Origin: Chitinophagaceae bacterium
GTDB lineage: Bacteria; Bacteroidota; Bacteroidia; Chitinophagales; Chitinophagaceae
DNA length: 64,000 bases
Reading direction: 5' to 3'
Assembly (NCBI GenBank): GCA_019638595.1
Contig: JAHBTJ010000026.1
Span: 1-64,000 of the forward strand
Shown: positions 1 through 64,000 of the stretch, in pieces
Position numbering within the stretch: the stretch's first letter is position 1
Layout of the letters: every line of letters begins with the position of its first letter
The notes under the pieces: generated by a model
What the model was told of the DNA's origin: nothing
Databases searched by the model: none
Seen by the model: the letters and a program-made list of their open reading frames with translations, nothing else
Translations under genes and position numbers: made by a program

Positions 1-1
1 A

Positions 2-892
2 AATAGTTTAGACTTTGAAGCAAGGATATATGATACACGTTTAGGAAGATGGTTGAGTCCAGATCCTCTCGTTCATCAGTTCTCTAGTTGGTCGCCGTAT
101 AATTTTGCTTTCAATAATTCGATTAAATATGTTGACCCAGATGGTCGGGCTCCCTTTTCTACGATTATTGATAAACAAGGTAAAGTTTTGGGAGGTTCGA
201 CACAAGATGGAGATTTAGGTGTTTATCAGGTTGAAGGTCTCACTGAAAAGAATTTTGATGCATCAAAAATATCCGAATATAAAAAAACTGCGAAAAGAGT
301 TGGCGAGACAAAATCTTTATACTCATTTGTGCTTCCAGGAACGGATAAATGGGTAGGTTCAGTCAATTTTGATAGAGAAGCGAAAGCAAATCTCAACAAG
401 GCTACCAGAATATTTGGGGATTATTTGAATACACATTCAGAAAGTGAAGGATTTAGCTACTACAAAGGAAATGCCGGTAATGGTGGAATCTTAGATATTA
501 AATCCTGGAATTTTGAAGAGAAGTACGGGAAAAAATGGGAGCAATCTACTGCTGATGAAAGAATTGCTCACGTATATGTTGCCTCATTTGTTGATGATAA
601 TGTTATAATGACGAGACGCGATCAAGGAAATTTCTTCGCTGGTAGGGCTATGAAAATGACTAACACGTCAGAAGATGTTATGATGGCGGGCTTCGGGGCT
701 TTCCAAAGTAACGGCAATAAAACAGGTTTTCTTTTTATGGTTAAAGCTGGGTTTAATTATATAGAACGCGGTATTTTAGGTGCTGCATTAGCAGGTACTC
801 CGGCACAAAGTTTAACTATTACGCCTGCTTTTGCTGATGCAAAAGTTTCACAAGATTTGCAACTTTCGGGGTATAGACAATATGAGCGCTAG
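2..892 (+). CDS. RHS-family polymorphic toxin, C-terminal end (5' end outside window)
   Basis: The frame is open to the left edge and reads DFEARIYDTRLGRWLSPDPL then YVDPDGRAP, the conserved RHS repeat-associated core just before the variable tip. About 240 residues of tip follow; it contains GNGGILDIKSWN and DQGNFFAGRAM. The tip loosely resembles polymorphic toxin type 44-like domains, but I cannot confirm this. A TTG at 53 could be mistaken for a start, but the core motif continues upstream of it, so this is the tail of a long gene. The tip is AT-rich compared with the housekeeping genes downstream, as is usual for exchangeable RHS tips. The stop overlaps the next gene by 11 bases, which suggests a toxin-immunity pair. 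RHS identity is firm; the toxic activity is not established. Confidence 0.85.
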   Translation, partial: NSLDFEARIYDTRLGRWLSPDPLVHQFSSWSPYNFAFNNSIKYVDPDGRAPFSTIIDKQGKVLGGSTQDGDLGVYQVEGLTEKNFDASKISEYKKTAKRVGETKSLYSFVLPGTDKWVGSVNFDREAKANLNKATRIFGDYLNTHSESEGFSYYKGNAGNGGILDIKSWNFEEKYGKKWEQSTADERIAHVYVASFVDDNVIMTRRDQGNFFAGRAMKMTNTSEDVMMAGFGAFQSNGNKTGFLFMVKAGFNYIERGILGAALAGTPAQSLTITPAFADAKVSQDLQLSGYRQYER

Positions 893-1322
893 AATAAAAA
901 ATATTGTTACGTATATATATGTTGTTTTTTGCATCTGCATACTGAGTGGGTGTAGAGTACCAGATACATATTATATATATTCTCCTTTAGATACCCAAAA
1001 ACTTGCATTTACTTGGATGCAAAGTTTAATCCCTGGTGAGAAAACATATATTAAAATATCCATTCCCGATATTTCACACGCTTCGATAACAATAGAACAA
1101 ATTATGGACTTCAACATTCTTGTCTATTGGGGAGATACAATTAAGATTAGAGGCGGGAATTTAATAGAGGAGGATAACAGTTCAAATAAAATTAATTGGT
1201 TGATGAATTATACAGATGAGGAGTATAGAGAGATTATGTCTGATACTTTACGGTGGCGACCATATTATCTAAATTTAATTCCACAAGGATATTACAATAG
1301 TAAGAGAACGATAGATAAATAG
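882..1322 (+). CDS. putative lipoprotein immunity protein for the upstream RHS tip
   Basis: A 146-residue protein. The ATG at 882 is preferred over one at 831, because it puts a hydrophobic signal segment near the N terminus (IVTYIYVVFCICILSGC) ending in a lipobox LSGC. The mature part is acidic and has no family I recognise. The gene overlaps the RHS reading frame by 11 bases and shares its AT-rich composition. Position directly after an RHS tip is the classical place for a cognate immunity gene; a lipoprotein would protect the periplasm or inner-membrane face. That role is inference from position and export signal only. Confidence 0.6.
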   Translation: MSARIKNIVTYIYVVFCICILSGCRVPDTYYIYSPLDTQKLAFTWMQSLIPGEKTYIKISIPDISHASITIEQIMDFNILVYWGDTIKIRGGNLIEEDNSSNKINWLMNYTDEEYREIMSDTLRWRPYYLNLIPQGYYNSKRTIDK

Positions 1323-1431
1323 AAGAAACTAACTGGCGCTGGTTTGGTTGGTAGCATAGGAAAAGCAGTGGGTCAAATGTTTCTAGCGCTGGTTAGGTAG
1401 CGCCAGGCAGGCAGCGAGGCCAGACCAGTGA

Positions 1432-1537
1432 TTGGATGTTACTTGTTTCGCAATAATAACAGGTGTATTATTTATGCAAAGCCTGTTTAAGAAATTAAGA
1501 TAAGTAACGGAAAGGCAGTGGCGGTGCTACTAAACCT
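1432..1537. repeat. RHS cassette joint repeat, copy 1
   Basis: This 106-base stretch recurs at 3882-3987, exactly 2450 bases further on, with 5 mismatches. Its last 30 bases (from 1508) are in frame with the RHS core that follows, coding RKGSGGATKP; the 5' part contains a stop (TAA at 1505) in that frame. It therefore marks the point where a truncated RHS core was joined to the preceding cassette. No transposase is nearby, so homologous recombination between cores is the simplest explanation. Confidence 0.8.
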
Positions 1538-3130
1538 GCACCTGGTCATTATAAATACAATAAAACAGGCAATTTGATAGCAGAAGGCGATGGTACGAAG
1601 CCGGACGACCTTATCCGCATTGACTGGACGGTATATGGAAAGATAGCCAGCATAGATAAGGCCGATGGTACCGGTATAGCTTATTTTTACGATGCCGGCG
1701 GCAATCGCATTCAAAAATGGGTTAACAGCAAAGAATATTTTTACGTACGGGATGCGCAGGGAAATGTAATGGGCACCTATGTATATAATGGTAATACCTT
1801 TACCTGGACGGAGCAACATTTGTATGGCAGCAGCCGTTTGGGCATGGTGACACCTGAGCTCAGTATACAAAGAAGCACGCCATTAGCCAACGCGAATTAC
1901 AACCCCACCGGCGACCCCGTTACGAATGGTACGGAAGGCAAGCGTATATATGAGCTGAGCAATCATTTGGGCAATGTGATGGTAACGATCAGCGACCGTA
2001 AGATTGGTGTAGACGAGGACAATGATACGGTAACAGACTATTACACAGCAGAGGTATTGACCGCGCAGGACTATTATGCCTTTGGCATGCTGATGCCGGG
2101 CAGGCAGTACTCGAATGCAGGAGCAAAATACAAGTATGGATTTAATGGCAAAGAGAATGATAATGAAGTGAAGGGGGATGGCAACCAGCAGGACTACGGG
2201 ATGAGGATCTATGATCCGAGGTTAGGACGCTTCCTATCTGTGGACCCATTGACGAAAGGGTATCCAATGTTGACACCATATCAATTTGCGAGTAATACAC
2301 CGATACAGGCAATAGATTTGGATGGAGGAGAAGGAATCATCAACACAATTAAAGTTAATAATCAACCGGTTGTTGATGTTGTTACATACCATGTGGTGAT
2401 TGCGACTACTAATCAGGCAAATGGCGCAAACAATGCTTTTTTTACAGGAGTCAATTATGAAAATACTGAAGCATTCAGGACTGAAATATCTACAATGCTT
2501 AATAGTTCCTACAATCAAAATAAGACTCTTTCAGATGTCGTAACCAATCCGAATGCAGTAAATGGGCAGGTTCCTGTATTTTTTAATTTTGTAGTTTCAA
2601 CATTCAATGCTGATAACATGAAATCTAGTCAAATGAATAGGCAATTATTTAATAACCCGGCCTTAGCTTTTGTAGATAGTGATTTGAAGTTTGCAGAAGA
2701 TGATGGTGACGTAAATAATTTTGCCATCCTTCAAAATAAAAGTTTAGTTGGTAATAAGGTAGGTGGATTTGGCAGAAGTATAGTAGATATAGATACCAAA
2801 CATTTTAATGATCGGAATGTCTCACCGGAAGCTTATCAGAATGTGGAAAATACCGTTGCGCATGAGATTGGTCATGGATTAATGAGAAGACATCCGAATA
2901 TAGATGTTCGTAATCCAGATAGAAATAGCGAGATGGGACCTTTTAATCATAATTTTACCCCAGGATTAGGTGGAATAATGCGATATGGGATTATACAAAA
3001 TACAATAAATGGTGGACAGATGTTACTCATACCACCAACTAAAAATGTTACCCAGACAAATGTTGAGGCAATTATTCAAAGTGCGACAAAAGGTGCTGAT
3101 ATAAATATTAATTTACCCATCATAAAATGA
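1508..3130 (+). CDS. orphan RHS core plus tip with metzincin-like protease motif (5'-truncated)
   Basis: Translation gives YD-repeat and core sequence (YFYDAGGNRIQKW, GFNGKENDNEVKG, YGMRIYDPRLGRFLSVDPL, QAIDLDGGEG) and then a tip of about 260 residues. There is no convincing start codon: TTG at 1574 and ATG at 1766 fall inside conserved RHS sequence, and the frame is closed by a stop at 1505, so this is a displaced cassette rather than a complete gene. The tip holds HEIGHGLMRRH at 2861-2893, which fits HExxHxx(G)xxH except that Met replaces the usual Gly, followed by GGIMRYG with a possible Met-turn at 2978. This predicts a zinc metalloprotease toxin. Core DNA is GC-richer than the tip DNA. 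It overlaps the next gene by 4 bases. Confidence 0.8.
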   Translation, partial: RKGSGGATKPAPGHYKYNKTGNLIAEGDGTKPDDLIRIDWTVYGKIASIDKADGTGIAYFYDAGGNRIQKWVNSKEYFYVRDAQGNVMGTYVYNGNTFTWTEQHLYGSSRLGMVTPELSIQRSTPLANANYNPTGDPVTNGTEGKRIYELSNHLGNVMVTISDRKIGVDEDNDTVTDYYTAEVLTAQDYYAFGMLMPGRQYSNAGAKYKYGFNGKENDNEVKGDGNQQDYGMRIYDPRLGRFLSVDPLTKGYPMLTPYQFASNTPIQAIDLDGGEGIINTIKVNNQPVVDVVTYHVVIATTNQANGANNAFFTGVNYENTEAFRTEISTMLNSSYNQNKTLSDVVTNPNAVNGQVPVFFNFVVSTFNADNMKSSQMNRQLFNNPALAFVDSDLKFAEDDGDVNNFAILQNKSLVGNKVGGFGRSIVDIDTKHFNDRNVSPEAYQNVENTVAHEIGHGLMRRHPNIDVRNPDRNSEMGPFNHNFTPGLGGIMRYGIIQNTINGGQMLLIPPTKNVTQTNVEAIIQSATKGADININLPIIK

Positions 3131-3735
3131 CAGGTTGTATGAGATATTATTTTTTTTCAGTGTTGCTTATCTGTTTATTTAATAATTTTTGCTTTGGTCA
3201 GAAAAAAAATGGATACCTAATTGTTATTGATAGGAGTCATGCTAAAGTTGTCGATGGCTTTAATGATATTACTTTTGTAGACGTATTCTACATTGACTCA
3301 TTAAATTTTTTTTCGGATAGTATTTTTATAAAACACTATTCAAATTTTATATCAAAATTTTTGCTTATTAATAACGGATTTGTTGTAACTAATAATCCAA
3401 CTAAGACGAAAGGAGAATGCACCAATTTTAATTTCGAAGGTATTCCAAAGGATGCCCCTTTTAAGACTCTTAAAATTGCTTTTGGTGACTTCTCTTCTGG
3501 AACAAGATGTTGTATATACAAAATTAACGCCTCATTTTGCGAAGTTCTTGATAAGTCAGGTTTGTCATATTGGTATCCTTCTTTTGTTAAAAGAAATAGA
3601 TTCCTTCGATTAGATACGAGAAGTATTTGTTATCAAGAAGTTGATCAAAATTTTATCGACAAATTAAAAGAACAGTTGGATAACTTCACATTTGGTTACG
3701 AATTTTTTGATGTAGGGATGGCCAATTTTTACTGA
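3127..3735 (+). CDS. exported putative immunity protein for the metalloprotease RHS tip
   Basis: A 202-residue protein starting in an ATGA overlap with the RHS tip stop, so translation is probably coupled. The N terminus has a short polar start then MRYYFFSVLLICLFNNFCFGQ, a signal peptide ending in a plausible cleavage site. The mature part has four cysteines (ECTNF, TRCCIY, ASFCEV, SICYQE regions) that could form disulfides outside the cytoplasm. I recognise no family. Very low GC content matches the toxin tip and not the flanking metabolic genes. Role as inhibitor of the protease-like tip is inferred from position only. Confidence 0.6.
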   Translation: MTGCMRYYFFSVLLICLFNNFCFGQKKNGYLIVIDRSHAKVVDGFNDITFVDVFYIDSLNFFSDSIFIKHYSNFISKFLLINNGFVVTNNPTKTKGECTNFNFEGIPKDAPFKTLKIAFGDFSSGTRCCIYKINASFCEVLDKSGLSYWYPSFVKRNRFLRLDTRSICYQEVDQNFIDKLKEQLDNFTFGYEFFDVGMANFY

Positions 3736-3881
3736 ATACCCCTTTTTCCTCGCAGAGTTTCTTTTCAAAAGCCATGAGCGTTGGCAGAACTCTGCGGTAG
3801 TCGGTAAGTAGGTAATGTTCCAGAGTTAGTGATGGGATAACCTTTCCTGGCGCTGGTCTGCAGCAAAGGTAAGTGTAGAGC

Positions 3882-3987
3882 TTGGGTGTTACTTGTTTCG
3901 CAATAATAACAGGCGTATTATTTATGCAAAGCCTGTTTAAGAAATTAAGATAAGTAACGGAAAGGCAGTGGCAGGGCTACCAAACCT
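3882..3987. repeat. RHS cassette joint repeat, copy 2
   Basis: Matches 1432-1537 at 101 of 106 positions. Here the RHS core that follows copy 1 is absent: after the shared AAACCT the sequence turns into the 3' flank of the dehydratase gene. This looks like the scar of a third cassette that has been deleted. A shorter related stretch (CTGGCGCTGGT) also occurs before both copies, at about 1333 and 3847. Confidence 0.8.
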
Positions 3988-4006
3988 ATTCTGGCGCCCG
4001 CTCAGA

Positions 4007-5719
4007 TCAGTGTGAATCTCTTGTTACTTCGCTGCCCGAAGCGCCACACAGGAAGTCAAAATCTGCACCAAGATGCGCCTGCTGCACGTGATTGACATAT
4101 AAGCTTACATAACCCCTTGTATAGGGCATCGCTGCTTTTTCTTTGCCCGATTTTCTTCTTTCCAGCTCATCCTCCGGTACATCTGCCTGCAAGGTTCGCT
4201 GCTTTACATCCAGCGTAATAATATCGCCATCCTCTATTACGGAAAAATTACCCCCGGCGGCCGCTTCGGGCGATACATGCAATACCACCGTACCAAAACC
4301 GGTACCGCTCATCCTGCCATCGGAAATACGAACCATATCTGTAACTCCTTTGGCCAGCAGCTTTTTGGGCAGTCCCATATTGCCTACTTCCGGCATACCC
4401 GGGTAGCCTATGGGGCCTACGTTCTTCAGTACCATTATACTGTTCTCATCTATATCCAAAAGAGGATCGTCAATCCTGTTCTTATAGTCTTCAATATTTT
4501 CGAACACCACCGCTTTGCCGGTATGTTTTAATAAATGCGCACTGGCGGCAGATGGTTTTAATACGGCGCCCTCTTCGCACAGGTTGCCCTTTAGCACTAC
4601 TATGCCCGATATACTGTTAAACGGCTTTTCCGACGAAGCAATTACGTTTCTGTCGTAACAGGCCGCATCCGTACAGTTTTCGGCAATTGTTCTGCCATTC
4701 ACCGTTAAAGCGTCTTTGTTCAGAGCGGGTAATATTTCTTTCATCACCGCAGGCAGCCCGCCGGCATAATACAGGTCCTCCACAAAATGTTCCCCCGAAG
4801 GCTGGAGATTGGCTATCAACGGGATATCTTTTGAATGCACATCAAAATCATTTAAGGAGAGCTCCACTCCCACCCTGCCGGCTATTGCCAGCAAATGCAA
4901 TACAAAATTGGTAGATCCTCCTATAGCAGCATTTACCTTTATAGCGTTTTCAAATGCCTCGCGGGTAAGAATATCCGTTAGCTTCAAATCTTCTTCCACC
5001 ATTTTTACAATGCGTTTACCGGAAAGTTGCGCCAGCACTTTTCTACGTGAATCGGCGGCGGGAATGGCCGCATTTTCCGGTAACGAAAGCCCGAGCGACT
5101 CTACCATACAGGCCATAGTCGCAGCAGTGCCCATTACGGCACAATGGCCGCGGCTGCGGGCCATGCAGGCTTCCGAAACTTCCATTTCCTGCTCCGTCAT
5201 TTGCCCCGAGCGTACCGCTTCGCTGAAACGCCAGATATCGCTGGTGCCTATATTTTTTCCCTTATACTTACCCGTAAGCATGGGGCCACCCGACACTACA
5301 ATGGTTGGTATGTTTACACTGCAGGCGCCCATTACCAGTGAAGGAGTTGTTTTATCGCAGCCGCAAAGCAGTACTACCCCGTCTATAGGATTGGCGCGTA
5401 TGGATTCTTCCACATCCATGCTCGCGAGGTTACGGTACAGCATAGCCGTAGGTTTGATCAGGGTTTCACCTAACGACATTACAGGGAACTCAACAGGATA
5501 ACCGCCGGCTTCCAGGATACCATATTTTACAGACTCCGCCAGCTCGCGGAAATGCGCATTGCAGGGTGTCAGCTCCGACCAGGTATTACATATTCCTATA
5601 ACGGGCTTACCACGGAACTCATAATCAGGAATACCCTGGTTCTTCATCCAGGCACGATAAATAAATCCATCCTTGCCGGTTTTCCCAAACCAGTTCTGGC
5701 TTCGCAATTGTTTCTTCAT
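4007..5719 (-). CDS. IlvD/Edd-family sugar-acid dehydratase (L-arabinonate dehydratase-like)
   Basis: A 570-residue [2Fe-2S] dehydratase. I take the ATG giving MKKQLRSQNW; a longer frame to 5809 adds 30 residues with no conservation. The N-terminal WFGKTGKDGFIYRAWMKNQG is typical of the sugar-acid branch rather than dihydroxy-acid dehydratase of valine synthesis. Cluster-ligand cysteines are visible at about C53 (TPCN), C121 (GCDK, with the neighbouring K123 that is carbamylated in characterised L-arabinonate dehydratase) and C193 (GHCAVMG). The reaction would be dehydration of an aldonate to a 2-keto-3-deoxy acid. It stands alone; no sugar dehydrogenase or aldolase is adjacent, so the substrate is uncertain. 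Its 3' end abuts the RHS repeat scar. Confidence 0.85.
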   Translation of the reverse strand: MKKQLRSQNWFGKTGKDGFIYRAWMKNQGIPDYEFRGKPVIGICNTWSELTPCNAHFRELAESVKYGILEAGGYPVEFPVMSLGETLIKPTAMLYRNLASMDVEESIRANPIDGVVLLCGCDKTTPSLVMGACSVNIPTIVVSGGPMLTGKYKGKNIGTSDIWRFSEAVRSGQMTEQEMEVSEACMARSRGHCAVMGTAATMACMVESLGLSLPENAAIPAADSRRKVLAQLSGKRIVKMVEEDLKLTDILTREAFENAIKVNAAIGGSTNFVLHLLAIAGRVGVELSLNDFDVHSKDIPLIANLQPSGEHFVEDLYYAGGLPAVMKEILPALNKDALTVNGRTIAENCTDAACYDRNVIASSEKPFNSISGIVVLKGNLCEEGAVLKPSAASAHLLKHTGKAVVFENIEDYKNRIDDPLLDIDENSIMVLKNVGPIGYPGMPEVGNMGLPKKLLAKGVTDMVRISDGRMSGTGFGTVVLHVSPEAAAGGNFSVIEDGDIITLDVKQRTLQADVPEDELERRKSGKEKAAMPYTRGYVSLYVNHVQQAHLGADFDFLCGASGSEVTRDSH

Positions 5720-5763
5720 GGTCAAATCAATCCTTTCGGATAAAGATAGGCAAAGTTTGGGGT

Positions 5764-5937
5764 TTAGAGGGGGCAGGAACCGCAGCCATCCAAAATTATA
5801 TTTCGCCAATGCGGGTATATGACTTTCGGCGCTTTTCCCGGTAATTCATAATCACTCAATTTATAAAATTCTTTGGCTTTTTGGTTCCAGTTGTATTGGT
5901 TCGTAAGATAGCAACCGCAGCGGGGTAGAATAACTTG
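5764..5937 (-). pseudogene. possible gene-tail fragment upstream of the dehydratase
   Basis: This minus-strand frame of 57 codons has no good start codon but reads like protein: YNWNQKAKEFYKLSDYELP, then PHWRNIILDGCGSCPL and a stop, with a CGC and a CGSC cysteine pair. It overlaps the rejected 5' extension of the dehydratase in another frame. It could be the C-terminal remnant of a gene cut by rearrangement. I do not recognise the family and the support is only amino-acid composition. Confidence 0.2.
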
Positions 5938-5969
5938 CTAAACAGCCCCGAAAATCGTAAATTCGTAAG

Positions 5970-6493
5970 GTGAAAAAACGAAAAGAAACGGGACTTGATT
6001 TTGAGGTAGACAAACTAACCAACTCGATTGAAAATGTAAAATCGGGAGACAGTTTTCCAACCGAAGTTTCATTATTAACAAAGGCTGATTTAAAAACCCT
6101 GACAAAGAAAAATGGCTGGCAATTTAATTGGGCGAGTGAAGTTAAAGCCCCGGCAAGGGAAGTCTACAAACTGACAATTACAAACAATCCAAACATCATT
6201 CAAGGTGTTATAAGCCTGGAAGTGAAGACCGACCATGTTTATATGCACCTGATTGAAAGTGCATCATTTAACATAGGAAAGAACAAGACATATTTAGGTG
6301 CTCCGGGAAATTTAGTGGCTTTTGCCTGCAAACTTTCGTTTCAGCGTGGGGGGAAGGTTATGTTTCTTTCCTTTCTAAGACAAGGTTGATTGAACATTAT
6401 GAAAAAACTTTAGGGGCTGTGCATTTGGGAGGACAAAACATGGTTATTACAACAGAAGCAGCATTAAAACTAACAAACAAATATTTTAAATAG
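5970..6493 (+). pseudogene. frameshifted acetyltransferase-like protein in a toxin-antitoxin-like pair
   Basis: A GTG start opens a frame that ends early at 6389. Conserved-looking sequence continues in another frame from about 6354: EGYVSFLSKTRLIEHYEKT, then LGAVHLGGQNMVITT and ALKLTNKYF to the TAG at 6491-6493. The shift falls in a run of six G (6348-6353); seven G would restore one frame reading FQRGGEGYVSF and a protein of about 174 residues. The layout AFACKLSFQRG / SKTRLIEHYEKTLGA is reminiscent of GNAT-like proteins found beside small antitoxin-like genes in Bacteroidota (from memory). Either a real pseudogene, a phase-variable tract, or a sequencing error in the G run. The small gene at 6501 follows 7 bases after. 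Confidence 0.55.
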
Positions 6494-6500
6494 AATAAAA

Positions 6501-6668
6501 ATGGGACTGATAAAAGAACCACTTGACGTAGATTTTGTAGTTGATCCAAGACCTTTGACAAAGGCAGAAGAAAAGGCTATCAGTGACTTTATTCGTGCTG
6601 ACAAAGAGAAGCGTAAACTTAAAGAACTTAAGAAAAAAGCGACTACAAAACGAAAAGTAAAATTTTAA
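6501..6668 (+). CDS. small charged protein paired with the frameshifted acetyltransferase-like gene
   Basis: Fifty-five codons starting ATG at 6501 and ending TAA at 6666-6668. The protein begins MGLIKEPLDVDFVVDPRPLT and ends in a very lysine-rich tail (KEKRKLKELKKKATTKRKVKF region), with a helical middle. It starts 7 bases after the stop of the preceding gene. I recall similar short proteins next to acetyltransferase-like genes in related genomes, which fits a two-gene toxin-antitoxin-like unit, but no function is shown here. Confidence 0.55.
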   Translation: MGLIKEPLDVDFVVDPRPLTKAEEKAISDFIRADKEKRKLKELKKKATTKRKVKF

Positions 6669-6820
6669 AACTTATGCAGCCACCTTTTTGCATAGAGTAA
6701 AAGTATAAATCGTAATTGTCATTCCGAGTGGAAAATTAGGGGTCTAAATCAATGAGGTGATGACGTTGAATTGATAGCAATGAAATGCAGTGCTGGTTGT
6801 AATATCAAAACACTCTTGAG

Positions 6821-7442
6821 GTCACTGCGAGTTACCAATTAGGCGATACCTCCATCATTGAGCCGTGACATGTTGCTTTTGTTTGTCACAGCTTTCTGAT
6901 TTGTAAGTATCCTAAGTCGGCTAAGTTATCAGGAAACGTATCGGGGCTCTGTTGCTGAATTCACAGTAGTACTAAAGCTTCATCAGTGCCGCCTTGCGCA
7001 TAGGCGTCAACTTAAAAAATATGAACCTCCCAATATGTGCCCGTGTGGTATCTTTTTGATATAACCCGGGGTAGCGCCTATGGCGCATTATTGAAAATTA
7101 TCCATTTTGTCTACAAACGGGTTGTGCCGATGGCACAGCAAATCCGGTATGCCCAACAGCATTTTATACAGTAAAGTTACTGACTAAGCGTATTTCATTC
7201 CCCCCTGGTTACGTACCTGCAATATGCCGCATAGCGGCTACCTGTTTGTAAAAAGAATGCAGGACGTTTTATTTGCCCGCCGCGGCGGGCTACCCTTCAT
7301 ATAAAGTGATCAGGCTTAAGTTGACGTCTATGCGCAGCGGGACGAAATCGGCCGTACTCCCTGCCCCGTCCGTACCGGTACGGGCGGACGTCCGGCAGGC
7401 GGGGATTTTTGGTTACCTTTTTCCGCAAAAAAGTAACCAAAA
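6821..7442. repeat. intergenic repeat block A, carrying a MITE-like insertion
   Basis: Block A and block B (7744-8041) share the same order of segments: gttaccaattaggcg, GCTTTCTGATTTGTAAGTATC, a GCTCTGTTGCTGAATTCACAG segment, a CGAAATCGGCCGTA segment with a CCGTCCGTACCGG palindrome, and a terminal GGTTAC...GTAACC hairpin (7411-7438). Without the 334-base insertion at 6999-7332 the two blocks are the same length, about 290-300 bases. Open frames listed in this area are shadows of the repeat and have no protein-like features. The stretch 6669-6820 shows nothing recognisable apart from a GTCATTCCGAG-type intergenic motif near 6719. Confidence 0.75.
6999..7332. mobile_element. MITE-like element, copy 1
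   Basis: A 334-base non-coding unit bounded by CATAGGCGTCAACTTAA and its inverted partner TTAAGTTGACGTCTATG (one mismatch in 17). Inside are four short hairpins: GCGCC-TAT-GGCGC near 7074, GTGCC-GAT-GGCAC near 7127, GCCGC-ATA-GCGGC near 7225 and GCCCGCCGCGGCGGGC near 7275. A copy with the same order lies at 26200-26531 and a decayed one at 12049-12296. It has no transposase gene, so it would depend on an enzyme elsewhere. The complementary flanks beyond the core (TGCG/CGCA) differ from those of copy 2. Confidence 0.75.
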
Positions 7443-7743
7443 AAAGCGGAAGGATTGTAGTTGAAAGGAAAACTGAGAGTTTGTGGAACAACAAATTGAA
7501 GTTCATAACCAGTTGATAAATAGCAAGCTGGATGACATGTCATTGGCAACCCGCCCGCTTGTTGCTTTGAATGTAAGGTATATGGCGGCGGGTCCGCAGT
7601 TTGAAAGCTGCATACGCACGAGGATTGCTTCGCCCGCCGTAACATTGTTCCAATTTAAATTTCGATGCGGGCGGTCTCGCAAAGACGGCAAGTGGTTGAG
7701 TAACAGGGTATCTCTTTTTAATGCTGATTGCAAAACCAAATAC

Positions 7744-8041
7744 GTCATTGGCAGTTACCAATTAGGCGGGGTCTCTATCATTGTGGCGTGATAAGTTGCA
7801 TTTGTTTGTTGCAGCTTTCTGATTTGTAAGTATCCTAAGTCGGCTAAGTTATCAGGGCTCTGTTGCTGAATTCACAGTACTAAAGCTTAATCAGTCCCGC
7901 AAGGCGGGGCGAAATCGGCCGTAGTCCCTGCCCCGTCCGTACCGGCACGGGCGGACGTCCGGCAGGCGGGGATTTCGGGCGCCTGCTCTACTGGTCATTC
8001 AGGCGGGGCTTTTTGGTTACTTTTTCCGCAAAAAAGTAACC
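7744..8041. repeat. intergenic repeat block B, the apparent empty site
   Basis: Same segments as block A but without the MITE-like unit. At the corresponding place the sequence reads AATCAGTCCCGCAAGGCGGG, a small palindrome CCCGC-AAG-GCGGG, where block A has the element between GCCGC and GCGGG. It ends in the hairpin GGTTACTTTTT...AAAAAGTAACC (8015-8041), which resembles a bidirectional terminator. The stretch 7443-7743 between the blocks contains no gene I can support. Confidence 0.7.
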
Positions 8042-8096
8042 TGAAACTCCAAACCACAAACCCGAAACCTGTAACAGCCATCAAATCACAAATCCA

Positions 8097-9203
8097 TCAC
8101 ACAGCCACTCCTTCTTCGTGCATCACTTCCTTAATAGCTTTCAGCAGCGCCCGTACATCATCCGGAAATATCTGGCCAATATTTCCTATACGGAAGGCAT
8201 CCGTTTTACTAAGCTTACCGGGGTAAATTACAAATCCCCGTTGGTTTAGCTTTTCATAAAACCGGTCAAACTTAAAGTCGGGAGAGGATGGGTATAAGAA
8301 GGAAGTAATAATATGCCCCTGTATTCCGGGCTTCAGGTATTGTTGAAATCCCATGAGGTGCATGCCTTCGTCCAGGATCTTTTTATTGGTTTTATACCGT
8401 TGTTCTCTTGCGGCGATGCCTCCTTCTTCTTCCAGCTCTTTCATAGCCTGCTTAAAAGCCATAATGCTTAATGTTGGGGGCGTAAACCGGAACTGGCCAT
8501 TCGCTTCCAGTCCTGCCCATTGCTCATAGAGGTCAAGGCTCAGGCTTCTTGCCTGTCCTTTTGCTTTTTCAAGCTCTTTCTTTTTACACAATGCAAAAGC
8601 AAACCCCGGCACTCCTTCAATGCATTTGTTAGAGGAAGAAACCAGGAAGTCAATATTCATGGTAACCATATCCATGGTAACGCCGCCAAAGCTGCTCATG
8701 GCATCCACAATAAATATTTTGTTGTGCTCTTTACAAACAGCGCCTATGGCCTGTATGGGATTAAACAACCCGGTAGTAGTTTCGCTGTGTATGCAGGCAA
8801 CATGTGTTATATCCTTATGCTGCGCCAGGTAGCTGTCTACATCGCCGGGGTCTACTATAGCATCTTCTTCAAACCTTAACACATCATGCGCAAGCTTATG
8901 GATCTTTGCCATTTTAACGATCCGTTCGCCATATGCCCCGTTCACCAGCACAAGCAATTTGTCGTTTTCGCCCACTACACTGCTTATTACACTCTCCACC
9001 CCAAATGTGCCCGATCCCTGGATGATCACACATTCATATCCTTCTTCCTTTGGAGCATGAGCCAGCAGCAGCAAATCTTCTCTTATTTCTTTCACAGCTT
9101 TCACAAAAGCATGATCACGCGATCCCATATCTTCCAGCATGGCTTGTTTAACCGTTAAAGATGTGGATAAAGGCCCCGGTGTAAATAATAAAGAATGAGA
9201 CAT
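8097..9203 (-). CDS. phnW: 2-aminoethylphosphonate--pyruvate transaminase
   Basis: A 368-residue PLP-dependent class V aminotransferase. It begins LLFTPGPLSTS, the signature N terminus of PhnW and related alanine-glyoxylate transaminases. The PLP-lysine motif SSSNKCIEGVPG places the Schiff-base lysine at K193, with the pyridine-nitrogen aspartate in VDAMSSFGG at D168. The reaction moves the amino group of 2-aminoethylphosphonate to pyruvate, giving phosphonoacetaldehyde and alanine. It is the downstream gene of a two-gene unit with a DUF5690 membrane protein, 27 bases apart. No phosphonoacetaldehyde hydrolase (phnX) is in the window; the repeat nest immediately downstream could have replaced it. 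Full family length and intact motifs. Confidence 0.9.
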   Translation of the reverse strand: MSHSLLFTPGPLSTSLTVKQAMLEDMGSRDHAFVKAVKEIREDLLLLAHAPKEEGYECVIIQGSGTFGVESVISSVVGENDKLLVLVNGAYGERIVKMAKIHKLAHDVLRFEEDAIVDPGDVDSYLAQHKDITHVACIHSETTTGLFNPIQAIGAVCKEHNKIFIVDAMSSFGGVTMDMVTMNIDFLVSSSNKCIEGVPGFAFALCKKKELEKAKGQARSLSLDLYEQWAGLEANGQFRFTPPTLSIMAFKQAMKELEEEGGIAAREQRYKTNKKILDEGMHLMGFQQYLKPGIQGHIITSFLYPSSPDFKFDRFYEKLNQRGFVIYPGKLSKTDAFRIGNIGQIFPDDVRALLKAIKEVMHEEGVAV

Positions 9204-9230
9204 AGTTTTTGTTTTATTGAATATGTTATT

Positions 9231-10538
9231 TTAAAGCGTTGTAACGGCAGGCGCAACCCGCGCTTTTTTTCTTTCGCGCAAGGCGCTCCTGTAAAAAAAG
9301 ATGCAGGCAACCAGCAACAATATGCCTGCCAGCACCGATTGCAGGTAGGTAAATTTTATTAACACCACCGACCAGTTCAGCTCTTTCATAAAAAATTCTT
9401 TGTATAACATTAACACTACGCTGCCCAGGTAACCGATCGAATCGCACATGTACACGAAAAATCCCGCGTTAGCTTTTATCCTGAAATAGGCTATCATTCG
9501 CTCGAACAGCGCTATTTGCATAGGCATGTACGCAAGAAACAGGCCGGTACCCAAAAGAAGCATCCACCAGAAAGGAGAAATTTTATGTAGCTGGAATAAT
9601 AAAGTAGCCGCCCCGCTTATTAAAAAACCGGTTGCTATAATGCCGTTTACAGCCCAAAAACCTTTTAAATTACTTTTAATGGCGGAAAGACTGCCTACTA
9701 CAGCCAATACAATAATGCTGGTAATGGCTTCCGTTTGGGTAAATACATTTTTATTCCAGCCCGGGTCAATTTCCTGCCATATTTCAACGGCAAAATTGTC
9801 GCGGAAATCGCGCAGGGTGGCAAGAAAAGTGTAGAGTATAATAAATGAAACAATGCCCCAGCCGTAATACCTGAAAACATTCCGCTTATCCTGGTTGCTC
9901 ATGGGCAGCCTGGGAGAACGGGCAGCAATATCTTCTTCGCTCGGCGCGGGCACAACCGATAACATCCATACAAAAAGGAAAAAAAGAGGCAGAAAAAGCA
10001 ATCCCATTACGAACGGCATCCAGAATTCCGATACGCCCGGAAACCATTCCCTTACATCAAAATAAATGGTTTTAAGCATACCGGAAGAAACAATAAGACT
10101 GATGCTTAATCCTATAGCAAGCACTTCCGTGAACCGGCGTCCTTCAAGATAGCTGAATACAATGCCCCATATCATACCCAAAGGCAAACCATTCAAAAAC
10201 AAAAAGAAAAAATTATAGGGATACGGAACCAGTCCAAAGAGCAGCAGGGCGGTTTCCGCGAACAGGATCAGCCCTATGATCAGTTTGGAGCGGCTGGCCG
10301 ACTTTAATTCGGAAATAACTTTAATGCCAATGAATTTAGAAAGCATGTACCCGAACACCTGCGAAATAATAAGCACGATCTTATAGTGAATGCCCCACAG
10401 GGACAATCCCTCGTACGTGCCCGCATTAAAAGGTTTTCGAAAAGCGTACATGCAGAAGTATGTACCAAAAGCGGCCAACATACACCATACAATAAAAAAA
10501 AGTTTTGAAGATGTCAATAATTTTTTAACGACACTCAT
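9231..10538 (-). CDS. DUF5690-family multi-pass membrane protein, possible aminophosphonate transporter
   Basis: A 435-residue protein with about 12 hydrophobic segments and an N-terminal FGTYFCMYAFRKPFNAGTY, which recalls the sugar-phosphate/anion-symporter corner of the major facilitator fold. It matches what I know as DUF5690, a Bacteroidota family of unknown function. It is the first gene of a two-gene unit with phnW, and divergent from the PLP-synthesis gene pdxJ. An inference from this context is uptake of 2-aminoethylphosphonate or a related anion; nothing in the sequence proves a substrate. The C terminus is short and basic, facing the cytoplasm. Confidence 0.75.
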   Translation of the reverse strand: MSVVKKLLTSSKLFFIVWCMLAAFGTYFCMYAFRKPFNAGTYEGLSLWGIHYKIVLIISQVFGYMLSKFIGIKVISELKSASRSKLIIGLILFAETALLLFGLVPYPYNFFFLFLNGLPLGMIWGIVFSYLEGRRFTEVLAIGLSISLIVSSGMLKTIYFDVREWFPGVSEFWMPFVMGLLFLPLFFLFVWMLSVVPAPSEEDIAARSPRLPMSNQDKRNVFRYYGWGIVSFIILYTFLATLRDFRDNFAVEIWQEIDPGWNKNVFTQTEAITSIIVLAVVGSLSAIKSNLKGFWAVNGIIATGFLISGAATLLFQLHKISPFWWMLLLGTGLFLAYMPMQIALFERMIAYFRIKANAGFFVYMCDSIGYLGSVVLMLYKEFFMKELNWSVVLIKFTYLQSVLAGILLLVACIFFYRSALRERKKARVAPAVTTL

Positions 10539-10662
10539 ATGCAGGTTTTAATGATGGCGGCTATAACCGGTTATTATATTTATTAAACTTTGTTTAGTAT
10601 TTGTAAATATACGGAAAACGCATAAATAAATGCTTACAATTAAAATTGAGAGGATAAGACTT

Positions 10663-10670
10663 TAATTTTG
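10663..10670 (+). promoter_or_regulatory. -7 promoter element placed for a leaderless pdxJ transcript
   Basis: TAATTTTG matches the Bacteroidota primary-sigma -7 consensus TAnnTTTG. It ends only 4 bases before the pdxJ ATG at 10675, so transcription should start at or next to the start codon. I see no well-spaced TTG/TTTG -33 box. Confidence 0.45.
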
Positions 10671-10674
10671 CAAT

Positions 10675-11406
10675 ATGCATTACAATACCAAACTTTCCGT
10701 AAACATAAACAAAATTGCCACGCTTCGTAACAGCCGTGGAGGAAATAACCCGGATGTATTAAAAGCAGCGCTTGATATTGAGCGGTTTGGCGCCGACGGC
10801 ATAACCGTACATCCCCGCCCGGATGAACGTCATATCCGCTACAGTGATGTGCGGGCCATTAAAAAGGCGATCGTTACCGAATTCAATATAGAAGGGAATT
10901 GCAGGGAACAAAAATTCGTAGACCTGGTGCTGGAAACAAAACCCGGCCAGGTAACGCTGGTACCCGATGAACTGGGGCAGATCACCAGCGATCACGGTTG
11001 GGATACCATAAAACATAAAGATTACTTAACAGGCATTATCCGTGTTTTTAAGGAAGCCGGGATCAGGGTATCCATTTTTGTAGACCCGGTGATAGAAATG
11101 GTAGAAGGCGCCGCCGCTACGGGCACCGACAGGATTGAACTGTATACGGAAGGGTATGCAAAACAGTTTTTGACCGATAAACAAAAAGCCGTTGCCCCCT
11201 ATGTGGCAGCCGCCCAAAAGGCCAGGGAATTAAAGCTGGGCTTAAACGCGGGGCATGATCTTGACTTGCAAAACCTGCGCTGGTTCAGGCAACACATTCC
11301 CTGGCTGGATGAGGTATCAATAGGGCATGCGCTCATTTCGGACGCATTGTACCTGGGGCTGGAAAATACCGTACAGCTTTATAAAAGGCAACTGAAGGAC
11401 AAATAA
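10675..11406 (+). CDS. pdxJ: pyridoxine 5'-phosphate synthase
   Basis: A 243-residue TIM-barrel enzyme with the family hallmarks: [17 protein letters not shown] at the N terminus, [28 protein letters not shown], and a C-terminal LGLNAGHDL. It condenses 1-deoxyxylulose 5-phosphate with 3-amino-2-oxopropyl phosphate in the last step of DXP-dependent vitamin B6 synthesis in the cytoplasm. Length is normal for the family. It diverges from the DUF5690-phnW pair, whose second product needs PLP; whether this is functional or chance is unknown. The start is fixed by the first ATG after a TAATTTTG element. Confidence 0.95.
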
Positions 11407-11474
11407 GGGAAGCCCGTTCAAAAAAATCCCATGGCATGAATATTGATTTAATAGTAGCTTAAACTACTACAATT

Positions 11475-11996
11475 ATGAAAAAGAATGCATTATTCGCCAT
11501 GACTGCCGGTTTGCTGTTTACTACCGGTATTGCCATAGGACAGGATCAAAAACCGGCTGCAAGTCCGGCGGCATCCACCACCGCCCAAATAGCCAGCGGC
11601 GCTACTGTTACAATCAACTATGCCCAACCTTCTGTAAAGGGCAGAACTATTGGAAAAGATCTTGAACCATTGCCGGGAAAGGTTTGGCGTACCGGCGCCA
11701 ATGAAGCTTCGGTTTTTGAAACAGACAAGGACATAACAGTGCAGGGACAAAAGCTGCCGGCAGGGAAATACGGATTCTTTACTTTATCGGGCGATGGGGA
11801 GTGGACCATTATTTTTAATAAAACATGGAAGCAATGGGGCGCTTTTGAATACAAAGAAGCCGATGATGTTTTGAGGGTTAAAGCACCGGTAGCAAAAGCG
11901 CCGGCTTTTTCTGAAAAATTAACTATTACTGCAGATCCCAACGGAGAAGTGAGCTTATTATGGGGCGATAATAAAGTGGATTTTAAGGTAGAATAA
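11475..11996 (+). CDS. secreted DUF2911-family protein
   Basis: A 173-residue protein with a signal peptide (MKKNALFAMTAGLLFTTGIAIGQ) followed by a Pro/Ala-rich linker. The core reads TVTINYAQPSVKGRTI, LEPLPGKVWRTGANEAS, LPAGKYGFFTL and FNKTWKQWG, the DUF2911 pattern common in Bacteroidota. Function of the family is unknown; the fold is predicted as an all-beta exported domain. It stands alone between pdxJ and a decayed repeat, on the plus strand. Confidence 0.85.
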   Translation: MKKNALFAMTAGLLFTTGIAIGQDQKPAASPAASTTAQIASGATVTINYAQPSVKGRTIGKDLEPLPGKVWRTGANEASVFETDKDITVQGQKLPAGKYGFFTLSGDGEWTIIFNKTWKQWGAFEYKEADDVLRVKAPVAKAPAFSEKLTITADPNGEVSLLWGDNKVDFKVE

Positions 11997-12048
11997 ATCT
12001 TTGTTAAGCAGGGGGAGCCTGGGTTGCTGATTTAAAGACTCTAAACGG

Positions 12049-12296
12049 GTGCCCGGGTGCGGTCTTCTTTATATAACTATATAATAACCAGGGGTAGCGC
12101 CTGTGGCGCATAATTTAAAAATTATTGCTCTTTGTCTACAAACAGGTAACAGGTTGTGCCGATGGCACAGAAAATCTAATATATCCAACAGCATTTTGTA
12201 TAGTGGAGAGAGGGAACTAAAAGTATTTTATTCGCCCGGGATGCACACCTGGAACAGGCCGCATAGCGGCTGCCTGCTTGTAGAAAAAATGCGGCT
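12049..12296. repeat. decayed third copy of the MITE-like unit
   Basis: From GTGCCCGGGTGCGG to the hisIE stop the order of segments is the same as inside 6999-7332: ACCAGGGGTAGCGCCTGTGGCGC, GGTTGTGCCGATGGCACAG, CCAACAGCATTTTGTATA, GGCCGCATAGCGGCTGCCTG. Both terminal inverted repeats are missing. It fills the roughly 300-base gap between the DUF2911 gene and hisIE and abuts the hisIE stop codon; its hairpins may serve as the operon end. Confidence 0.65.
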
Positions 12297-12893
12297 TTAT
12301 TTTGAATGCCTGCCTTTCAGGATATTTACCACATCGCTGAGCTTATATCCTTTGGCATTCAGCAGGATAAGATAATGAAACAACAGGTCGGCAGATTCGT
12401 TCAGGAACAATTCATCATTATTGTCTTTCGCCTCAATTACGGTCTCTACCGCTTCTTCGCCTACCTTTTGCGCTATTTTATTGATGCCTTTTTGAAAGAG
12501 TTTCGCTACGTACGATTCTTCAGGCGCTACTTTTTTTCTCAGCTCTATAATATCTTCGAGGTAATACAGGAAATCATCCCTGTGATTTTTTTCATCCCAG
12601 CAGGTATCCGCGCCGGTATGACAAACCGGCCCCAGCGGATGCGCTTTTATTAACAGTGTATCATGGTCACAGTCAACCGCGGCCGATCTCAGCTCAAGAA
12701 AATGACCGCTCTCCTCTCCTTTTGTCCAAAGCCGTTTTTTGCTGCGGCTATAAAAAGTTACCTTACCTGTTTGCATGGTTGTATTCCAGGCCTCTTCATT
12801 CATAAATCCCAGCATCAAAACCTTTTGGGTATCCACATCCTGAATAATAGCAGGTACCAGCCCGTCGCTGTACTTTTTAAAATCAATTTTCAT
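12297..12893 (-). CDS. hisIE: bifunctional phosphoribosyl-AMP cyclohydrolase / phosphoribosyl-ATP diphosphatase
   Basis: A 198-residue fusion carrying histidine steps 2 and 3. The HisI half (about residues 1-105) shows VLMLGFMNEEAW, VTFYSRSKKRLWTKGE, and the metal-binding DCDHDTLLIK and GPVCHTGADTCW. The HisE half (about 110-198) shows KKVAPEESYVAKLFQKG, KVGEEAVETVIEAK and ESADLLFHYLILL. The order HisI-HisE and length are normal for Bacteroidota. It is the last his gene in this minus-strand series, 23 bases after the TfoX-like gene. Its stop abuts a repeat remnant. Confidence 0.95.
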   Translation of the reverse strand: MKIDFKKYSDGLVPAIIQDVDTQKVLMLGFMNEEAWNTTMQTGKVTFYSRSKKRLWTKGEESGHFLELRSAAVDCDHDTLLIKAHPLGPVCHTGADTCWDEKNHRDDFLYYLEDIIELRKKVAPEESYVAKLFQKGINKIAQKVGEEAVETVIEAKDNNDELFLNESADLLFHYLILLNAKGYKLSDVVNILKGRHSK

Positions 12894-12916
12894 CGAATAT
12901 CAATAAAGGCTGCAAG

Positions 12917-13264
12917 TTAATGTTTCTTTTTCGATGACTTTGCCTTATCATTAAAACCAAGACAAAGCTTTATCCAGAATTCAAAATCTTTTTTTGTTTT
13001 AAACCCGTCTGGCGCTACACAGCAATAACCATTCATCACCCTGCCTTTCATTATCATGGGCTGGTATGCTTTTCGCTTTTGTAATGAAGCCTGTATAGCG
13101 GGATCGAAACGGCACATCAATTGCTCTCCTGTTACGTTTACACACATTTTTCCATTTACTAAAAAAGCCAACCCGCTAAACATTTTCTTTTCTTCAACCT
13201 GAAGTTCCGGCACAGCAGCGAGATAAGCCCTTATGCGTTCAGCAAGACCCGTATTATAAGCCAT
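12917..13264 (-). CDS. TfoX N-terminal domain protein
   Basis: A 115-residue protein consisting of only the TfoX/Sxy N-terminal domain: GLAERIRAYL, EEKKMFSGLAFLVNGKMCVNV, LMCRFDP, MKGRVMNGYC, and a lysine-rich end. In gammaproteobacteria TfoX controls competence, but stand-alone N-terminal domains in Bacteroidota have no established role. It lies between hisF and hisIE with gaps of 14 and 23 bases, so it is probably co-transcribed with histidine genes. A link to histidine synthesis is not evident. Confidence 0.85.
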   Translation of the reverse strand: MAYNTGLAERIRAYLAAVPELQVEEKKMFSGLAFLVNGKMCVNVTGEQLMCRFDPAIQASLQKRKAYQPMIMKGRVMNGYCCVAPDGFKTKKDFEFWIKLCLGFNDKAKSSKKKH

Positions 13265-13278
13265 ATGTAAATCATTTT

Positions 13279-14037
13279 CTATAAACGAACTTCAACTTCC
13301 TTAGAAAAAAGGTATTGTTTTAAACCTGTAATACTTATTTCCTTGAAATGAAATATACTGGCTGCCAGGGCGGCGTCTGCCTTCCCTTCTTCAAAAACCG
13401 TTACAAAATGTTCCATAGTTCCGCCGCCGCCGCTTGCTATTACAGGAACAGGCAATTGTTCCGAAAGTATGCGGGTAATATCAAGCGCAAAGCCTTGCTT
13501 AGTACCATCGTGGTTCATGGATGTAAGTAATATCTCCCCGGCACCCAGCTCCACGGCCTGTTTTGCCCATTCAAAGCATTTTGTACCGGTTTTTGTTCTT
13601 CCGCCATTCAGGTACACATACCATTCCCCGTCTTCTTCTTTTTTTGTATCAATGGCCAGAACCACGCACTGGCTCCCGAATTCTTTTGCCAGCTCATTTA
13701 CAAGCTGCGGGTTCTTATACGCCGCCGTGTTTACAGAAATCTTGTCGGCGCCATTCTGCAATAATACACTCACATCCTGCACACTGCCAATGCCCCCACC
13801 CACCGTAAAAGGAATATTGATATGGTGTGAGATGCGGTTGGCCAACTCACTCAGCGTTTTTCTTTTTTCAACGGTAGCGGTAATGTCAAGAAACACCAAT
13901 TCATCCGCTCCTTCTTTTGCATACAGGGCGCCCAGTTCCACCGGGTCGCCTGCATCACGCAGATTCACAAAATTTGTTCCCTTAACAGTTCTGCCATCTT
14001 TTATATCAAGACAAGGGATGATTCTTTTTGTAAGCAT
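13279..14037 (-). CDS. hisF: imidazole glycerol phosphate synthase, cyclase subunit
   Basis: A 252-residue TIM barrel with [20 protein letters not shown], catalytic D11 (CLDIKDG) and D130 (VLAIDTKK), phosphate-binding [11 protein letters not shown] and [13 protein letters not shown]. HisF cyclises the ammonia-bearing intermediate to imidazole glycerol phosphate and AICAR, using ammonia delivered by HisH, which is coded upstream on the same strand. A four-helix protein gene separates it from hisA. Length and catalytic residues are intact. Confidence 0.96.
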
Positions 14038-14105
14038 AAGAAGATTTCGAATTTGAGATTTGAAATTTGAGATTTGTGGTTTATGGTTTGAAGTTTATGG
14101 TTAAA

Positions 14106-14504
14106 TCACTGCCGGTTTCGAAATTTCTGGCCTTTTATCAGTGATTTATTTAGATAACTCATAAATGCTGCAATCCTGGTAGAAAGTTGCTCATATTGAC
14201 AAACGGTTTCTTCGAATTCCTTTTCAGTTATGTATTGCTGATCAAATGCTCTATATAATTGTGAACGAACTTCACCGCAAGAACCCTTTGCAACTCCTAA
14301 AAAATTAATAAACTCTAATCTTGAAGAGCGATCAAATCCTTCTGCAATATTATCCATAACCGACCCTGCTGATGATTTTATTTGCTCTTTGAATTTATAC
14401 TCCCTTAAGAAAACTTCTTTTTGAGTAAGCCGGAATATCTTTAAGGAAAGCGCTCTCGATTGTTTCCAAATTTCCAGCTCCTCAAACTTTAAAATAGTAG
14501 GCAT
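14106..14504 (-). CDS. four helix bundle protein (23S rRNA intervening-sequence type)
   Basis: A 132-residue, all-helical protein: FEELEIWKQSRALSLKIF, EYKFKEQIKSSAGSVMDNIAEGF, FINFLGVAKGSCGEVRSQLYRAF. These are the hallmarks of the S23 / four helix bundle family first seen in intervening sequences of 23S rRNA genes. The start MPTILKFEELEIW is preferred over one 7 codons upstream. It sits between hisA and hisF, and is bounded on both sides by 7-base-period repeats (14041-14103 and 14525-14560), suggesting insertion into a once-contiguous his operon. Function of free-standing copies is unknown. Confidence 0.85.
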   Translation of the reverse strand: MPTILKFEELEIWKQSRALSLKIFRLTQKEVFLREYKFKEQIKSSAGSVMDNIAEGFDRSSRLEFINFLGVAKGSCGEVRSQLYRAFDQQYITEKEFEETVCQYEQLSTRIAAFMSYLNKSLIKGQKFRNRQ

Positions 14505-14552
14505 GTTATTATAAATTAGCAACACCTAAAACTACAAACAATAAACCACAAA

Positions 14553-15266
14553 CTATAAACTTCTCAAATCCCTAACATCTACCCTTCCCTCATAAATCGC
14601 TTTTCCTACTATTGCTCCTTTACAACCGGCTTCGCTCAGTGTATGCAGATCATCCATATTGCTCACACCACCGCTGGCAATAAAATACAATGCGGGAAAT
14701 TTTTGAATGATATTTTTATACAGGTCTGTTGATGGCCCCTCGAGCTTCCCGTCTTTGCTTACATCTGTACAGAATAATTGAGTTACGCCATGGTCAATAT
14801 ATTTTTCTATAAAATCGTATATCCGGATATCGGTTGTTTCCAGCCAGCCTGCAACAGCAATTTTTTCATCCTTTACATCGGCGCCCAACAAAAATTTGTC
14901 AGCGCCAAAAACAGAGAACCATCTCACCAGTTCTTTTTCATCTTTTACAGCTATACTGCCCACTGTAACCAGTGCCGCCCCTGAATTAAAAACAATCTTT
15001 ACATCGTCTTCTTTTTTGATACCACCGCCAAAATCTATAACGAGCGCAGTTTTCCCCGCGATCGTTTCCAATACCTTCCAGTTTTTTACCTGCCCCGCTT
15101 TGGCGCCGTCAAGATCCACCAAATGCAGGCGCCTTAAGCCCGCATCCTCAAACGCTTTGGCTACTTCCAGCGGATGTTCATTGTAAATTTTCTTTTGCGC
15201 GTAATCACCCTGGGTCAGCCGAACGCATTTACCTTCTATAATATCTATTGCCGGAATTATTTCCAT
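14553..15266 (-). CDS. hisA: phosphoribosylformimino-AICAR ribotide isomerase
   Basis: A 237-residue TIM barrel: MEIIPAIDIIEGKCVRLTQGD with catalytic D8, LHLVDLDGAKAG, IDFGGGIKKEDDV, and D130 in LLGADVKDEK, and C-terminal FIASGGVSNMDDL plus GCKGAIVGKAIYEG. It performs the Amadori rearrangement in histidine synthesis. It is 15 bases downstream of hisH and is followed by the four-helix gene and hisF on the same strand. Full length and intact. Confidence 0.96.
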   Translation of the reverse strand: MEIIPAIDIIEGKCVRLTQGDYAQKKIYNEHPLEVAKAFEDAGLRRLHLVDLDGAKAGQVKNWKVLETIAGKTALVIDFGGGIKKEDDVKIVFNSGAALVTVGSIAVKDEKELVRWFSVFGADKFLLGADVKDEKIAVAGWLETTDIRIYDFIEKYIDHGVTQLFCTDVSKDGKLEGPSTDLYKNIIQKFPALYFIASGGVSNMDDLHTLSEAGCKGAIVGKAIYEGRVDVRDLRSL

Positions 15267-15281
15267 TGCCTATTTCCAGTT

Positions 15282-15881
15282 TTAAATTGCAATAAAGTTT
15301 TTCAGAATTTGTTCTCCTTTGCCGGCGCTTTTCTCAGGGTGAAACTGCACGCCGTAAAAATTGTTTTTATGCAAAGCCGAGCTGTACGGCAATATATAAT
15401 CAGTGGTTGCTATAGTATGCTCGCCGAGGGCAGCATAATAGCTGTGTACAAAATAAGCGTAGCTGCCATCCGGCACTTCATTAAAAAGCGGTGTTTTCAG
15501 ATCATAAATATTATTCCAGCCGATTTGCGGGATCTTTAGTTGTTTAGCAGCGCCTGCAGCTTTACCAAAATATTTTACATCTTCGTCAAATATATTCAGG
15601 CAATCCACATTATTTTCTTCCGAGAACCGGCACATCAACTGCATACCGAGGCAAATGCCCAGCACCGGTTGCTGCAGGTTTTTAATTATCATATCCAATC
15701 CTCTTTCCTTTAAATAGCGCATGGCGCTGCTCGCCTCGCCCACTCCCGGAAATATTACCTTATCAGCCCGTTGAATTTCATTCACATTGTCCGTTACCTT
15801 AGCTTCGGCGCCTATCCGTTCCAGGGCATATAAAACAGATTGAATATTTCCGGCATTATATTTTATAATTACAAGATTCAT
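15282..15881 (-). CDS. hisH: imidazole glycerol phosphate synthase, glutaminase subunit
   Basis: A 199-residue class I glutamine amidotransferase: YNAGNIQSV at the N terminus, KVIFPGVGEASSAM, nucleophile C77 in VLGICLGMQLM, and VQFHPEKSAGKG with the catalytic His and Glu. It releases ammonia for HisF. It is the first his gene of the minus-strand series; 93 bases separate it from the trpA stop, and a tRNA-Gly on the opposite strand fills that gap. hisG, hisD, hisC and hisB are not in the window. Confidence 0.96.
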   Translation of the reverse strand: MNLVIIKYNAGNIQSVLYALERIGAEAKVTDNVNEIQRADKVIFPGVGEASSAMRYLKERGLDMIIKNLQQPVLGICLGMQLMCRFSEENNVDCLNIFDEDVKYFGKAAGAAKQLKIPQIGWNNIYDLKTPLFNEVPDGSYAYFVHSYYAALGEHTIATTDYILPYSSALHKNNFYGVQFHPEKSAGKGEQILKNFIAI

Positions 15882-15897
15882 TGTAACTTAGTTTCAT

Positions 15898-15970
15898 GCG
15901 GAAGTAGCTCAGTTGGCAGAGCATCAGTTTCCCAAACTGAAGGCCGCGGGTTCGAGCCCCGTTTTCCGCT
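15898..15970 (+). tRNA. tRNA-Gly (anticodon CCC)
   Basis: The cloverleaf is readable: acceptor GCGGAAG pairs with TTTCCGC before discriminator T; D arm AGCTCAGTTGGCAGAGC; anticodon stem TCAGT/ACTGA around loop TTCCCAA with anticodon CCC at 15931-15933; T arm with GGTTCGAGCCC. CCA is not encoded. The gene lies on the plus strand in the 93-base gap between two minus-strand genes, trpA and hisH, so a transcript reading from trp into his would carry its antisense. Confidence 0.93.
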
Positions 15971-15974
15971 CATT

Positions 15975-16745
15975 TTATTTTAATATTCCTTCCAGGAATT
16001 TTTTTGTTGTCGTTTTTACATCCGGGTTCTCCTGCAATGCTTTTATGTATGCGCTGCCAATGATAGCGCCATTCGCATGTACGCACGCAGATTCAAAGCT
16101 GGATCTGTCTTTTATGCCAAAACCTACCAGCACCGGGTTATTAAGCCGCATATCCTTCAACCTTTCCAGGTATACTTCCACGTTAGAAAAGTTTTTGTCT
16201 TTGCCTGTGGTAGAAGAAGATGAAACCGCATATATAAATCCCGTACTCAGCTCATCAATCTTCCTGATCCTATCTGCCGAAGTTTCCGGTGTAACCAGGA
16301 AAATAAAATCCAGTCCGTACTTTTTTACTGTTGGGCCATATTCTGTTTCAAATTCCCTTACCGGGATATCAGGAAGTATCAACCCGTCAACGCCGGCAGC
16401 AGCAACATCCTTACAGAATTTTTCAAAGCCATATTGCAAAACAGGATTGATATACCCCATCAATATTACCGGCACATGAACCGTTTTCCGCATTTGCTGC
16501 AACTGGCCGATCAGCGCTTTAATGGTCATACCGTTTAGCAAAGCCACACCACCGCTTTCCTGTATCACCGGGCCATCCGCTAACGGATCACTATAGGGTA
16601 TTCCCAGTTCAATCAGGTCAGCGCCATTCGCCTGCAATGCTTCCATCACTTCTATTGTACTGTTCAATGTGGGATAACCCGCCGTACAATAGATGTTCAA
16701 AACATTGTTTTGCTTTTGCTTAAATAGTTGTTGTATTCTGGTCAT
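15975..16745 (-). CDS. trpA: tryptophan synthase alpha subunit
   Basis: A 256-residue TIM barrel with LNIYCTAGYPTLNST, catalytic E46 (LIELGIPYSDP) and D57 (LADGP), VDGLILPDIP, and a glycine-rich VGFGIKDR phosphate site. It cleaves indole-3-glycerol phosphate and passes indole to TrpB. It is the last trp gene of the operon and ends 5 bases from the tRNA-Gly gene on the other strand. The gap to trpB (about 310 bases) is filled by hairpin repeats. Confidence 0.96.
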   Translation of the reverse strand: MTRIQQLFKQKQNNVLNIYCTAGYPTLNSTIEVMEALQANGADLIELGIPYSDPLADGPVIQESGGVALLNGMTIKALIGQLQQMRKTVHVPVILMGYINPVLQYGFEKFCKDVAAAGVDGLILPDIPVREFETEYGPTVKKYGLDFIFLVTPETSADRIRKIDELSTGFIYAVSSSSTTGKDKNFSNVEVYLERLKDMRLNNPVLVGFGIKDRSSFESACVHANGAIIGSAYIKALQENPDVKTTTKKFLEGILK

Positions 16746-17084
16746 TGTTAAAAATTAAAAAGAAGCAAGCAGCAGCCTATCTCTCCTTCTCTCTTTCCAA
16801 AGGAAAGAGAACGGTGCTACAGCACAAATCCAAACTATATATTCTACCACATCAGCTATAGAATATATCCAAACAAAACAGCCTCACCCTCCTTCTCCCT
16901 CTCCTTGCAGAGAGGGACGGTACTATAGTACAATTCCAGGCTAAATCACTTCCACATCATCTCCAAAACACATCCCAACATTGCTTTCACGCTTCATTTG
17001 ATTACCCTACATCACTATCAGCATTTAATAATCATTCTTCAAAAAAGCCTGGGCTGTGCTTAGGTCTCCTCTCCTTTGGAGAGG
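16746..17084. repeat. CTCTCC-type hairpin repeats between trpB and trpA
   Basis: Three related palindromes occupy the 314-base gap and the end of trpB: CTCTTTCC-AAA-GGAAAGAG at 16791-16809, CCCTCTC-CTTGCA-GAGAGGG near 16891-16910, and CCTCTCC-TTT-GGAGAGG at 17068-17084. The first two are followed by ACGGT(G/A)CTA(C/T)AG-like sequence. No gene is visible here. The last palindrome is inside the trpB reading frame and codes its final residues. Confidence 0.6.
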
Positions 17085-18304
17085 CCGGGAGAGGTTGTTT
17101 TCATATACGTCGCCATATCTTTATCGCCTCTTCCGCTTAGGCACAGCACTACGGTATCCTTTGGCGTTAGCTTCAGTTGATTGAGTCCCGCTATCGCATG
17201 CGCGCTTTCAAGCGCGGGAATAATACCTTCCAGTCGCGTCAATTCAAAAGCCGCATCCAATGCTTCTTTATCGGTAGCGCTTAAAAATATGCCGCGACCG
17301 GTTTCAAATAAATGCGCGTGTAATGGCCCAATGCCGGGGTAATCCAGTCCCGCGGATATACTATGCGGCTCCACTACCTGCCCATCTTCTGTTTGCATCA
17401 CCAGGCTCTTGCTCCCATGCAGCACCCCCGGTTTACCCAGTTGCGTTGTAGCGGCGCTCATACCGGTTTTCACACCACAACCTGCCGCTTCTACCGCCAC
17501 AAGCTTCACAGAAAATTCTTCGAGAAAATGGTAGAATGTACCAGCCGCATTACTACCACCACCCACACAGGCAATAACATAACCAGGCAATTCACTGCCT
17601 GTTTTTTCATTCAACTGCCAGCGTATTTCTTCACTGATAATACTTTGAAATCTTGCCACCATATCAGGATATGGATGCGGGCCAACCACGCTGCCTATTA
17701 TATAATGAGTATCAACCGGATTATTGATCCAGTCGCGTATCGCTTCGTTGGTAGCATCCTTTAATGTTTTACTTCCACTCGTTGCAGGCACAACAGTAGC
17801 GCCGAGCATCTTCATCCTGGCAACATTCGGCGCCTGCCGTTCAATGTCTTTTTCACCCATATATACCACGCATTGCATATTCATCAACGCGCAAACCGTA
17901 GCTGTAGCCACACCGTGTTGCCCGGCGCCTGTTTCTGCTATTATACGATGCTTGCCTAAACGTTTTGCCAGCAAAATCTGACCGATGGTATTGTTGATCT
18001 TATGCGCCCCTGTATGATTCAGATCTTCGCGCTTTAGAAATATGGTAGTATTATGTTTTTCACTTAACCGCTTTGCATGATACAACGGTGACGGACGACC
18101 GACATAATCTCTCAGCAGATCCCTGAATTCTTTTTGAAAACCTTCATCATACATGATCTTCAAATACCGTTCTTTCAGTTCCTCCACATTCGGATGCAGC
18201 ATTTCGGGTATATATGCGCCTCCGAAGTTTCCATAATAACCGAAAATATCCGGCTGCCGGAATGTGCCTTTGTATTGCCCCAATGTTATTGTCCTGTTGA
18301 TCAT
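17060..18304 (-). CDS. trpB: tryptophan synthase beta subunit
   Basis: A 414-residue PLP enzyme: [31 protein letters not shown] with PLP lysine K102, [28 protein letters not shown] for phosphate binding, and [14 protein letters not shown] near the C terminus. It joins indole and serine to tryptophan. The protein ends in [12 protein letters not shown], coded by an intergenic-type hairpin, so the natural C terminus after MATYMK seems to have been replaced by repeat-derived residues. A RAYT gene and an acetyltransferase separate it from trpF. Confidence 0.96.
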
Positions 18305-18327
18305 CTCTTGTTATTTGCTGTTTTGCT

Positions 18328-18688
18328 GTCCGAAGTCTCCGACTTCGGACTTTTTATGTTCTTCATAGTCTCCGACTATGAGTATATTTTATGTTCCCGG
18401 CTTCAGTAATCCTGCCCATCGCCTGTTGCGTCGCACACTTGTACTGCAAGAACACTAACAGGCAGGATTAAAACTTTTATGCTGTACGAAGTCTCCGGCT
18501 ACAAGTGTTCAAACGTTATTTTGAAGGCTGCCATATCAACAATTTTATAGCGTCATAGACGCGAAAGTTTGGTGGCAATTATAAAGTAACGTATTGACAA
18601 AGCTCCGTAGGAGCGGTATTTTCACAGGTTTCGAACGTTTATGGTCTCCGACTTCGGACACACTATGTTCTTCATTGTCTCCGACAAT
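18328..18688. repeat. REP-like hairpins sharing GTC-TCC-GAC, downstream of the RAYT gene
   Basis: In the 383-base gap between trpB and the RAYT gene I see perfect hairpins with a constant centre and variable arms: GTCCGAAGTC-TCC-GACTTCGGAC (18328-18350), CATAGTC-TCC-GACTATG (18364-18380) and ATTGTC-TCC-GACAAT (18674-18688), plus imperfect relatives near 18490 and 18652. Arm changes are matched on both sides, so pairing is conserved. The last one touches the RAYT stop codon. No gene is visible in the gap. Confidence 0.8.
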
Positions 18689-19254
18689 CAATCCAAAACT
18701 TCAATATCAATTATTCCCTTCTTCCCCACATAATTCGCAGCACTTGAATAAATATAATGTTCCGGAAGCTCTACAATGCCCGCCCGTACAGGATTCTGAT
18801 GAATGTAATTGATCTTAATATCAGTAAACTCCTTACTGAAACATTCTTCAGGATGATTATTATTCGTCCATATCTGGTAATCTTCATTTTTGCTATTGCG
18901 ATCACCATAATATTTAAACTGGTGCAACATCCACAATCTTCTGCTTTCCATTTCACTCTGAATAACCGGCATCATAGTATGATGCGTGTGCTTTTTAAAA
19001 TCCCTCACAATATCGCTTAACGTATATTCTTTCATCGCTGCCCGCGCTATTAAATGAACATGGTTGGTCATTATAACAAAAGCATTTAAAACCAAACCTT
19101 TGTGTTCCTGGCAATATTTAAAAGAATCTATCAAAATATCCTTATATACTTTCCTTGTCAGCAAATCAATAAAGCCACAAACAGTAAAAGTTAAAAAATG
19201 CGCGGCATACTGATCCCTGATCGTATAGCCACTTCTGAACATGGTGTTTTTCAT
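18688..19254 (-). CDS. REP-associated tyrosine transposase (RAYT, Y1_Tnp family)
   Basis: A 188-residue protein if started at MKNTMFRSGY; a longer frame to 19344 runs through a hairpin and is unlikely. The HUH motif is in VIMTNHVHLIAR, and the C-terminal IKINYIHQNPVRAGIV...YIYSSAANY is typical of Bacteroidota Y1 transposase-like proteins. RAYTs are single-copy, domesticated relatives of IS200/IS605 enzymes that act on REP hairpins. Here GTC-TCC-GAC hairpins flank both ends of the gene, as expected for a RAYT with its cognate REPs. It interrupts the trp operon between the acetyltransferase gene and trpB, in the same direction. Confidence 0.88.
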   Translation of the reverse strand: MKNTMFRSGYTIRDQYAAHFLTFTVCGFIDLLTRKVYKDILIDSFKYCQEHKGLVLNAFVIMTNHVHLIARAAMKEYTLSDIVRDFKKHTHHTMMPVIQSEMESRRLWMLHQFKYYGDRNSKNEDYQIWTNNNHPEECFSKEFTDIKINYIHQNPVRAGIVELPEHYIYSSAANYVGKKGIIDIEVLD

Positions 19255-19287
19255 ATAGTGCAAAGTTTTAAACTTTGGAGAACATAG

Positions 19288-19316
19288 GCTGTACGAAGTC
19301 GGAGACTTCGTACAGC
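19288..19316. repeat. long REP-like hairpin upstream of the RAYT gene
   Basis: GCTGTACGAAGTC-GGA-GACTTCGTACAGC is a perfect 13-bp stem with a GGA loop. The centre GTC-GGA-GAC is the reverse complement of the GTC-TCC-GAC centre found downstream of the gene, so the flanking hairpins are in opposite orientation. A partial extra copy of one arm (GACTTCGTACAGCAG) follows at 19318, and a second small palindrome CAAAGTT-TTA-AACTTTG lies at 19261-19277. Confidence 0.85.
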
Positions 19317-19344
19317 AGACTTCGTACAGCAGAGCAGCCAGCAA

Positions 19345-19836
19345 CTACAATATCAACTGCATAAATTTCAGATCAAGCCACTTATCAAACTTCCATCCTA
19401 CCTGCTTAAAATGCGCTACTTCCTCAAAACCAAAATGCCGGTGCAGCTTTATACTTGCCTCATTATCCGCATCTATTCCCGCCACAATCGTATGCATTCC
19501 TAATTCTTTCGACGCATCAATCAAAGGCTGCATTAAAAGCTTACCAATTCCCTTACCCTGCTGATCCTCTTTTACATATATGGCATTTTCCACGGTAAAC
19601 TTATACGCAGCCCATGCCCTGAAAGGCCCTATTGAACTGAATCCTGCTACCTCATTATTATCTTCAGCAACAAACACCGGAAAATTTTGCCGCTTTTTTG
19701 CTTCAAACCATTGCATACGCATTTCAAAGCTATGCGGCACATAATCGTATACAGCGGTAGTATGCAAAATGGCATCGTTATATATATCCAGCATTGCCTG
19801 TATATCTTTACCTGTTGCAAGTCTTACCTGTATCAT
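19345..19836 (-). CDS. GNAT-family N-acetyltransferase (phosphinothricin/methionine-sulfoximine acetyltransferase-like)
   Basis: A 163-residue GNAT protein: VRLATGKDIQAMLDIYNDAI at the N terminus, AEDNNEVAGFSSIGPFRAW, and the acetyl-CoA motif VKEDQQGKGIGKLLM, then IVAGIDADNEASIKLHRHFGF. The pattern is that of the Pat/Bar type that acetylates phosphinothricin or methionine sulfoximine; the true substrate here is unknown. Its start codon is 1 base after the trpF stop, so it is probably translated as part of the trp operon. Confidence 0.85.
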   Translation of the reverse strand: MIQVRLATGKDIQAMLDIYNDAILHTTAVYDYVPHSFEMRMQWFEAKKRQNFPVFVAEDNNEVAGFSSIGPFRAWAAYKFTVENAIYVKEDQQGKGIGKLLMQPLIDASKELGMHTIVAGIDADNEASIKLHRHFGFEEVAHFKQVGWKFDKWLDLKFMQLIL

Positions 19837-19837
19837 A

Positions 19838-20470
19838 TTATTTCAATGCTTCGGCAAAAGATTTTACTTTCTCCATATCCTTTACTCCCGGGATCGTTTC
19901 AAACCTGCTGTTCACATCCACCGCAAAAAAATTAGCTGTATGTTTACCCGCGGCAAAACGCTTTATCGGTTCAACGTCTTCCAGTCCAATGCCTCCGCTT
20001 AGTAAAAAAGGTTTATTGATATTGGCCTGTTCAAGAATATTCCAGTCAAACTTTTTACCGCTTCCCCCAAAGTTCGCCCAATCCGTATCGAACAGGTACA
20101 GGTCACTCACATTGCCATATTCCCTTACCTTCCAATCAATGTTATCGCCTTCTTTTATTCTTACAACTTTAATAACAGGCACCTGTTCGCTCAACCGCTC
20201 ACAAAGTCTCGGCGACTCATCCCCGTGCAACTGCACCATGTATAGCCCATATTCATCTACATAACGCATTACCTCATCGTAGCCGGCATTCACAAACACA
20301 CCCACTTTACTTATCTTCAGCTTCGACTTAGCCAGGTCTTCCGGCTTTATTTTCCCTACCACATATCTTGGAGACTGGTGGTAAAAAATAAAACCTGCAA
20401 ATTCTATTCCCGCTTCTTCCAGCGCATGCACCTGCTCCACCCGGGTCATTCCGCATACTTTAATACGCAT
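19838..20470 (-). CDS. trpF: phosphoribosylanthranilate isomerase
   Basis: A 210-residue TIM barrel: MRIKVCGMTRVEQVHAL with the catalytic Cys in KVCGMT, GFIFYHQSPRYV, VGVFVNAGYDEV, YMVQLHGDE, a LFDTDWANFGGSGKKFDW loop carrying the catalytic Asp, and FLLSGGIGLEDV. It isomerises phosphoribosylanthranilate to the carboxyphenylamino-deoxyribulose phosphate. It starts 4 bases after trpC and is followed by the acetyltransferase with a 1-base gap. Confidence 0.95.
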   Translation of the reverse strand: MRIKVCGMTRVEQVHALEEAGIEFAGFIFYHQSPRYVVGKIKPEDLAKSKLKISKVGVFVNAGYDEVMRYVDEYGLYMVQLHGDESPRLCERLSEQVPVIKVVRIKEGDNIDWKVREYGNVSDLYLFDTDWANFGGSGKKFDWNILEQANINKPFLLSGGIGLEDVEPIKRFAAGKHTANFFAVDVNSRFETIPGVKDMEKVKSFAEALK

Positions 20471-20474
20471 ACCG

Positions 20475-21257
20475 CTATTTTTTTAATTGCTCAACAAATG
20501 CGGCAAATGCAATCGAAGGGTCCGGCGCCTTCATAAAGTTCTCTCCTATTAAAAAACCCTTAAAGCCATATTTCTTTAATTCATTGATGGTAGCCACATC
20601 GCTTATACCACTTTCAGATATCCTGAATTTATCCGCAGGTATTTTTCCGCTCAGGTCAATAGACGTCCGGATGCTCACTTCAAAAGTTTTCAAATTGCGG
20701 TTATTCACCCCCACTATATCCACTTCATCACAAATATACTCCAGTTCTGTTTCGTTATGTATTTCAAGCAGTACTTCCAGTGCAAGATCTTTTGCAAACT
20801 TTGCGAGTTGCTTAACCTGCAGAACAGTTAAATTAGCTGCGATCAGCAATATTACATCGGCTCCGATTGATTTCGCTTCCATCAACTGGTATTCGTCAAT
20901 CATAAAATCTTTACGGAGCACCGGCACCTGGTTTACCCTTGCTTTTTCAAGGTCGGCAAAGCTTCCGCCGAAAAATTGTTCATCAGTCAGTACGGAAAGC
21001 CCCGAAGCTCCATTGTCTGCATACGCCTTTGTAACCAAAGCGGCATCTGCATCCGCGTTTATCCACCCTTTGGAAGGAGATCTCCGCTTAAATTCCGCAA
21101 TAATGCCGGTACGGGTTTCATCCGCCAAAAATTTCTTCAGCGAAAGGGTATCCCTGCCAAAGTATGCAGACTGCTCCAGCTTTGCTACCGGAACTTTTGA
21201 TTTTCTTTCCGCTACTTCAATTTTCTTTTGTGCTATTATCGTATCTAAAATGTTCAT
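20475..21257 (-). CDS. trpC: indole-3-glycerol phosphate synthase
   Basis: A 260-residue TIM barrel with NILDTIIAQKKIEV, GIIAEFKRRSPSKGWI, SVLTDEQFFGG, PVLRKDFMIDEYQ, LLEIHNETEL, VGVNNRNLKTFEV and a final SESGISDV / GFLIGENFM. It closes the indole ring with loss of CO2. Separate from trpF, as usual in Bacteroidota. The gap to trpD (113 bases) contains 7-base-period CAAATTT-type repeats. Confidence 0.96.
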   Translation of the reverse strand: MNILDTIIAQKKIEVAERKSKVPVAKLEQSAYFGRDTLSLKKFLADETRTGIIAEFKRRSPSKGWINADADAALVTKAYADNGASGLSVLTDEQFFGGSFADLEKARVNQVPVLRKDFMIDEYQLMEAKSIGADVILLIAANLTVLQVKQLAKFAKDLALEVLLEIHNETELEYICDEVDIVGVNNRNLKTFEVSIRTSIDLSGKIPADKFRISESGISDVATINELKKYGFKGFLIGENFMKAPDPSIAFAAFVEQLKK

Positions 21258-21370
21258 GACAGATTTGAAGATTTGAGATTGGAAATTTGAGATTAATCCG
21301 AACTTACTATTGCATTTTTTTATACTCCGTTTCTGCTACGACTTGCCCTTTATCAATTTCAAATTTCAAA

Positions 21371-22381
21371 TCATCTAATTTTAAATTGTTCTTGCATTCC
21401 CTGTAGCTTCTTCAGCGCCCCCAATGCTTTTTTGCTTTCAAGACTTTCTACTGCTGCAAGATAAGCATCCTCATAATTTTTATACGCACCGGTACAATGG
21501 AGCGCCATTGCCGCGTTGGATAATACCACGGCATTCTGCGCCCAGGTACCTTCTCCTTTTAATATGCTTAAAAAAAGCCTGGCTGCCTCTTCCACTGTGT
21601 TTCCTCCATATATGTCGCTTGCCGATACCATCCGTTTCCCTACCTGCTCCGGTGTCATGATCCGTTCTCCTTCCTTTGTAATTACCTTGGTATCATTGGT
21701 GAGCGAAATTTCGTCGTATCCATCCAGCCCGTGAATGATCGTGAACGCCTTTCCTGTTTGCTGTAACAGGTAATTGTATATGCGCGCCATTTCAAGACTG
21801 TATACTCCCACCAGTTGGTAGGCAGGCCGGGCGGGGTTTACCATAGGACCTAACATATTAAAAAATGTACGGATCCCAAGATTCCTGCGGATAGAGGCTA
21901 CCGCTTTCAACGCCGGATGAAATAAGGGAGCGTGCAGGAAACAAATATTGGCTTCTTCCACTTCTTTTTTCAATTGTGCAGCATCTGACTTGAATTGATA
22001 GCCTAACTGTTCCATTACATTGGACGCACCGCTCACGGAAGTTGCTCCATAGTTACCATGCTTTGCCACTTTTTGGCCGGCGCCTGCAACAATAAAACAT
22101 GCCAGCGTAGATATATTGAAGGTGTTCTTGCCGTCACCGCCGGTACCTACTATGTCCACCACGTTAAAATCCTCCAGCGGCACCTGCACACACAGCTCGA
22201 GCAGCGCATCGGCAAATCCCTGTAATTCCTCAATGGTAATAGTGCGCATAAGGTATACCGTAATAAAAGCGGTTACCTCGCTTTCATTGTATATTCCTTT
22301 GGAAATGTTCACCAGCACTTCTTTTGCCTGCTGGCGGGAAAGCGTTTTATATTCGAAAAGGTATTGAAGTATTTTTTTCAT
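21371..22381 (-). CDS. trpD: anthranilate phosphoribosyltransferase
   Basis: A 336-residue enzyme: LQYLFEYKTLSRQQAKEVL at the N terminus, DIVGTGGDGKNTFNISTL for PRPP binding, KHGNYGATSVSGASNVMEQLG, FLHAPLFHPALK, RTFFNMLGPMVNPA and VIHGLDGYDEISL. It attaches phosphoribose to anthranilate. The 213 bases to trpG hold no gene or clear site. Start MKKILQYLFEY is the obvious family start. Confidence 0.96.
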   Translation of the reverse strand: MKKILQYLFEYKTLSRQQAKEVLVNISKGIYNESEVTAFITVYLMRTITIEELQGFADALLELCVQVPLEDFNVVDIVGTGGDGKNTFNISTLACFIVAGAGQKVAKHGNYGATSVSGASNVMEQLGYQFKSDAAQLKKEVEEANICFLHAPLFHPALKAVASIRRNLGIRTFFNMLGPMVNPARPAYQLVGVYSLEMARIYNYLLQQTGKAFTIIHGLDGYDEISLTNDTKVITKEGERIMTPEQVGKRMVSASDIYGGNTVEEAARLFLSILKGEGTWAQNAVVLSNAAMALHCTGAYKNYEDAYLAAVESLESKKALGALKKLQGMQEQFKIR

Positions 22382-22594
22382 GACCGGGATTATGTGATTA
22401 ATACGATTCCAGGATACCGGATTGATTACTTAACCTGCAGGAAAGCCATTTCCCAATGCCTTAATGCTGAAACACGCACCAACAATCTTTTCAGTAATAT
22501 TTCCATATTTGAACTCCGGCATTTTTCCTGGTTTTTATAATTAACATTTTTCTATCTTACGATCTTACTATTTTCCAACCATCTCAATCTCCCA

Positions 22595-23179
22595 TCATCC
22601 CAGTCCCAGCCAGTTCCTCATGATCACTTCTCCATCCGGCGTAAGCACACTTTCGGGATGAAACTGCACTCCCTGCACATCATATTTTTTATGCTGTAAG
22701 CCCATAATATAATTATTATCATCTCTCGCGGTCACTTCCAGTTCCTCAGGAAAGCTTTCATCAGACACTACCCATGAGTGATAGCGCCCTACATCAATAG
22801 TATCATTCAATCCTGCAAAAAGCCCGCTTCTTTTACCTCCATTACCGGCAGCAATATGTACCGGTAGCGCTACCCCATGGTACACCGTACTCAGGTTGAC
22901 CAGTTTTCCGCCAAAAGCCTCTCCGATAGCCTGGTGACCAAGACAAACACCCAGTATAGATTTTGTTGGAGCATATGTTTTTATCAGCGGCAGCAGCAAC
23001 CCGGCTTCTTCAGGAATGCCCGGGCCGGGCGAGAGGATGATCTTATCGTACTCGTTTATTTTCTCAAGACTGATCTGGTCGTTCCTGTATACATCCACTT
23101 TATCGTGCAGTATCTTTTCTACCAGGTGAACCAGGTTATAAGTAAATGAATCATAATTATCAAAAACCAATATCTTCAT
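22595..23179 (-). CDS. trpG: anthranilate synthase, glutamine amidotransferase component
   Basis: A 194-residue class I amidotransferase: MKILVFDNYDSFTYNLVHLVEKI, IILSPGPGIPEEAG, SILGVCLGHQAIGEAFGG with the nucleophilic Cys, RYHSWVV, and VQFHPESVLTP. It feeds ammonia to TrpE. It is 69 bases downstream of trpE. The same type can serve PabA; context makes TrpG the primary role, although dual use is possible. Confidence 0.94.
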   Translation of the reverse strand: MKILVFDNYDSFTYNLVHLVEKILHDKVDVYRNDQISLEKINEYDKIILSPGPGIPEEAGLLLPLIKTYAPTKSILGVCLGHQAIGEAFGGKLVNLSTVYHGVALPVHIAAGNGGKRSGLFAGLNDTIDVGRYHSWVVSDESFPEELEVTARDDNNYIMGLQHKKYDVQGVQFHPESVLTPDGEVIMRNWLGLG

Positions 23180-23248
23180 TTCTGTAAACTTTAATTTAGG
23201 TATAGGGCGTAAGGTGTAAGAAAAATCTCAAATCATAAATTTCAAATC

Positions 23249-24661
23249 TCAAATTTGTTCCGCCACTTCCACAGCTTTTTTTAACGCGTTTAGTTTGTTA
23301 TTCACTTCCTGCAGTTCACTTTCCGGGTTCGATGCCGCCACTATTCCCGCTCCTGCCTGGGAAACAAGCGTATTGTTTTTACTTAAAAAAGTCCGTATCA
23401 TAATAGCATGGTTGCAACTGCCGTCAAAGCCCATAAAGCCAATAGCACCTCCATAATAGCTTCTTTTCGTAGGTTCATACTGGTCAATCAACTGCATAGC
23501 TTTAAACTTGGGCGCCCCGCTGAGCGTACCCGCCGGAAAAGTAGTAGCCAGTAACAGGAAGGGATTAATGCCAGGCCTTACATTTCCATTCACCTCGCTC
23601 ACCAAATGAATAACATGCGAGTAATACTGTACCTGCCGGTAATGCTTTACCTTCACGTCATCGCATAAGCGGCTCAAATCGTTGCGTGCCAGGTCTACCA
23701 GCATTACATGCTCGGCATTTTCCTTGGCGTCCTGCAGCAACTTTTCCGCAGCCTGCTGATCCACCTCATCATCGCCCGTTCGTTTAAATGTGCCGGCGAT
23801 GGGATGCACTACGGCTTTTCCATTCTTGATTATTAATTGACTTTCGGGAGAAGATCCCAGCAGCTTATAATCCCCATAATCGAAATAAAAAAGATACGGT
23901 GAAGGATTGATGTTACGCAATGCCCTGTATACATTGAATTCATCGCCGGTAAACGATTGCTCAAAACGCCTGCTCAGCACAATCTGGAAAACATCTCCCC
24001 GGTAACAGCTTTGTATTCCTTTTTTTACCATCTGCCTGTAATCTTCATCTGTCATATTAGACGATTCAGCACTGTTGACCTTAAAGGGAAACACAGGAAC
24101 ATCCTTACTTCTTATAAGCGATTCCACAACCGCCAGGTCGCCCGGTATCCCATCAATCCGGTTCTCACAAATGAACATTTCATTCTTAAAATGATTGATG
24201 GCTATAACGTACTGGTATAAACGATAGCGCATCAGGGGAACTGCCGCCGACTGCTTTTGATCGTTGAATGTAACGGAGTCGAAGAACTGAACAGCATCAA
24301 ATGTAGTGTAGCCAAACAAGCCCTGTATGCCGCTTATCACCTTATCTTTTGTTGGCTCTACCTCAAACCTTTGCATAAAGCTCCATAAAATGCCAGGCAC
24401 TTCAGACGGATTTGTAACAGGCAACCGCTCCGCCTTTTGTCCCGGCAACTTAAATTCTACCGTAGCGGGATCGGTAATTTCCATACCGGCTATGGCATTG
24501 ATGCCTATGAACGAAAAGCTGTTTTCCGCAGCATGATAATCGGTACTTTCCAGCAATACCGTATCCCTGAAACGATCCCGCACGCGCAGGTAAATACCTA
24601 CCGGCGTATACAGGTCGGAAAGCATCTTTTTACAATGGGTTCTTATTTGAACTTTCTTCAT
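23249..24661 (-). CDS. trpE: anthranilate synthase component I
   Basis: A 470-residue chorismate-binding enzyme. The C-terminal catalytic half shows YRGDVFQIVLSRRFEQ, LGSSPESQLI, HPIAGTFKRT, ENAEHVMLVDLARNDLSR, FPAGTLSGAPKFKAMQLID, YYGGAIGFM and QAGAGIVAASNPESE. It makes anthranilate from chorismate with ammonia from TrpG. It is the first enzyme gene of the operon, preceded by a short leader peptide gene with three Trp codons and a terminator hairpin, so transcription is probably attenuated when tryptophan is plentiful. Confidence 0.96.
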   Translation of the reverse strand: MKKVQIRTHCKKMLSDLYTPVGIYLRVRDRFRDTVLLESTDYHAAENSFSFIGINAIAGMEITDPATVEFKLPGQKAERLPVTNPSEVPGILWSFMQRFEVEPTKDKVISGIQGLFGYTTFDAVQFFDSVTFNDQKQSAAVPLMRYRLYQYVIAINHFKNEMFICENRIDGIPGDLAVVESLIRSKDVPVFPFKVNSAESSNMTDEDYRQMVKKGIQSCYRGDVFQIVLSRRFEQSFTGDEFNVYRALRNINPSPYLFYFDYGDYKLLGSSPESQLIIKNGKAVVHPIAGTFKRTGDDEVDQQAAEKLLQDAKENAEHVMLVDLARNDLSRLCDDVKVKHYRQVQYYSHVIHLVSEVNGNVRPGINPFLLLATTFPAGTLSGAPKFKAMQLIDQYEPTKRSYYGGAIGFMGFDGSCNHAIMIRTFLSKNNTLVSQAGAGIVAASNPESELQEVNNKLNALKKAVEVAEQI

Positions 24662-24679
24662 ATGAACACTGCCTTATTA

Positions 24680-24710
24680 CTTAAATGAAAAACCCCGGTA
24701 ATAACCGGGG
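24680..24710 (-). terminator. trp attenuator terminator
   Basis: On the minus strand CCCCGGT-TATT-ACCGGGG forms a perfect 7-bp GC-rich stem (24693-24710) followed by TTTTTC, an intrinsic terminator about 20 bases before the trpE start. The base preceding the hairpin extends its 5' arm to GCCCC, which is complementary to GGGGC inside the leader gene (codons 17-18), so an alternative antiterminator pairing is possible. Confidence 0.85.
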
Positions 24711-24746
24711 CGTGAATATGATCAACTTACCAATACTGCAATAGCA

Positions 24747-24806
24747 TTACAAGCCCCTGTAAGAGTTTGTATGCCACCACCAATATTGATTTGCACTATT
24801 TTTCAT
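24747..24806 (-). CDS. trpL: trp operon leader peptide
   Basis: Nineteen codons on the minus strand: MKNSANQYWWWHTNSYRGL, then TAA. Three consecutive TGG codons (codons 9-11) in so short a frame, immediately before trpE, are the hallmark of ribosome-mediated attenuation. The Trp codons lie about 18 bases before a GGGGC segment (codons 17-18) that can pair with the 5' arm of the terminator at 24693-24710. A ribosome stalled at Trp codons would leave that segment free; one that reaches the stop would cover it. There is no clear Shine-Dalgarno; an A/T-rich leader precedes the ATG. It is too short for ordinary gene callers. Confidence 0.88.
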   Translation of the reverse strand: MKNSANQYWWWHTNSYRGL

Positions 24807-24864
24807 AATTGAGCCACAAATATCATTGCTTTTTTGATAAAAAAAAATTTTTGACTTACTTTTT

Positions 24865-24895
24865 CAAAATTATTTTGATCCATCATTAAACGCAA
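24865..24895 (-). promoter_or_regulatory. trp operon promoter
   Basis: On the minus strand TTG (24893-24895), a 20-base spacer and TAATTTTG (24865-24872) fit the Bacteroidota -33/-7 promoter pattern. Transcription would start near 24860, giving about 55 bases of leader RNA before trpL. It lies in the gap shared with the divergent DUF5009 gene. Confidence 0.55.
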
Positions 24896-24906
24896 TCCCT
24901 CATCAC

Positions 24907-25995
24907 ATGCTCTCCAAAAGACTACAATCGCTGGATTTTTTACGCGGCTTTATCATGGTATTACTGGCGCTGGAAGCGGCCGGACTGCACCATATCTTAA
25001 TAAAAAATTCCGAAGGCTCCTGGTTTTACAACATTGCCATACAGCTCGAACATCACGATTGGAACGGCCTGCGTTTCTGGGATCTTATACAGCCGGGGTT
25101 TATGTTCATCGCGGGTACGGCAATGGCCTACTCCCTGCACAGCCAGCAGCAAAAAGCTGTTCCCTGGTCGCAATCTTTCAAAAAAGCCTTAAAGCGCAGC
25201 GGCTGGTTGTTCTTTTGGGGAGTGCTGGATTACGCGGTGCGCCCTCATGGATTGTCGTTTGAACTGTGGGATGTGCTTACGCAACTCTCTTTTACTTTGC
25301 TGGTAGCTTTTTTGATCTTCAGGCTCTCTAACACTACTCAAATAGTTATTTGTATAGGCATATTACTGCTAACAGAAGCGCTGTACCGCTTTACCGGCGT
25401 ACCGGGCTTTGATCAGCCTTTTACCGATCAGAAAAACTTTGGCAACTATGTTGATCTTTTGCTTATGGGCATTATCAATAAAGGCGGCTGGGTGGCAATC
25501 AATTGTATCCCCACATCCGTGCACACCATTGCGGGCGCACTGGTTGGTAAGTTATTGCTGAGCGCCGATACGCAAAAAGTAAAAAAAATAATGCTGTGGG
25601 GCATTGTATGCCTTATAGTTGGTTTTGGGTTAGACTGGCTGCATATAACGCCCATCATTAAACGAATTGCTACTACTTCCTTTACGCTTGCTTCGCTGGG
25701 CTGGTGCCTGCTTGCCCTGGCATTTTGCTACTGGTGGATTGATATCAGAAATCATCGTAAATATCTTTTCTTTTTTACCGTAGTGGGCATGAACTCTATC
25801 TTTATTTACCTATTTTTTGAAATTGTAGGTTCCCGCTGGTTCAACGAGTATGTGGGCGCGGTTACCAATGGATTAATGAGCATGGCAAATTTTCCGCCGT
25901 TGCTGATGAGCCTTATTACCTGCCTCACCATCTTTGGACTGGAATGGGGCTTGTGTTATTTCTTGTATAAGAAGAAGATATTTTTCAGGTTGTAG
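24907..25995 (+). CDS. DUF5009 / heparan-alpha-glucosaminide N-acetyltransferase-like membrane protein
   Basis: A 362-residue protein with about 10 membrane segments. It starts LSKRLQSLDFLRGFIMVLLALEAAGLHH, the RSLDxxRGxxm motif of the acyltransferase-3/HGSNAT superfamily, and has EHHDWNGLRFWDLIQPGFMFIAGTAMAYS and MNSIFIYLFFE, typical of DUF5009 proteins. Such proteins are thought to transfer acyl groups across the inner membrane to glycans, but the acceptor is unknown here. It is divergent from the trp operon and stands alone. Confidence 0.85.
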   Translation: MLSKRLQSLDFLRGFIMVLLALEAAGLHHILIKNSEGSWFYNIAIQLEHHDWNGLRFWDLIQPGFMFIAGTAMAYSLHSQQQKAVPWSQSFKKALKRSGWLFFWGVLDYAVRPHGLSFELWDVLTQLSFTLLVAFLIFRLSNTTQIVICIGILLLTEALYRFTGVPGFDQPFTDQKNFGNYVDLLLMGIINKGGWVAINCIPTSVHTIAGALVGKLLLSADTQKVKKIMLWGIVCLIVGFGLDWLHITPIIKRIATTSFTLASLGWCLLALAFCYWWIDIRNHRKYLFFFTVVGMNSIFIYLFFEIVGSRWFNEYVGAVTNGLMSMANFPPLLMSLITCLTIFGLEWGLCYFLYKKKIFFRL

Positions 25996-26190
25996 TATTC
26001 AGAGTTGGATATTTGATTGTCTGATCATCCTGTTCAACAATCGCGGAGGAAAAATCACTCAGATGAATGCCGGCGGCTTATTCCCAAATCAAAAATAAAA
26101 AAACCGATGTCGTTTAGTGACCGCGGGGTTATACAATGAAGCCCTGTAAGGGCTGAATTTTGGTAAACCCGGGATATCCTTCATCAAAAC

Positions 26191-26540
26191 CCCTCCGGGC
26201 ATAGGCGTCAACTTAAAAATATGAACTTCCCAATATGTGCCCGTGTGGTATTTTTTTGATATAACCAGGGTAGCGCCTATGGCGCATTATTGAAAATTAT
26301 CCTTTTTGTCTGCAAACGGGTTGTGCCCATGGCACAGTAAATCCGGTATGCCCAACAGCATTTTATATACTGGAGTAACTGACTAAGCGTATTTCATTTA
26401 CCCCTGGTTACGTATTTGCAATATGCCGCATAGCGGCTACCTGTTTGTAAAAAGAATGCAGGACATTTTATTTGCCCGCCGCGGCGGGCTACCCTTCATA
26501 TAAAGTGATCAGGCTTAAGTTGACGTCTATGCCCGGAGGG
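26191..26540. mobile_element. MITE-like element, copy 2, inside a palindrome
   Basis: The core CATAGGCGTCAACTTAA...TTAAGTTGACGTCTATG (26200-26531) matches copy 1 at 6999-7332 over its whole length with scattered changes. The inverted repeat continues outward here as CCCTCCGGG / CCCGGAGGG, sequence unlike the flanks of copy 1, so the unit seems to sit in the loop of a host hairpin. The rest of the 754-base gap shows a GCCCTGTAAGGGC palindrome near 26141 before it, and an AT-rich stretch after it leading to the next gene; no coding sequence. Confidence 0.75.
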
Positions 26541-26749
26541 GCGACATTATTGCTGAACTACCAATAAGGCTGCACCAGGTATGAAAGGGGATTTAACTAC
26601 TTCATTAAATAACATTGAATCAAAAATCAGCAATAATTTTTTCTATTTAATATTACTTAACTTTTTGGTTAGTATTTATTAACTTTAAGTTTATCTTTAA
26701 ACCTAAAATTTGTACAATCTGTGAGCGCCGTTACTTTAAAATATTATTT

Positions 26750-28417
26750 ATGAAACAATTCTTTTTCCTTTTCTCCTTTGTTCTGCTCATTTCAGCAGGT
26801 TACAAAAACGAACCCGCGGGTCCTTATCCTGAAGGCATAGAACATATCATTGTAATTGGAGTGGATGGGTTAAGTCCTGATGGTATTAAAAACGCCGAAA
26901 CCCCTGTAATAGACAACATGATCCGGAATGGCGCCGTTAAATGGAATGTACGTACGGTGCTTACCACTGCCAGCAGTCAAAACTGGGCGTCTATGATCAT
27001 GGGCGCAGGACCCGAAGCTCACGGGATAATAGATAACGATTGGGAAAGGGATAATCATACCCTGCCTCCTATTGTTGCCGGCGATGAAGGTATTTTTCCA
27101 ACCATCTTCGGGCGCATACGCGAAGCCAGGCCCAATGCCGAAATAGGCACCGTATACCACTGGAAAGGATTTGGAAGATTATTCGAGAAAAAAGCAGTGA
27201 ACTACGACAAGAATTTTTCAACGGAAGATGCTACCGCCGCTGATTTCACAAAATACATCCGTGAAAAGAAACCCACTTTCGGCTTCGTTCACTTTGATCA
27301 TGTAGATCATGCCGGACATCATGACGGACATGGCACGCCTGCCTATTACGCAGCGGTTGCCAAAACAGACTCACTGGTAGGAGAAATACTGAAAAGCATT
27401 AAAGACGCCGGCATGAGTGAAAATACACTGGTTATCATTACAGCCGATCATGGCGGACTGGGCAAAGGTCATGGTGGCCCTACCCCTGAGGAAGGAGAGA
27501 TTGCGATGATCCTTTTTGGCAAGGATATTAAAAAGGGATACAAAATACAGCAGCAGGTATACACGTACGACCTTGCGGCTACCATCGCCTTTGCGTTCCA
27601 TATTACTCCTCCTTATGCATGGACTGGCCGCCCCATTAAACCGGCTTTTGAAGGATATATTGAACCCGATAACCTCTGGAAAGGAAAAGAGGTGATCGCC
27701 CCTCCCGTAATTTTTCCTAAAAGAAATTTATACCAGCAGGCAGGCGGCTTATATATTAATACGCCGGCAACGGTAACCATCAAAGCGGGTAGCGATGACA
27801 GTGAGGTTCGCTACACACTGAACGGAGATATACCCAACAGCTCTTCCCTCCTTTACTCACAACCATTTACCGTTAACAGCACAACCGTTGTGCAGGCAAA
27901 ATCGTTCGATAAAAACGGTAATGAAAGCAAGACAGTAACAGCCTATTTCCGCCTTTTAACTCCTACCGAAAATAGTGGACTAAGTGTTAGCTATTACAAA
28001 GGCGATAACTGGAAACAACTGCCTGTATTCAGCAAGCTCTCTCCCGCAAAAAAATGGAAAAGCCTGGAATTTATTGTTTCAGACAGCATTATAAACAGCC
28101 TGCAGGAAAAAGAAGGCAAGTCTTTCGGACTGCTGTACGAAGGGTTCATCCAGATAGATACACCGGGTGAATACCGTTTTTATACCCAGTCAGACGATGG
28201 CAGCGCGTTATTTATTAATGGCAAAAAAGTGGTAAACAACGATGGAGACCACGGAGTAAAAGAAAAATCCGGCGCCGTTAATCTTACAAGCGGCAGGCAC
28301 CCTATTAAAGTAGAATATTTTAACGCGAGCGGTGGCTACTGGCTGGATGTATTTTACAAAGGCCCGGGAGTGGGCAAACAAATTGTGCCGGCAAATAAGC
28401 TCTTTGTAAAAAAATAA
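26750..28417 (+). CDS. secreted alkaline-phosphatase-superfamily phosphodiesterase with chitobiase-like and PA14 domains
   Basis: A 555-residue protein with a signal peptide. The catalytic domain (about residues 25-300) shows IGVDGLSPDGI, a nucleophile region TTASSQNWASMIMG, HFDHVDHAGHHDGHG and TADHGGLGKGHGG, the metal sites of type I phosphodiesterase/nucleotide pyrophosphatases. About 330-400 is a chitobiase C-terminal-like Ig domain (SEVRYTLNGDIPNSSS). About 405-555 is a PA14 domain (GEYRFYTQSDDGSALFINGKKVV), usually glycan-binding. Together they suggest an exported phosphodiesterase or phosphonate/phosphate ester hydrolase tied to carbohydrate. Substrate unknown. Confidence 0.88.
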   Translation: MKQFFFLFSFVLLISAGYKNEPAGPYPEGIEHIIVIGVDGLSPDGIKNAETPVIDNMIRNGAVKWNVRTVLTTASSQNWASMIMGAGPEAHGIIDNDWERDNHTLPPIVAGDEGIFPTIFGRIREARPNAEIGTVYHWKGFGRLFEKKAVNYDKNFSTEDATAADFTKYIREKKPTFGFVHFDHVDHAGHHDGHGTPAYYAAVAKTDSLVGEILKSIKDAGMSENTLVIITADHGGLGKGHGGPTPEEGEIAMILFGKDIKKGYKIQQQVYTYDLAATIAFAFHITPPYAWTGRPIKPAFEGYIEPDNLWKGKEVIAPPVIFPKRNLYQQAGGLYINTPATVTIKAGSDDSEVRYTLNGDIPNSSSLLYSQPFTVNSTTVVQAKSFDKNGNESKTVTAYFRLLTPTENSGLSVSYYKGDNWKQLPVFSKLSPAKKWKSLEFIVSDSIINSLQEKEGKSFGLLYEGFIQIDTPGEYRFYTQSDDGSALFINGKKVVNNDGDHGVKEKSGAVNLTSGRHPIKVEYFNASGGYWLDVFYKGPGVGKQIVPANKLFVKK

Positions 28418-28435
28418 AGGATATCTATATCTTTG
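28403..28435 (+). promoter_or_regulatory. promoter of the O-methyltransferase gene
   Basis: TTTG (28403-28406), 21 bases, then TATCTTTG (28428-28435) fit the Bacteroidota TTTG-N19-21-TAnnTTTG consensus well. The -33 box lies in the end of the preceding coding sequence. The ATG is 20 bases downstream of the -7 box. Confidence 0.6.
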
Positions 28436-28454
28436 GCTCATAAGAATATAAAAT

Positions 28455-29120
28455 ATGAGCAACGATATTTTTGGTGCGGTTGACCAGTTTATTGATGAAC
28501 GGTTTGCACAGGAAGACGAAGCATTATTACAGGCCAGGCAGGCTATAATAGCCGGCAACCTGCCTCCTATCAGTATTTCCCAAAACCAGGGAAAGTTTTT
28601 GTACATGCTTGCAAAGCTTCGTAATCCCCAAAACATACTTGAAATAGGAACCCTGGGCGGATACAGTACTATCTGGCTGGCAAGAGCGCTTCAACCCGGT
28701 GGCAAGCTGATCACACTGGAGCTGGACCAGCATCACGCAGATGTAGCCACCGCTAATCTCAGGGCGGCAGGGCTGGGCGATTCCGCCATTGTAAGAGTAG
28801 GCAATGCGCTGGAGGAATTACCAAAGCTGAAAGCCGAAGGTGGTAAACCCTTCGACGTTATTTTTATAGACGCCGATAAAGAACCTTATGCTGAATATTT
28901 TCAATGGGCATTGCAGCTTTCTCATCAGGGTACACTGATCATTGCAGACAATGTGGTACGAGAGGCAAAGATACTGGATGAAGATACTACCGACCCTGAA
29001 GTAAAAGGCGTGCAACGATTTATCAAATTGCTATCCGAAAGCAAAGAAGTAACCGCTACCATCATTCAAACCGTGGGAAGCAAGTACCATGACGGAATAG
29101 CGCTGGCAATTGTAAACTGA
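28455..29120 (+). CDS. class I SAM-dependent O-methyltransferase (family 3)
   Basis: A 221-residue protein: ILEIGTLGGYSTIWLARAL for SAM binding, TLELDQHHADVATANLRAAG, VIFIDADKEPYAEYFQWAL with the metal-binding Asp, IIADNVVREAKILD with a second metal ligand. This is the bacterial relative of caffeoyl-CoA/catechol O-methyltransferases. Acceptors vary widely and no pathway gene is next to it. It has its own good promoter despite lying only 37 bases after the phosphodiesterase. Confidence 0.9.
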   Translation: MSNDIFGAVDQFIDERFAQEDEALLQARQAIIAGNLPPISISQNQGKFLYMLAKLRNPQNILEIGTLGGYSTIWLARALQPGGKLITLELDQHHADVATANLRAAGLGDSAIVRVGNALEELPKLKAEGGKPFDVIFIDADKEPYAEYFQWALQLSHQGTLIIADNVVREAKILDEDTTDPEVKGVQRFIKLLSESKEVTATIIQTVGSKYHDGIALAIVN

Positions 29121-29196
29121 TCCGCCATTCCGGGTATAACGGCAATCATTTGATACGATCACAAAACATAAGGTATATATACCAGGCATTATGTAC

Positions 29197-29472
29197 TTAA
29201 CAATGACTGTATGAAAATTGCCCGGTGACCGTCATCAAAAAGAAATAATCAGTTCCCAGCATCATTTCTTTCATTTCCTTTGTTACAGGCTGAAGCTTTT
29301 TAATAATATCACGTTCAATTTCAATATCCCAATCCAAAGCGCTTACAAAATAATAGCGGGCTTTATCATTGAGGATAATTCTGCCCGCGTATATCCTGAC
29401 CTCACCCGGCACGCTCCTGTTCAAAATTACCAGCGCTATTTTTTTCCTGCATATTGATTGAAATTCGTACAT
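29197..29472 (-). CDS. hypothetical small protein
   Basis: A 91-residue frame, MYEFQSICRKKIALVILNRS then YAGRIILNDKARYYFVSALDWDIEIERDIIKKLQPV. Alternating hydrophobic and charged residues suggest a small beta-rich fold. No family recognised and no partner gene. The frame has no transmembrane segment or signal peptide. It is supported by protein-like composition and by the lack of a competing gene on the other strand; it may be real but unproven. Confidence 0.45.
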   Translation of the reverse strand: MYEFQSICRKKIALVILNRSVPGEVRIYAGRIILNDKARYYFVSALDWDIEIERDIIKKLQPVTKEMKEMMLGTDYFFLMTVTGQFSYSHC

Positions 29473-29635
29473 GGCACCTCTTTGGGTAACCTCCTGAATG
29501 GAGAAATTTCAGCATTCTTGCCTTTTCATCCATCCTAAAAAGTGCCAGATCTGCAATCAATTATCAATCAAATCAATAAGTAGAATTTCCGGGCGCCGGT
29601 TGTACGTTTTTGATACACTGTTGTCCTGTTTTGTA

Positions 29636-30217
29636 TCATCTTGTCAATATTTGCTTAAACGCTGCCGCGGCATTATGCACCTGAACAGACCAGTCGCCGG
29701 CAGCAGTATCATCCGCACCATCTGAAATATATTTAAGGCACAGAAAGGGCACCTGCTCTTTCCTGGCAATCAACGCCAGGGAATAGGCCTCCATATCAAT
29801 TACATTATAATCAGTGCCTGCATGCGCCATTTCAAAGCTATCGCCTGTACCGCATATACCTTCCTGCAAGCCGGGAAATGATATGCCATACTCCAATACC
29901 GGTTCCAGTCCCGACAGTGGTGTTTCATACTTCCTGAAGCCAAGCCCTCTTACATCCATATCGCGCTGTATGAATTTTGTACAGCAAACTACCTGCCCGT
30001 GACTGTATACGGGACTTCCCGCGGAGCCAAGATTGATGATCAAAGAAGGTTTTTTTACAGAAATACTTTTTGTAAGCTCAATTGCCGCATTTACTTTACC
30101 AATGCCTGTTATCAGAACATGATGCTCATTAAATGCGTTACCGGCTTCGGAAGACAATGCAAAAACATACAAAGGGTCGCTTTTTAATAAAGCTAAAATT
30201 TCCGGGGAACCACTCAT
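29636..30217 (-). CDS. nucleoside phosphorylase-family nucleosidase (MTA/SAH or futalosine type)
   Basis: A 193-residue protein of the PNP/MTAN superfamily: HHVLITGIGKVNAAIELTKSI, LIINLGSAGSPVYSHGQVV, ICGTGDSFEMA, VIDMEAYSLALIARKEQVPFLCLKYISDGAD. The DMEAYSLA segment holds the Glu that binds the ribose in MTAN-like enzymes, and SDGAD the catalytic Asp. It is shorter than typical MtnN (about 230). Substrate could be methylthioadenosine, adenosylhomocysteine or futalosine; the window gives no context to decide. Confidence 0.8.
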   Translation of the reverse strand: MSGSPEILALLKSDPLYVFALSSEAGNAFNEHHVLITGIGKVNAAIELTKSISVKKPSLIINLGSAGSPVYSHGQVVCCTKFIQRDMDVRGLGFRKYETPLSGLEPVLEYGISFPGLQEGICGTGDSFEMAHAGTDYNVIDMEAYSLALIARKEQVPFLCLKYISDGADDTAAGDWSVQVHNAAAAFKQILTR

Positions 30218-30419
30218 AGTAAGATTGGTTGCAGTTTTACAAAAAGAGGCAAAAATAGTGAAAGTTCCGTGCTGAAAGACATGGATACATTTTGTTAGGT
30301 GTGATGAGAGCGCAATATGTTACCATATGCTAACCTGTTTAAAGTAAACGATCAAAAACATACAAGCTCCCGAAGCTTTTTCTATCTTTATCGCATTATT
30401 CCGTACAAACTAAACCCAT

Positions 30420-30707
30420 ATGAACGCCGTACAACGCATTAAGCTTTCCCGCCAGCTTTTAACAGAGCTCTCTGGCGCCAATGATCAAAAACAAAGACTG
30501 CAGGATGTAATAAAAAAGCTAAAGAACATTCCTGAAGATTGTTTATCGTATGAGCATTTCCGTAAGATCAGGTCCATCATTTCAGATTTTGAGTTGAAGA
30601 ATTCCGCTCCCGACATTCCGCGGATATCCATGGCAGTAGTACACTTATGCGCCGACATGATTGAGTATGATGCAAAAGTGGCAGAACTGGAAAACATTGA
30701 ATACTGA
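30420..30707 (+). CDS. hypothetical helical protein
   Basis: A 95-residue, mostly helical protein (MNAVQRIKLSRQLLTELSG, DQKQRLQDVIKKLKNIPEDCL, FRKIRSIISDFELKNS, ISMAVVHLCADMIEYDAKV). No signal peptide and no family recognised. A TATCTTTA sequence near 30380, one base off the -7 consensus, lies upstream of the start. The 220 bases that follow, to acpS, contain only a weak AT-rich inverted repeat (TTCGAT...AATCGAA). Confidence 0.5.
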   Translation: MNAVQRIKLSRQLLTELSGANDQKQRLQDVIKKLKNIPEDCLSYEHFRKIRSIISDFELKNSAPDIPRISMAVVHLCADMIEYDAKVAELENIEY

Positions 30708-30928
30708 CAGGCAATTGTTGTTCCGTAAGGGGCGCATGAAACTTTATTGTTATTATTTCTACCAACGGGTTGTCCCTATAAGACATATAGCAGCTTTCTT
30801 TTTTTCCCGACGCTGCAGACTATCTGTTCATAACAACCTATATCCTTTACCGATATATGTGCCACAGGTACAGTGCTAATTATTCGATAAAATAATCGAA
30901 ATAAAAAAACAGGGAAAAAGTAAAGCGG

Positions 30929-31303
30929 TCAGGTTTCTATAATAACGATAGCGGTTGCCAGAGAAGGAATATGCGATAAGGAAACAAATATCTTTAATGA
31001 GCTGAAGTCTTTAAGCGTTTGAGCGGTTTCGCCCAACAGTCTTATGCAGGGCTTTCCTTCATTATCATGGAACACTTCTACTTCGTTGAACGCCGTATTA
31101 TCTCTCCAGCCGGTGCCCAGCGCTTTAAAAAAAGCCTCTTTCGCGGCAAAGCGCGCGGCATAATGCTGGTACCTGCCGGCTTTGGGTTCGCAATAGGCTA
31201 TTTCGGCAGCCGAAAAAACCAGTTCCCTAAAACCACGCTCCTTTTCAATGGCAGCCGCTACCCTGCCCGGCTCGGTGATATCAATACCGGTTCCTACGAT
31301 CAT
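30929..31303 (-). CDS. acpS: holo-[acyl-carrier-protein] synthase
   Basis: A 124-residue phosphopantetheinyl transferase: MIVGTGIDITEPGRV with Mg-binding D8, RFAAKEAFFKALGTG with E56, and ISLSH-like VSLSHIPSLATA. It loads 4'-phosphopantetheine onto acyl carrier protein. It is the last gene of the minus-strand arm of the dialkylresorcinol locus, and its start overlaps the stop of the C45 hydrolase by 4 bases. It may be the general AcpS or one devoted to the carrier protein of this pathway; no ACP gene is in the window. Confidence 0.9.
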   Translation of the reverse strand: MIVGTGIDITEPGRVAAAIEKERGFRELVFSAAEIAYCEPKAGRYQHYAARFAAKEAFFKALGTGWRDNTAFNEVEVFHDNEGKPCIRLLGETAQTLKDFSSLKIFVSLSHIPSLATAIVIIET

Positions 31304-32967
31304 TGTATTTCTTTTTTCGCTTTTGCAATTTGCTGCCTGATGTATTCCCGCTCGTCTTCTGTGGCCACTTCTTTTGTCAGCGCCTTTTCATAATAAGGAA
31401 TACAGACGCGGTATTGTTCCAGGTTAAAATAGTAGTTACCCGCCAACACGTATGTATGGTAAAATTCCGGGTTGCTGCTCACCAGGCTGTCTATGTTTAT
31501 CTTCTTTCCTTCCGCTATTTCAGTCTTGTAGCGCCTGTATCTTTCAAAATCTTTGTATTGCTGCGATAACAAAAATGAATCCGCGGGTATGGCCAGGGCG
31601 CTGTCGCTCACTTCCCTGTTTTGCGTCATACCCTGCATGGCAAATATCTTTTTCAAATCATAGGCTGCAAATTCGCCTAGCTGCCAGGGCGATGATGACA
31701 CCCATACCAGCAGCTTTTGAGGCTCGAAAATTACCGCGTGGTGAGCGATCAACTGGTTCAATGCTTTTTCATTCCCCAAGCCTATATCCATATTGTTCAG
31801 TCCATTCCGGTCGCGCAGTATCTCCGCCGTTTTTTGCACGGTGTTTTTTCCTTTTTCAAGCATCAGTTCCTGCAGGCGCTTATAGCGATACGGCGACGCG
31901 CTCCGCTCCATTTGCTCCAGGTTCAGTTCCGAACCCGCCAAACGCCCGCTTTGAAAATGATTCGCGCATACTATCCTGTCCGATCGCGGATCGTATATAT
32001 CCAGCGTATCAGGCGTTTTTTCAATGATCACCGCTTTATTATCCGCCGCGCTTCCTACCAAAAATGATTCGGATACAAACATGGTCCTCTTGCGGGCGAT
32101 GTCTGTTGCTTCCTTAATATCAGAAGCGTACTGCAGTATTTCCCTCGCCACCAGCGACACAGGGGTTGCCGATCCCGAAGGAATTCCACTTTTAGCCGCA
32201 TTGATCGTAACGGTCAATCCTTTTTCATTCATGCCCGATACCACCCCGATAAAACCACCCCAGGTAATGCTCATGAACCGGTATCCCTGCGATGGATTTT
32301 CGAACAGCACCATTTTATTTTTTGCAAAATCATCTCCCACATAAAAGTCAAAGTTCCTGCCTATGATCATGGTACTGTCTTCAGAAGCGCCGCCCCAGGT
32401 ACCGAATGAAGTACAACCTACCAGCGCCATATTCTGCAACGCGTGCCCAATATCATGTGCCGCATGGTAATTAAGTATACGCTGGTAGTTGGAACCGATA
32501 TAATCATACCGGTTTGATGCCGACAACGACACTCCGTATATCTCCTTCTTATATTCCTCCGTTACATTTTTATCAAGGTTACGGTTAAACCAGCCGATCA
32601 CATATTTAAGAAAATGCTGGTACGACCGGGAGGGGATCATCTTGCTTATCTGAGCGTTAAAATAATCTTCCTGCGCCACCACCAGTTCCCTGCTGAGCTT
32701 ACCGTTGATAACTCCCCGCTCGTAAGGATCGCCTTCCACGTACAATTCAAATAACCCCAACCTGCTTTTACGGAACCAGTTATTACCGATCGTATATAAA
32801 CCATCTCCATTGTCGGTACGTTCTTCAGAAGTAACTGCGGACAAAGCTACAGCAGGCGGATCCATCCGGCTTACATATACCAGGTAAGCGAAACCGCACA
32901 ACAGCAATATAACCAGTACGCCGGTCATATACAATAACCACTTTGCTATGATCTTCAGCTTACGCAT
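31300..32967 (-). CDS. C45-family autoproteolytic acyltransferase/hydrolase, membrane-anchored
   Basis: A 555-residue protein with one N-terminal membrane segment (WLLYMTGVLVILLLCGFAYLVYV). The NTN-hydrolase core follows: LVGCTSFGTWGG with likely nucleophile C185 exposed after self-cleavage, IIGRNFDFYVGDDF, VVSGMNEKGLTVTINAAKS. This is the acyl-CoA:6-aminopenicillanate acyltransferase fold. The C-terminal 100 residues are helical and TPR-like. Similar genes occur in flexirubin loci. A role in acylating or deacylating the lipid product outside the inner membrane is plausible but unproven. It overlaps its neighbours by 8 and 4 bases. Confidence 0.85.
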   Translation of the reverse strand: MRKLKIIAKWLLYMTGVLVILLLCGFAYLVYVSRMDPPAVALSAVTSEERTDNGDGLYTIGNNWFRKSRLGLFELYVEGDPYERGVINGKLSRELVVAQEDYFNAQISKMIPSRSYQHFLKYVIGWFNRNLDKNVTEEYKKEIYGVSLSASNRYDYIGSNYQRILNYHAAHDIGHALQNMALVGCTSFGTWGGASEDSTMIIGRNFDFYVGDDFAKNKMVLFENPSQGYRFMSITWGGFIGVVSGMNEKGLTVTINAAKSGIPSGSATPVSLVAREILQYASDIKEATDIARKRTMFVSESFLVGSAADNKAVIIEKTPDTLDIYDPRSDRIVCANHFQSGRLAGSELNLEQMERSASPYRYKRLQELMLEKGKNTVQKTAEILRDRNGLNNMDIGLGNEKALNQLIAHHAVIFEPQKLLVWVSSSPWQLGEFAAYDLKKIFAMQGMTQNREVSDSALAIPADSFLLSQQYKDFERYRRYKTEIAEGKKINIDSLVSSNPEFYHTYVLAGNYYFNLEQYRVCIPYYEKALTKEVATEDEREYIRQQIAKAKKEIQ

Positions 32968-34471
32968 TTCTTATTTTTTCAATAATATCTTCATTACCCA
33001 GCATGGTAATGCAGGTCAATAAACCGCTGATGGTTGAACCAAGCACTCCGTGTATATTGATATTTTGCCCCGTAAGATAAAGATTCGGGATTTTTGTACG
33101 GGGTGAAATAAACGTTTTAAGGGGATCGCGGTAATCCTTTGCAATACCATACAGCGACCCATCGTAGTTCCCGATATAATCCCGGTACGAAAGCGGTGTG
33201 GAAGTAGTATACGATTGAATACAGTCCTTTAAGCCCGGGAATTTTTCTTCCACCAGGTCCAGCATTATTTCCGCTTTATATTTTTTAAACGCTTCGTACG
33301 ATGCTCCCCTGTCTTCTTCCTCCGAAACCGTATTGAAAGTGTGCGCCCAGGGAGCCAGCTCTTCGTACCGCATATACGCCAGTATCGTCATAGCATCCGC
33401 GCATTCTTTTGTTTTGGAAGATGGCGGAACAAACAAAGCATATCCTAATGGCCAATTCTCTTCCGTATAATCCGCCAGGTTCCATATTTCACCCTGCCTG
33501 TGATAATAATAATTATGCCTGAAATAGCGGAACGTTCCGGGTTTTAAAACAATGTGGATCATAAAAGAGGAGATGGTATGCGGCAAACTGCCCAGCCTGG
33601 TGCGGTATGCCTTCCTTATCAGCTCTGTTTGGGTCATTTCCAATGTTCTGGACGGATGAATATTAGAAATGAAATTTTTTCCATAGTAACGGTCTCCATT
33701 AGCCGCTTCGGCGTATACTATCGCACCATTTTCAACCTGCAGTTTTGTTACTTTACAATGCCTCACTACTTCCCCGCCCGCTTCGCGGATGTTCCTGGCA
33801 AGCAATTTACCAATCTGCGATCCGCCGTCTATACACTTCCAGGAGCTTTCTATATAGCTGTTCAATATAAGCGCGTGTATATAAAAAGGAGTTTCGTCAG
33901 GAATACCTACGTACAGGGCATTATTGCCCAACAGTACAGCCTGCAGCTTTTTATTATCCGTAATGGATTCAATCAGCGTTTTGGTATCCACCTGCAATAC
34001 CTCCGCCTTTTCTTCGTACAGTCCGTTGGTGCGCAGGTTATAAAGCGGGAATTTTTCACACACTTCCTTTACACCCCGGCAATATTCACGTATAGCCGTC
34101 TCTTCTTCCGGGAAATAAAGCAGCAATTGCTTTATAAAGTTTTCATACCCCTGGGCAAGCCGGTACTCATTATCGTCGCCGCTAATAATGATCCTGTCAA
34201 AACCATCTTCATCCATCCGCTGCAATTTCAGCTTATCCATTATATCCAGGTATTTAAATACCTGGTAAAGATTCTGCCCCTGCCCCAATCCGCCAATATA
34301 ATGTACTCCTGAATCAAAAATGGTCTTTTCCCGGGTAAACGTCTGAAGACTTCCCCCTATCTGCTTGTTTTTTTCCAGTACGCATACATGCATTCCTTCC
34401 TTTGCCAGCAAACTGCCGCAAATCAGGCCGCCTATACCACTGCCAATGATCACCACATCAAACTGCTTCAT
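32960..34471 (-). CDS. FAD-dependent oxidoreductase, phytoene desaturase / retinol saturase-like
   Basis: A 503-residue protein beginning VVIIGSGIGGLICGSLLAKEGMHVCVLEKNKQIGGSLQTF, the FAD dinucleotide-binding motif of carotenoid desaturase/isomerase relatives. Later, DGGSQIGKLLARNIREAGGEV and a C-terminal NLYLTGQNINIHGVLGSTISG are also typical. It overlaps the upstream fusion gene by 14 bases and the downstream C45 gene by 8, so translation is coupled. In a flexirubin-type locus such an enzyme may act on the polyene or resorcinol lipid; the exact reaction is not known from sequence. Confidence 0.88.
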   Translation of the reverse strand: MKQFDVVIIGSGIGGLICGSLLAKEGMHVCVLEKNKQIGGSLQTFTREKTIFDSGVHYIGGLGQGQNLYQVFKYLDIMDKLKLQRMDEDGFDRIIISGDDNEYRLAQGYENFIKQLLLYFPEEETAIREYCRGVKEVCEKFPLYNLRTNGLYEEKAEVLQVDTKTLIESITDNKKLQAVLLGNNALYVGIPDETPFYIHALILNSYIESSWKCIDGGSQIGKLLARNIREAGGEVVRHCKVTKLQVENGAIVYAEAANGDRYYGKNFISNIHPSRTLEMTQTELIRKAYRTRLGSLPHTISSFMIHIVLKPGTFRYFRHNYYYHRQGEIWNLADYTEENWPLGYALFVPPSSKTKECADAMTILAYMRYEELAPWAHTFNTVSEEEDRGASYEAFKKYKAEIMLDLVEEKFPGLKDCIQSYTTSTPLSYRDYIGNYDGSLYGIAKDYRDPLKTFISPRTKIPNLYLTGQNINIHGVLGSTISGLLTCITMLGNEDIIEKIRNA

Positions 34472-37400
34472 CTGTATGAATACTTTTTCTTAAAACAAAA
34501 ATAATATTTGAAGTATACCTGGTATCATCAATTTCTTCGCACTCCAGGTTGTATTCTTTCGCCAGCCTGCGAACAGTGCTTCCCGATAAAAAGCACAAGC
34601 CCTCATCCGTAACCTTATTAAACCCTATAAAGCGGGTGGAAAAAAATTCTGTAAGGCGGGTTCCCCTGTGTCTTTTTTCCAGCTCTTTATTCCCGTCGCG
34701 TATAATTAATATCCCCCCGGGGTTCAATGCCTCCATACATTGCTTTATTACCGGCTCCTGCTTGCTTTCGGGCAGGTAATGCAGCATATCCGCAGCCACT
34801 ACGGCATCGTACTTTTCAAAGGTATAATTCAGCACATCGGCATGCTTAAACCTTATCCCTTCATCTTTGCTGAAACAATGATTGGCCACGGTCACTTTTT
34901 CTTCGTCATAGTCTATCCCCGTAATATCCCTGCCGGGCGATGCAAAATGCAGCATATAGCTCATAAACCCATAACCACAGCCCATATCAAGCATTTTACC
35001 TTTCTCCGGCAGCAGGGCATGAAAAGGCTCATAGTTTTTCTCAAGCCTCACCTTCACCCGCATGTACCATTCCAGCACCGGGCCTTTATAAATATAATTA
35101 TAAAACAATTGTTCTTTATACCACGCAGGCTGCTGCAACAATGCTCTCAGCCCGTTATATTCCTTTCTGAAATACCTGCCTATCTCTTTAGCGCGCTCAG
35201 CATATCCATTACCGTAAGTATTATCTGTGGGATGGATCCTCGGCAATATCTTTAACGTAATGCTTCCGTCTTTTACCAGCATGTCGTGCTTGGCCATGGT
35301 ATACCCGCTGCCGTGAATAATAATGGGGAGAATATCCAGCTCCAATTTTTCAGCCAGCAAGAAAGCGCCTTTATGAAACCGTTTCATGTCGCCGCTGGCG
35401 GAACGTGTTCCTTCGGGAAATATAACAACAGAGTAGCCCTGCTTTACCTTTTTCTCCAGCAATCCGATGCTGCTTTCCACCCCGCCGGAAGCAGAATAAT
35501 AATCTGCCATTCGCACTACCAGCCCCGATATGGGCGCGCTCCTCACCCTGTTGTTGGTAAACAGAATGAGCCTGGGATGCAGCATCATTACTAAAAAATT
35601 ATCAAGCCCCGACTGGTGATTGCATATAATAACGGCAGGCTTTGAAAAATTTTCGCCATGCGGATTGAGGATCGTTTTTTTTACATTGCCCATAATGTAA
35701 ATAAGCGACCGGGAGAATTTTTGAATAACAATATGAAACAGGTACTTACCCTTTTGTTTTCCGAATAGGCTAAGTTTTACAAGCATAATACCTATCACCA
35801 CCAGTACCATGCTGCCCAGTATGAACCACAGGTTGGCGAACACAGACTTCAGCCATCCGGAAAAAGTCCACGGAAAGCGTTTTTCCTGTATCCTGTTCTT
35901 TATGAGTATCGAAAAAAGAAATGGTATGCACACCTGCGATACCAGCACCACGCAGGCAATGCCTATTACCGAAATAGCGGCAATGGACCTGAGTGCAGGA
36001 TGCCTGGCAAATATCAACACACCCAACCCTACTATAGTTGTAATAGCAGACAGTAATATGGAAGATTTGAATGAAGAAAGATTTTTTTTGCCGGTTTTAT
36101 ATTCCTGCAGCAAACCATCCATGATGAAGATGCTGTAATCGTCGCCCAAACCAAAAATAAGCGTTGATACAATGATGTTGATGATGTTGAATTGAATACC
36201 TGTCCATCCCATAATGCCCAGTATCCATATCCAACTGATAAGCATGGGCAAAAATGCCATCAATGCCAGCTCTATTCTTCCATAGGTAATAAGCAATACC
36301 ATAAAAACAAAAAGGGAAGTAATGAAAGCGATGGTTGAAAAATCAACATTAATAAGGTTAACCAATTTGCGTGTAAGGTACTGCCGGTCGAGCACGGTAA
36401 TACCCGGCTTATCTTCAAAATTCTGATAAACAACGGCTTTATTTTCGGGTGATACTTTTACGAGCGTAACCACCGAGGCGGCATGCCCTTTCTCATTTAT
36501 ATAATCATCCAGGAAAGCTTTGCGCAATTCATGCATAGTGGCAGCGTCTGCGGGCACATATGCTTTATCAAGCATGGCAGCAAAGCGGTCAAAAGCATGA
36601 GCGCTATACCCTGCCGCGGCGCCTTCCTTTCCCAGCACAGACAGCACTTCGTTTTTCTTCTGCGCTGTCCAGTATTGCTGCCAGCGTTGTATCCTCACTT
36701 TTTGCAAGGAGTCGGAAAGTAACAATACAGATACACCGGAATACCGGCTAACAACGCCGCCGGCTTTTAACGCCTCTACCTGTACAGCCAGCTTTTCGTT
36801 GTTTATCAAGGCTTCTTCCAGGTTGTTTCCATCCGTTACAATGTATACCGATTGCAACGCAGCCTCATTTATTTTGTTTAAACGCGCTTCTGCCTTCCGC
36901 AACTTTTCAGGCATAAAGCTCATATTGTTCAGATCGGTTTCAAAGCCAACCCTGCCGGCATAAAAAGCCAACGCTATAGTTATTATCCCTATGCCGGCGA
37001 TCAGGTATTTATTATGATCGGGACGTAACGATGCCAGCCTGTCGAGCCAGCTATGATGACGTGTTAGCGGCGTGCCTGGTTTTTGTTTTTGAGCAATAAA
37101 GTGAGGCAGGAAAACAAGAGAACATACAGAAGCGCCAATTAAGCTGAATCCTGCAAACAAACCCAGGTCCTTCAGCATATCCGAAGCGGCGAAATTGAGA
37201 CAGAAAAAACCACCAATGGTAGTAATGCCCCCCAGGGTAAGCGGGAAAGCCAGGTCGGCTATTACTTTTTCAATACGGAGCGTATGCCGGTAATGATTAA
37301 AAACATGCAATGAATAATTTACCGCTATGCCCAGTATAACCGAACCGGTACCTACCGCTATAACGGATATGCTTCCTTTAATGAGGTATATCATTGCCAA

Positions 37401-38327
37401 AGAAAACAGGGCGCCGAATACTACAGGGATCATGATGAGCAGGGGCGCCGATACACGCCTGAAATAGATACCCATGAATACAACCAGGAATACAACCGTA
37501 ATGCCCTGGGTGAGCAGAGTATCTTTACCAAGCTGCACCGCGTTGCCGGCCGATACGGCGGTAGCGCCAAAATATTCAGCGTCCATCCGTGGAAAAGCGA
37601 TCGTTTTTTGAGCGATCACACTATCAAGCCCTTTTAAAAACAATTCATTTTTCCCGGTATTATCCGGCGGATAAACAGGTGTGATGAAAAAAAGAAGCGT
37701 CTTTTGATCTTTCGTCATTATACAATTGTCGTACAGCTCAAAATTTTCGTCGTACTGCAACTGTTGTAATTTTTTTAACGCTATAAACGAAATACCCACC
37801 GGGTCGTTAGCAATAATACCTTTCAATGCATAGCCCGCCGGCGAGCTAAGCGTTTGCAGGTTCTGCTGCAACGAAGCTTTCAGCGCGCCTGCCGTGGTAA
37901 GGCTGTCTATCAACCTGTAGTCATCTGCTGTAAGGTAAGCCGGCAGGTGTTCCTGAACCATATCAAGCATAGTAAGCGCCGCTTCATCGCTCACCTGGTA
38001 ATGGATATTTTTAACATAGGGAGAAAGCGCCGTTTCAATATCAGCCGTTATTTCATCGGCAAAACTCACCAGGCTGTCCGGCGCGGTAACGGAAGTATCC
38101 TTCAAAGACAGCATTACTACCAGCTTATCCATGAACTTCGACTGGCGAAAGACCTCGTTCAGCTTCTCTACTCTTTCATCTTTAGGAAGTATTTTGGAAA
38201 TGTCTTCCTCAAACCTGAGGCGCGAGGCAAACAAAGCGGCAACTCCGATACAGGCAAAAAAAAGGACAAAAAGCAGCCATTTTTTTCTCAAAAAAAAGTG
38301 ATATATGCCTGAGAAGAATTTTGCCAT
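34458..38327 (-). CDS. three-domain fusion: MMPL/RND lipid exporter + PlsC-like acyltransferase + SAM methyltransferase
   Basis: A 1289-residue protein. Residues 1-830 form an RND/MMPL exporter with two sets of membrane segments, including GTGSVILGIAVNYSLHVFNHYRH and FGLGDDYSIFIMDGLLQEY. Residues about 860-1060 are a PlsC-like acyltransferase with NHQSGLDN near 902 and FPEGTRSASGD near 972. Residues about 1080-1280 are a class I methyltransferase with LDMGCGYGFMSYML near 1114. One chain could thus acylate, methylate and export a lipid at the inner membrane. MMPL and acyltransferase genes are known parts of flexirubin/aryl-polyene loci; a single chain with all three is unusual to me. Frame is continuous with no break. 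Confidence 0.85.
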   Translation of the reverse strand: MAKFFSGIYHFFLRKKWLLFVLFFACIGVAALFASRLRFEEDISKILPKDERVEKLNEVFRQSKFMDKLVVMLSLKDTSVTAPDSLVSFADEITADIETALSPYVKNIHYQVSDEAALTMLDMVQEHLPAYLTADDYRLIDSLTTAGALKASLQQNLQTLSSPAGYALKGIIANDPVGISFIALKKLQQLQYDENFELYDNCIMTKDQKTLLFFITPVYPPDNTGKNELFLKGLDSVIAQKTIAFPRMDAEYFGATAVSAGNAVQLGKDTLLTQGITVVFLVVFMGIYFRRVSAPLLIMIPVVFGALFSLAMIYLIKGSISVIAVGTGSVILGIAVNYSLHVFNHYRHTLRIEKVIADLAFPLTLGGITTIGGFFCLNFAASDMLKDLGLFAGFSLIGASVCSLVFLPHFIAQKQKPGTPLTRHHSWLDRLASLRPDHNKYLIAGIGIITIALAFYAGRVGFETDLNNMSFMPEKLRKAEARLNKINEAALQSVYIVTDGNNLEEALINNEKLAVQVEALKAGGVVSRYSGVSVLLLSDSLQKVRIQRWQQYWTAQKKNEVLSVLGKEGAAAGYSAHAFDRFAAMLDKAYVPADAATMHELRKAFLDDYINEKGHAASVVTLVKVSPENKAVVYQNFEDKPGITVLDRQYLTRKLVNLINVDFSTIAFITSLFVFMVLLITYGRIELALMAFLPMLISWIWILGIMGWTGIQFNIINIIVSTLIFGLGDDYSIFIMDGLLQEYKTGKKNLSSFKSSILLSAITTIVGLGVLIFARHPALRSIAAISVIGIACVVLVSQVCIPFLFSILIKNRIQEKRFPWTFSGWLKSVFANLWFILGSMVLVVIGIMLVKLSLFGKQKGKYLFHIVIQKFSRSLIYIMGNVKKTILNPHGENFSKPAVIICNHQSGLDNFLVMMLHPRLILFTNNRVRSAPISGLVVRMADYYSASGGVESSIGLLEKKVKQGYSVVIFPEGTRSASGDMKRFHKGAFLLAEKLELDILPIIIHGSGYTMAKHDMLVKDGSITLKILPRIHPTDNTYGNGYAERAKEIGRYFRKEYNGLRALLQQPAWYKEQLFYNYIYKGPVLEWYMRVKVRLEKNYEPFHALLPEKGKMLDMGCGYGFMSYMLHFASPGRDITGIDYDEEKVTVANHCFSKDEGIRFKHADVLNYTFEKYDAVVAADMLHYLPESKQEPVIKQCMEALNPGGILIIRDGNKELEKRHRGTRLTEFFSTRFIGFNKVTDEGLCFLSGSTVRRLAKEYNLECEEIDDTRYTSNIIFVLRKSIHTDEAV

Positions 38328-38336
38328 GCCACTGAA

Positions 38337-39533
38337 TTAAACTGCGGTTTTTATGTTTTTCCGGAATAGCAGCAACAAAACCCAGGTCAGCAGCCCGCAT
38401 AACAATCCCATCAATACCGCCAGGGTAATGCTTCCATACACATATTGCTGAAAATTGTTCCTGATAGCTTCAAAAGTAAGATCTCCTGAAAACATCAGAT
38501 CATCTTCATCATTGTGCAGCCATATACCACCGGTTTTATAGCTGCCGTATATAATAAGCGGCACCATGGGGGGAATGCTGATGTTGGCCGCGATAATTAC
38601 AATGGCTTTATTCAACCTGAAAATAAAGGAAAGAAATATGGCGGTTACCAGTTGAAATCCCCATATAGGTATAATGCCCATAAACACTCCGAAACCTGCG
38701 GACAACGCTTTGATATAAGCAGGCTCATGTACACTCAGCAAATGTTCCCTGAAAAAATAATTCCATTTTTCTTTTTGAAACAACGATCTGAAAAAATTCC
38801 GGGGTTTGATATACAGGAAGCTGATCAATACCAGCACAGTGTTTAAAATGCTGATGCGCGTAAAGTCTTTGAACGGGCGAAAATGCGACACCCTTTCTTC
38901 TTTGGGGGCATAGTATACCGATACAGGAACAGACAGTACCTGAATGCCTTTCCACGCGGCCCTTACCAGCACTTCAATTTCAAATTCATATTTACGGGTA
39001 AAGAAAGTCATATTTTTCATGGCAGCCACAGGGTATAAACGATAACCCGATTGAGTGTCGGGAACATCAATACCTGTTTCAAGCTTAAACCAGAAGGTAG
39101 AGAACTTATTGCCAAAACTGCTTTTTCCCGGAACAGAAGCCTGGTTCATGTTACGGGCGCCTATGATAAGGGAGTCGGGATATTCCCCGGCTTTTTCAAG
39201 GAACGCAGGAAGGTCTTTGGCAAAATGCTGCCCGTCGGAATCAATGGTAATAGCATACCTGAAGCCCATTGCAACGGCTTTTGTAAAACCAGTACGCAAT
39301 GCCTGGCCCTTGCCTTTGTTTTTGGGATAAGTTATATAGGTTATAAAAGGGAAAGCCTGCATTACCTGGTCTGTATCATCCGTTGATCCGTCGTTCACCA
39401 CTATGATATGGCGGGTATAACGTTCCACATCCGTAATAACCAGCCCCAGGGTAGCTGCGTTATTGTAAGTTGGAACAATAACACAAATACCTTCCTTATT
39501 AAATATTTCGTCCTGTATATCTTTTCCGCTCAT
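38337..39533 (-). CDS. family 2 glycosyltransferase fused to DUF2062 membrane domain
   Basis: A 398-residue protein, started at MSGKDIQDEIF. The GT2 domain (about 15-230) has VIVPTYNNAATLGLVI, VVNDGSTDDTDQV, GKGQALRTGF, TIDSDGQHFAKDL and DTQSGYRLYP. The DUF2062 part (about 250-390) has FGVFMGIIPIWGFQL and NISIPPMVPLIIYGSY with several membrane segments. This pairing is recurrent in flexirubin-type loci. It is the first gene of the minus-strand arm and ends 9 bases before the exporter fusion. Confidence 0.88.
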   Translation of the reverse strand: MSGKDIQDEIFNKEGICVIVPTYNNAATLGLVITDVERYTRHIIVVNDGSTDDTDQVMQAFPFITYITYPKNKGKGQALRTGFTKAVAMGFRYAITIDSDGQHFAKDLPAFLEKAGEYPDSLIIGARNMNQASVPGKSSFGNKFSTFWFKLETGIDVPDTQSGYRLYPVAAMKNMTFFTRKYEFEIEVLVRAAWKGIQVLSVPVSVYYAPKEERVSHFRPFKDFTRISILNTVLVLISFLYIKPRNFFRSLFQKEKWNYFFREHLLSVHEPAYIKALSAGFGVFMGIIPIWGFQLVTAIFLSFIFRLNKAIVIIAANISIPPMVPLIIYGSYKTGGIWLHNDEDDLMFSGDLTFEAIRNNFQQYVYGSITLAVLMGLLCGLLTWVLLLLFRKNIKTAV

Positions 39534-39534
39534 T

Positions 39535-39577
39535 AATACCCGGAGTTGAAAATTGACCGGCAAAGATAATATTTAAT
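39535..39577. repeat. promoter-like direct repeat, copy 1 (upstream of the GT2 gene)
   Basis: AATACCCGGAGTTG...GGCAAAGATAATATTTAAT recurs at 41274-41315 with about five differences over 42-43 bases. On the minus strand it contains TATCTTTG (39561-39568), an exact TAnnTTTG -7 match, 28 bases before the GT2 start. The two copies bracket the NUMOD4 gene. Confidence 0.7.
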
Positions 39578-39630
39578 CATTACGGCATCTTTAGGAAGAT
39601 AGCGCTAAAAAATTTCCAGGGTATTAGATG

Positions 39631-41190
39631 TTATCCTCTCTTCCAAACAAAACCTCCCGCAGTATGGATATCTCCCCTTAATACGGCTGAAATGGTAGTA
39701 AAATGAATGCCCGTTGTTCTTGCTGCTTCTTTAATACTTGGAAAGCGCTGAATCATTTTTCCGTTCAGATCGAACTGGAGTACTTCTTTGATGAGTTTAT
39801 AGCCCAGGGGGCGGGGCGTTGCCGGCAGCTTCAGCGTAGCTTTGCCATTACCCCTTCTCCATATAAATCCTCCTCCGGTTGCCTTATACCCATTCACTAC
39901 GCTCATAATAGCTCCCAACGACACTCCTGTTGAGCGGGCAGCCTCGGCCATAGAATGAAAAAAATTTTTCTTTTTACCTTTTAAGTCGTACTGGGTTACT
40001 TCTTTCACCTTCTCCCGGCTTACATTGCGTTTTATTCTTAATATCTCTTCTTGCGAAAGTTCGGGTGCATCTCCATATCGCCATATATGTCCTTTTAGCA
40101 GCAGGTCATCCCTTATGGCCATCGCGTTAACCTGTTCTGTTTGCACTCCTATAGACTGGGCCGCATCTTTGCTGGTGCGGAATGTTGCTATTTTTTTACC
40201 GGTAAGATCATACTGGCTGAGCACATACCCTTTGCGTAATAAAAGCGATCTTTTTTCTTTGTCCACATTTATTGATGCTGCTTCACCTTTCCTCCAGATA
40301 AATCCGGCTGCAGTGAGCATTCGCCCGCCAATCGCTTCACTAATGGTTTTACGTTCTTTCCCCACTGCTTTTGCAGCCTGGGTGATATTAAAATACGTGT
40401 GTAATTTTTTACCATTTACATCGTACTGACTTACAGGAGCACCTTTTGTTGCCCTTATTGCTTTATGAATCCGTGTTACAGCAATCTGTTGCCTGATCTT
40501 CCCCACCCGCCAGATAAATCCACCTGCGGTAAGAACACCCTTTTGCCTTGTTGCAGAACTGATAGCTGTAATGGTGATATTTGCTGCTATTGCTGCCGCC
40601 GATAAACTTTCATAGGTGCGGATCAAACGCCCTTCCATATTATACTGACCAACCTCCTTTATATTTACCAGCCTGCCTTTTTCGGTAAAGATCTTTTGAT
40701 TCTCTATGCTATGCCCGAAATGCAGGTCTTTTCTACCCGCCTTCATTATGAGCTGCTGAAGGCCTGTTAAATCTGTTTTGATTAAATTTCCGGGAGTTGT
40801 ATTCAGTCCGTTTCCGTCTTTATAGGTGATGTACACTGACCGGTCCTGAAGATCAAACTTCTCTACGAAGCAACAATATACCACCCGTCCTACAGAAATC
40901 GGATGACTTACTTTTTCCACCTGAATCCTTGCCTGCAGGAGCATCTTATAGTCCTTTTTGAATTCGTTGAAGCCACGCTGTATCTTCTGAGCCTGTATGC
41001 GCTCCTCGTAAACAATCACTCTGCCCAGCGCATTCATTGTTTCAAATTGCAGTCTTTTTATCCTGCCGTAATTAGACACCATGCCATATCCCTCCAGCCC
41101 GGGGATGTCTTTCCATTCTTCGCCTGGTATATCGGCAAGCTCTTTATTTTTATGAGGAGGGATACTATGCGAACGTTTTAGCTTCTTCAT
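39631..41190 (-). CDS. NUMOD4 / five NUMOD1-repeat protein with degenerate HNH region
   Basis: A 519-residue protein (start MKKLKRSHSI). Residues 24-50 are NUMOD4-like (EEWKDIPGLEGYGMVSNYGRIK). Residues 98-136 look like an HNH-homing-endonuclease segment (VGRVVYCCFVEKF...DGNGLNTTPGNL) in which the usual NHIDGN histidine is not present (TYKDGN). Five repeats of about 51 residues follow at 179-230, 252-302, 322-373, 396-447 and 469-519, each of the form QYDxxGKxxxxFxSxxEAAxxxGxxxxxI...GGFIWRxG, the NUMOD1 DNA-binding unit. It thus seems to be DNA-binding without cleavage. It interrupts the resorcinol locus and has copies of one promoter-like sequence on both sides. Confidence 0.8.
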   Translation of the reverse strand: MKKLKRSHSIPPHKNKELADIPGEEWKDIPGLEGYGMVSNYGRIKRLQFETMNALGRVIVYEERIQAQKIQRGFNEFKKDYKMLLQARIQVEKVSHPISVGRVVYCCFVEKFDLQDRSVYITYKDGNGLNTTPGNLIKTDLTGLQQLIMKAGRKDLHFGHSIENQKIFTEKGRLVNIKEVGQYNMEGRLIRTYESLSAAAIAANITITAISSATRQKGVLTAGGFIWRVGKIRQQIAVTRIHKAIRATKGAPVSQYDVNGKKLHTYFNITQAAKAVGKERKTISEAIGGRMLTAAGFIWRKGEAASINVDKEKRSLLLRKGYVLSQYDLTGKKIATFRTSKDAAQSIGVQTEQVNAMAIRDDLLLKGHIWRYGDAPELSQEEILRIKRNVSREKVKEVTQYDLKGKKKNFFHSMAEAARSTGVSLGAIMSVVNGYKATGGGFIWRRGNGKATLKLPATPRPLGYKLIKEVLQFDLNGKMIQRFPSIKEAARTTGIHFTTISAVLRGDIHTAGGFVWKRG

Positions 41191-41273
41191 CCGGTAAATG
41201 TGGTTAGTTGTTGAAGGCAAGTTAATAACAGTTCCTTATTGGTTTCTTTTAGAAAACTTTTATTTTTTCAACC

Positions 41274-41315
41274 AATACCCGGAATTTAAATTGACTGGCA
41301 AAGATACTATTTAAT
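41274..41315. repeat. promoter-like direct repeat, copy 2 (upstream of the NUMOD4 gene)
   Basis: Matches 39535-39577 closely. Contains GGCAAAGATA, i.e. TATCTTTG on the minus strand (41300-41307), which can serve as -7 box for the NUMOD4 gene starting at 41190. A duplicated target or a captured promoter would both give this arrangement. Confidence 0.7.
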
Positions 41316-41335
41316 GCGGTGGCTTTAATGCACAA

Positions 41336-41356
41336 GCCCCGGTATTTTACCGGGGC
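41336..41356 (-). terminator. hairpin after the small outer-membrane protein gene
   Basis: GCCCCGGTA-TTT-TACCGGGGC is a perfect 9-bp stem with a 3-base loop, 26 bases after the stop of the minus-strand gene 41382-41915. The T-tract after it on the minus strand is weak (TTGTG), so termination strength is uncertain. Confidence 0.55.
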
Positions 41357-41381
41357 CTGGTATTACATTAAATAAAATAAT

Positions 41382-41915
41382 TTAGCGTGTGCCGATAGTA
41401 TACCGTACCGCAATACCAAAGTTACGCGGCTCAAAACCATCTCCTAATTCGTTAGGGCGCGCTACAATAATAGTAGGGCGATAGTCAACTGTCAGATTCA
41501 AAGGTACATTGGGCACTTTCCAGTCCGCACCGCCGGTTGGATAAAAGCCAAAGCCAAAACCTTCATACTCATTTCTTTTTGAAAAAGCGTTATATGCAGC
41601 CAAACCACCGCCAATAAACCATCTTAATCCCTTCACCGGTATTTCAAAATGATGCTGGTAAGTAGCCGATACAGAAAGGGCGAATGGTTTACGGCTGTCA
41701 TGGTATAAACCATAATACTCTCTTTTGCTTCCGCCCCCGGCATTAAATTCTAATGCTCCGGCACTGGTTATAAACGTTTTATACGAAAAAGCAAAAAAAT
41801 CAAAATAAGATTCAGGCGCCAGCCTTGCTCCTATGGCGCTTTTATAATCGGTTTGCGAAAAACCGGCTATACCTATTATTGAAGCCAGCAAGGTCATACA
41901 TACGATTTTCTTCAT
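41382..41915 (-). CDS. small outer-membrane beta-barrel protein
   Basis: A 177-residue protein; start MKKIVCMTLLASIIGIAGFSQ gives a clean signal peptide. The mature part has alternating amphipathic strands with aromatic ends (FALSVSATYQHHFEIP, LRWFIGGGLAAYNAF, PLNLTVDYRPTII) and a C-terminal strand FGIAVRYTIGTR, typical of small Bacteroidota outer-membrane barrels. A TATCTTTG -7 box on the minus strand lies at 41937-41944. Its role in the surrounding lipid locus is unknown. Confidence 0.7.
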   Translation of the reverse strand: MKKIVCMTLLASIIGIAGFSQTDYKSAIGARLAPESYFDFFAFSYKTFITSAGALEFNAGGGSKREYYGLYHDSRKPFALSVSATYQHHFEIPVKGLRWFIGGGLAAYNAFSKRNEYEGFGFGFYPTGGADWKVPNVPLNLTVDYRPTIIVARPNELGDGFEPRNFGIAVRYTIGTR

Positions 41916-42081
41916 AACAATTTTTATTTGATGCGTCAAAGATAAGACAGCGATAAAGGATAGAGGTTGCATACAACTGAAGAAATCTTATTTTTAATCA
42001 CTCATTAACAATATATGCCTGTAATATCATAATAATCAAAGGGTAGCGTATGAATTATACAGCTAAACGCATTATTCTTGG

Positions 42082-42089
42082 TATATTTG
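42082..42089 (+). promoter_or_regulatory. -7 promoter element of the dar arm
   Basis: TATATTTG matches TAnnTTTG exactly and ends 7 bases before the ATG at 42097, so the transcript would have almost no 5' leader. No convincing -33 box at the usual distance. Confidence 0.45.
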
Positions 42090-42096
42090 CCCTTCT

Positions 42097-42591
42097 ATGA
42101 AAACAATAAAACCTGTACTGATATTCATTCCTTTTATAATGTTATTGCTGTTGCAATGGCATGTTTGCTTTGCCCAGGAAACAAACCGTAAATCTTTTTA
42201 CGAAGCCCTGGCAAGCAATAATCTCAATACCATCAATAAGCAACTGGAAGGTATTGAAAATGTGGATGGAAAGCTGCGCGAAGCCTACGAAGGCGCTTTG
42301 ATGATGAAGAAAGCAGGTTTGCTGAATGGCGCGGGAAAAAAACTGAAGGAGTTTAAAGCAGGTAAAGTAAAGCTGGAAAATTCTTTACAGGATGATCCGG
42401 GTAATACGGAGTTCAGGTTCCTTCGTTTAATGATACAGGAAAATGCGCCTGGCATACTTGGCTATAACAGCGACGTGGAAGGTGATCATGCCTATTTGCG
42501 TAAAAATTTTAAAACCTTACCTTCCGCCGTTCAGCAGGTAGTGCTGGATTACAGTAAAACTTCCAAAATTTTAAAACCTTCAGATTTTTAA
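42097..42591 (+). CDS. exported helical protein of the dialkylresorcinol locus
   Basis: A 164-residue protein with a signal peptide (FIPFIMLLLLQWHVCFAQ). The mature part is helical: SFYEALASNNLNTINKQLEGIE, REAYEGALMMKKAGLL, KLKEFKAGKVKLENSL, FRFLRLMIQENAPGILGYNS. Proteins of this kind accompany flexirubin-type loci in related genomes as far as I recall, with unknown role. It is 13 bases upstream of darA and starts the plus-strand arm. Confidence 0.7.
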   Translation: MKTIKPVLIFIPFIMLLLLQWHVCFAQETNRKSFYEALASNNLNTINKQLEGIENVDGKLREAYEGALMMKKAGLLNGAGKKLKEFKAGKVKLENSLQDDPGNTEFRFLRLMIQENAPGILGYNSDVEGDHAYLRKNFKTLPSAVQQVVLDYSKTSKILKPSDF

Positions 42592-42604
42592 CCCTGGCAC
42601 TCTC

Positions 42605-43513
42605 ATGAGCAAAAAAGTTTTAGTAGTATATTTCACACAGTCTGGCCAAATGAAGGATATTATTGATCATTTTACCGGCCCTTTGCAAAACCTGCCGGAA
42701 GTGAGCATGGAAACGGTAAGGATCTTTCCCGAAAAAAAATTTCCTTTCCCGTGGACTACAAAAACCTTTTTTGAAGCAATGCCGCACAGTGTGGATGGCA
42801 TACCGGAGCCGCTGGAAGCTTTTAGCTTTAAAGAAAATAAGTACGACCTTATTATTGTGGGTTACCAGCCCTGGTTTCTCTCGCCGGGCATTCCTATTAA
42901 TTCATTATTAATGCATCCGCATTTTAAAACGGTAGCAAAAGATACTCCTGTTATTACCATCAGCGGGTGCAGGAATATGTGGATCAACGCGCAGGAAAAA
43001 ATTAAAATTCGCTTAAAGGAAGCAAATGCCAGGCTGGCAGGTAATATTGCGCTTGTTGACAGGCATGATAATTACAGTAGTCTTGTAACTATATTTTACT
43101 GGATGCTTACAGGGAAAAAAGACCGTAAATGGGGCATTTTTCCCCGCCCGGGAGTGTCGGATGAAGATATTGCTAATTCCGCTATATTTGGCGAAACGGT
43201 AAAGTACCATTTATTGAAAAATGAATGGGATACTTTGCAGGAAAAATTAGTGGCGCAAAAAGCGGTTGACGTCCGGTATTACCTGATGTTTATTGAACGG
43301 AAAGCCGGGAAAATATTTAAAATATGGTCGGGTATTATAGCGAAAAAGAAAAATAAAGGTCCCTGGCTGGTTGCTTTTAAATATTATATATTGATTGCCC
43401 TTTTTGTTGCCGCCCCTGTTATTTTGCTGGTGGATGCCCTGTTTTTCAAACCATTTTTGGGAAAACGCATACAAAAGCAAAAAGCGTATTATGCAGGCAC
43501 CGGCCTGGAGTAA
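42605..43513 (+). CDS. darA: dialkylresorcinol condensing enzyme
   Basis: A 302-residue protein with a flavodoxin-like N terminus (SKKVLVVYFTQSGQMKDIIDHF), LIIVGYQPWFLSPGIPIN and ITISGCRNMWINAQEK, the pattern of DarA. The C terminus has a membrane segment (YILIALFVAAPVILLVDALFF). Known DarA works with the ketosynthase DarB: DarB joins two acyl units and DarA promotes ring closure and oxidation to the 2,5-dialkylresorcinol. darB follows 70 bases downstream. The product could be esterified to an aryl polyene as flexirubin, but the polyene genes are not in the window. Confidence 0.88.
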   Translation: MSKKVLVVYFTQSGQMKDIIDHFTGPLQNLPEVSMETVRIFPEKKFPFPWTTKTFFEAMPHSVDGIPEPLEAFSFKENKYDLIIVGYQPWFLSPGIPINSLLMHPHFKTVAKDTPVITISGCRNMWINAQEKIKIRLKEANARLAGNIALVDRHDNYSSLVTIFYWMLTGKKDRKWGIFPRPGVSDEDIANSAIFGETVKYHLLKNEWDTLQEKLVAQKAVDVRYYLMFIERKAGKIFKIWSGIIAKKKNKGPWLVAFKYYILIALFVAAPVILLVDALFFKPFLGKRIQKQKAYYAGTGLE

Positions 43514-43583
43514 GCAATAGTTATTTACGGCGACAGGTATAATAGTAATAATATTTTATTTTCGAACTTCTATAAATCAAAAG

Positions 43584-44732
43584 ATGTCATTGAACGAAGT
43601 TTATATTAACAGAACATCACATTTTTTTCCAAATAAGCCTGTGCCAAACGATGAAATGGAAGAATACCTGGGATATATTAACGGGAAGCCTTCCAAATCG
43701 AGGAGGATTGTGTTACGCAATAACGCAATTACCAATCGTTATTATGCCCTGGAAAAGGGTGGAAAAGTTACGCATACCAACGCACAGCTTACCGCGTTGG
43801 CCATAAAGGAACTGTTTAAAGCCGACCCCAACGGAATAAGGAACATTGATGTATTGTCGTGCGGCACTTCATCGCCCGACCAAATGATGCCTTCTCACGG
43901 CTGTATGGTGCACGGATGGCTTCCGGAAATAGGCTCTATTGAAGTAGTATCTCCCAGCGGCGTTTGCTGTGCCGGCATGCACGCGTTAAAGTACGCTTAC
44001 ATGGCTGTAAAAACAGGTGATGCAAAAAACGCCCTTGCAACCGGGTCGGAACGGTTTTCGGCTTCACTGGTAGCTCACCAGTTTGAAGATGAGGTGCACA
44101 AGCTGGAAGCATTGGAACAAAACCCTTATATCAGCTTTGATAAAGAATTTTTACGCTGGATGCTTTCTGACGGGGCAGCCGCATTTTTATTAAGCAACAG
44201 GAAAAACGAAACGGGGCTGAGCTTAAAAATTGAATGGCTGGAAGGAATATCGTATGCAGACCACATGGAGCCCTGCATGTATATGGGCGCCGAAAAGCAG
44301 CCCGACGGCACATTAAAAAGCTATCTTGAGTTTGACCACCACGAGATGAATGAAAAGTCGGTGCTGAGCATTAAGCAGGATGTAAAATTGCTAAGTGAAA
44401 ATATTGTTCCTTATGGCGGTAAAATGCTCAAGCGTTTATTTGATACCAAGGGAATAACACCAGGGGATATCACGTACTATATGCCCCACATGTCGAGCAA
44501 CTTTTTTAAAGATAAAATTTACCAGGAGCATGTGAAAAACGGTATTGAGATCCCGTACGAAAAGTGGTTCGTGAATTTAAGCACCGTAGGCAACGTAGGG
44601 GCGGCATCGGTATATTTTATGGTAGATGAACTGTTCAACAGCGGCAAGCTGAAAAAAGGTGACAAGCTGTTGCTGCTGGTTCCGGAAAGTTCCCGTTTTT
44701 CTTATATGTACGGGCTGCTTACGGTTTGCTAA
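43584..44732 (+). CDS. darB: dialkylresorcinol ketosynthase (KAS III-like)
   Basis: A 382-residue thiolase-fold enzyme. The nucleophile is in SGVCCAGMHALKYAY, most likely C129; MPHMSSNFFKDK holds the catalytic His and NLSTVGNVGAASVYF the Asn region. It starts LNEVYINRTSHFFPNKPV, typical of DarB. It condenses a beta-ketoacyl unit with an alpha,beta-unsaturated acyl unit on the way to dialkylresorcinol, with DarA. Full length, no frameshift. Confidence 0.9.
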   Translation: MSLNEVYINRTSHFFPNKPVPNDEMEEYLGYINGKPSKSRRIVLRNNAITNRYYALEKGGKVTHTNAQLTALAIKELFKADPNGIRNIDVLSCGTSSPDQMMPSHGCMVHGWLPEIGSIEVVSPSGVCCAGMHALKYAYMAVKTGDAKNALATGSERFSASLVAHQFEDEVHKLEALEQNPYISFDKEFLRWMLSDGAAAFLLSNRKNETGLSLKIEWLEGISYADHMEPCMYMGAEKQPDGTLKSYLEFDHHEMNEKSVLSIKQDVKLLSENIVPYGGKMLKRLFDTKGITPGDITYYMPHMSSNFFKDKIYQEHVKNGIEIPYEKWFVNLSTVGNVGAASVYFMVDELFNSGKLKKGDKLLLLVPESSRFSYMYGLLTVC

Positions 44733-44794
44733 ACAGCAATTGCAGTATATTCATTTTTCTTTCTTTATGTTAGAAATGATAAAATAACATTGGC

Positions 44795-45199
44795 ATGAAA
44801 AAAGAAGACATTCCGCAGGATAAAGGCGCCCTGGGCAACGAGGTTTCGTATGTTGTTGATGAAAATGGGAAATATACCACCGGCATCAGCAATGGGTGGG
44901 ATGTTAAGATCAAGGCGCTGGATGTTGCCTGGAGCGATATAGAAAAAAAAGTGAACGAGGCAAAGCAAAAGCTGCTGAACGATGAAGCCAGCCCCATTCT
45001 TTATTTTATGGAATTGAAGATCATGGATCTGCCAATCGTTGCCGCTTATACCGGCTTTTGGCAATGGCAGATCAGGCGGCACCTTAAACCCTCCGTATTC
45101 AACAGGCTTTCCGAAAAAAAAATTCAGCAATACGCGGAGCTGTTTGAAATAACACCGGGGGAGCTAAGGAATGCGAAACAGATTTTATCTAACCGCTAA
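44795..45199 (+). CDS. conserved hypothetical protein of the dar arm
   Basis: A 134-residue soluble protein: SYVVDENGKYTTGISNGWDVKIKALDVAW, VNEAKQKLLNDEASPILYFMELKIMDLPIVAAYTGFWQWQIRRHLKP, LFEITPGELRNAKQ. No family name known to me, but the helical, conserved-looking body and its position between darB and the BtrH-like gene on the same strand suggest a small accessory protein of the pathway. Confidence 0.65.
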   Translation: MKKEDIPQDKGALGNEVSYVVDENGKYTTGISNGWDVKIKALDVAWSDIEKKVNEAKQKLLNDEASPILYFMELKIMDLPIVAAYTGFWQWQIRRHLKPSVFNRLSEKKIQQYAELFEITPGELRNAKQILSNR

Positions 45200-45252
45200 A
45201 CATATGCCGGCACAATGCCGGCAGGAAAGCAACTGCATTTATACAGGCATAC

Positions 45253-46272
45253 ATGAAACTTGATTTTACACACGCGCAGGCGGCTCATTGCGAAAATGGT
45301 GTTACAACAAGTCTTTTACGGCACTATGGCGTACAGCAAATAACAGAACCGCTTGCTTTTGGTATCGGCTCAGGATTATTTTTTATTTATATTCCTTTCA
45401 TGAAAGTAAATGGCGGACCGGCCATCTCTTTCCGAACCATGCCGGGCATGATATTCAAACGTACCTGCAAATCGCTCAACATTCCCATTTTGCGAAAAAA
45501 ATTCTTGTCCGAAGAAAAAGCGCAGCTTGAATTAGATGCGAGATTGAATGCGGGCGAACCTGCCGCCTGCCAGGTAGGCGTTTATTATCTTCCCTATTTT
45601 CCCAGGGAATACCGGTTTCATTTTAACGCACATAACCTGATCGTTGTAGGTAAGGAAGCAGACAATTACATCATCAGCGACCCGATCATGGAAACACTGG
45701 TATCCATGAGCAGCTACGAATTGAAAAGAGTACGGTTTGCCAAAGGCCCGTTGGCCCCGCATGGTCAATTATATTACCCCAGGGAAAGAAAACCGGTTAC
45801 CAACGAACAAATAAAAGCAGCTATTGTTACGGGGATCAAACGGAATGTGCGCGACATGCTGCACATCCCCGGAAACTTTGCCGGTATCAGCGGCATAAAG
45901 TATACCGCAAAAAAGATAAAAAAATGGCGTGATTCGCTGGGACTTGAAAAATCGCGCAGCTACCTGGCACAATTGGTTCGTATGCAGGAGGAAATTGGTA
46001 CCGGCGGAGGCGGCTTCCGTTTTATATACGGCGCTTTCCTGCAGCAGGCGTACGCATACCACCAGGTGGATGAACTAATGGATATTTCGCGGCAGTTTAC
46101 AAGAGCCGGCGACCGCTGGCGGGATGCAGCAGTTCAGGCATCAGGCATATACAAAGGAAGGCTCGCCCTGCAGCAGGATTATAACCATATGGGAGATATG
46201 CTGCTGGAAATAGCAGACATGGAAAAAGCCGCTTTTAAGGAACTGGCTGTTGCTGTAAAGAAGATGAAATGA
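45253..46272 (+). CDS. BtrH N-terminal domain protein
   Basis: A 339-residue protein with HCENGVTTSLLRHYG at the N terminus, the catalytic Cys region of the BtrH fold, followed by AFGIGSGLFFIYIPF and HNLIVVGKEADNYIISDP. In butirosin synthesis BtrH transfers an acyl chain from an acyl carrier protein to an amine. The C-terminal half is helical (DUF4872-like). Here it could move an acyl chain from ACP onto the resorcinol lipid; this is inference. It is followed by a 7-base-period repeat and an ABC ATPase. Confidence 0.82.
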   Translation: MKLDFTHAQAAHCENGVTTSLLRHYGVQQITEPLAFGIGSGLFFIYIPFMKVNGGPAISFRTMPGMIFKRTCKSLNIPILRKKFLSEEKAQLELDARLNAGEPAACQVGVYYLPYFPREYRFHFNAHNLIVVGKEADNYIISDPIMETLVSMSSYELKRVRFAKGPLAPHGQLYYPRERKPVTNEQIKAAIVTGIKRNVRDMLHIPGNFAGISGIKYTAKKIKKWRDSLGLEKSRSYLAQLVRMQEEIGTGGGGFRFIYGAFLQQAYAYHQVDELMDISRQFTRAGDRWRDAAVQASGIYKGRLALQQDYNHMGDMLLEIADMEKAAFKELAVAVKKMK

Positions 46273-46285
46273 GCTGTGGGCTGCG

Positions 46286-46431
46286 GGCGGAGAGGTGTGG
46301 GCGATGAGCGGTGAGCTATCAGCCGTCAGCAATTTATAGTTTATAGTTTTTTGTTTTTTGTTTATAGTTGAGAACAAACCTGAAACTTCAAACCACAAAC
46401 CCGGAACTTCAAACTAAAAACTACAAACCTC
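46286..46431. repeat. degenerate 7-base-period repeat tract
   Basis: The gap between the BtrH-like gene and the ABC ATPase is made of short units in step of seven: GAGCTATC/AGCCGTC, TTTATAG/TTTATAG, then GAAACTT-CAAACCA-CAAACCC-GGAACTT-CAAACTA-AAAACTA-CAAACCT. Related tracts lie at 47180-47320 and 53168-53330 and shorter ones at many gene ends. Confidence 0.65.
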
Positions 46432-47175
46432 TTGTCTTCCGCAATCAACATACAAAACCTGGGCTTTGGCTACAAAGGCCAAACCAAACAGGTAATTCCG
46501 TGTCTTGACTTACAGGTAGCGGAGGGTGAGCGTTTTGGCATATTTGGTCCCAACGGCGCCGGTAAAACCACGCTCATGAACATCATGACCGGTTTACTTC
46601 CTTATGAATCGGGTTCAGTACAATTGTTGGGGCATGAAATAAAAAATCACAAAAAAAAGATCAATACCCTGTTTGGTTTTGTTCCGCAGGATTTTTCTTT
46701 TTACCACGAATTGAGTCCAGTAGAGAATATGGAATTTTTTGGAGCATGGGCCGGCTTAAACAAAATGCAAATCGTACGCAAAACAGATGAGCTGCTGAAT
46801 ATAATGTCGTTACAGGATGTAAGAAAGAAAGCGGTACATACTTTTTCCGGGGGTATGAAACGGCGTGTTAACCTTGCCATTGCAGTAATGCACGAGCCTA
46901 AAATCCTTTTCCTGGATGAACCCACTGTAGGGGTAGATGTACAAACAAGATATGCTATCATCGGCTACCTTAAACAGCTTAATAAAGAAGGTATGACGCT
47001 TGTATATACGTCTCACCAGTTGAAAGAAGCAGAAGATCTTTGCAACAAAGTAGCCCTGATAGACCAGGGAGCGATCATCGCGAACAATACGCTGCCGGTA
47101 CTATTGCAGGAACATGCACAGGACGGACTGGAAGGGTTATTCCTGAACCTTACCGGAAGAGCGTATAGGGATTAA
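46432..47175 (+). CDS. ABC transporter ATP-binding protein (permease missing)
   Basis: A 247-residue ATPase with Walker A FGPNGAGKTTLM, Q-loop FVPQDFSFY, signature FSGGMKRRVNLA, Walker B KILFLDEPTVGV and H-loop YTSHQLKEAE, typical of drug/lipid exporters. The best start is TTG at 46432 (SSAINIQNLGF); no ATG precedes conserved sequence. Flexirubin-type loci normally have a permease gene directly after the ATPase; here 7-base repeats and a convergent gene follow, so the partner is lost or elsewhere. Confidence 0.88.
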   Translation: MSSAINIQNLGFGYKGQTKQVIPCLDLQVAEGERFGIFGPNGAGKTTLMNIMTGLLPYESGSVQLLGHEIKNHKKKINTLFGFVPQDFSFYHELSPVENMEFFGAWAGLNKMQIVRKTDELLNIMSLQDVRKKAVHTFSGGMKRRVNLAIAVMHEPKILFLDEPTVGVDVQTRYAIIGYLKQLNKEGMTLVYTSHQLKEAEDLCNKVALIDQGAIIANNTLPVLLQEHAQDGLEGLFLNLTGRAYRD

Positions 47176-47179
47176 GAGT

Positions 47180-47320
47180 TGGTGGTTAGTGGTTGAGAGC
47201 TATCGGCTGTCAGCTATCGGCCGTCAGTGTCTTTGTGTAGCTCCGTGGTTCACAAAACGTCAACTTATTTCAGGCAGACACACACTATAAACAAAAAACC
47301 ATAAACTATAAACTATAAAT
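47180..47320. repeat. degenerate 7-base-period repeat tract
   Basis: Units in step of seven run on from the ABC ATPase stop: GTTGGTG-GTTAGTG-GTTGAGA-GCTATCG-GCTGTCA-GCTATCG-GCCGTCA, and later AAACTAT-AAACTAT-AAATTG. No gene is present between the two convergent genes. Confidence 0.6.
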
Positions 47321-47330
47321 TGTTTTCAAT

Positions 47331-50300
47331 TTAATTCTTCCTGATCACTATCAACGGTCCATTGTTTTGTGTTGCAATAAAAAGCGGTTTTTTATTTTGA
47401 TTTACAATTACCAGGTCACGCACATCTCCTAAGCTAACAAAGCCTGTTTCTGCAGGATAAGCAGTTTTAAAATTGCCCTTACCATCTCCATACAGGATCC
47501 AGCCTGGGCTGGCATCCATTTTACCAAGTTGGGGACGCCACGAATAAAAATTACCGGCTATTGCCAGGTCTTTCCGTCCATCGCCATTCCAATCTCCCGT
47601 TACGATCCCCTGTGTTGCAGAAAACTGAGCCTCTGCGGGCAATTCATGGCGAATAAATTTCCCGTCTTTATTTTCATAATATACCGATGCCAGGTCAAAA
47701 GCCCTGATAATCCTGGCTGCATCTATTTCTTCCTTTGTAAAAACCTGGTCGAAAGTGGCATCCGCATACTTATCATAGGAAGAAAATTTGTTCTTTATAG
47801 AAGGTATCTGCTCTGCAAGCTCATCCAGCCAGTTATAGGGATGAGGCTTCCCCTGGATATAGGTGCTGATCACAGGATCAATGGAACCATTGTTATCAAA
47901 ATCACTGTAATAGATGCTCAGCGGTTCTTCAACATTTGCCCGGAACCGGGTATTCAATCCCGCATTGCCTGCAATAATATCAATATCACCGTCGCCATCC
48001 ATGTCATCCAGCAGTATCCTGCTCCATAACCCGTTGCTTTTATCCAATCCATAGTTTTCCGTGCGGTTGATCAGCTTTCCGTTCTCATTCTCAAATACTG
48101 TTACCGGCATAAATTCACCTGCTACCACCAGATCCGGCCAGCCGTCCCCGTTCACATCTCCCCAGGCGCAGGTTGTAACCATACCAGGTAACCGAAGACT
48201 TTGTTCCGGCTGCTCAGAAGCATATTCAAATTTTATTGTACCATTTTTACTTTCATTACGCAATAAATAGCTGGTTGCCGGCACCGGAAATTCTCCCGGC
48301 TTTGAACGTCCGCCTATAAAAATATCCAGGTCGCCATCCTTATCATAATCTGCCACCGCAATACAGCTACTGTTTGTCATCAGTTCCGGCAAACCGCCGG
48401 TTGTTTTCCTGAAATTTCCCCTGCCGTCATTTATATACAGCTCACACTGGTATTGCGGGCTTCTGTCCCTGAAAACCGATCCTCCTTTGGTAATGAACAG
48501 GTCCAGGTCTTTGTCGCCATCCGCGTCAAACAGGATCACCCCGGCATCATCCGCCGTTTCCGCATCAGCCCAGGGCTGTGATGCGGCAGGAACAAATGTT
48601 GCATTCCCGGTTTGCAGGTAAAGCTTTCCCCGCGCCTCTATAGTTCCCCCGATAAAAACATCTTCCAGTCCGTCGCCGTTCACATCTCCTTTTGCCAGAT
48701 GAGGCCCCTGCCTTGATAGCTGGTATGGAAGCAGCGGCTGAAATTTAAAATCAACAAAGCTGCCTGCCACATGCCTGAAGTTCAAACCGGATAACGATGT
48801 ATAATCAGTAAAAGAACGGTTGAACTGGTTTTCCGGCTGCGATATTTCTTTTGCCGCATCCCAACTAAAACGCAGCAGGGTATCCGCTTTGCCGTTTTGC
48901 GAGATATTAACTTTTCCATCCGGCCAAATTATTTTAACCTGCTTATATACGGATGCTGCTCCCAGCCCGAAATGAAGCGTTGGCGGAACAGCAGACTGAA
49001 AGCCCCTGGTAGTATACATTTCCCGGAACTGGTTCATACTGTCTGTAGAAACAAAAACCTTAGCTCCCAGCCCGGCGCTGTTTCCTTCAGGGCCTTTGAG
49101 CTCTACTTTCAGGAAATGACCGGTAGTCTGCTTATCTGTATGGTTTTCGTAAATATCCGCCACCTGGTTGGTATTGCAAACAACCAGGTCGAGGTCGCCG
49201 TCATTATCCAGGTCGGCATATGCCGCACCGGTTGATATAGTGGCATGATCAAATCCCCAGTCTTTTACTTTATTGGAGAAACCCAACTGCCGGTTATTGG
49301 AAAATATATAGTTGTTGATCCTTGTCGTGGGAAGGCCTTTTACCAGTTCCCAGGTATTCAATGGCTTACCCTGATCCTTCGCCTTTTTCTGCGCCTCAGC
49401 AAATGTGTATTTCAAAAAATCCAGGTTTGTAAAGTCTCTCAGGTAACCGTTGGTAATAAAAAGGTCTTTCCAGCCATCGTTATCAAAGTCTGCCAGCAAG
49501 GGCGCCCAGCTCCAGTCTGTGCCATATACCCCTGCCAGTTGCCCTATCTCACTGAACTGAGGCACATCGGCCACGCTAATACCCAGGTTTAACTGGAGCA
49601 TATTACGCATGTTCTGGTAATGAAAGCCACTGTCGGTCATCGTAGCGTAATGCAGATACGTATCGGGACCCCGGAGCAGCTTCTGACGCCGGTTATCTTC
49701 TGCCAGCATGTCCAAAGTAATAATATCCGGCAACAGGTCATTGTTATAATCTTCTATATCGCAGCCCATGGAAGACTGGGAAATATGCCCCATACTATTT
49801 TCAAGCACTTCTTTAAAAGTTCCATTCCTGTTATTCAGGTACAGGAAATCCTGCTCGTTGTAATCGTTGGTAACATATATATCCGGCCAACCATCATTGT
49901 TTAAATCGCTGACGGACACTCCCAGTCCAAAGTTCAGACCACCGCCATAAATTCCCGCCGCTTCGCTGATATCAACAAATTTGCCGTTGTCGTTCCTGTA
50001 GAGCCGGTTTCCGAACTTCGGGTGACGTTTGCTTCTCAACTTGGTTGTATTGAAAAATGGGTTGTAAAACATATCGCCGTGGTTCACCAGGAAAAAATCC
50101 AGGTCGCCATCAAGATCCATATCAAAAAAAACAGCCTGTGTAGAAAAGGTTCCCGGCGCGTCCAATCCCATCCCGGTAGCTTTTTCTGTAAAAACGGGTA
50201 TACCGTCTTTCAATCCGTTGTTTATATACAGCTCATTTTTCCTGTCTGCATCCTCTCCCGGACCGGAATAACATACATAGATATCCGGCAAGCCATCCCC

Positions 50301-50669
50301 GTTCACATCCGCCATGGTTACACCCGTAGTCCATTTTGTTCTGCCCGCCACACCTGCGGTCTCTGTAATGTCTTCAAACCGCATATTTCCCCTGTTCAGG
50401 TAAAGCTTGTTGGGAACCATATTGCCTGTAAAATAAATATCCGGCAATCCATCATTGTTCAGGTCCCCTACAGCCACTCCATTCCCATTATACATATATT
50501 CATATGTCATCACATTCAGCTTATCATCCTCGGTTACTTCATTTACAAACCGCACGCCGGTCTTGTCCGGTTGCAGCCGGGTAAATAAAGTATTTCTCTC
50601 CGCATTTTTCTTTCCACAGCCATATTGCAATATCAATATTACCGCCACTATCAGCTTTGTCCATTTCAT
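47331..50669 (-). CDS. CRTAC1-family lipoprotein with VCBS/FG-GAP repeats and ASPIC/UnbV domain
   Basis: An 1112-residue protein. The N terminus MKWTKLIVAVILILQYGC ends in a lipobox, so it should be a lipoprotein. Many FG-GAP/VCBS units repeat the calcium-binding DxNxDGxxD pattern (DLNNDGLPDIYFTGN, DVNGDGLPDIYVCYSG, DFDNDGWKDLFITNG, DKDGDLDIFIGG). An ASPIC/UnbV segment lies mid-protein (LHFGLGAASVYKQVKIIWPDG). Such proteins usually accompany TonB receptor/SusD pairs for glycan uptake and bind ligands at the cell surface. Here only a susD tail remains upstream. No frame break despite the length. Confidence 0.9.
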   Translation of the reverse strand: MKWTKLIVAVILILQYGCGKKNAERNTLFTRLQPDKTGVRFVNEVTEDDKLNVMTYEYMYNGNGVAVGDLNNDGLPDIYFTGNMVPNKLYLNRGNMRFEDITETAGVAGRTKWTTGVTMADVNGDGLPDIYVCYSGPGEDADRKNELYINNGLKDGIPVFTEKATGMGLDAPGTFSTQAVFFDMDLDGDLDFFLVNHGDMFYNPFFNTTKLRSKRHPKFGNRLYRNDNGKFVDISEAAGIYGGGLNFGLGVSVSDLNNDGWPDIYVTNDYNEQDFLYLNNRNGTFKEVLENSMGHISQSSMGCDIEDYNNDLLPDIITLDMLAEDNRRQKLLRGPDTYLHYATMTDSGFHYQNMRNMLQLNLGISVADVPQFSEIGQLAGVYGTDWSWAPLLADFDNDGWKDLFITNGYLRDFTNLDFLKYTFAEAQKKAKDQGKPLNTWELVKGLPTTRINNYIFSNNRQLGFSNKVKDWGFDHATISTGAAYADLDNDGDLDLVVCNTNQVADIYENHTDKQTTGHFLKVELKGPEGNSAGLGAKVFVSTDSMNQFREMYTTRGFQSAVPPTLHFGLGAASVYKQVKIIWPDGKVNISQNGKADTLLRFSWDAAKEISQPENQFNRSFTDYTSLSGLNFRHVAGSFVDFKFQPLLPYQLSRQGPHLAKGDVNGDGLEDVFIGGTIEARGKLYLQTGNATFVPAASQPWADAETADDAGVILFDADGDKDLDLFITKGGSVFRDRSPQYQCELYINDGRGNFRKTTGGLPELMTNSSCIAVADYDKDGDLDIFIGGRSKPGEFPVPATSYLLRNESKNGTIKFEYASEQPEQSLRLPGMVTTCAWGDVNGDGWPDLVVAGEFMPVTVFENENGKLINRTENYGLDKSNGLWSRILLDDMDGDGDIDIIAGNAGLNTRFRANVEEPLSIYYSDFDNNGSIDPVISTYIQGKPHPYNWLDELAEQIPSIKNKFSSYDKYADATFDQVFTKEEIDAARIIRAFDLASVYYENKDGKFIRHELPAEAQFSATQGIVTGDWNGDGRKDLAIAGNFYSWRPQLGKMDASPGWILYGDGKGNFKTAYPAETGFVSLGDVRDLVIVNQNKKPLFIATQNNGPLIVIRKN

Positions 50670-50692
50670 AAAACAGTATTGCTCCTAAACAA

Positions 50693-50721
50693 CATAAGAG
50701 CAAACTAAGTTTGCTCTTATG
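50693..50721. repeat. perfect 14-bp inverted repeat upstream of the CRTAC1 gene
   Basis: CATAAGAGCAAACT-A-AGTTTGCTCTTATG lies 24-52 bases upstream of the ATG at 50669 and between it and the susD remnant. It may be the end hairpin of the lost upstream operon part, an operator, or a structured leader. There is no T-run on the minus strand directly after it. Confidence 0.6.
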
Positions 50722-50748
50722 ATAAATGTAATTTACAAATTTAAATTA

Positions 50749-50796
50749 TTACCATCCCGGGTTTTGTTCCAGGTTGGGATCTTTGTCTATTTCTGA
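50749..50796 (-). pseudogene. C-terminal remnant of a RagB/SusD-family gene
   Basis: On the minus strand these bases read SEIDKDPNLEQNPGW and a stop, the conserved C terminus of RagB/SusD lipoproteins (typically ...EIDxNPNLxQNPGW). Upstream the frame is closed by a stop (TAA) after one further codon step and no SusD sequence continues. It is the correct distance and direction for a susD gene just before a CRTAC1 gene, so an upstream susC-susD pair was probably deleted. The remaining part of the 324-base gap (50797-50993) holds a LacI-type palindrome and a short 7-base repeat. Confidence 0.75.
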
Positions 50797-50840
50797 TTAA
50801 TGCGTCTTTCATTCATATATCTTTCCTTTGTTAAATTCAC

Positions 50841-50852
50841 GCAAACGTTTGC
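50841..50852. promoter_or_regulatory. LacI-type operator-like palindrome
   Basis: GCAAACGTTTGC is a perfect 12-base palindrome with the central CG step typical of LacI-family operators. It lies upstream of the susD remnant, where the regulator site of a lost glycan-uptake operon would be. No LacI gene is in the window. Confidence 0.45.
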
Positions 50853-50993
50853 CATTATGGGCTATCAGCTTTCAGCTATGAGTTGCGAACCTTAACACCC
50901 CTGTGCCTGAAACTTGCAACCTGTAACCGACAAAAAAAGACCCTTCCGGAGAAAGGTCCTTTTGGATTGTTAGTAGCCCCAAAACCAATATTG

Positions 50994-51866
50994 TTACTGA
51001 CCCGGTCTGCCCTGCCGCATAAACATATTCTGCATTTCGCTGGCCGGTTTCAGCTCTATGCCTTTAGGCACTTCAAATGTTTTATCTGGTATTACAGCAT
51101 CCAGCTCTACCTTAGTTACTTCCATGTTCATTTTAAAGCCATTGGGCCTGCTCATTTCGTACCCCATCACAAAACCTTCTATCTTATCAAGCCCCGCAAA
51201 TCCTCCAAATCCTATCCTGCCTCTTCCGCCGCCAAAGCTACCGCTAAACCCTCTTCCGCCACCGCCAAATCCCGCGTTCCCGGAAGCAGGATAACCTTCG
51301 GCCATTTTAAATTCAGGAGCATACCAAACCGTTAGCTCATTCTCCTCTCCCTGTCTTGTTTTAGTTTTTACGATAGCTTTTTTACAGGTATAGCCTGCTA
51401 TTTTTTTTGTTTCCTCTGCTTTTACTATTTCAACTTCCGGAGCCGTAAAATTGTTTTGTGTATTTTGTCCACCCCTGGCTTCCCGTAGCGAGTCCATACG
51501 TTCCTGCATTCTCTTTCTCATTTCAGCTTCATCCGCCTCATTGCTATAATAGCCTGTTTTACGCCCCATAGCTTCTATAATAGTAGTAGTTTTTTTATTC
51601 AGGCGGTCAATGATCACCGTATTGTTACCAAAATCGGTTTCACTGAAAGTTTTTATAAAATTTTTCGAAAAAAATACTGTATTCTTACTCTCCATCCCGG
51701 TAGGAAAACCTCCTCCATCACCATCTCCTTCCTGCTGCCGGTTGGGATTTTCCGGAAACGTAATTTCAGTTTTTGACTTAACAACGGCACTTTCAATTGT
51801 TTTTTGCTGTGCCGTTATACACAATGCAATCAGAAAAAACAAGCCGGTCAATGCAGACTTCTTCAT
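50994..51866 (-). CDS. GLPGLI-family-like exported protein with Gly-rich insert
   Basis: A 290-residue protein with signal peptide MKKSALTGLFFLIALCITAQ. Features of the family: KKIAGYTCKKAIVKTKTRQ, ELTVWYAPEF, and a C-terminal EVTKVELDAVIPDKTFEVPKGIEL. Where most members have the GLPGLI segment there is a glycine/arginine-rich insert (GGGGRGFSGSFGGGRGRIGFGG) and then FAGLDKIEGFVMGYEM. Function is unknown; family members are often secreted peptides or proteins near TonB receptors. A TAATTTTG -7 box on the minus strand lies at 51884-51891. Confidence 0.75.
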   Translation of the reverse strand: MKKSALTGLFFLIALCITAQQKTIESAVVKSKTEITFPENPNRQQEGDGDGGGFPTGMESKNTVFFSKNFIKTFSETDFGNNTVIIDRLNKKTTTIIEAMGRKTGYYSNEADEAEMRKRMQERMDSLREARGGQNTQNNFTAPEVEIVKAEETKKIAGYTCKKAIVKTKTRQGEENELTVWYAPEFKMAEGYPASGNAGFGGGGRGFSGSFGGGRGRIGFGGFAGLDKIEGFVMGYEMSRPNGFKMNMEVTKVELDAVIPDKTFEVPKGIELKPASEMQNMFMRQGRPGQ

Positions 51867-51934
51867 GCTCAAATATTATATACCAAAATTACAATGTGTA
51901 CGAATCTGTTATTGCCGGTAGAAGTTAAATAAGG

Positions 51935-53131
51935 TTAATAAGTTGCAAAAAAGCAAACAGATCCTCCCACCCATTCCTTGTCCTTGTTGTACCTGACCCC
52001 TATCATTTTTCCTTTGCTGAGGCGGGCAAGGTTAATAGCTGCATGGGGGCGGGCATCTCCATCGGGCCACACATACATCATTCTTATTTCCGCTTTGGCA
52101 GGCATATCGGGCGTTTCTATTACATCGGCATACTTCACCTTGCGCTGCAATATCCAGTTTTCGGGATCTTTTATATCAGCCAGGTCTTCGGGACGAACGT
52201 CTATCACTACCCCCTGGCCGGCAAAAGAGAACAATGGCTTTAAAACATAGTTTTCAATATCGGCGGGCTTTTCTTTCAGCTCATTCAAAAAATAGGTTGC
52301 TGGTACATAAGGATGATCTATAAACGGCAACGTAAACTTGCTGATCCTGTAAAACCAGTTAGGATGCGGCACCCATTCCACTTCCCAGTTTTGGGTGATA
52401 TCAATAATATTGCCCAGCTTATCTGCCTGCGCTTTCAGATCGTCAAAGATCACACGATTGTAAATTCTGTGAATGGGTGTTTTTTTACCCGCTTTCATAT
52501 AGAACAGCTTTTTCCCTTCGGCAATCAATTCGGTTATACATACAGGTTGTATCCCGGTATACTCCTCCGTACAATAAAAATCAATCCGGGTTTTCTGTTC
52601 GTGCGGTTTTATTTCCAGTAAAATAACATGCTCCACATTATGCCCGTTCAATAACAGCTTTTTAAGCATTGCCAAATAGCTGTCTTTCGTGTATCCGTTC
52701 AGGTAGTGGCTGTAGTTTTCCGGTATGTCAAAATGTTTTCTTATAACATCCGGGTAATATACCTGGAAGCCAAACAAAGTAGGAAATCCCTGCATCTCTA
52801 TTAATTGCGGCTCCAGCTCATTTTTTTCGTTTATGCACACTCCAAAATCAAAAGCGATCATATGACTATGATCGTTTTCTCCCTGCACATATTCATTTGC
52901 CGGAATGGCTCTTTCCGTCATCTGCTTAAACGAAGGATCGGCTATTACATCAATAATACTTTCGCAGGCATCCAGCATCTTTTTGGTAAAAGCGGCATCA
53001 ACAAAAACGGGTGTTTCCGCTATCCTGAATTCAATAGCGCCGGGATGATATGCATGTAATTCCTGTAATAACGATTGATATTTATTTTGAGTAAACTCCT
53101 GGTTAAATGCTTTTCGTAAGTGAGGTACCAT
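51935..53131 (-). CDS. ATP-grasp-like protein of unknown function
   Basis: A 398-residue soluble protein. The C-terminal third has the look of an ATP-grasp fold: ENYVLKPLFSFAGQGVVIDV (lysine and glycine loop), ENWILQRKVKYADVI, and AEIRMMYVWPDGDARPHAAINLARLSKG. The N-terminal two thirds include QLIEMQGFPTLFGFQVYYPD and IHRIYNRVIFDDL. I do not know its substrate; peptide or small-molecule ligation is the general possibility. It stands alone. Confidence 0.6.
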   Translation of the reverse strand: MVPHLRKAFNQEFTQNKYQSLLQELHAYHPGAIEFRIAETPVFVDAAFTKKMLDACESIIDVIADPSFKQMTERAIPANEYVQGENDHSHMIAFDFGVCINEKNELEPQLIEMQGFPTLFGFQVYYPDVIRKHFDIPENYSHYLNGYTKDSYLAMLKKLLLNGHNVEHVILLEIKPHEQKTRIDFYCTEEYTGIQPVCITELIAEGKKLFYMKAGKKTPIHRIYNRVIFDDLKAQADKLGNIIDITQNWEVEWVPHPNWFYRISKFTLPFIDHPYVPATYFLNELKEKPADIENYVLKPLFSFAGQGVVIDVRPEDLADIKDPENWILQRKVKYADVIETPDMPAKAEIRMMYVWPDGDARPHAAINLARLSKGKMIGVRYNKDKEWVGGSVCFFATY

Positions 53132-53167
53132 GTGTACAAGTTTGTAGTAAGGTAGTGAATTATTATT

Positions 53168-53330
53168 ATATCAGGCTGCGAGGTGCGGGTTGCAAGGTGC
53201 AGGTTACAGGTTGCAGGTTACAAGTTTCCGGTAGTTTGTGGTTTGTAGTTTGAAGTTTCTTCTCAACCATAAACTATAAACACCTGATAGCTGACAGCTC
53301 ACAGCCCATTGCTGATAGCTGAAAGCCCTG
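53168..53330. repeat. degenerate 7-base-period repeat tract
   Basis: Within the 316-base gap between the ATP-grasp-like gene and the DUF5722 gene: GCGAGGT-GCGGGTT-GCAAGGT-GCAGGTT-ACAGGTT-GCAGGTT-ACAAGTT, then GTTTGTGGTTTGTAGTTTGAAGTTTC, then AGCTGACAGCTCACAGC and GATAGCTGAAAGCC. No gene is supported here. Confidence 0.65.
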
Positions 53331-53447
53331 TCATTCCTTACAGTACAGGATAGTTGTTGCTGGTTGGGTTTGTAAATTCCATTTTTATATATACGGCAAT
53401 AACTTGCCGTGCTAACGACAATAGTAGAAATCAAAATATTTGCCGGT

Positions 53448-55559
53448 ATGAATAATTGGAAAGGACTTGCGCTATTTTTTATTTTATCAGGTTTTAGCAT
53501 GCTGAAAGTCTCAGCACAGAGCAAACCATTCAATCTCTTACATGATAATTTGCATGACCTGGAATTAAAACAGGCAGATGGTGCTTATGTAATTCTTACT
53601 TCAGGCAGCGACCCTTATCTTTTTACACAACCAGTTGAGCAAGGCCTGCAACCCGATGAAACTATTTTGACATTCGAATACTTTTCTCCAGACTACCTTG
53701 ATAATTTCCAGGTATTTTTTGGGCCACCAATAAGCGAAAATAAAAGTATCAGTTCCGAACTCGGTATACGGGAAGGCTGGACAACACATACCATTGATGT
53801 AAGCGATGAAATAAAAGATTGGGGGGCGAAGGGTAGTATAATGCGCTTTGATTTTGGCGGAGCACCTAATTATCATATTCAGATTCGTAATATTCATTTC
53901 AGAAAACCAACCTCAGAAGAGTTACAAAAGAAAGCAGCACGCGAAAGAGTAAAGCAGGCGGAAGCACTCATCAAAACAAAACTGGAAGAATATTTAAGTC
54001 ATCATTTCGTGTGTAGCATTAGCCAGGTAACAGTAAATAAAGAAAAAATCCTGATCAAAGGAAATGGAAACCTGGCTGATATGTATATCGCAGAAGTGCA
54101 GTTGCAGGATGATATACAGCTTATGCAACAGTTTTCGTCACTAACTACTGTTAACAGTAAAAATGATTTTACAATTACCCTTAACCGTTATATAGAGAGA
54201 AATGGAATAAAGTATGATCGTTTACTATCAAAATGGGCGATTGTCCAAAAAAAAGTAAATGGCTATACGCTGCAATCGCAGGCAAGATATGCAGACTATA
54301 TTGAGCCGCTATATAACCTTCCGGAAGAGACATTGAGAGGCAAAAAGGGAATCGGGGGTTTTTCAGCAACGGGCAGAGCACCCGTAAGCGATATTGATTC
54401 ACTCGGCATTACCAGTGTTACAGTAAATATGTGGATCACAAAAATGATGCGTTCAAAACCTGGTGCAGACAATATTTCTTTTAATTATAATGGCAAAACA
54501 TATTATGCCAACAAGCGCTGGGTAGAAAACATGGACAAAACATTACAACTCACCGCACAAAAAAATATTATCGTTTCTTCTATCATCCTTATTGATAAAG
54601 CGGTTAATTGCGACGATAAGGAAATAGGGAGAATATTTCAGCATCCTGATTGTGATCCGGCAGGGATATACAGTATGGCAAATATGACTACTGCCGAAGG
54701 TGTTGAATATTACGCAGCAGCTATTGATTTTTTAGCTCAGCGTTATAGCAGGCCTGATAAAAAATATGGACGTATTCATAACTGGATTGTTCATAATGAA
54801 GTAGACGCAGGCTGGGTTTGGACCAATATGGGTGAAAAAGATAAGTTGTTGTTTATGGATACCTATCATAAATCTATGCGCCTCATTCACAATATTGCCA
54901 GAAAGTACAACCCATACGCAAAGGCTTTTATAACCCTTACTCATTTTTGGGCATGGACAGTGGATAAACATTTTTATCATTCAGTTGATTTGTTAAACAT
55001 TCTACTGGATTATTCTGCTAAAGAAGGAGACTTTGAATGGGGCATTGCACACCACCCCTATCCTGAGTCGCTCTTTGAACCCAAAAGCTGGCTTGACCAA
55101 AAATGTGAGTTCAACTTTAACACCCCGCTTATTACTTTTAAAAATATAGAGGTACTGAATACATGGGTAAAACAACCTTACACCCGGTTTCTTGGTAAAA
55201 TAAGAAGAACAGTCTTTCTTTCTGAACAGGGCCCTAACTCAAAAGACTATACTGACAAAAGCTTAACCGAACAAGCTGCAAGCATGGCGTATGTATGGAA
55301 AAAAATTAAAAACCTTGATGCCATAGATGCTTTTCAATTTCACAATTGGGTAGATGACCGGGGCGAAGGTGGCCTGAGAATCGGTTTACGCAGGTTCCTG
55401 GACGACAAAGACGATCCCGGAGGCAAGAAGCCGGTATGGTATGTTTTTAGAGATATTGAAACAGCCAGGGAGGAAAGTAGCTGTGAATTTGCAAAACCGG
55501 TTATTGGTATCAATCATTGGGATGAGGTATTATATAGTAAGCAGATCACTGAGAAATAG
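53448..55559 (+). CDS. DUF5722-family exported protein, putative clan GH-A glycosidase
   Basis: A 703-residue protein; start MNNWKGLALFFILSGFSMLKVSAQ gives a signal peptide (a GTG frame start 13 codons upstream is unlikely). The N-terminal 170 residues are a beta-rich module (LQPDETILTFEYFSPDYL, FDFGGAPNYHIQIRNIHF). The C-terminal part looks like a TIM-barrel: RIHNWIVHNEVDAGWVW with E451 in an NE motif, AIAHHPY-like WGIAHHPYPESLFEP, and RTVFLSEQGPNS with E593. NE and SEQG are at the places of acid/base and nucleophile in clan GH-A enzymes. Substrate unknown; it may be an exported polysaccharide hydrolase. Confidence 0.8.
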   Translation: MNNWKGLALFFILSGFSMLKVSAQSKPFNLLHDNLHDLELKQADGAYVILTSGSDPYLFTQPVEQGLQPDETILTFEYFSPDYLDNFQVFFGPPISENKSISSELGIREGWTTHTIDVSDEIKDWGAKGSIMRFDFGGAPNYHIQIRNIHFRKPTSEELQKKAARERVKQAEALIKTKLEEYLSHHFVCSISQVTVNKEKILIKGNGNLADMYIAEVQLQDDIQLMQQFSSLTTVNSKNDFTITLNRYIERNGIKYDRLLSKWAIVQKKVNGYTLQSQARYADYIEPLYNLPEETLRGKKGIGGFSATGRAPVSDIDSLGITSVTVNMWITKMMRSKPGADNISFNYNGKTYYANKRWVENMDKTLQLTAQKNIIVSSIILIDKAVNCDDKEIGRIFQHPDCDPAGIYSMANMTTAEGVEYYAAAIDFLAQRYSRPDKKYGRIHNWIVHNEVDAGWVWTNMGEKDKLLFMDTYHKSMRLIHNIARKYNPYAKAFITLTHFWAWTVDKHFYHSVDLLNILLDYSAKEGDFEWGIAHHPYPESLFEPKSWLDQKCEFNFNTPLITFKNIEVLNTWVKQPYTRFLGKIRRTVFLSEQGPNSKDYTDKSLTEQAASMAYVWKKIKNLDAIDAFQFHNWVDDRGEGGLRIGLRRFLDDKDDPGGKKPVWYVFRDIETAREESSCEFAKPVIGINHWDEVLYSKQITEK

Positions 55560-55655
55560 AGTAAACGATAATGACATATTACATAGACCAAAAAGAATTA
55601 GAGAAAACATAGGAATATGAGCATGTGGAAATAATAGTTTTTTGTGTAACAAACC

Positions 55656-56513
55656 CTAAACCCTAAACTCCAAACCTTCTGCCTGCAGATGCTCTACCGC
55701 CTGGTCAAGGAAATTAGGCAGCACATGCGAATAGGTCCATAAGATTTTATCGGGGTCGTTCAACTGCTCGATCATGGAAGCCCATTTGGCTTCGCCATGC
55801 GCCTCTATTACACCCTTTTTTTTATCCTCCCGCTGCAGGTACATACTCATGCCGATCGCATCTGCTTCAGGATGAAACTGCGTACCGATCATATAGTCAT
55901 TAAACCGGATGGCCATTACAGCCCGTTCCAGCGGTACATGAGGTCTTTCTTTTTCAATACACAAGATAGCGGCCCCCGACTGCTGTAACCTTTGCATATC
56001 AGGACTTACCACCTGGTAGTCACGGCTATCCACCACATAAAAAGGATCGCTTAATCCCTCGAATATGAGTTCATTTTTTCCATCTTCCAGTAAATGAATG
56101 GGAAAAACGCCAAAAGAGGTAGACTTTCTTTTATTGACGATAGCAATTTTATAATGCCTGCAGATAAGCTGGTATGAATGGCAGATAAAAAAAACAAATT
56201 TCTTTTGAATATGTGCAGCGTTGCCGTTCCAGGACTCAATCTGCTGAAACCAGTCAAAATAACGGTTTTCCCATTCCGAGCCTTCACTTTCAAGGGGGCT
56301 GCCCGGCCCGCCGCTTGATATATATATGTCGTAAGACATGCCAGGTGTTTCTAATTTTTGCCTCACATCAAATTCATCCCATTCCATATCCAGGTCATTC
56401 GCTTCTCCGTACTGGTTTAAGATCTCCCTGATACAACGCATTCCCTGGTTAGGCACTCCTTCATACAGGTCAAGAACGGCTACCCGAATGTTTCTCTTTT
56501 GCCTCAATTTCAT
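55656..56513 (-). CDS. class I glutamine amidotransferase-like protein
   Basis: A 285-residue protein: YDIYISSGGPGSPLESEG (oxyanion loop), KFVFFICHSYQLICRHY with the presumed nucleophile Cys in ICHSYQ, and IGTQFHPEADAIGM with the His/Glu of the triad. It resembles the stand-alone GMP-synthase-like amidotransferases of Bacteroidota. The usual GxCxGxQ is altered to ICHSYQ, so the activity may differ. It has no synthase partner nearby. The mRNA may be leaderless. Confidence 0.78.
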   Translation of the reverse strand: MKLRQKRNIRVAVLDLYEGVPNQGMRCIREILNQYGEANDLDMEWDEFDVRQKLETPGMSYDIYISSGGPGSPLESEGSEWENRYFDWFQQIESWNGNAAHIQKKFVFFICHSYQLICRHYKIAIVNKRKSTSFGVFPIHLLEDGKNELIFEGLSDPFYVVDSRDYQVVSPDMQRLQQSGAAILCIEKERPHVPLERAVMAIRFNDYMIGTQFHPEADAIGMSMYLQREDKKKGVIEAHGEAKWASMIEQLNDPDKILWTYSHVLPNFLDQAVEHLQAEGLEFRV

Positions 56514-56517
56514 CGCG

Positions 56518-56525
56518 CAAATGTA
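56518..56525 (-). promoter_or_regulatory. -7 element placed for a leaderless amidotransferase transcript
   Basis: TACATTTG on the minus strand matches TAnnTTTG, 4 bases from the ATG at 56513. A TTTG at 56543-56546 lies 17 bases upstream as a possible -33 box. Confidence 0.45.
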
Positions 56526-56560
56526 CGTTTTTTAGCCGCAGTCAAAATATATCATTTCCG

Positions 56561-57574
56561 TTACCACAGCAGTTTAGCAATCCTGCCATCTTTTCCTGCA
56601 AGAAAAACAGCTTTCCCGTTTTTTGCCTTGCGGCATACATGAAAGCCCTCCTTACTGATTAATCTCCAGTTTTTTCCGCCGTCTTCAGAAACATCCACTC
56701 CCGAAGTTCCACAGGCTATCAGCCGTTTGCCCGATATATATTCCACGCAGCTTCTGTAACCATACGGGGGTGTTTCAGGTAATAGCCAGGTTTTACCGCC
56801 ATCGTTACTGATCGCCGCATTTTGCACAGCTACCGTATCGGCAGTAAAATCGCCGCCTACTACCAGCATTTGCTTTGCCGGTTTTCTTTTTTTATTGTTG
56901 AATACGGCAATCGAGTTCGCCCCCGTAGTTTCCTTACCCTGCATAACAGGCAACGTAATTTGCTGATCGCGTATAAACAACCTTGAATATTTACCACCGG
57001 TAACAAAAACAGCTTCCGATAAAGAAAGCGGGCGGATATTGGTACCGCTTGCGGCAAATAACGCTTCTCCCTCCATCGCCTGCGGATAATTCTCATGAGG
57101 CAACCCCTGCCAGCTATCTCCGCCATCAAAGGTTCGCGCTATAAATATTTTACCCTCTACCGGATCTCCGATAACAATTCCACTCTGCTCATTCCAAAAT
57201 TCCATGGCGTCTAAAAACATTCCTTTCCTTTTATCCTCAAAAACAACTTTCCATGTATTGCCACCATCGTTTGTTTTTAATATATAAGCCGGCTCGCCAA
57301 TGCTCATAATAACAGCAGTAACTGCGTCAAATGCTTCAATATCCCGGAAATCATTTTTTTCAAATCCCTTTACCTGCATCCATTTCCAGGTTTTACCGCT
57401 GTCAACCGATCTTCCGGTCATTCCGTTGCTGCCACTTACCCAAATTACCTTATCGTCAACCACGCTTAACCCGCGTATTGAAACAGAAGTGCTTTCTGTA
57501 AGAACAGTCAACTGCTGACAATAAGAAACCAAAGGGATCTGCAACAGGAAGATGAAAACAATTTTGGAAAACAT
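56561..57574 (-). CDS. exported YCF48-like / BNR-repeat beta-propeller protein
   Basis: A 337-residue protein, start MFSKIVFIFLLQIPLVSYC. Repeated propeller blades carry the S-x-D-x-G-x-T-W motif: SVDSGKTWKWM, TNDGGNTWKVV, TFDGGDSWQGL, SNDGGKTWLLP, SEDGGKNWRLI. This is the pattern of YCF48-like photosystem-assembly and sialidase-type repeats, common in exported Bacteroidota proteins. The active site of sialidases is not evident, so it is probably a binding scaffold. It lies divergent from pcm. Confidence 0.82.
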   Translation of the reverse strand: MFSKIVFIFLLQIPLVSYCQQLTVLTESTSVSIRGLSVVDDKVIWVSGSNGMTGRSVDSGKTWKWMQVKGFEKNDFRDIEAFDAVTAVIMSIGEPAYILKTNDGGNTWKVVFEDKRKGMFLDAMEFWNEQSGIVIGDPVEGKIFIARTFDGGDSWQGLPHENYPQAMEGEALFAASGTNIRPLSLSEAVFVTGGKYSRLFIRDQQITLPVMQGKETTGANSIAVFNNKKRKPAKQMLVVGGDFTADTVAVQNAAISNDGGKTWLLPETPPYGYRSCVEYISGKRLIACGTSGVDVSEDGGKNWRLISKEGFHVCRKAKNGKAVFLAGKDGRIAKLLW

Positions 57575-57659
57575 GTTACGATATTTATTGCAGATACAAA
57601 TATGCAACTCTTTTATTCGTTAAGAACAGTAATATAAAGGATAGGTTTTTTATCTTGCA

Positions 57660-58340
57660 ATGCTTATGAGAAAGTACGAAGACGAATATCGCCACAAAGG
57701 ACTACGTAAAAAATTAATAGACTCACTCCGGGCCAAAGGTATTACCGATGAACGGTTACTGGATGCCATGAACAATATTCCACGGCATTTTTTTATGGAC
57801 CTCGCGCTGGACAGGATAGCCTACGAAGACAGGGCTTTTCCTATCGGGGAAGGACAAACGATCTCTCAGCCTTATACGGTTGCCTATCAAACCCAGTTGC
57901 TGGAAGTAAAGCCATTCGACAAAGTACTGGAAATAGGTACGGGAAGCGCTTACCAAACCTGCGTGCTGGCACAACTGGGTGCACAGGTATTTACCATAGA
58001 AAGACAAAAGAAGCTGTTTGACCGGAACAAAAGCTTTGAATACATCAAAAAATACCCGGCAGTAAAATATTTTTATGGCGATGGATACGAGGGGTTGCCC
58101 ACATTTGCACCATTTGATAAAATACTTATTACAGCAGCAGCTCCTTACATTCCCCCGGCATTGATTGAACAATTAAAACCCGGGGGAAAAATGGTTATCC
58201 CGGTTGATGAAAATGAGACACAACGTATGCTCAGGCTTACCAAAAAACCGGATGGCAGTTATTCGGAAGAAAAATTCGACTCTTTTTCATTTGTAAAAAT
58301 GCTGGAAGGAAAAACCAACGGTAATGGTAACGGCAAATAA
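57660..58340 (+). CDS. pcm: protein-L-isoaspartate O-methyltransferase
   Basis: A 226-residue SAM enzyme: IPRHFFMDLALDRIAYEDRAFPIGEGQTISQPYTVAYQ (substrate site), VLEIGTGSAYQTCVLAQLG (SAM motif), DGYEGLPTFAPFDKILITAAAP, and LKPGGKMVIPV. It methylates isoaspartyl residues in aged proteins for repair. It ends in a short NGNGNGK tail. Length and motifs are normal. Confidence 0.95.
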   Translation: MLMRKYEDEYRHKGLRKKLIDSLRAKGITDERLLDAMNNIPRHFFMDLALDRIAYEDRAFPIGEGQTISQPYTVAYQTQLLEVKPFDKVLEIGTGSAYQTCVLAQLGAQVFTIERQKKLFDRNKSFEYIKKYPAVKYFYGDGYEGLPTFAPFDKILITAAAPYIPPALIEQLKPGGKMVIPVDENETQRMLRLTKKPDGSYSEEKFDSFSFVKMLEGKTNGNGNGK

Positions 58341-58565
58341 AAAGTTACCGGCTCTTTTGCCACGCTGCTGTTGTCCACCCGAACCAGTTGCACGAATTGG
58401 AGCTCTTATGCACCTTGTCTACCCTGCATACGCAATTTATCTGCTGTAGGTTCAACAACAGGGTGGCAACAGGTAAAAAATATTCACCAGATATCGTATG
58501 GGAAAATATCTTACATTTAACCTGTTATATATATTGCACCTTATACAAAGTAAAACACCCCCGCT

Positions 58566-59540
58566 GTGAACAAAAAAGCTATACCTGGCCATGATAATAC
58601 CAGCCCCCGCAAAAAAGACGATCCTCTTTTAAAAGCGGCCTTTGAAGAACTTTTCCCCTACCTGCTTCGCTTTTGTTTCGCCGATGCTGTTAAAGTATTT
58701 GATCTCCGTAAAGGCTTTGTGTTTCTTGATAAGGAACTGACCGAACTGTTTCCCGAGCTCAAAAAGCAGGGAGGAAGCAGGTTTGTTGATCTGTTGGTAA
58801 AGGTCTTTCTTAAAAACGGTAAAGAAGAATGGATATTGGTGCATATTGAGATACAGGGTAGCAGTACAAAAAATTTTCCGAAACGTATGTTTCAATATTG
58901 GTATCGTATATATGACCGCTATGCCGTAGATGTAACTGCCCTGGCAATATTTACCGGTAATAAGCGCCAGCAGCATCCCGATACATTCCATAAAATATTT
59001 ATGGGCACTGAAATTACCTACCGCTACAATGCATATCACATTTTCGATCACTCCGAAACCGAACTGCTGGCGATGGACAATCCGTTTGCCCTGATCGTGC
59101 TGGCAGCGCAGAAAGCATTGTTACAGGGTAAAGTACCGGAAGAAGAGTTGGCGAACCACCGGCTTACCGTAGCAAAAGCATTGATACAAAGCAAAAAATT
59201 CAGCCATAAAAAGATAGAGAAGCTGCTGTTTTTTTTGAAAAATTTTATCTATATTGGAAACGATGAAATAAACCGTAAATTTGATACGCAAATTCAACAA
59301 TTAACAGGAGGTACCATTGCCATGGGTATTATAGAAACCATAAAGAAAATAGAGCGGGAAGAAGGGATTGAAATAGGTATGGAGAAAGGCATAGAGAAAG
59401 GTATGGAGAAAGGTAAACAGGAGGTTATTGAAAACCTGATTACAGAACTTGGACTTTCGAATAAGCAGGCTGCCCGTATTGCCAGAGTGCCCGAAGCCTT
59501 TGTAAAAAAGATCCGTGCCTCGCTGAAAAAGAAAAAATAA
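58566..59540 (+). CDS. Rpn/PD-(D/E)XK nuclease-family transposase-like protein
   Basis: A 324-residue protein with a GTG start. The N-terminal half holds a PD-(D/E)XK-like core (RFVDLLVKVFLKNGKEEWILVHIEIQG, then KRMFQYWYRIYDRY), which is the Rpn recombination-promoting nuclease signature. The C-terminal tail has the usual charged repeats, IGMEKGIEKGMEKGKQE, followed by a small helical domain (SNKQAARIARVPEAFVKKI). Such genes are mobile in effect but usually lack terminal repeats. A strong terminator follows. Confidence 0.85.
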   Translation: MNKKAIPGHDNTSPRKKDDPLLKAAFEELFPYLLRFCFADAVKVFDLRKGFVFLDKELTELFPELKKQGGSRFVDLLVKVFLKNGKEEWILVHIEIQGSSTKNFPKRMFQYWYRIYDRYAVDVTALAIFTGNKRQQHPDTFHKIFMGTEITYRYNAYHIFDHSETELLAMDNPFALIVLAAQKALLQGKVPEEELANHRLTVAKALIQSKKFSHKKIEKLLFFLKNFIYIGNDEINRKFDTQIQQLTGGTIAMGIIETIKKIEREEGIEIGMEKGIEKGMEKGKQEVIENLITELGLSNKQAARIARVPEAFVKKIRASLKKKK

Positions 59541-59554
59541 ATATTTTAAACCCT

Positions 59555-59594
59555 ACAAAAAAGCTTCTCCGGTAAAATGAGAAGCTTTTTTTGT
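59555..59594. terminator. bidirectional terminator between convergent genes
   Basis: ACAAAAAAGCTTCTC and GAGAAGCTTTTTTTGT form a stem flanked by A- and T-runs, so it can work for both the Rpn gene on the plus strand and the receptor gene on the minus strand. Confidence 0.85.
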
Positions 59595-59689
59595 AATTAG
59601 CTGTAGTATATGGTTACTTTTTCCTTATTTAACCACTCAAAACGAATCCGTCATTACCCCTGGAACGTTACCGTATTTTCAGGAATACC

Positions 59690-62284
59690 CTACTGCATCA
59701 TATCATCTCCTCCATCGGAACCTGTTCTGTTATTTTTACGCTTAAACAACGATACATCGAATTTGCCGAAACGATAGGAAAAATTCAATCTCGCCACCTG
59801 CCAGTCCCTGCGCCTCCACATATCCTGTACAAAGTAGCTGTTCTCCGAATGCGCGTCGTATTTGCGTGTTTTAAAAATGTCATTCACGCTCAGTGTAACA
59901 GCAGCTCTTTTATCTTTCATGAATTCTTTCCTTACAGCAATATCCACTCCATAGTTTGGATTGATATACCCCTGCGAAGCTGAAGAAGCTCCTCCAAAAA
60001 AGCCGCCCCCACCGCCTCTTCTGCCACCGCCATCCTGCGGCACAAGCGTACGCGACTGGTATTCGCCGGATAACTGTATAGTAAAGTTGGCAGGAAGCTT
60101 AAAGTTGATATTCATTTTTCCCAAAAATGCCCAACGGTCATTCACACCTAACGTGGAATCAAGCCCGCTGTTATCAATCTGCGCGTTGTAAAAATTAAAA
60201 TTGGTAGTTACATCCATCCACTTGGCCAGCGGATTTTTTGAAGTAAGCTCCAGCCCGTAAGACCTGCTTGAATTGGCATTAATGAACGATATCACCATGG
60301 CGGAATCCAGCTTACCATCCGGCAACGGCACATCATATTGTAACCCCTGGTACCGGGTAATTAAATTATCGGTTTTTTTATAGTACACCGAAGTAAGCAG
60401 CGAATGACCTTTACCAAGCGATTTATTATAGTTCAACTCGAACGAATTGGTAAATTCAGGACGAAGCCCGGGATTACCCACACTGATATTCAGGATATCG
60501 GATACATCGTAAAAAGGAATCAACTGCCAGAAATTAGGACGGTTAATACGGCGGGAATAGTTAAGCTGCAGATCATTACCCGGCCCGAACGACTGTGTTA
60601 AAAAAACACTTGGAAAAAACTGTAAAGGATATTTATTAGAAAAACGGTCGCCGGTATTGAGTAAAGTACCCGTATAGTTCGAACTTTCTGTTCTAAGTCC
60701 CAACTGGTACGAAAACGATTCACCTATCTTGCTTGAATAAGTAGAATAAGCGGCATACACCTGGTCGTTGTATTTATAATTGGAACTTACGGAAGGAATA
60801 GAAACATACTCTCCTCTCGAATAATCATAAGAAAGATTGTTGATGATATTTTTATTATTGCGCACGGCAGCCCTAACACCCGCTTCCAGCTTTGCTTTCC
60901 CAACGGGAAGCACATAATCGCTCTGAATGGTCCAAAAGCTGTTTTTCCCGGAGGATACAAGCTTTTGCAGTGCAGGATCGTTTTGAAAACTTCCATCGCT
61001 GTTATAGTACCGGGTAGTATAATCGCCTTCACCCGAATTAGAGCTGCTGTTGTAGTTTACATCGGCGGTAAGCTCATGGCCCTGCTTGGGAAACAAATGT
61101 TTGTAACCAAGCGAGGGTCCGAAATTCTTAAAGTTCCTCTTATTGGCAGTAGTACGCAAAGCCTGTTGTGTTTTTACAGGGCTGCTCAGGGTATCTACAA
61201 TAATATTATCTGTTTGGTAAGAGTTAAAGTTACCGTTAGGCATAGCAGCGGAAACCGTAAAAGAGTTGCGGTTGTCCATAAGATAGTCAAACCCGATTCT
61301 GCCAAAAGCAAAAGCTCCTGTATTGGTTGAATTGCTGTACTGGTTGAGAATGGTATTTTTTGCTTTATCGTTGAACAGGTTTTCCCGGTATGTTTCCCCT
61401 TTACTGATGCTTTTCCGCTGGTTATAGTTAAGCCCCAGGAAGAAATTGAATTTTCCCTGCTTCACGTTGATATCGCCGCCAAAATTTATCCTGCCCCGCG
61501 AATCAACACCTGCACGGATATTGCCATTGTAACCGGCCTTACGGTTCTTTTTAAGAATTACATTCAGTATACCGGCCATTCCCCCCGACGCATCAAATTT
61601 GGCTGAAGGGTTGGTAATGATCTCCACGCTTTCTATCGCGTCTGCAGGTATCTGGTCTAACGTCATGGTAGTTGGCCTTCCATCCACAAAAATAGTAGGC
61701 GCTGCATTACGGAGCGTTACATTCCCGTCAATATCAACATTTACACCGGGTACATTTTTCATGATCTCCGTAGCGGTTTGCCCGGTAGTGGTAATATTTT
61801 TATCTACATTAAATATCCGCCTGTCCACCCCCATCTGGAACATGGGTTTGGTAGCAACAACGGTTACTTCTCCCAGTTGCTGCACATCCAGCTCCAGCTT
61901 TATATTACCCAGGTCCCTGTCAAACCCGGCCATATCAGCGCCAAAAGAAACCTCTTTGTCTATGGGAGTATACCCAATAGCTGTAACCAACAGCCTGAAT
62001 TTACCACGCACAGGAAGGTTTTCGAGGCTGAAATTGCCTTTGGAAGTAGTAAGCTGCCCTGCTATTGAAATATCAGTGGATTTTCCTGAAGCGGAATCGC
62101 GCCGCGCCTGCACTAACTGTACCGAAGCCGCATCTATACCCTTATTGGTAGCGGCATCTATAATGCGCCCGTAAAATCTTCCAATATTGCCTCCTCCTGC
62201 CCCGGCCATAGGCCTGCCACCCCGTACCTGGGAAAATAACGACAACGAAAGCAAACAAAAACAGGAAAATAAAAATGTTCTCAT
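59690..62284 (-). CDS. TonB-dependent receptor / outer-membrane beta-barrel family protein
   Basis: An 864-residue protein with signal peptide MRTFLFSCFCLLSLSLFSQ. Residues about 30-130 are a carboxypeptidase-regulatory-like domain (GRIIDAATNKGIDAASVQL); about 140-260 a plug (EVTVVATKPMFQ, GQTATEIMKNVPGVNVDIDGNVTLRNAAPTIFVDGRP, DAIESVEIITNPSAKFDASGGMAGILNVILKK); the rest a large barrel ending NFSYRFGKFDVSLFKRK. It is the outer membrane beta-barrel type with no obvious substrate partner (no SusD next to it). The 7 strand-rich repeats and Gly/Arg patch (RGGGGGFFGG) are notable but typical. The transcript may be leaderless. Confidence 0.9.
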   Translation of the reverse strand: MRTFLFSCFCLLSLSLFSQVRGGRPMAGAGGGNIGRFYGRIIDAATNKGIDAASVQLVQARRDSASGKSTDISIAGQLTTSKGNFSLENLPVRGKFRLLVTAIGYTPIDKEVSFGADMAGFDRDLGNIKLELDVQQLGEVTVVATKPMFQMGVDRRIFNVDKNITTTGQTATEIMKNVPGVNVDIDGNVTLRNAAPTIFVDGRPTTMTLDQIPADAIESVEIITNPSAKFDASGGMAGILNVILKKNRKAGYNGNIRAGVDSRGRINFGGDINVKQGKFNFFLGLNYNQRKSISKGETYRENLFNDKAKNTILNQYSNSTNTGAFAFGRIGFDYLMDNRNSFTVSAAMPNGNFNSYQTDNIIVDTLSSPVKTQQALRTTANKRNFKNFGPSLGYKHLFPKQGHELTADVNYNSSSNSGEGDYTTRYYNSDGSFQNDPALQKLVSSGKNSFWTIQSDYVLPVGKAKLEAGVRAAVRNNKNIINNLSYDYSRGEYVSIPSVSSNYKYNDQVYAAYSTYSSKIGESFSYQLGLRTESSNYTGTLLNTGDRFSNKYPLQFFPSVFLTQSFGPGNDLQLNYSRRINRPNFWQLIPFYDVSDILNISVGNPGLRPEFTNSFELNYNKSLGKGHSLLTSVYYKKTDNLITRYQGLQYDVPLPDGKLDSAMVISFINANSSRSYGLELTSKNPLAKWMDVTTNFNFYNAQIDNSGLDSTLGVNDRWAFLGKMNINFKLPANFTIQLSGEYQSRTLVPQDGGGRRGGGGGFFGGASSASQGYINPNYGVDIAVRKEFMKDKRAAVTLSVNDIFKTRKYDAHSENSYFVQDMWRRRDWQVARLNFSYRFGKFDVSLFKRKNNRTGSDGGDDMMQ

Positions 62285-62289
62285 TGCTG

Positions 62290-62297
62290 CAAAATTA
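62290..62297 (-). promoter_or_regulatory. -7 element placed for a leaderless receptor transcript
   Basis: TAATTTTG on the minus strand, exact TAnnTTTG, 5 bases from the ATG of the receptor at 62284. No -33 box at normal spacing is obvious. Confidence 0.4.
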
Positions 62298-62430
62298 CAA
62301 ACCGTCGTGGTTAGGGTAAATGTTTTAAGGTTAATGAAGGTTAACGGTTTACCCTGGTTTTATAAAGAAATAGTAAAACTGGATTTTGCATGGATGCTTT
62401 TTTCATCTATTTTTGCAGCCTCATAAAAAT

Positions 62431-62505
62431 GGTGGCTGTAGCTCAGTTGGTTAGAGCATCAGATTGTGGTTCTGAGGGTCGCCGGTTCGAGCCCGGTTAG
62501 CCACC
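62431..62505 (+). tRNA. tRNA-His (anticodon GTG)
   Basis: Acceptor GTGGCTG pairs with TAGCCAC; an extra 5' G (62431) faces C73, the identity element of tRNA-His. D arm GCTCAGTTGGTTAGAGC; anticodon stem TCAGA/TCTGA around loop TTGTGGT with GTG at 62466-62468; T arm CCGGTTCGAGCCCGG. CCA is not encoded. A terminator hairpin follows. Confidence 0.94.
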
Positions 62506-62515
62506 CCCAATATGT

Positions 62516-62547
62516 CAAAAGCGGTTTTTCAGCCGCTTTTTGTTTTT
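62516..62547 (+). terminator. terminator after tRNA-His
   Basis: AAAAGCGG-TTTTTCAG-CCGCTTTT followed by TGTTTTTG, directly after the tRNA; a standard intrinsic terminator. Confidence 0.8.
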
Positions 62548-62680
62548 GAAGCGCTCCGCTCAACCCAGCCTGTGTTCTGTTTTATTTGCATATTTCACCC
62601 TTCATGTATATTTTACAAATCCTTAGCTAAATCATTGAAACGACGGCAACATTCGTTTATTATTTCCGTTATTTTTGAAT

Positions 62681-64000
62681 ATGCAAAAAGTGTTAAGGCT
62701 TATGTTTAATAAAAAATCTCTTCCGGTATTACTGGTCATTCTTATTGCAGGCATTTTTATTACGTTTCAAACAATTGGTTTAGGCAATCCACCCACCAAA
62801 TATGAAAAAATATTAAGGCAGGTAGGAGTAATGCTCGAACAGGGACATTACAGCCCCAAAAAAATTGATGATAATTTTTCCAGGGAAGTTTTTACCAAAT
62901 TCCTGGAGGCGCTTGATCCGGACAAACAGCTTTTCCTGAAACCGGATGTGGCTCAACTGAAAAAGCTGTATGAAAATAAAATAGACGATGAGATCCATGG
63001 AGCACCGCTGCAATCGTTCCAGGCTATCAGCGATATGTATAGCCAGAGACTACAGGAATATCTAACCTCATACAAAGAAATACTGGACAAGCCGTTTGAC
63101 TTTACAGCCAATGAAACACTGGTGGATGATAAAGCCAAACTCGAATACGCCGACAATGAAAAGGAGAGAAAAGATATCTGGCGTAAACGTTTGAAATACC
63201 AGACACTGGTTCGATATGCCGATTTGATCAGCAATAATGAAAAGAACAAAGACACGAAAGACTACAAATCAAAAACCGACGCCGAGCTTGAAAAAGAAGC
63301 CAGGGAAAAAGTATTACTGTCTACCAACCGCATAGCAGAAAGGTTAAGGAACAAGTTTACGGAAGAAGACCGTTTCAACGATTTCGTAAATACCATTACT
63401 TCCTGCATGGATCCGCACACCACCTTCTTTCCTCCTATAGAAAAAAGATCTTTCGATGAGCAAATGAGCGGAAGGTTTTTTGGGATTGGTGCATCGCTGC
63501 GTAACGAAGATGGCAATATTAAAGTAGCTACGCTTGTTACCGGAAGCCCTGCATGGAAATCGGGGCAGGTGCAGGTGGGTGATATTATTACAAAAGTGGG
63601 ACAGGGCAATGAAGAGCCCCAGGATATGGCAGGGTTTGATACGGAAGATGCCGTTAAATTAATAAGAGGCAAAAAAGGAACAGAAGTAAGGCTTACGTTA
63701 AAAAAAGCGGATGGCAGCTCAAAAGTAGTATCGCTGATAAGGGACGAAATAGTGCTGGATGAAACCTTTGCCAGGAGCGCCGTGGTAAATGAAGGATCGC
63801 GTAAGATCGGCTATATCTTTTTACCGGAGTTTTATGCAGACTGGGAACGCCCGAACGGGGCAAAGTCGGCGGAAGATGTTGCCAGGGAAGTATCTAAATT
63901 AAAAGCTCAAAATGTAGACGGTATCATTATAGACCTCCGGAATAATGGCGGCGGTTCGCTGTATGATGTAATACAAATGGTAGGCTTATTCATTGACGAA
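62681..64000 (+). CDS. S41 carboxy-terminal processing protease, 5' part (cut by window end)
   Basis: The frame opens at ATG 62681 (or ATG 62702, MFNKKSLPV) and runs to the right edge with no stop. An N-terminal hydrophobic segment (LPVLLVILIAGIFITF) is a signal anchor. Then come the tail-specific-protease N-terminal helices (EKILRQVGVMLEQGHYSP), TITSCMDPHTTFFPP, a PDZ domain (GIGASLRNEDGNIKVATLVTGSPA to VRLTLKK), and the start of the S41 core ending VDGIIIDLRNNGGGSLYDV. The catalytic Ser/Lys lie beyond the window. It is a periplasmic protease of the Prc/CtpA type. A TATTTTTG -7-like element (62670-62677) would favour the start at 62702. Confidence 0.9.
   Translation, partial: MQKVLRLMFNKKSLPVLLVILIAGIFITFQTIGLGNPPTKYEKILRQVGVMLEQGHYSPKKIDDNFSREVFTKFLEALDPDKQLFLKPDVAQLKKLYENKIDDEIHGAPLQSFQAISDMYSQRLQEYLTSYKEILDKPFDFTANETLVDDKAKLEYADNEKERKDIWRKRLKYQTLVRYADLISNNEKNKDTKDYKSKTDAELEKEAREKVLLSTNRIAERLRNKFTEEDRFNDFVNTITSCMDPHTTFFPPIEKRSFDEQMSGRFFGIGASLRNEDGNIKVATLVTGSPAWKSGQVQVGDIITKVGQGNEEPQDMAGFDTEDAVKLIRGKKGTEVRLTLKKADGSSKVVSLIRDEIVLDETFARSAVVNEGSRKIGYIFLPEFYADWERPNGAKSAEDVAREVSKLKAQNVDGIIIDLRNNGGGSLYDVIQMVGLFIDE

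Follow-up and report, generated by a model that had tools for sequence, protein, structure and literature searches.

Tryptophan leaders of the Bacteroidetes have been described before. Weinberg et al. (2010) list Bacteroid-trp, RF01692 (PMC2864571), which carries the title 'Bacteroidete tryptophan peptide leader RNA' in Rfam. According to a 2019 paper on F. psychrophilum, Bacteroid-trp resembles the E. coli trp leader (PMC6414381), and a report on the F. psychrophilum transcriptome mentions strong clues of leader-peptide attenuation upstream of amino-acid operons (PMC9723704). The novelty that the sequence-only reading of the present locus had implied is thus not borne out, as these sources already describe trp or amino-acid leaders in the Bacteroidetes. 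The kind of attenuator is known, and its Chitinophagaceae branch is missed by the RF01692 model. What our comparison adds is the near-universal presence of the leader and the position of the antiterminator strand in the leader's last codons. To these come a predicted 5' UTR of ~3-6 nt and predicted similar leaders for His (at hisG) and for Lys/Thr (at asd). No published Chitinophagaceae trp attenuator was found among the titles and abstract openings that were searched.

The locus lies in a 64-kb stretch of DNA, the whole of which is called the window below. Its trp genes are arranged in the order trpE-G-D-C-F, GNAT, RAYT, trpB, trpA:

23249..24661, minus strand: trpE, anthranilate synthase component I (TIGR00564, E 1.2e-120, 403.6 bits, below the curated cut-off of 517.7)
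22595..23179, minus strand: trpG (TIGR00566, E 4.8e-51, above cut-off)
21371..22381, minus strand: trpD (TIGR01245, E 8.1e-92, above cut-off)
20475..21257, minus strand: trpC (NF001377, E 7.5e-85, above cut-off)
19838..20470, minus strand: trpF (NF002298, E 5.4e-49, under cut-off)
19345..19836, minus strand: GNAT acetyltransferase in the trpF-trpB interval (ArsN1-like NF040504, E 5.1e-38, under cut-off)
18688..19344, minus strand: REP-associated tyrosine transposase, RAYT (NF047646, E 3.7e-24, above cut-off)
17060..18304, minus strand: trpB (TIGR00263, E 1.4e-176, above cut-off)
15975..16745, minus strand: trpA (TIGR00262, E 2.7e-65, above cut-off)

The region upstream of trpE holds the following elements:

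24817..24824, minus strand: predicted -7 promoter element GATATTTG (Bacteroidota consensus TAnnTTTG, one mismatch)
24747..24806, minus strand: leader peptide ORF (trpL) MKNSANQYWWWHTNSYRGL, 19 codons plus TAA
24774..24782, minus strand: three tandem Trp codons, codons 9-11, the proposed sensor
24748..24771, minus strand: 1:2 hairpin within the leader ORF, HTNS codons with RGL codons (RNAalifold)
24753..24757, minus strand: antiterminator strand GGGGC, nt 50-54, codons 17-18, complementary to GCCCC at 24711-24707
24692..24711, minus strand: intrinsic terminator hairpin GCCCCGGT-TATT-ACCGGGGT, 7 Watson-Crick pairs plus a G.U, with TTTT at 24691-24688

We consider this region very probably to be a ribosome-mediated transcription attenuator of the trp operon that reads the charging of Trp-tRNA, because the Trp codons, both hairpins and the complementarity between leader and terminator are conserved. 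The same conservation supports the core of the sequence-only reading, by which a translating ribosome would attenuate trpE-A in response to Trp-tRNA charging. Its individual elements were recovered as well: the 19-codon WWW frame is present at 24806-24747 on the minus strand with Trp at codons 9-11, and the terminator, with its 7 Watson-Crick pairs, G.U and TTTT, begins 35 nt past the stop codon (the earlier estimate was ~36). As in trpL-type leaders, a short ORF with tandem Trp codons stands upstream of the biosynthetic operon for its own amino acid. Among ATG-started ORFs of 8-40 aa on both strands of the window, trpL alone encodes WWW, and mononucleotide shuffling of the 245-nt intergenic region produced such an ORF in 3 of 20,000 trials. 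A broader scan of the window, for ATG ORFs of 8-40 aa in which one residue forms a run or cluster and which have a terminator behind them, likewise returned the trp leader locus alone. For the 145-nt leader RNA the folding energy is -46.3 kcal/mol (z = -4.61), a stability equalled by none of 200 shuffles.

Ribosome-mediated attenuation requires a ribosome that follows close behind the polymerase. In the model that we infer for the start site, ribosome stalling, kinetics and tryptophan response, RNA polymerase would start a few nucleotides upstream of the leader AUG and a ribosome would load immediately. When charged tRNA-Trp is scarce, this ribosome would stall at codons 9-11 and cover the HTNS codons, the leader hairpin would open, and the freed GGGGC of codons 17-18 would pair with the terminator GCCCC before the second arm exists, allowing transcription of trpE-A. 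When tryptophan is plentiful, the ribosome would reach the UAA and cover GGGGC, and when there is no translation, the leader hairpin would hide GGGGC; in either case the terminator would form. Under the assumption that the ribosome footprint extends 12 nt beyond the start of the A-site codon, the GGGG strand is free with the ribosome stalled on the Trp codons and covered with the ribosome at the stop. In three-state folding, the probability that the 5' arm of the terminator is held by the leader while the 3' arm has yet to be made was 0.79 in the stalled and 0.03 in the untranslated state of the window, with family means of 0.66 and 0.32 (n=99). It exceeded 0.5 in 85 of the 99 family leaders when stalled and in 28 of the 99 even when untranslated, and was ~0 by construction with the ribosome at the stop. 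Whatever the state of the ribosome, the full-length RNA favours the terminator at equilibrium, with a probability of 0.98 in the window and family means of 0.84 (stalled), 0.95 (at the stop) and 0.95 (untranslated); the switch must therefore be kinetic.

We next describe the leader among relatives of the genome, where it proved nearly universal. The closest relatives were drawn from a family of 147 genomes, f1, which is treated as the Chitinophagaceae since the relatives with names belong to that family. A trpE match at E <= 1e-80 was present in 109 of them, and two (G128 and G059), in which the match was without the N-terminus, were dropped before counting, which left 107 upstream regions. 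A leader ORF with WW lies within 450 nt upstream of trpE in 101 of these 107 genomes (reverse strand, 1/107) and within 500 nt in 103; the stricter WWW pattern occurs within 450 nt in 89 (reverse strand, 0/107). Among named loci, which overlap with the 107-genome set and are not independent of it, 72 of 80 carry a WW leader within 400 nt, and one of the eight without it has only 1 nt of upstream sequence. Of the relatives with a name, Terrimonas sp. NS-102 is closest, with 84% TrpE identity. Outside the family we included all 39 order- and class-level genomes of the sample with trpE at E <= 1e-60 and 25 of 125 more distant genomes, the latter hand-picked across many families with some families represented two or three times. 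WW leaders were found in 37 of the 39, the remaining two having WLW, and in 13 of the 25, against 0 of 64 in the reverse-strand control. The sequence-only reading had named a lack of conserved Trp codons and hairpins in close relatives as one outcome that would speak against it; the comparison was run, and the Trp codons and both hairpins are conserved. It likewise shows the leader ORF, the terminator, the sequestering hairpin and the complementarity between the leader end and the terminator.

The terminator was located by script between the leader and the first gene, as expected of a trpL-type arrangement, for 149 of 155 leaders, and in the other six hairpins are visible by eye. Pairing was then assessed on an alignment, A2, of 32 rows hand-chosen from 41 non-redundant WWW leaders, nine with spoiling length or tail being left out; because the rows were chosen for regular WWW leaders, its covariation counts favour the commonest layout, and its invariant Trp codons reflect the selection of rows carrying WWW. 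On A2, 94.8% of cells were paired in the terminator and 92.8% in the leader hairpin. Two-sided cells numbered 32 in the terminator, against 8.1 in shuffles (reached in 0/500) and at most 12 in slid versions of the stem. The leader hairpin had 6 such cells against 1.9 in shuffles, and neither this count nor its paired fraction was reached in any shuffle, although 62 of 500 shuffles equalled its number of pairs changed on both sides; slid by -3 columns it gave 12 two-sided cells rather than 6, but with just 25.2% of cells paired. The aligned rows thus point to covariation that is strong for the terminator and moderate for the leader hairpin. The hairpin hides the GGGG strand, in the manner of the sequestering upstream hairpin of trpL-type leaders. 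In the minimum free energy structure of the window it grows to 24790 and 24729, with the Trp codons pairing with a post-stop element. In 78 of 99 leaders this pairing of the Trp-codon strand ranked above 95% of shuffles, compared with 4 of 77 for a control stretch.

Complementarity between leader and terminator had been put at about 11 of 14 bases in the sequence-only reading. The facing of GGGGC and GCCCC stands, and the extent is revised to 11 of 15 pairing positions (nt 45-59), with an uninterrupted core of 5 bp. On A2, 81.1% of cells in this GGGGC/GCCCC register were paired. Its column covariation within the family is weak, as 47 of 500 shuffles reached the count of two-sided cells and 95 of 500 the score, and slides by -1 and -2 columns gave 7 and 8 two-sided cells against 6, with fewer cells paired. 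A one-base offset of the GGGG run in SGVL-type leaders is part of the reason. An alignment-free comparison of own with permuted leader-terminator pairs was made on 144 leaders, that is, the 155 less six without a script-found terminator, four with a stem of <6 bp and one empty row (L245). Mean duplex energy was -15.70 kcal/mol for leader ends with their own terminators and -12.65 kcal/mol when the pairs were permuted (z = -12.5, n=144), with z of -7.1 for the family (n=99) and -9.0 for the others (n=45); in none of the 5000 permutations run for each were the pairs as low as the own ones. Clades swap both sides together, as in GTCGTGA/TCACGAC (many genomes of a second family, f5), ATGTGGC/GCCACAT (an order-level relative) and CGCTGTGTA/TACACAGCG. 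The antiterminator is therefore kept by compensatory change across clades (z = -12.5), with weak columns within the family. Counted from the first base of the final Trp codon, the strand begins 13 nt or more downstream in 91 of 99 family leaders, and the same holds for 41 of the 45 leaders from other genomes. An expected covariation between the third base of the His codon and the third base of the stop codon was absent (p = 0.63).

These data also bear on whether the leader is instead a conserved small protein that acts in trans, like peTrpL of Sinorhizobium meliloti, with attenuation secondary. A trans role has been reported for the S. meliloti trp leader peptide (PMC7298713), and WWWHTNSxRGL is strikingly similar across much of the family. 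However, the tail of the peptide varies (SGVL, TLKGL, LNAV, QSIF and others), and the codons that are conserved are those that make up the strands of the RNA hairpin. Moreover, of 103 leaders, 54 have a GGGG run after the Trp codons that begins at codon position 2, 17 have it at position 1 and 7 at position 3, and 25 lack it; its occurrence in all three codon phases indicates selection on the RNA and not on the peptide alone. We therefore regard a primary role of the peptide in trans as very unlikely and prefer attenuation by the translating ribosome.

The spacing of promoter and leader was examined in 99 family leaders, four of the 103 being left out because their upstream sequence was too short. 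A [CTG]AnnTT[TC]G box lies 4-30 nt before the ATG in 88 of the 99 (5.5% in the mononucleotide-shuffled control). The gap between box and ATG is 7 nt in 49 of these 88 leaders, and TTTG occurs 17-21 nt upstream of the box in 79 of them; in the window, an exact -33 TTTG was not seen by eye at the expected place. Consensus sigma-70 promoter matches were set aside as uninformative in Bacteroidota. Since the G of the -7 box sits at -5 in F. johnsoniae (PMC6847099), the 5' UTR would be ~3 nt at the 7-nt gap and ~6 nt in the window, and transcription of the leader would probably start a few nucleotides before the AUG, yielding a near-leaderless mRNA. Of 52 more distant leaders, 21 have a gap of 4-10 nt, 17 have one of 12-32 nt, and the remaining 14 lack such a box. 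For comparison, leaderless mRNAs are given as 5.5% in F. psychrophilum (PMC9723704) and 5' UTRs of <10 nt as ~3.7% in B. thetaiotaomicron (PMC7366714), and 87% of the predicted leaders of F. johnsoniae are given as >10 nt (PMC6847099).

A further very unlikely alternative is that the hairpin is a plain or constitutive terminator, with the WWW ORF untranslated or irrelevant and trp controlled by a repressor or a trpE-proximal promoter. Against it, the Trp codons, the promoter spacing and the complementarity to the terminator are conserved together, and in the window the T-run is separated from trpE by only 26 nt, which leaves scant room for another promoter. A protein- or tRNA-binding attenuator in place of ribosome stalling, although TRAP and T-box are the usual trp attenuators of Firmicutes, is hardly credible here, as what is conserved is an ORF carrying tandem Trp codons and a search of the whole window at Rfam gathering score returned two tRNAs only and no T-box.

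The attenuator of the window was compared with the known trp leader families. It shares with Bacteroid-trp (RF01692) the phylum, the trp operon and a WW(W) leader plus terminator upstream of the trp genes, and yet the RF01692 model failed to detect anything in the window even at E <= 10, let alone at its gathering cut-off of 49 bits. With strict filters, the phylum sample of 198 genomes included 15 in which RF01692 scored above cut-off, every one of them from f5; among the genomes listed these were 15 of 18 from f5, as opposed to 0 of 8 from f1. In f5, the family in which the model works, pairing of the leader end with the terminator is seen too, as in f1, but the site differs, being the terminator loop and 3' side in most f5 leaders and the 5' arm in most f1 leaders. 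The resemblance to the enterobacterial Trp_leader (RF00513) extends to Trp codons, sequestering hairpin, antiterminator and terminator, and that model aligns end to end with the window at 24.9 bits (E 0.005), below its gathering cut-off of 41. Unlike in the enterobacterial trp leader, for which we draw on general knowledge of E. coli, the antiterminator strand here sits within the final sense codons, and a 5' UTR of ~6 nt is predicted. The amino-acid leaders of F. psychrophilum (PMC9723704) are likewise cases of Bacteroidetes leader-peptide attenuation upstream of amino-acid operons; they belong to a different family, and the main text of that paper contains neither trp nor tryptophan. Our own model of the leader, R1, hit all 12 genus genomes searched with scores of 97 bits or more and recovered, at E <= 0.01, 24 of 39 non-family loci (39 of the 64 loci were given).

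Several other features were observed in and around the operon. Palindromes of the form GTCCGAAGTCTCCGACTTCGGAC, probably REP elements, occur near the RAYT gene within the trp operon (18328-19344). A relative (G028) has a GNAT ORF after a trpF-sized ORF (5325-5813 of locus L282), and another (G123, locus L283) has no ORF of at least 110 aa between its trpF-sized and trpB-sized ORFs. Downstream of trpA, on the same strand, lie hisH, hisA, hisF and hisIE (12297-15881, minus strand; names inferred from Pfam matches), with a tRNA-Gly (ccc) between trpA and hisH on the opposite strand, an ORF of the 23S rRNA intervening-sequence-protein family between hisA and hisF (14106-14525, minus strand) and a TfoX_N ORF between hisF and hisIE (12917-13264, minus strand). 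Two other genomes of the genus likewise have an ORF the size of hisH after one the size of trpA, the ORFs being matched by size. The attenuator may thus also affect these his genes, as the sequence-only reading suggested. A His leader for hisH-A-F-IE was sought in the window and none was found; hisG lies elsewhere in the genome, away from hisH-A-F-IE, and has its own His leader.

This hisG leader, MITNTHHHHHYLPNR, is followed by a terminator (contig C2, upstream of hisG at 180491). A second sister leader came to light through a weak R1 match (G028:C24:82778), which is an asd leader and led us to asd; another weak match (G000:C7:200805) was discarded as a plain hairpin after a gene end. In the genome of the window itself, the Lys/Thr-rich leader ORF MIKMIKHTKSTKKQFLTGKG and a terminator precede the aspartate-semialdehyde dehydrogenase gene (contig C20, upstream of asd at 46861). 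All 12 genus genomes have a KHTK.TKKQF-like leader at asd and a leader with at least four consecutive His at hisG, each with a terminator and a leader end that may pair with it. The gap lengths at asd and hisG are not firm because the ATG chosen by script is sometimes internal. Beyond the genus, 28 upstream regions from 59 family genomes with asd were sampled: the asd pattern was present on the sense strand in 16 of the 28 (one of them, L334, false by eye) and on the reverse strand in 1 of 28, and seven further family loci looked alike by eye. In the class sample the pattern occurred in 1 of 29 genomes, a doubtful case (29 of 57 examined, one from f1). Rfam gave nothing above cut-off at four asd and hisG leader loci; Thr_leader scored 33.5 bits on the hisG leader of this genome, with a cut-off of 55. 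Titles and abstract openings yielded no published Bacteroidota asd peptide leader, and an older title in the reference list of PMC2864571 concerns attenuator-like sequences before asd of Streptococcus mutans. The asd element is thus possibly an undescribed lysine/threonine leader.

It is quite possible, if somewhat short of probable, that the trp, his and asd attenuators of the Chitinophagaceae share one design. In such a design the mRNA would be nearly leaderless (the predicted trp 5' UTR being ~3 nt at the commonest spacing), and the first ribosome would therefore load on the RNA as it emerges. The leader's last codons and stop would form the antiterminator strand, which would make the conserved peptide tail a by-product of RNA pairing, and the asd leader (KHTKRTKKQF-like) would be a lysine/threonine-sensing peptide for the aspartate pathway.

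The Rfam model for Bacteroidetes trp leaders misses the Chitinophagaceae, in which sister leaders are indicated at hisG and asd. Bacteroidota are described as being without Shine-Dalgarno sequences (PMC6847099, PMC3155529), and the presence of the trp leader in nearly all of the relatives examined, in a phylum of this kind, would make transcription-translation coupling directly testable.
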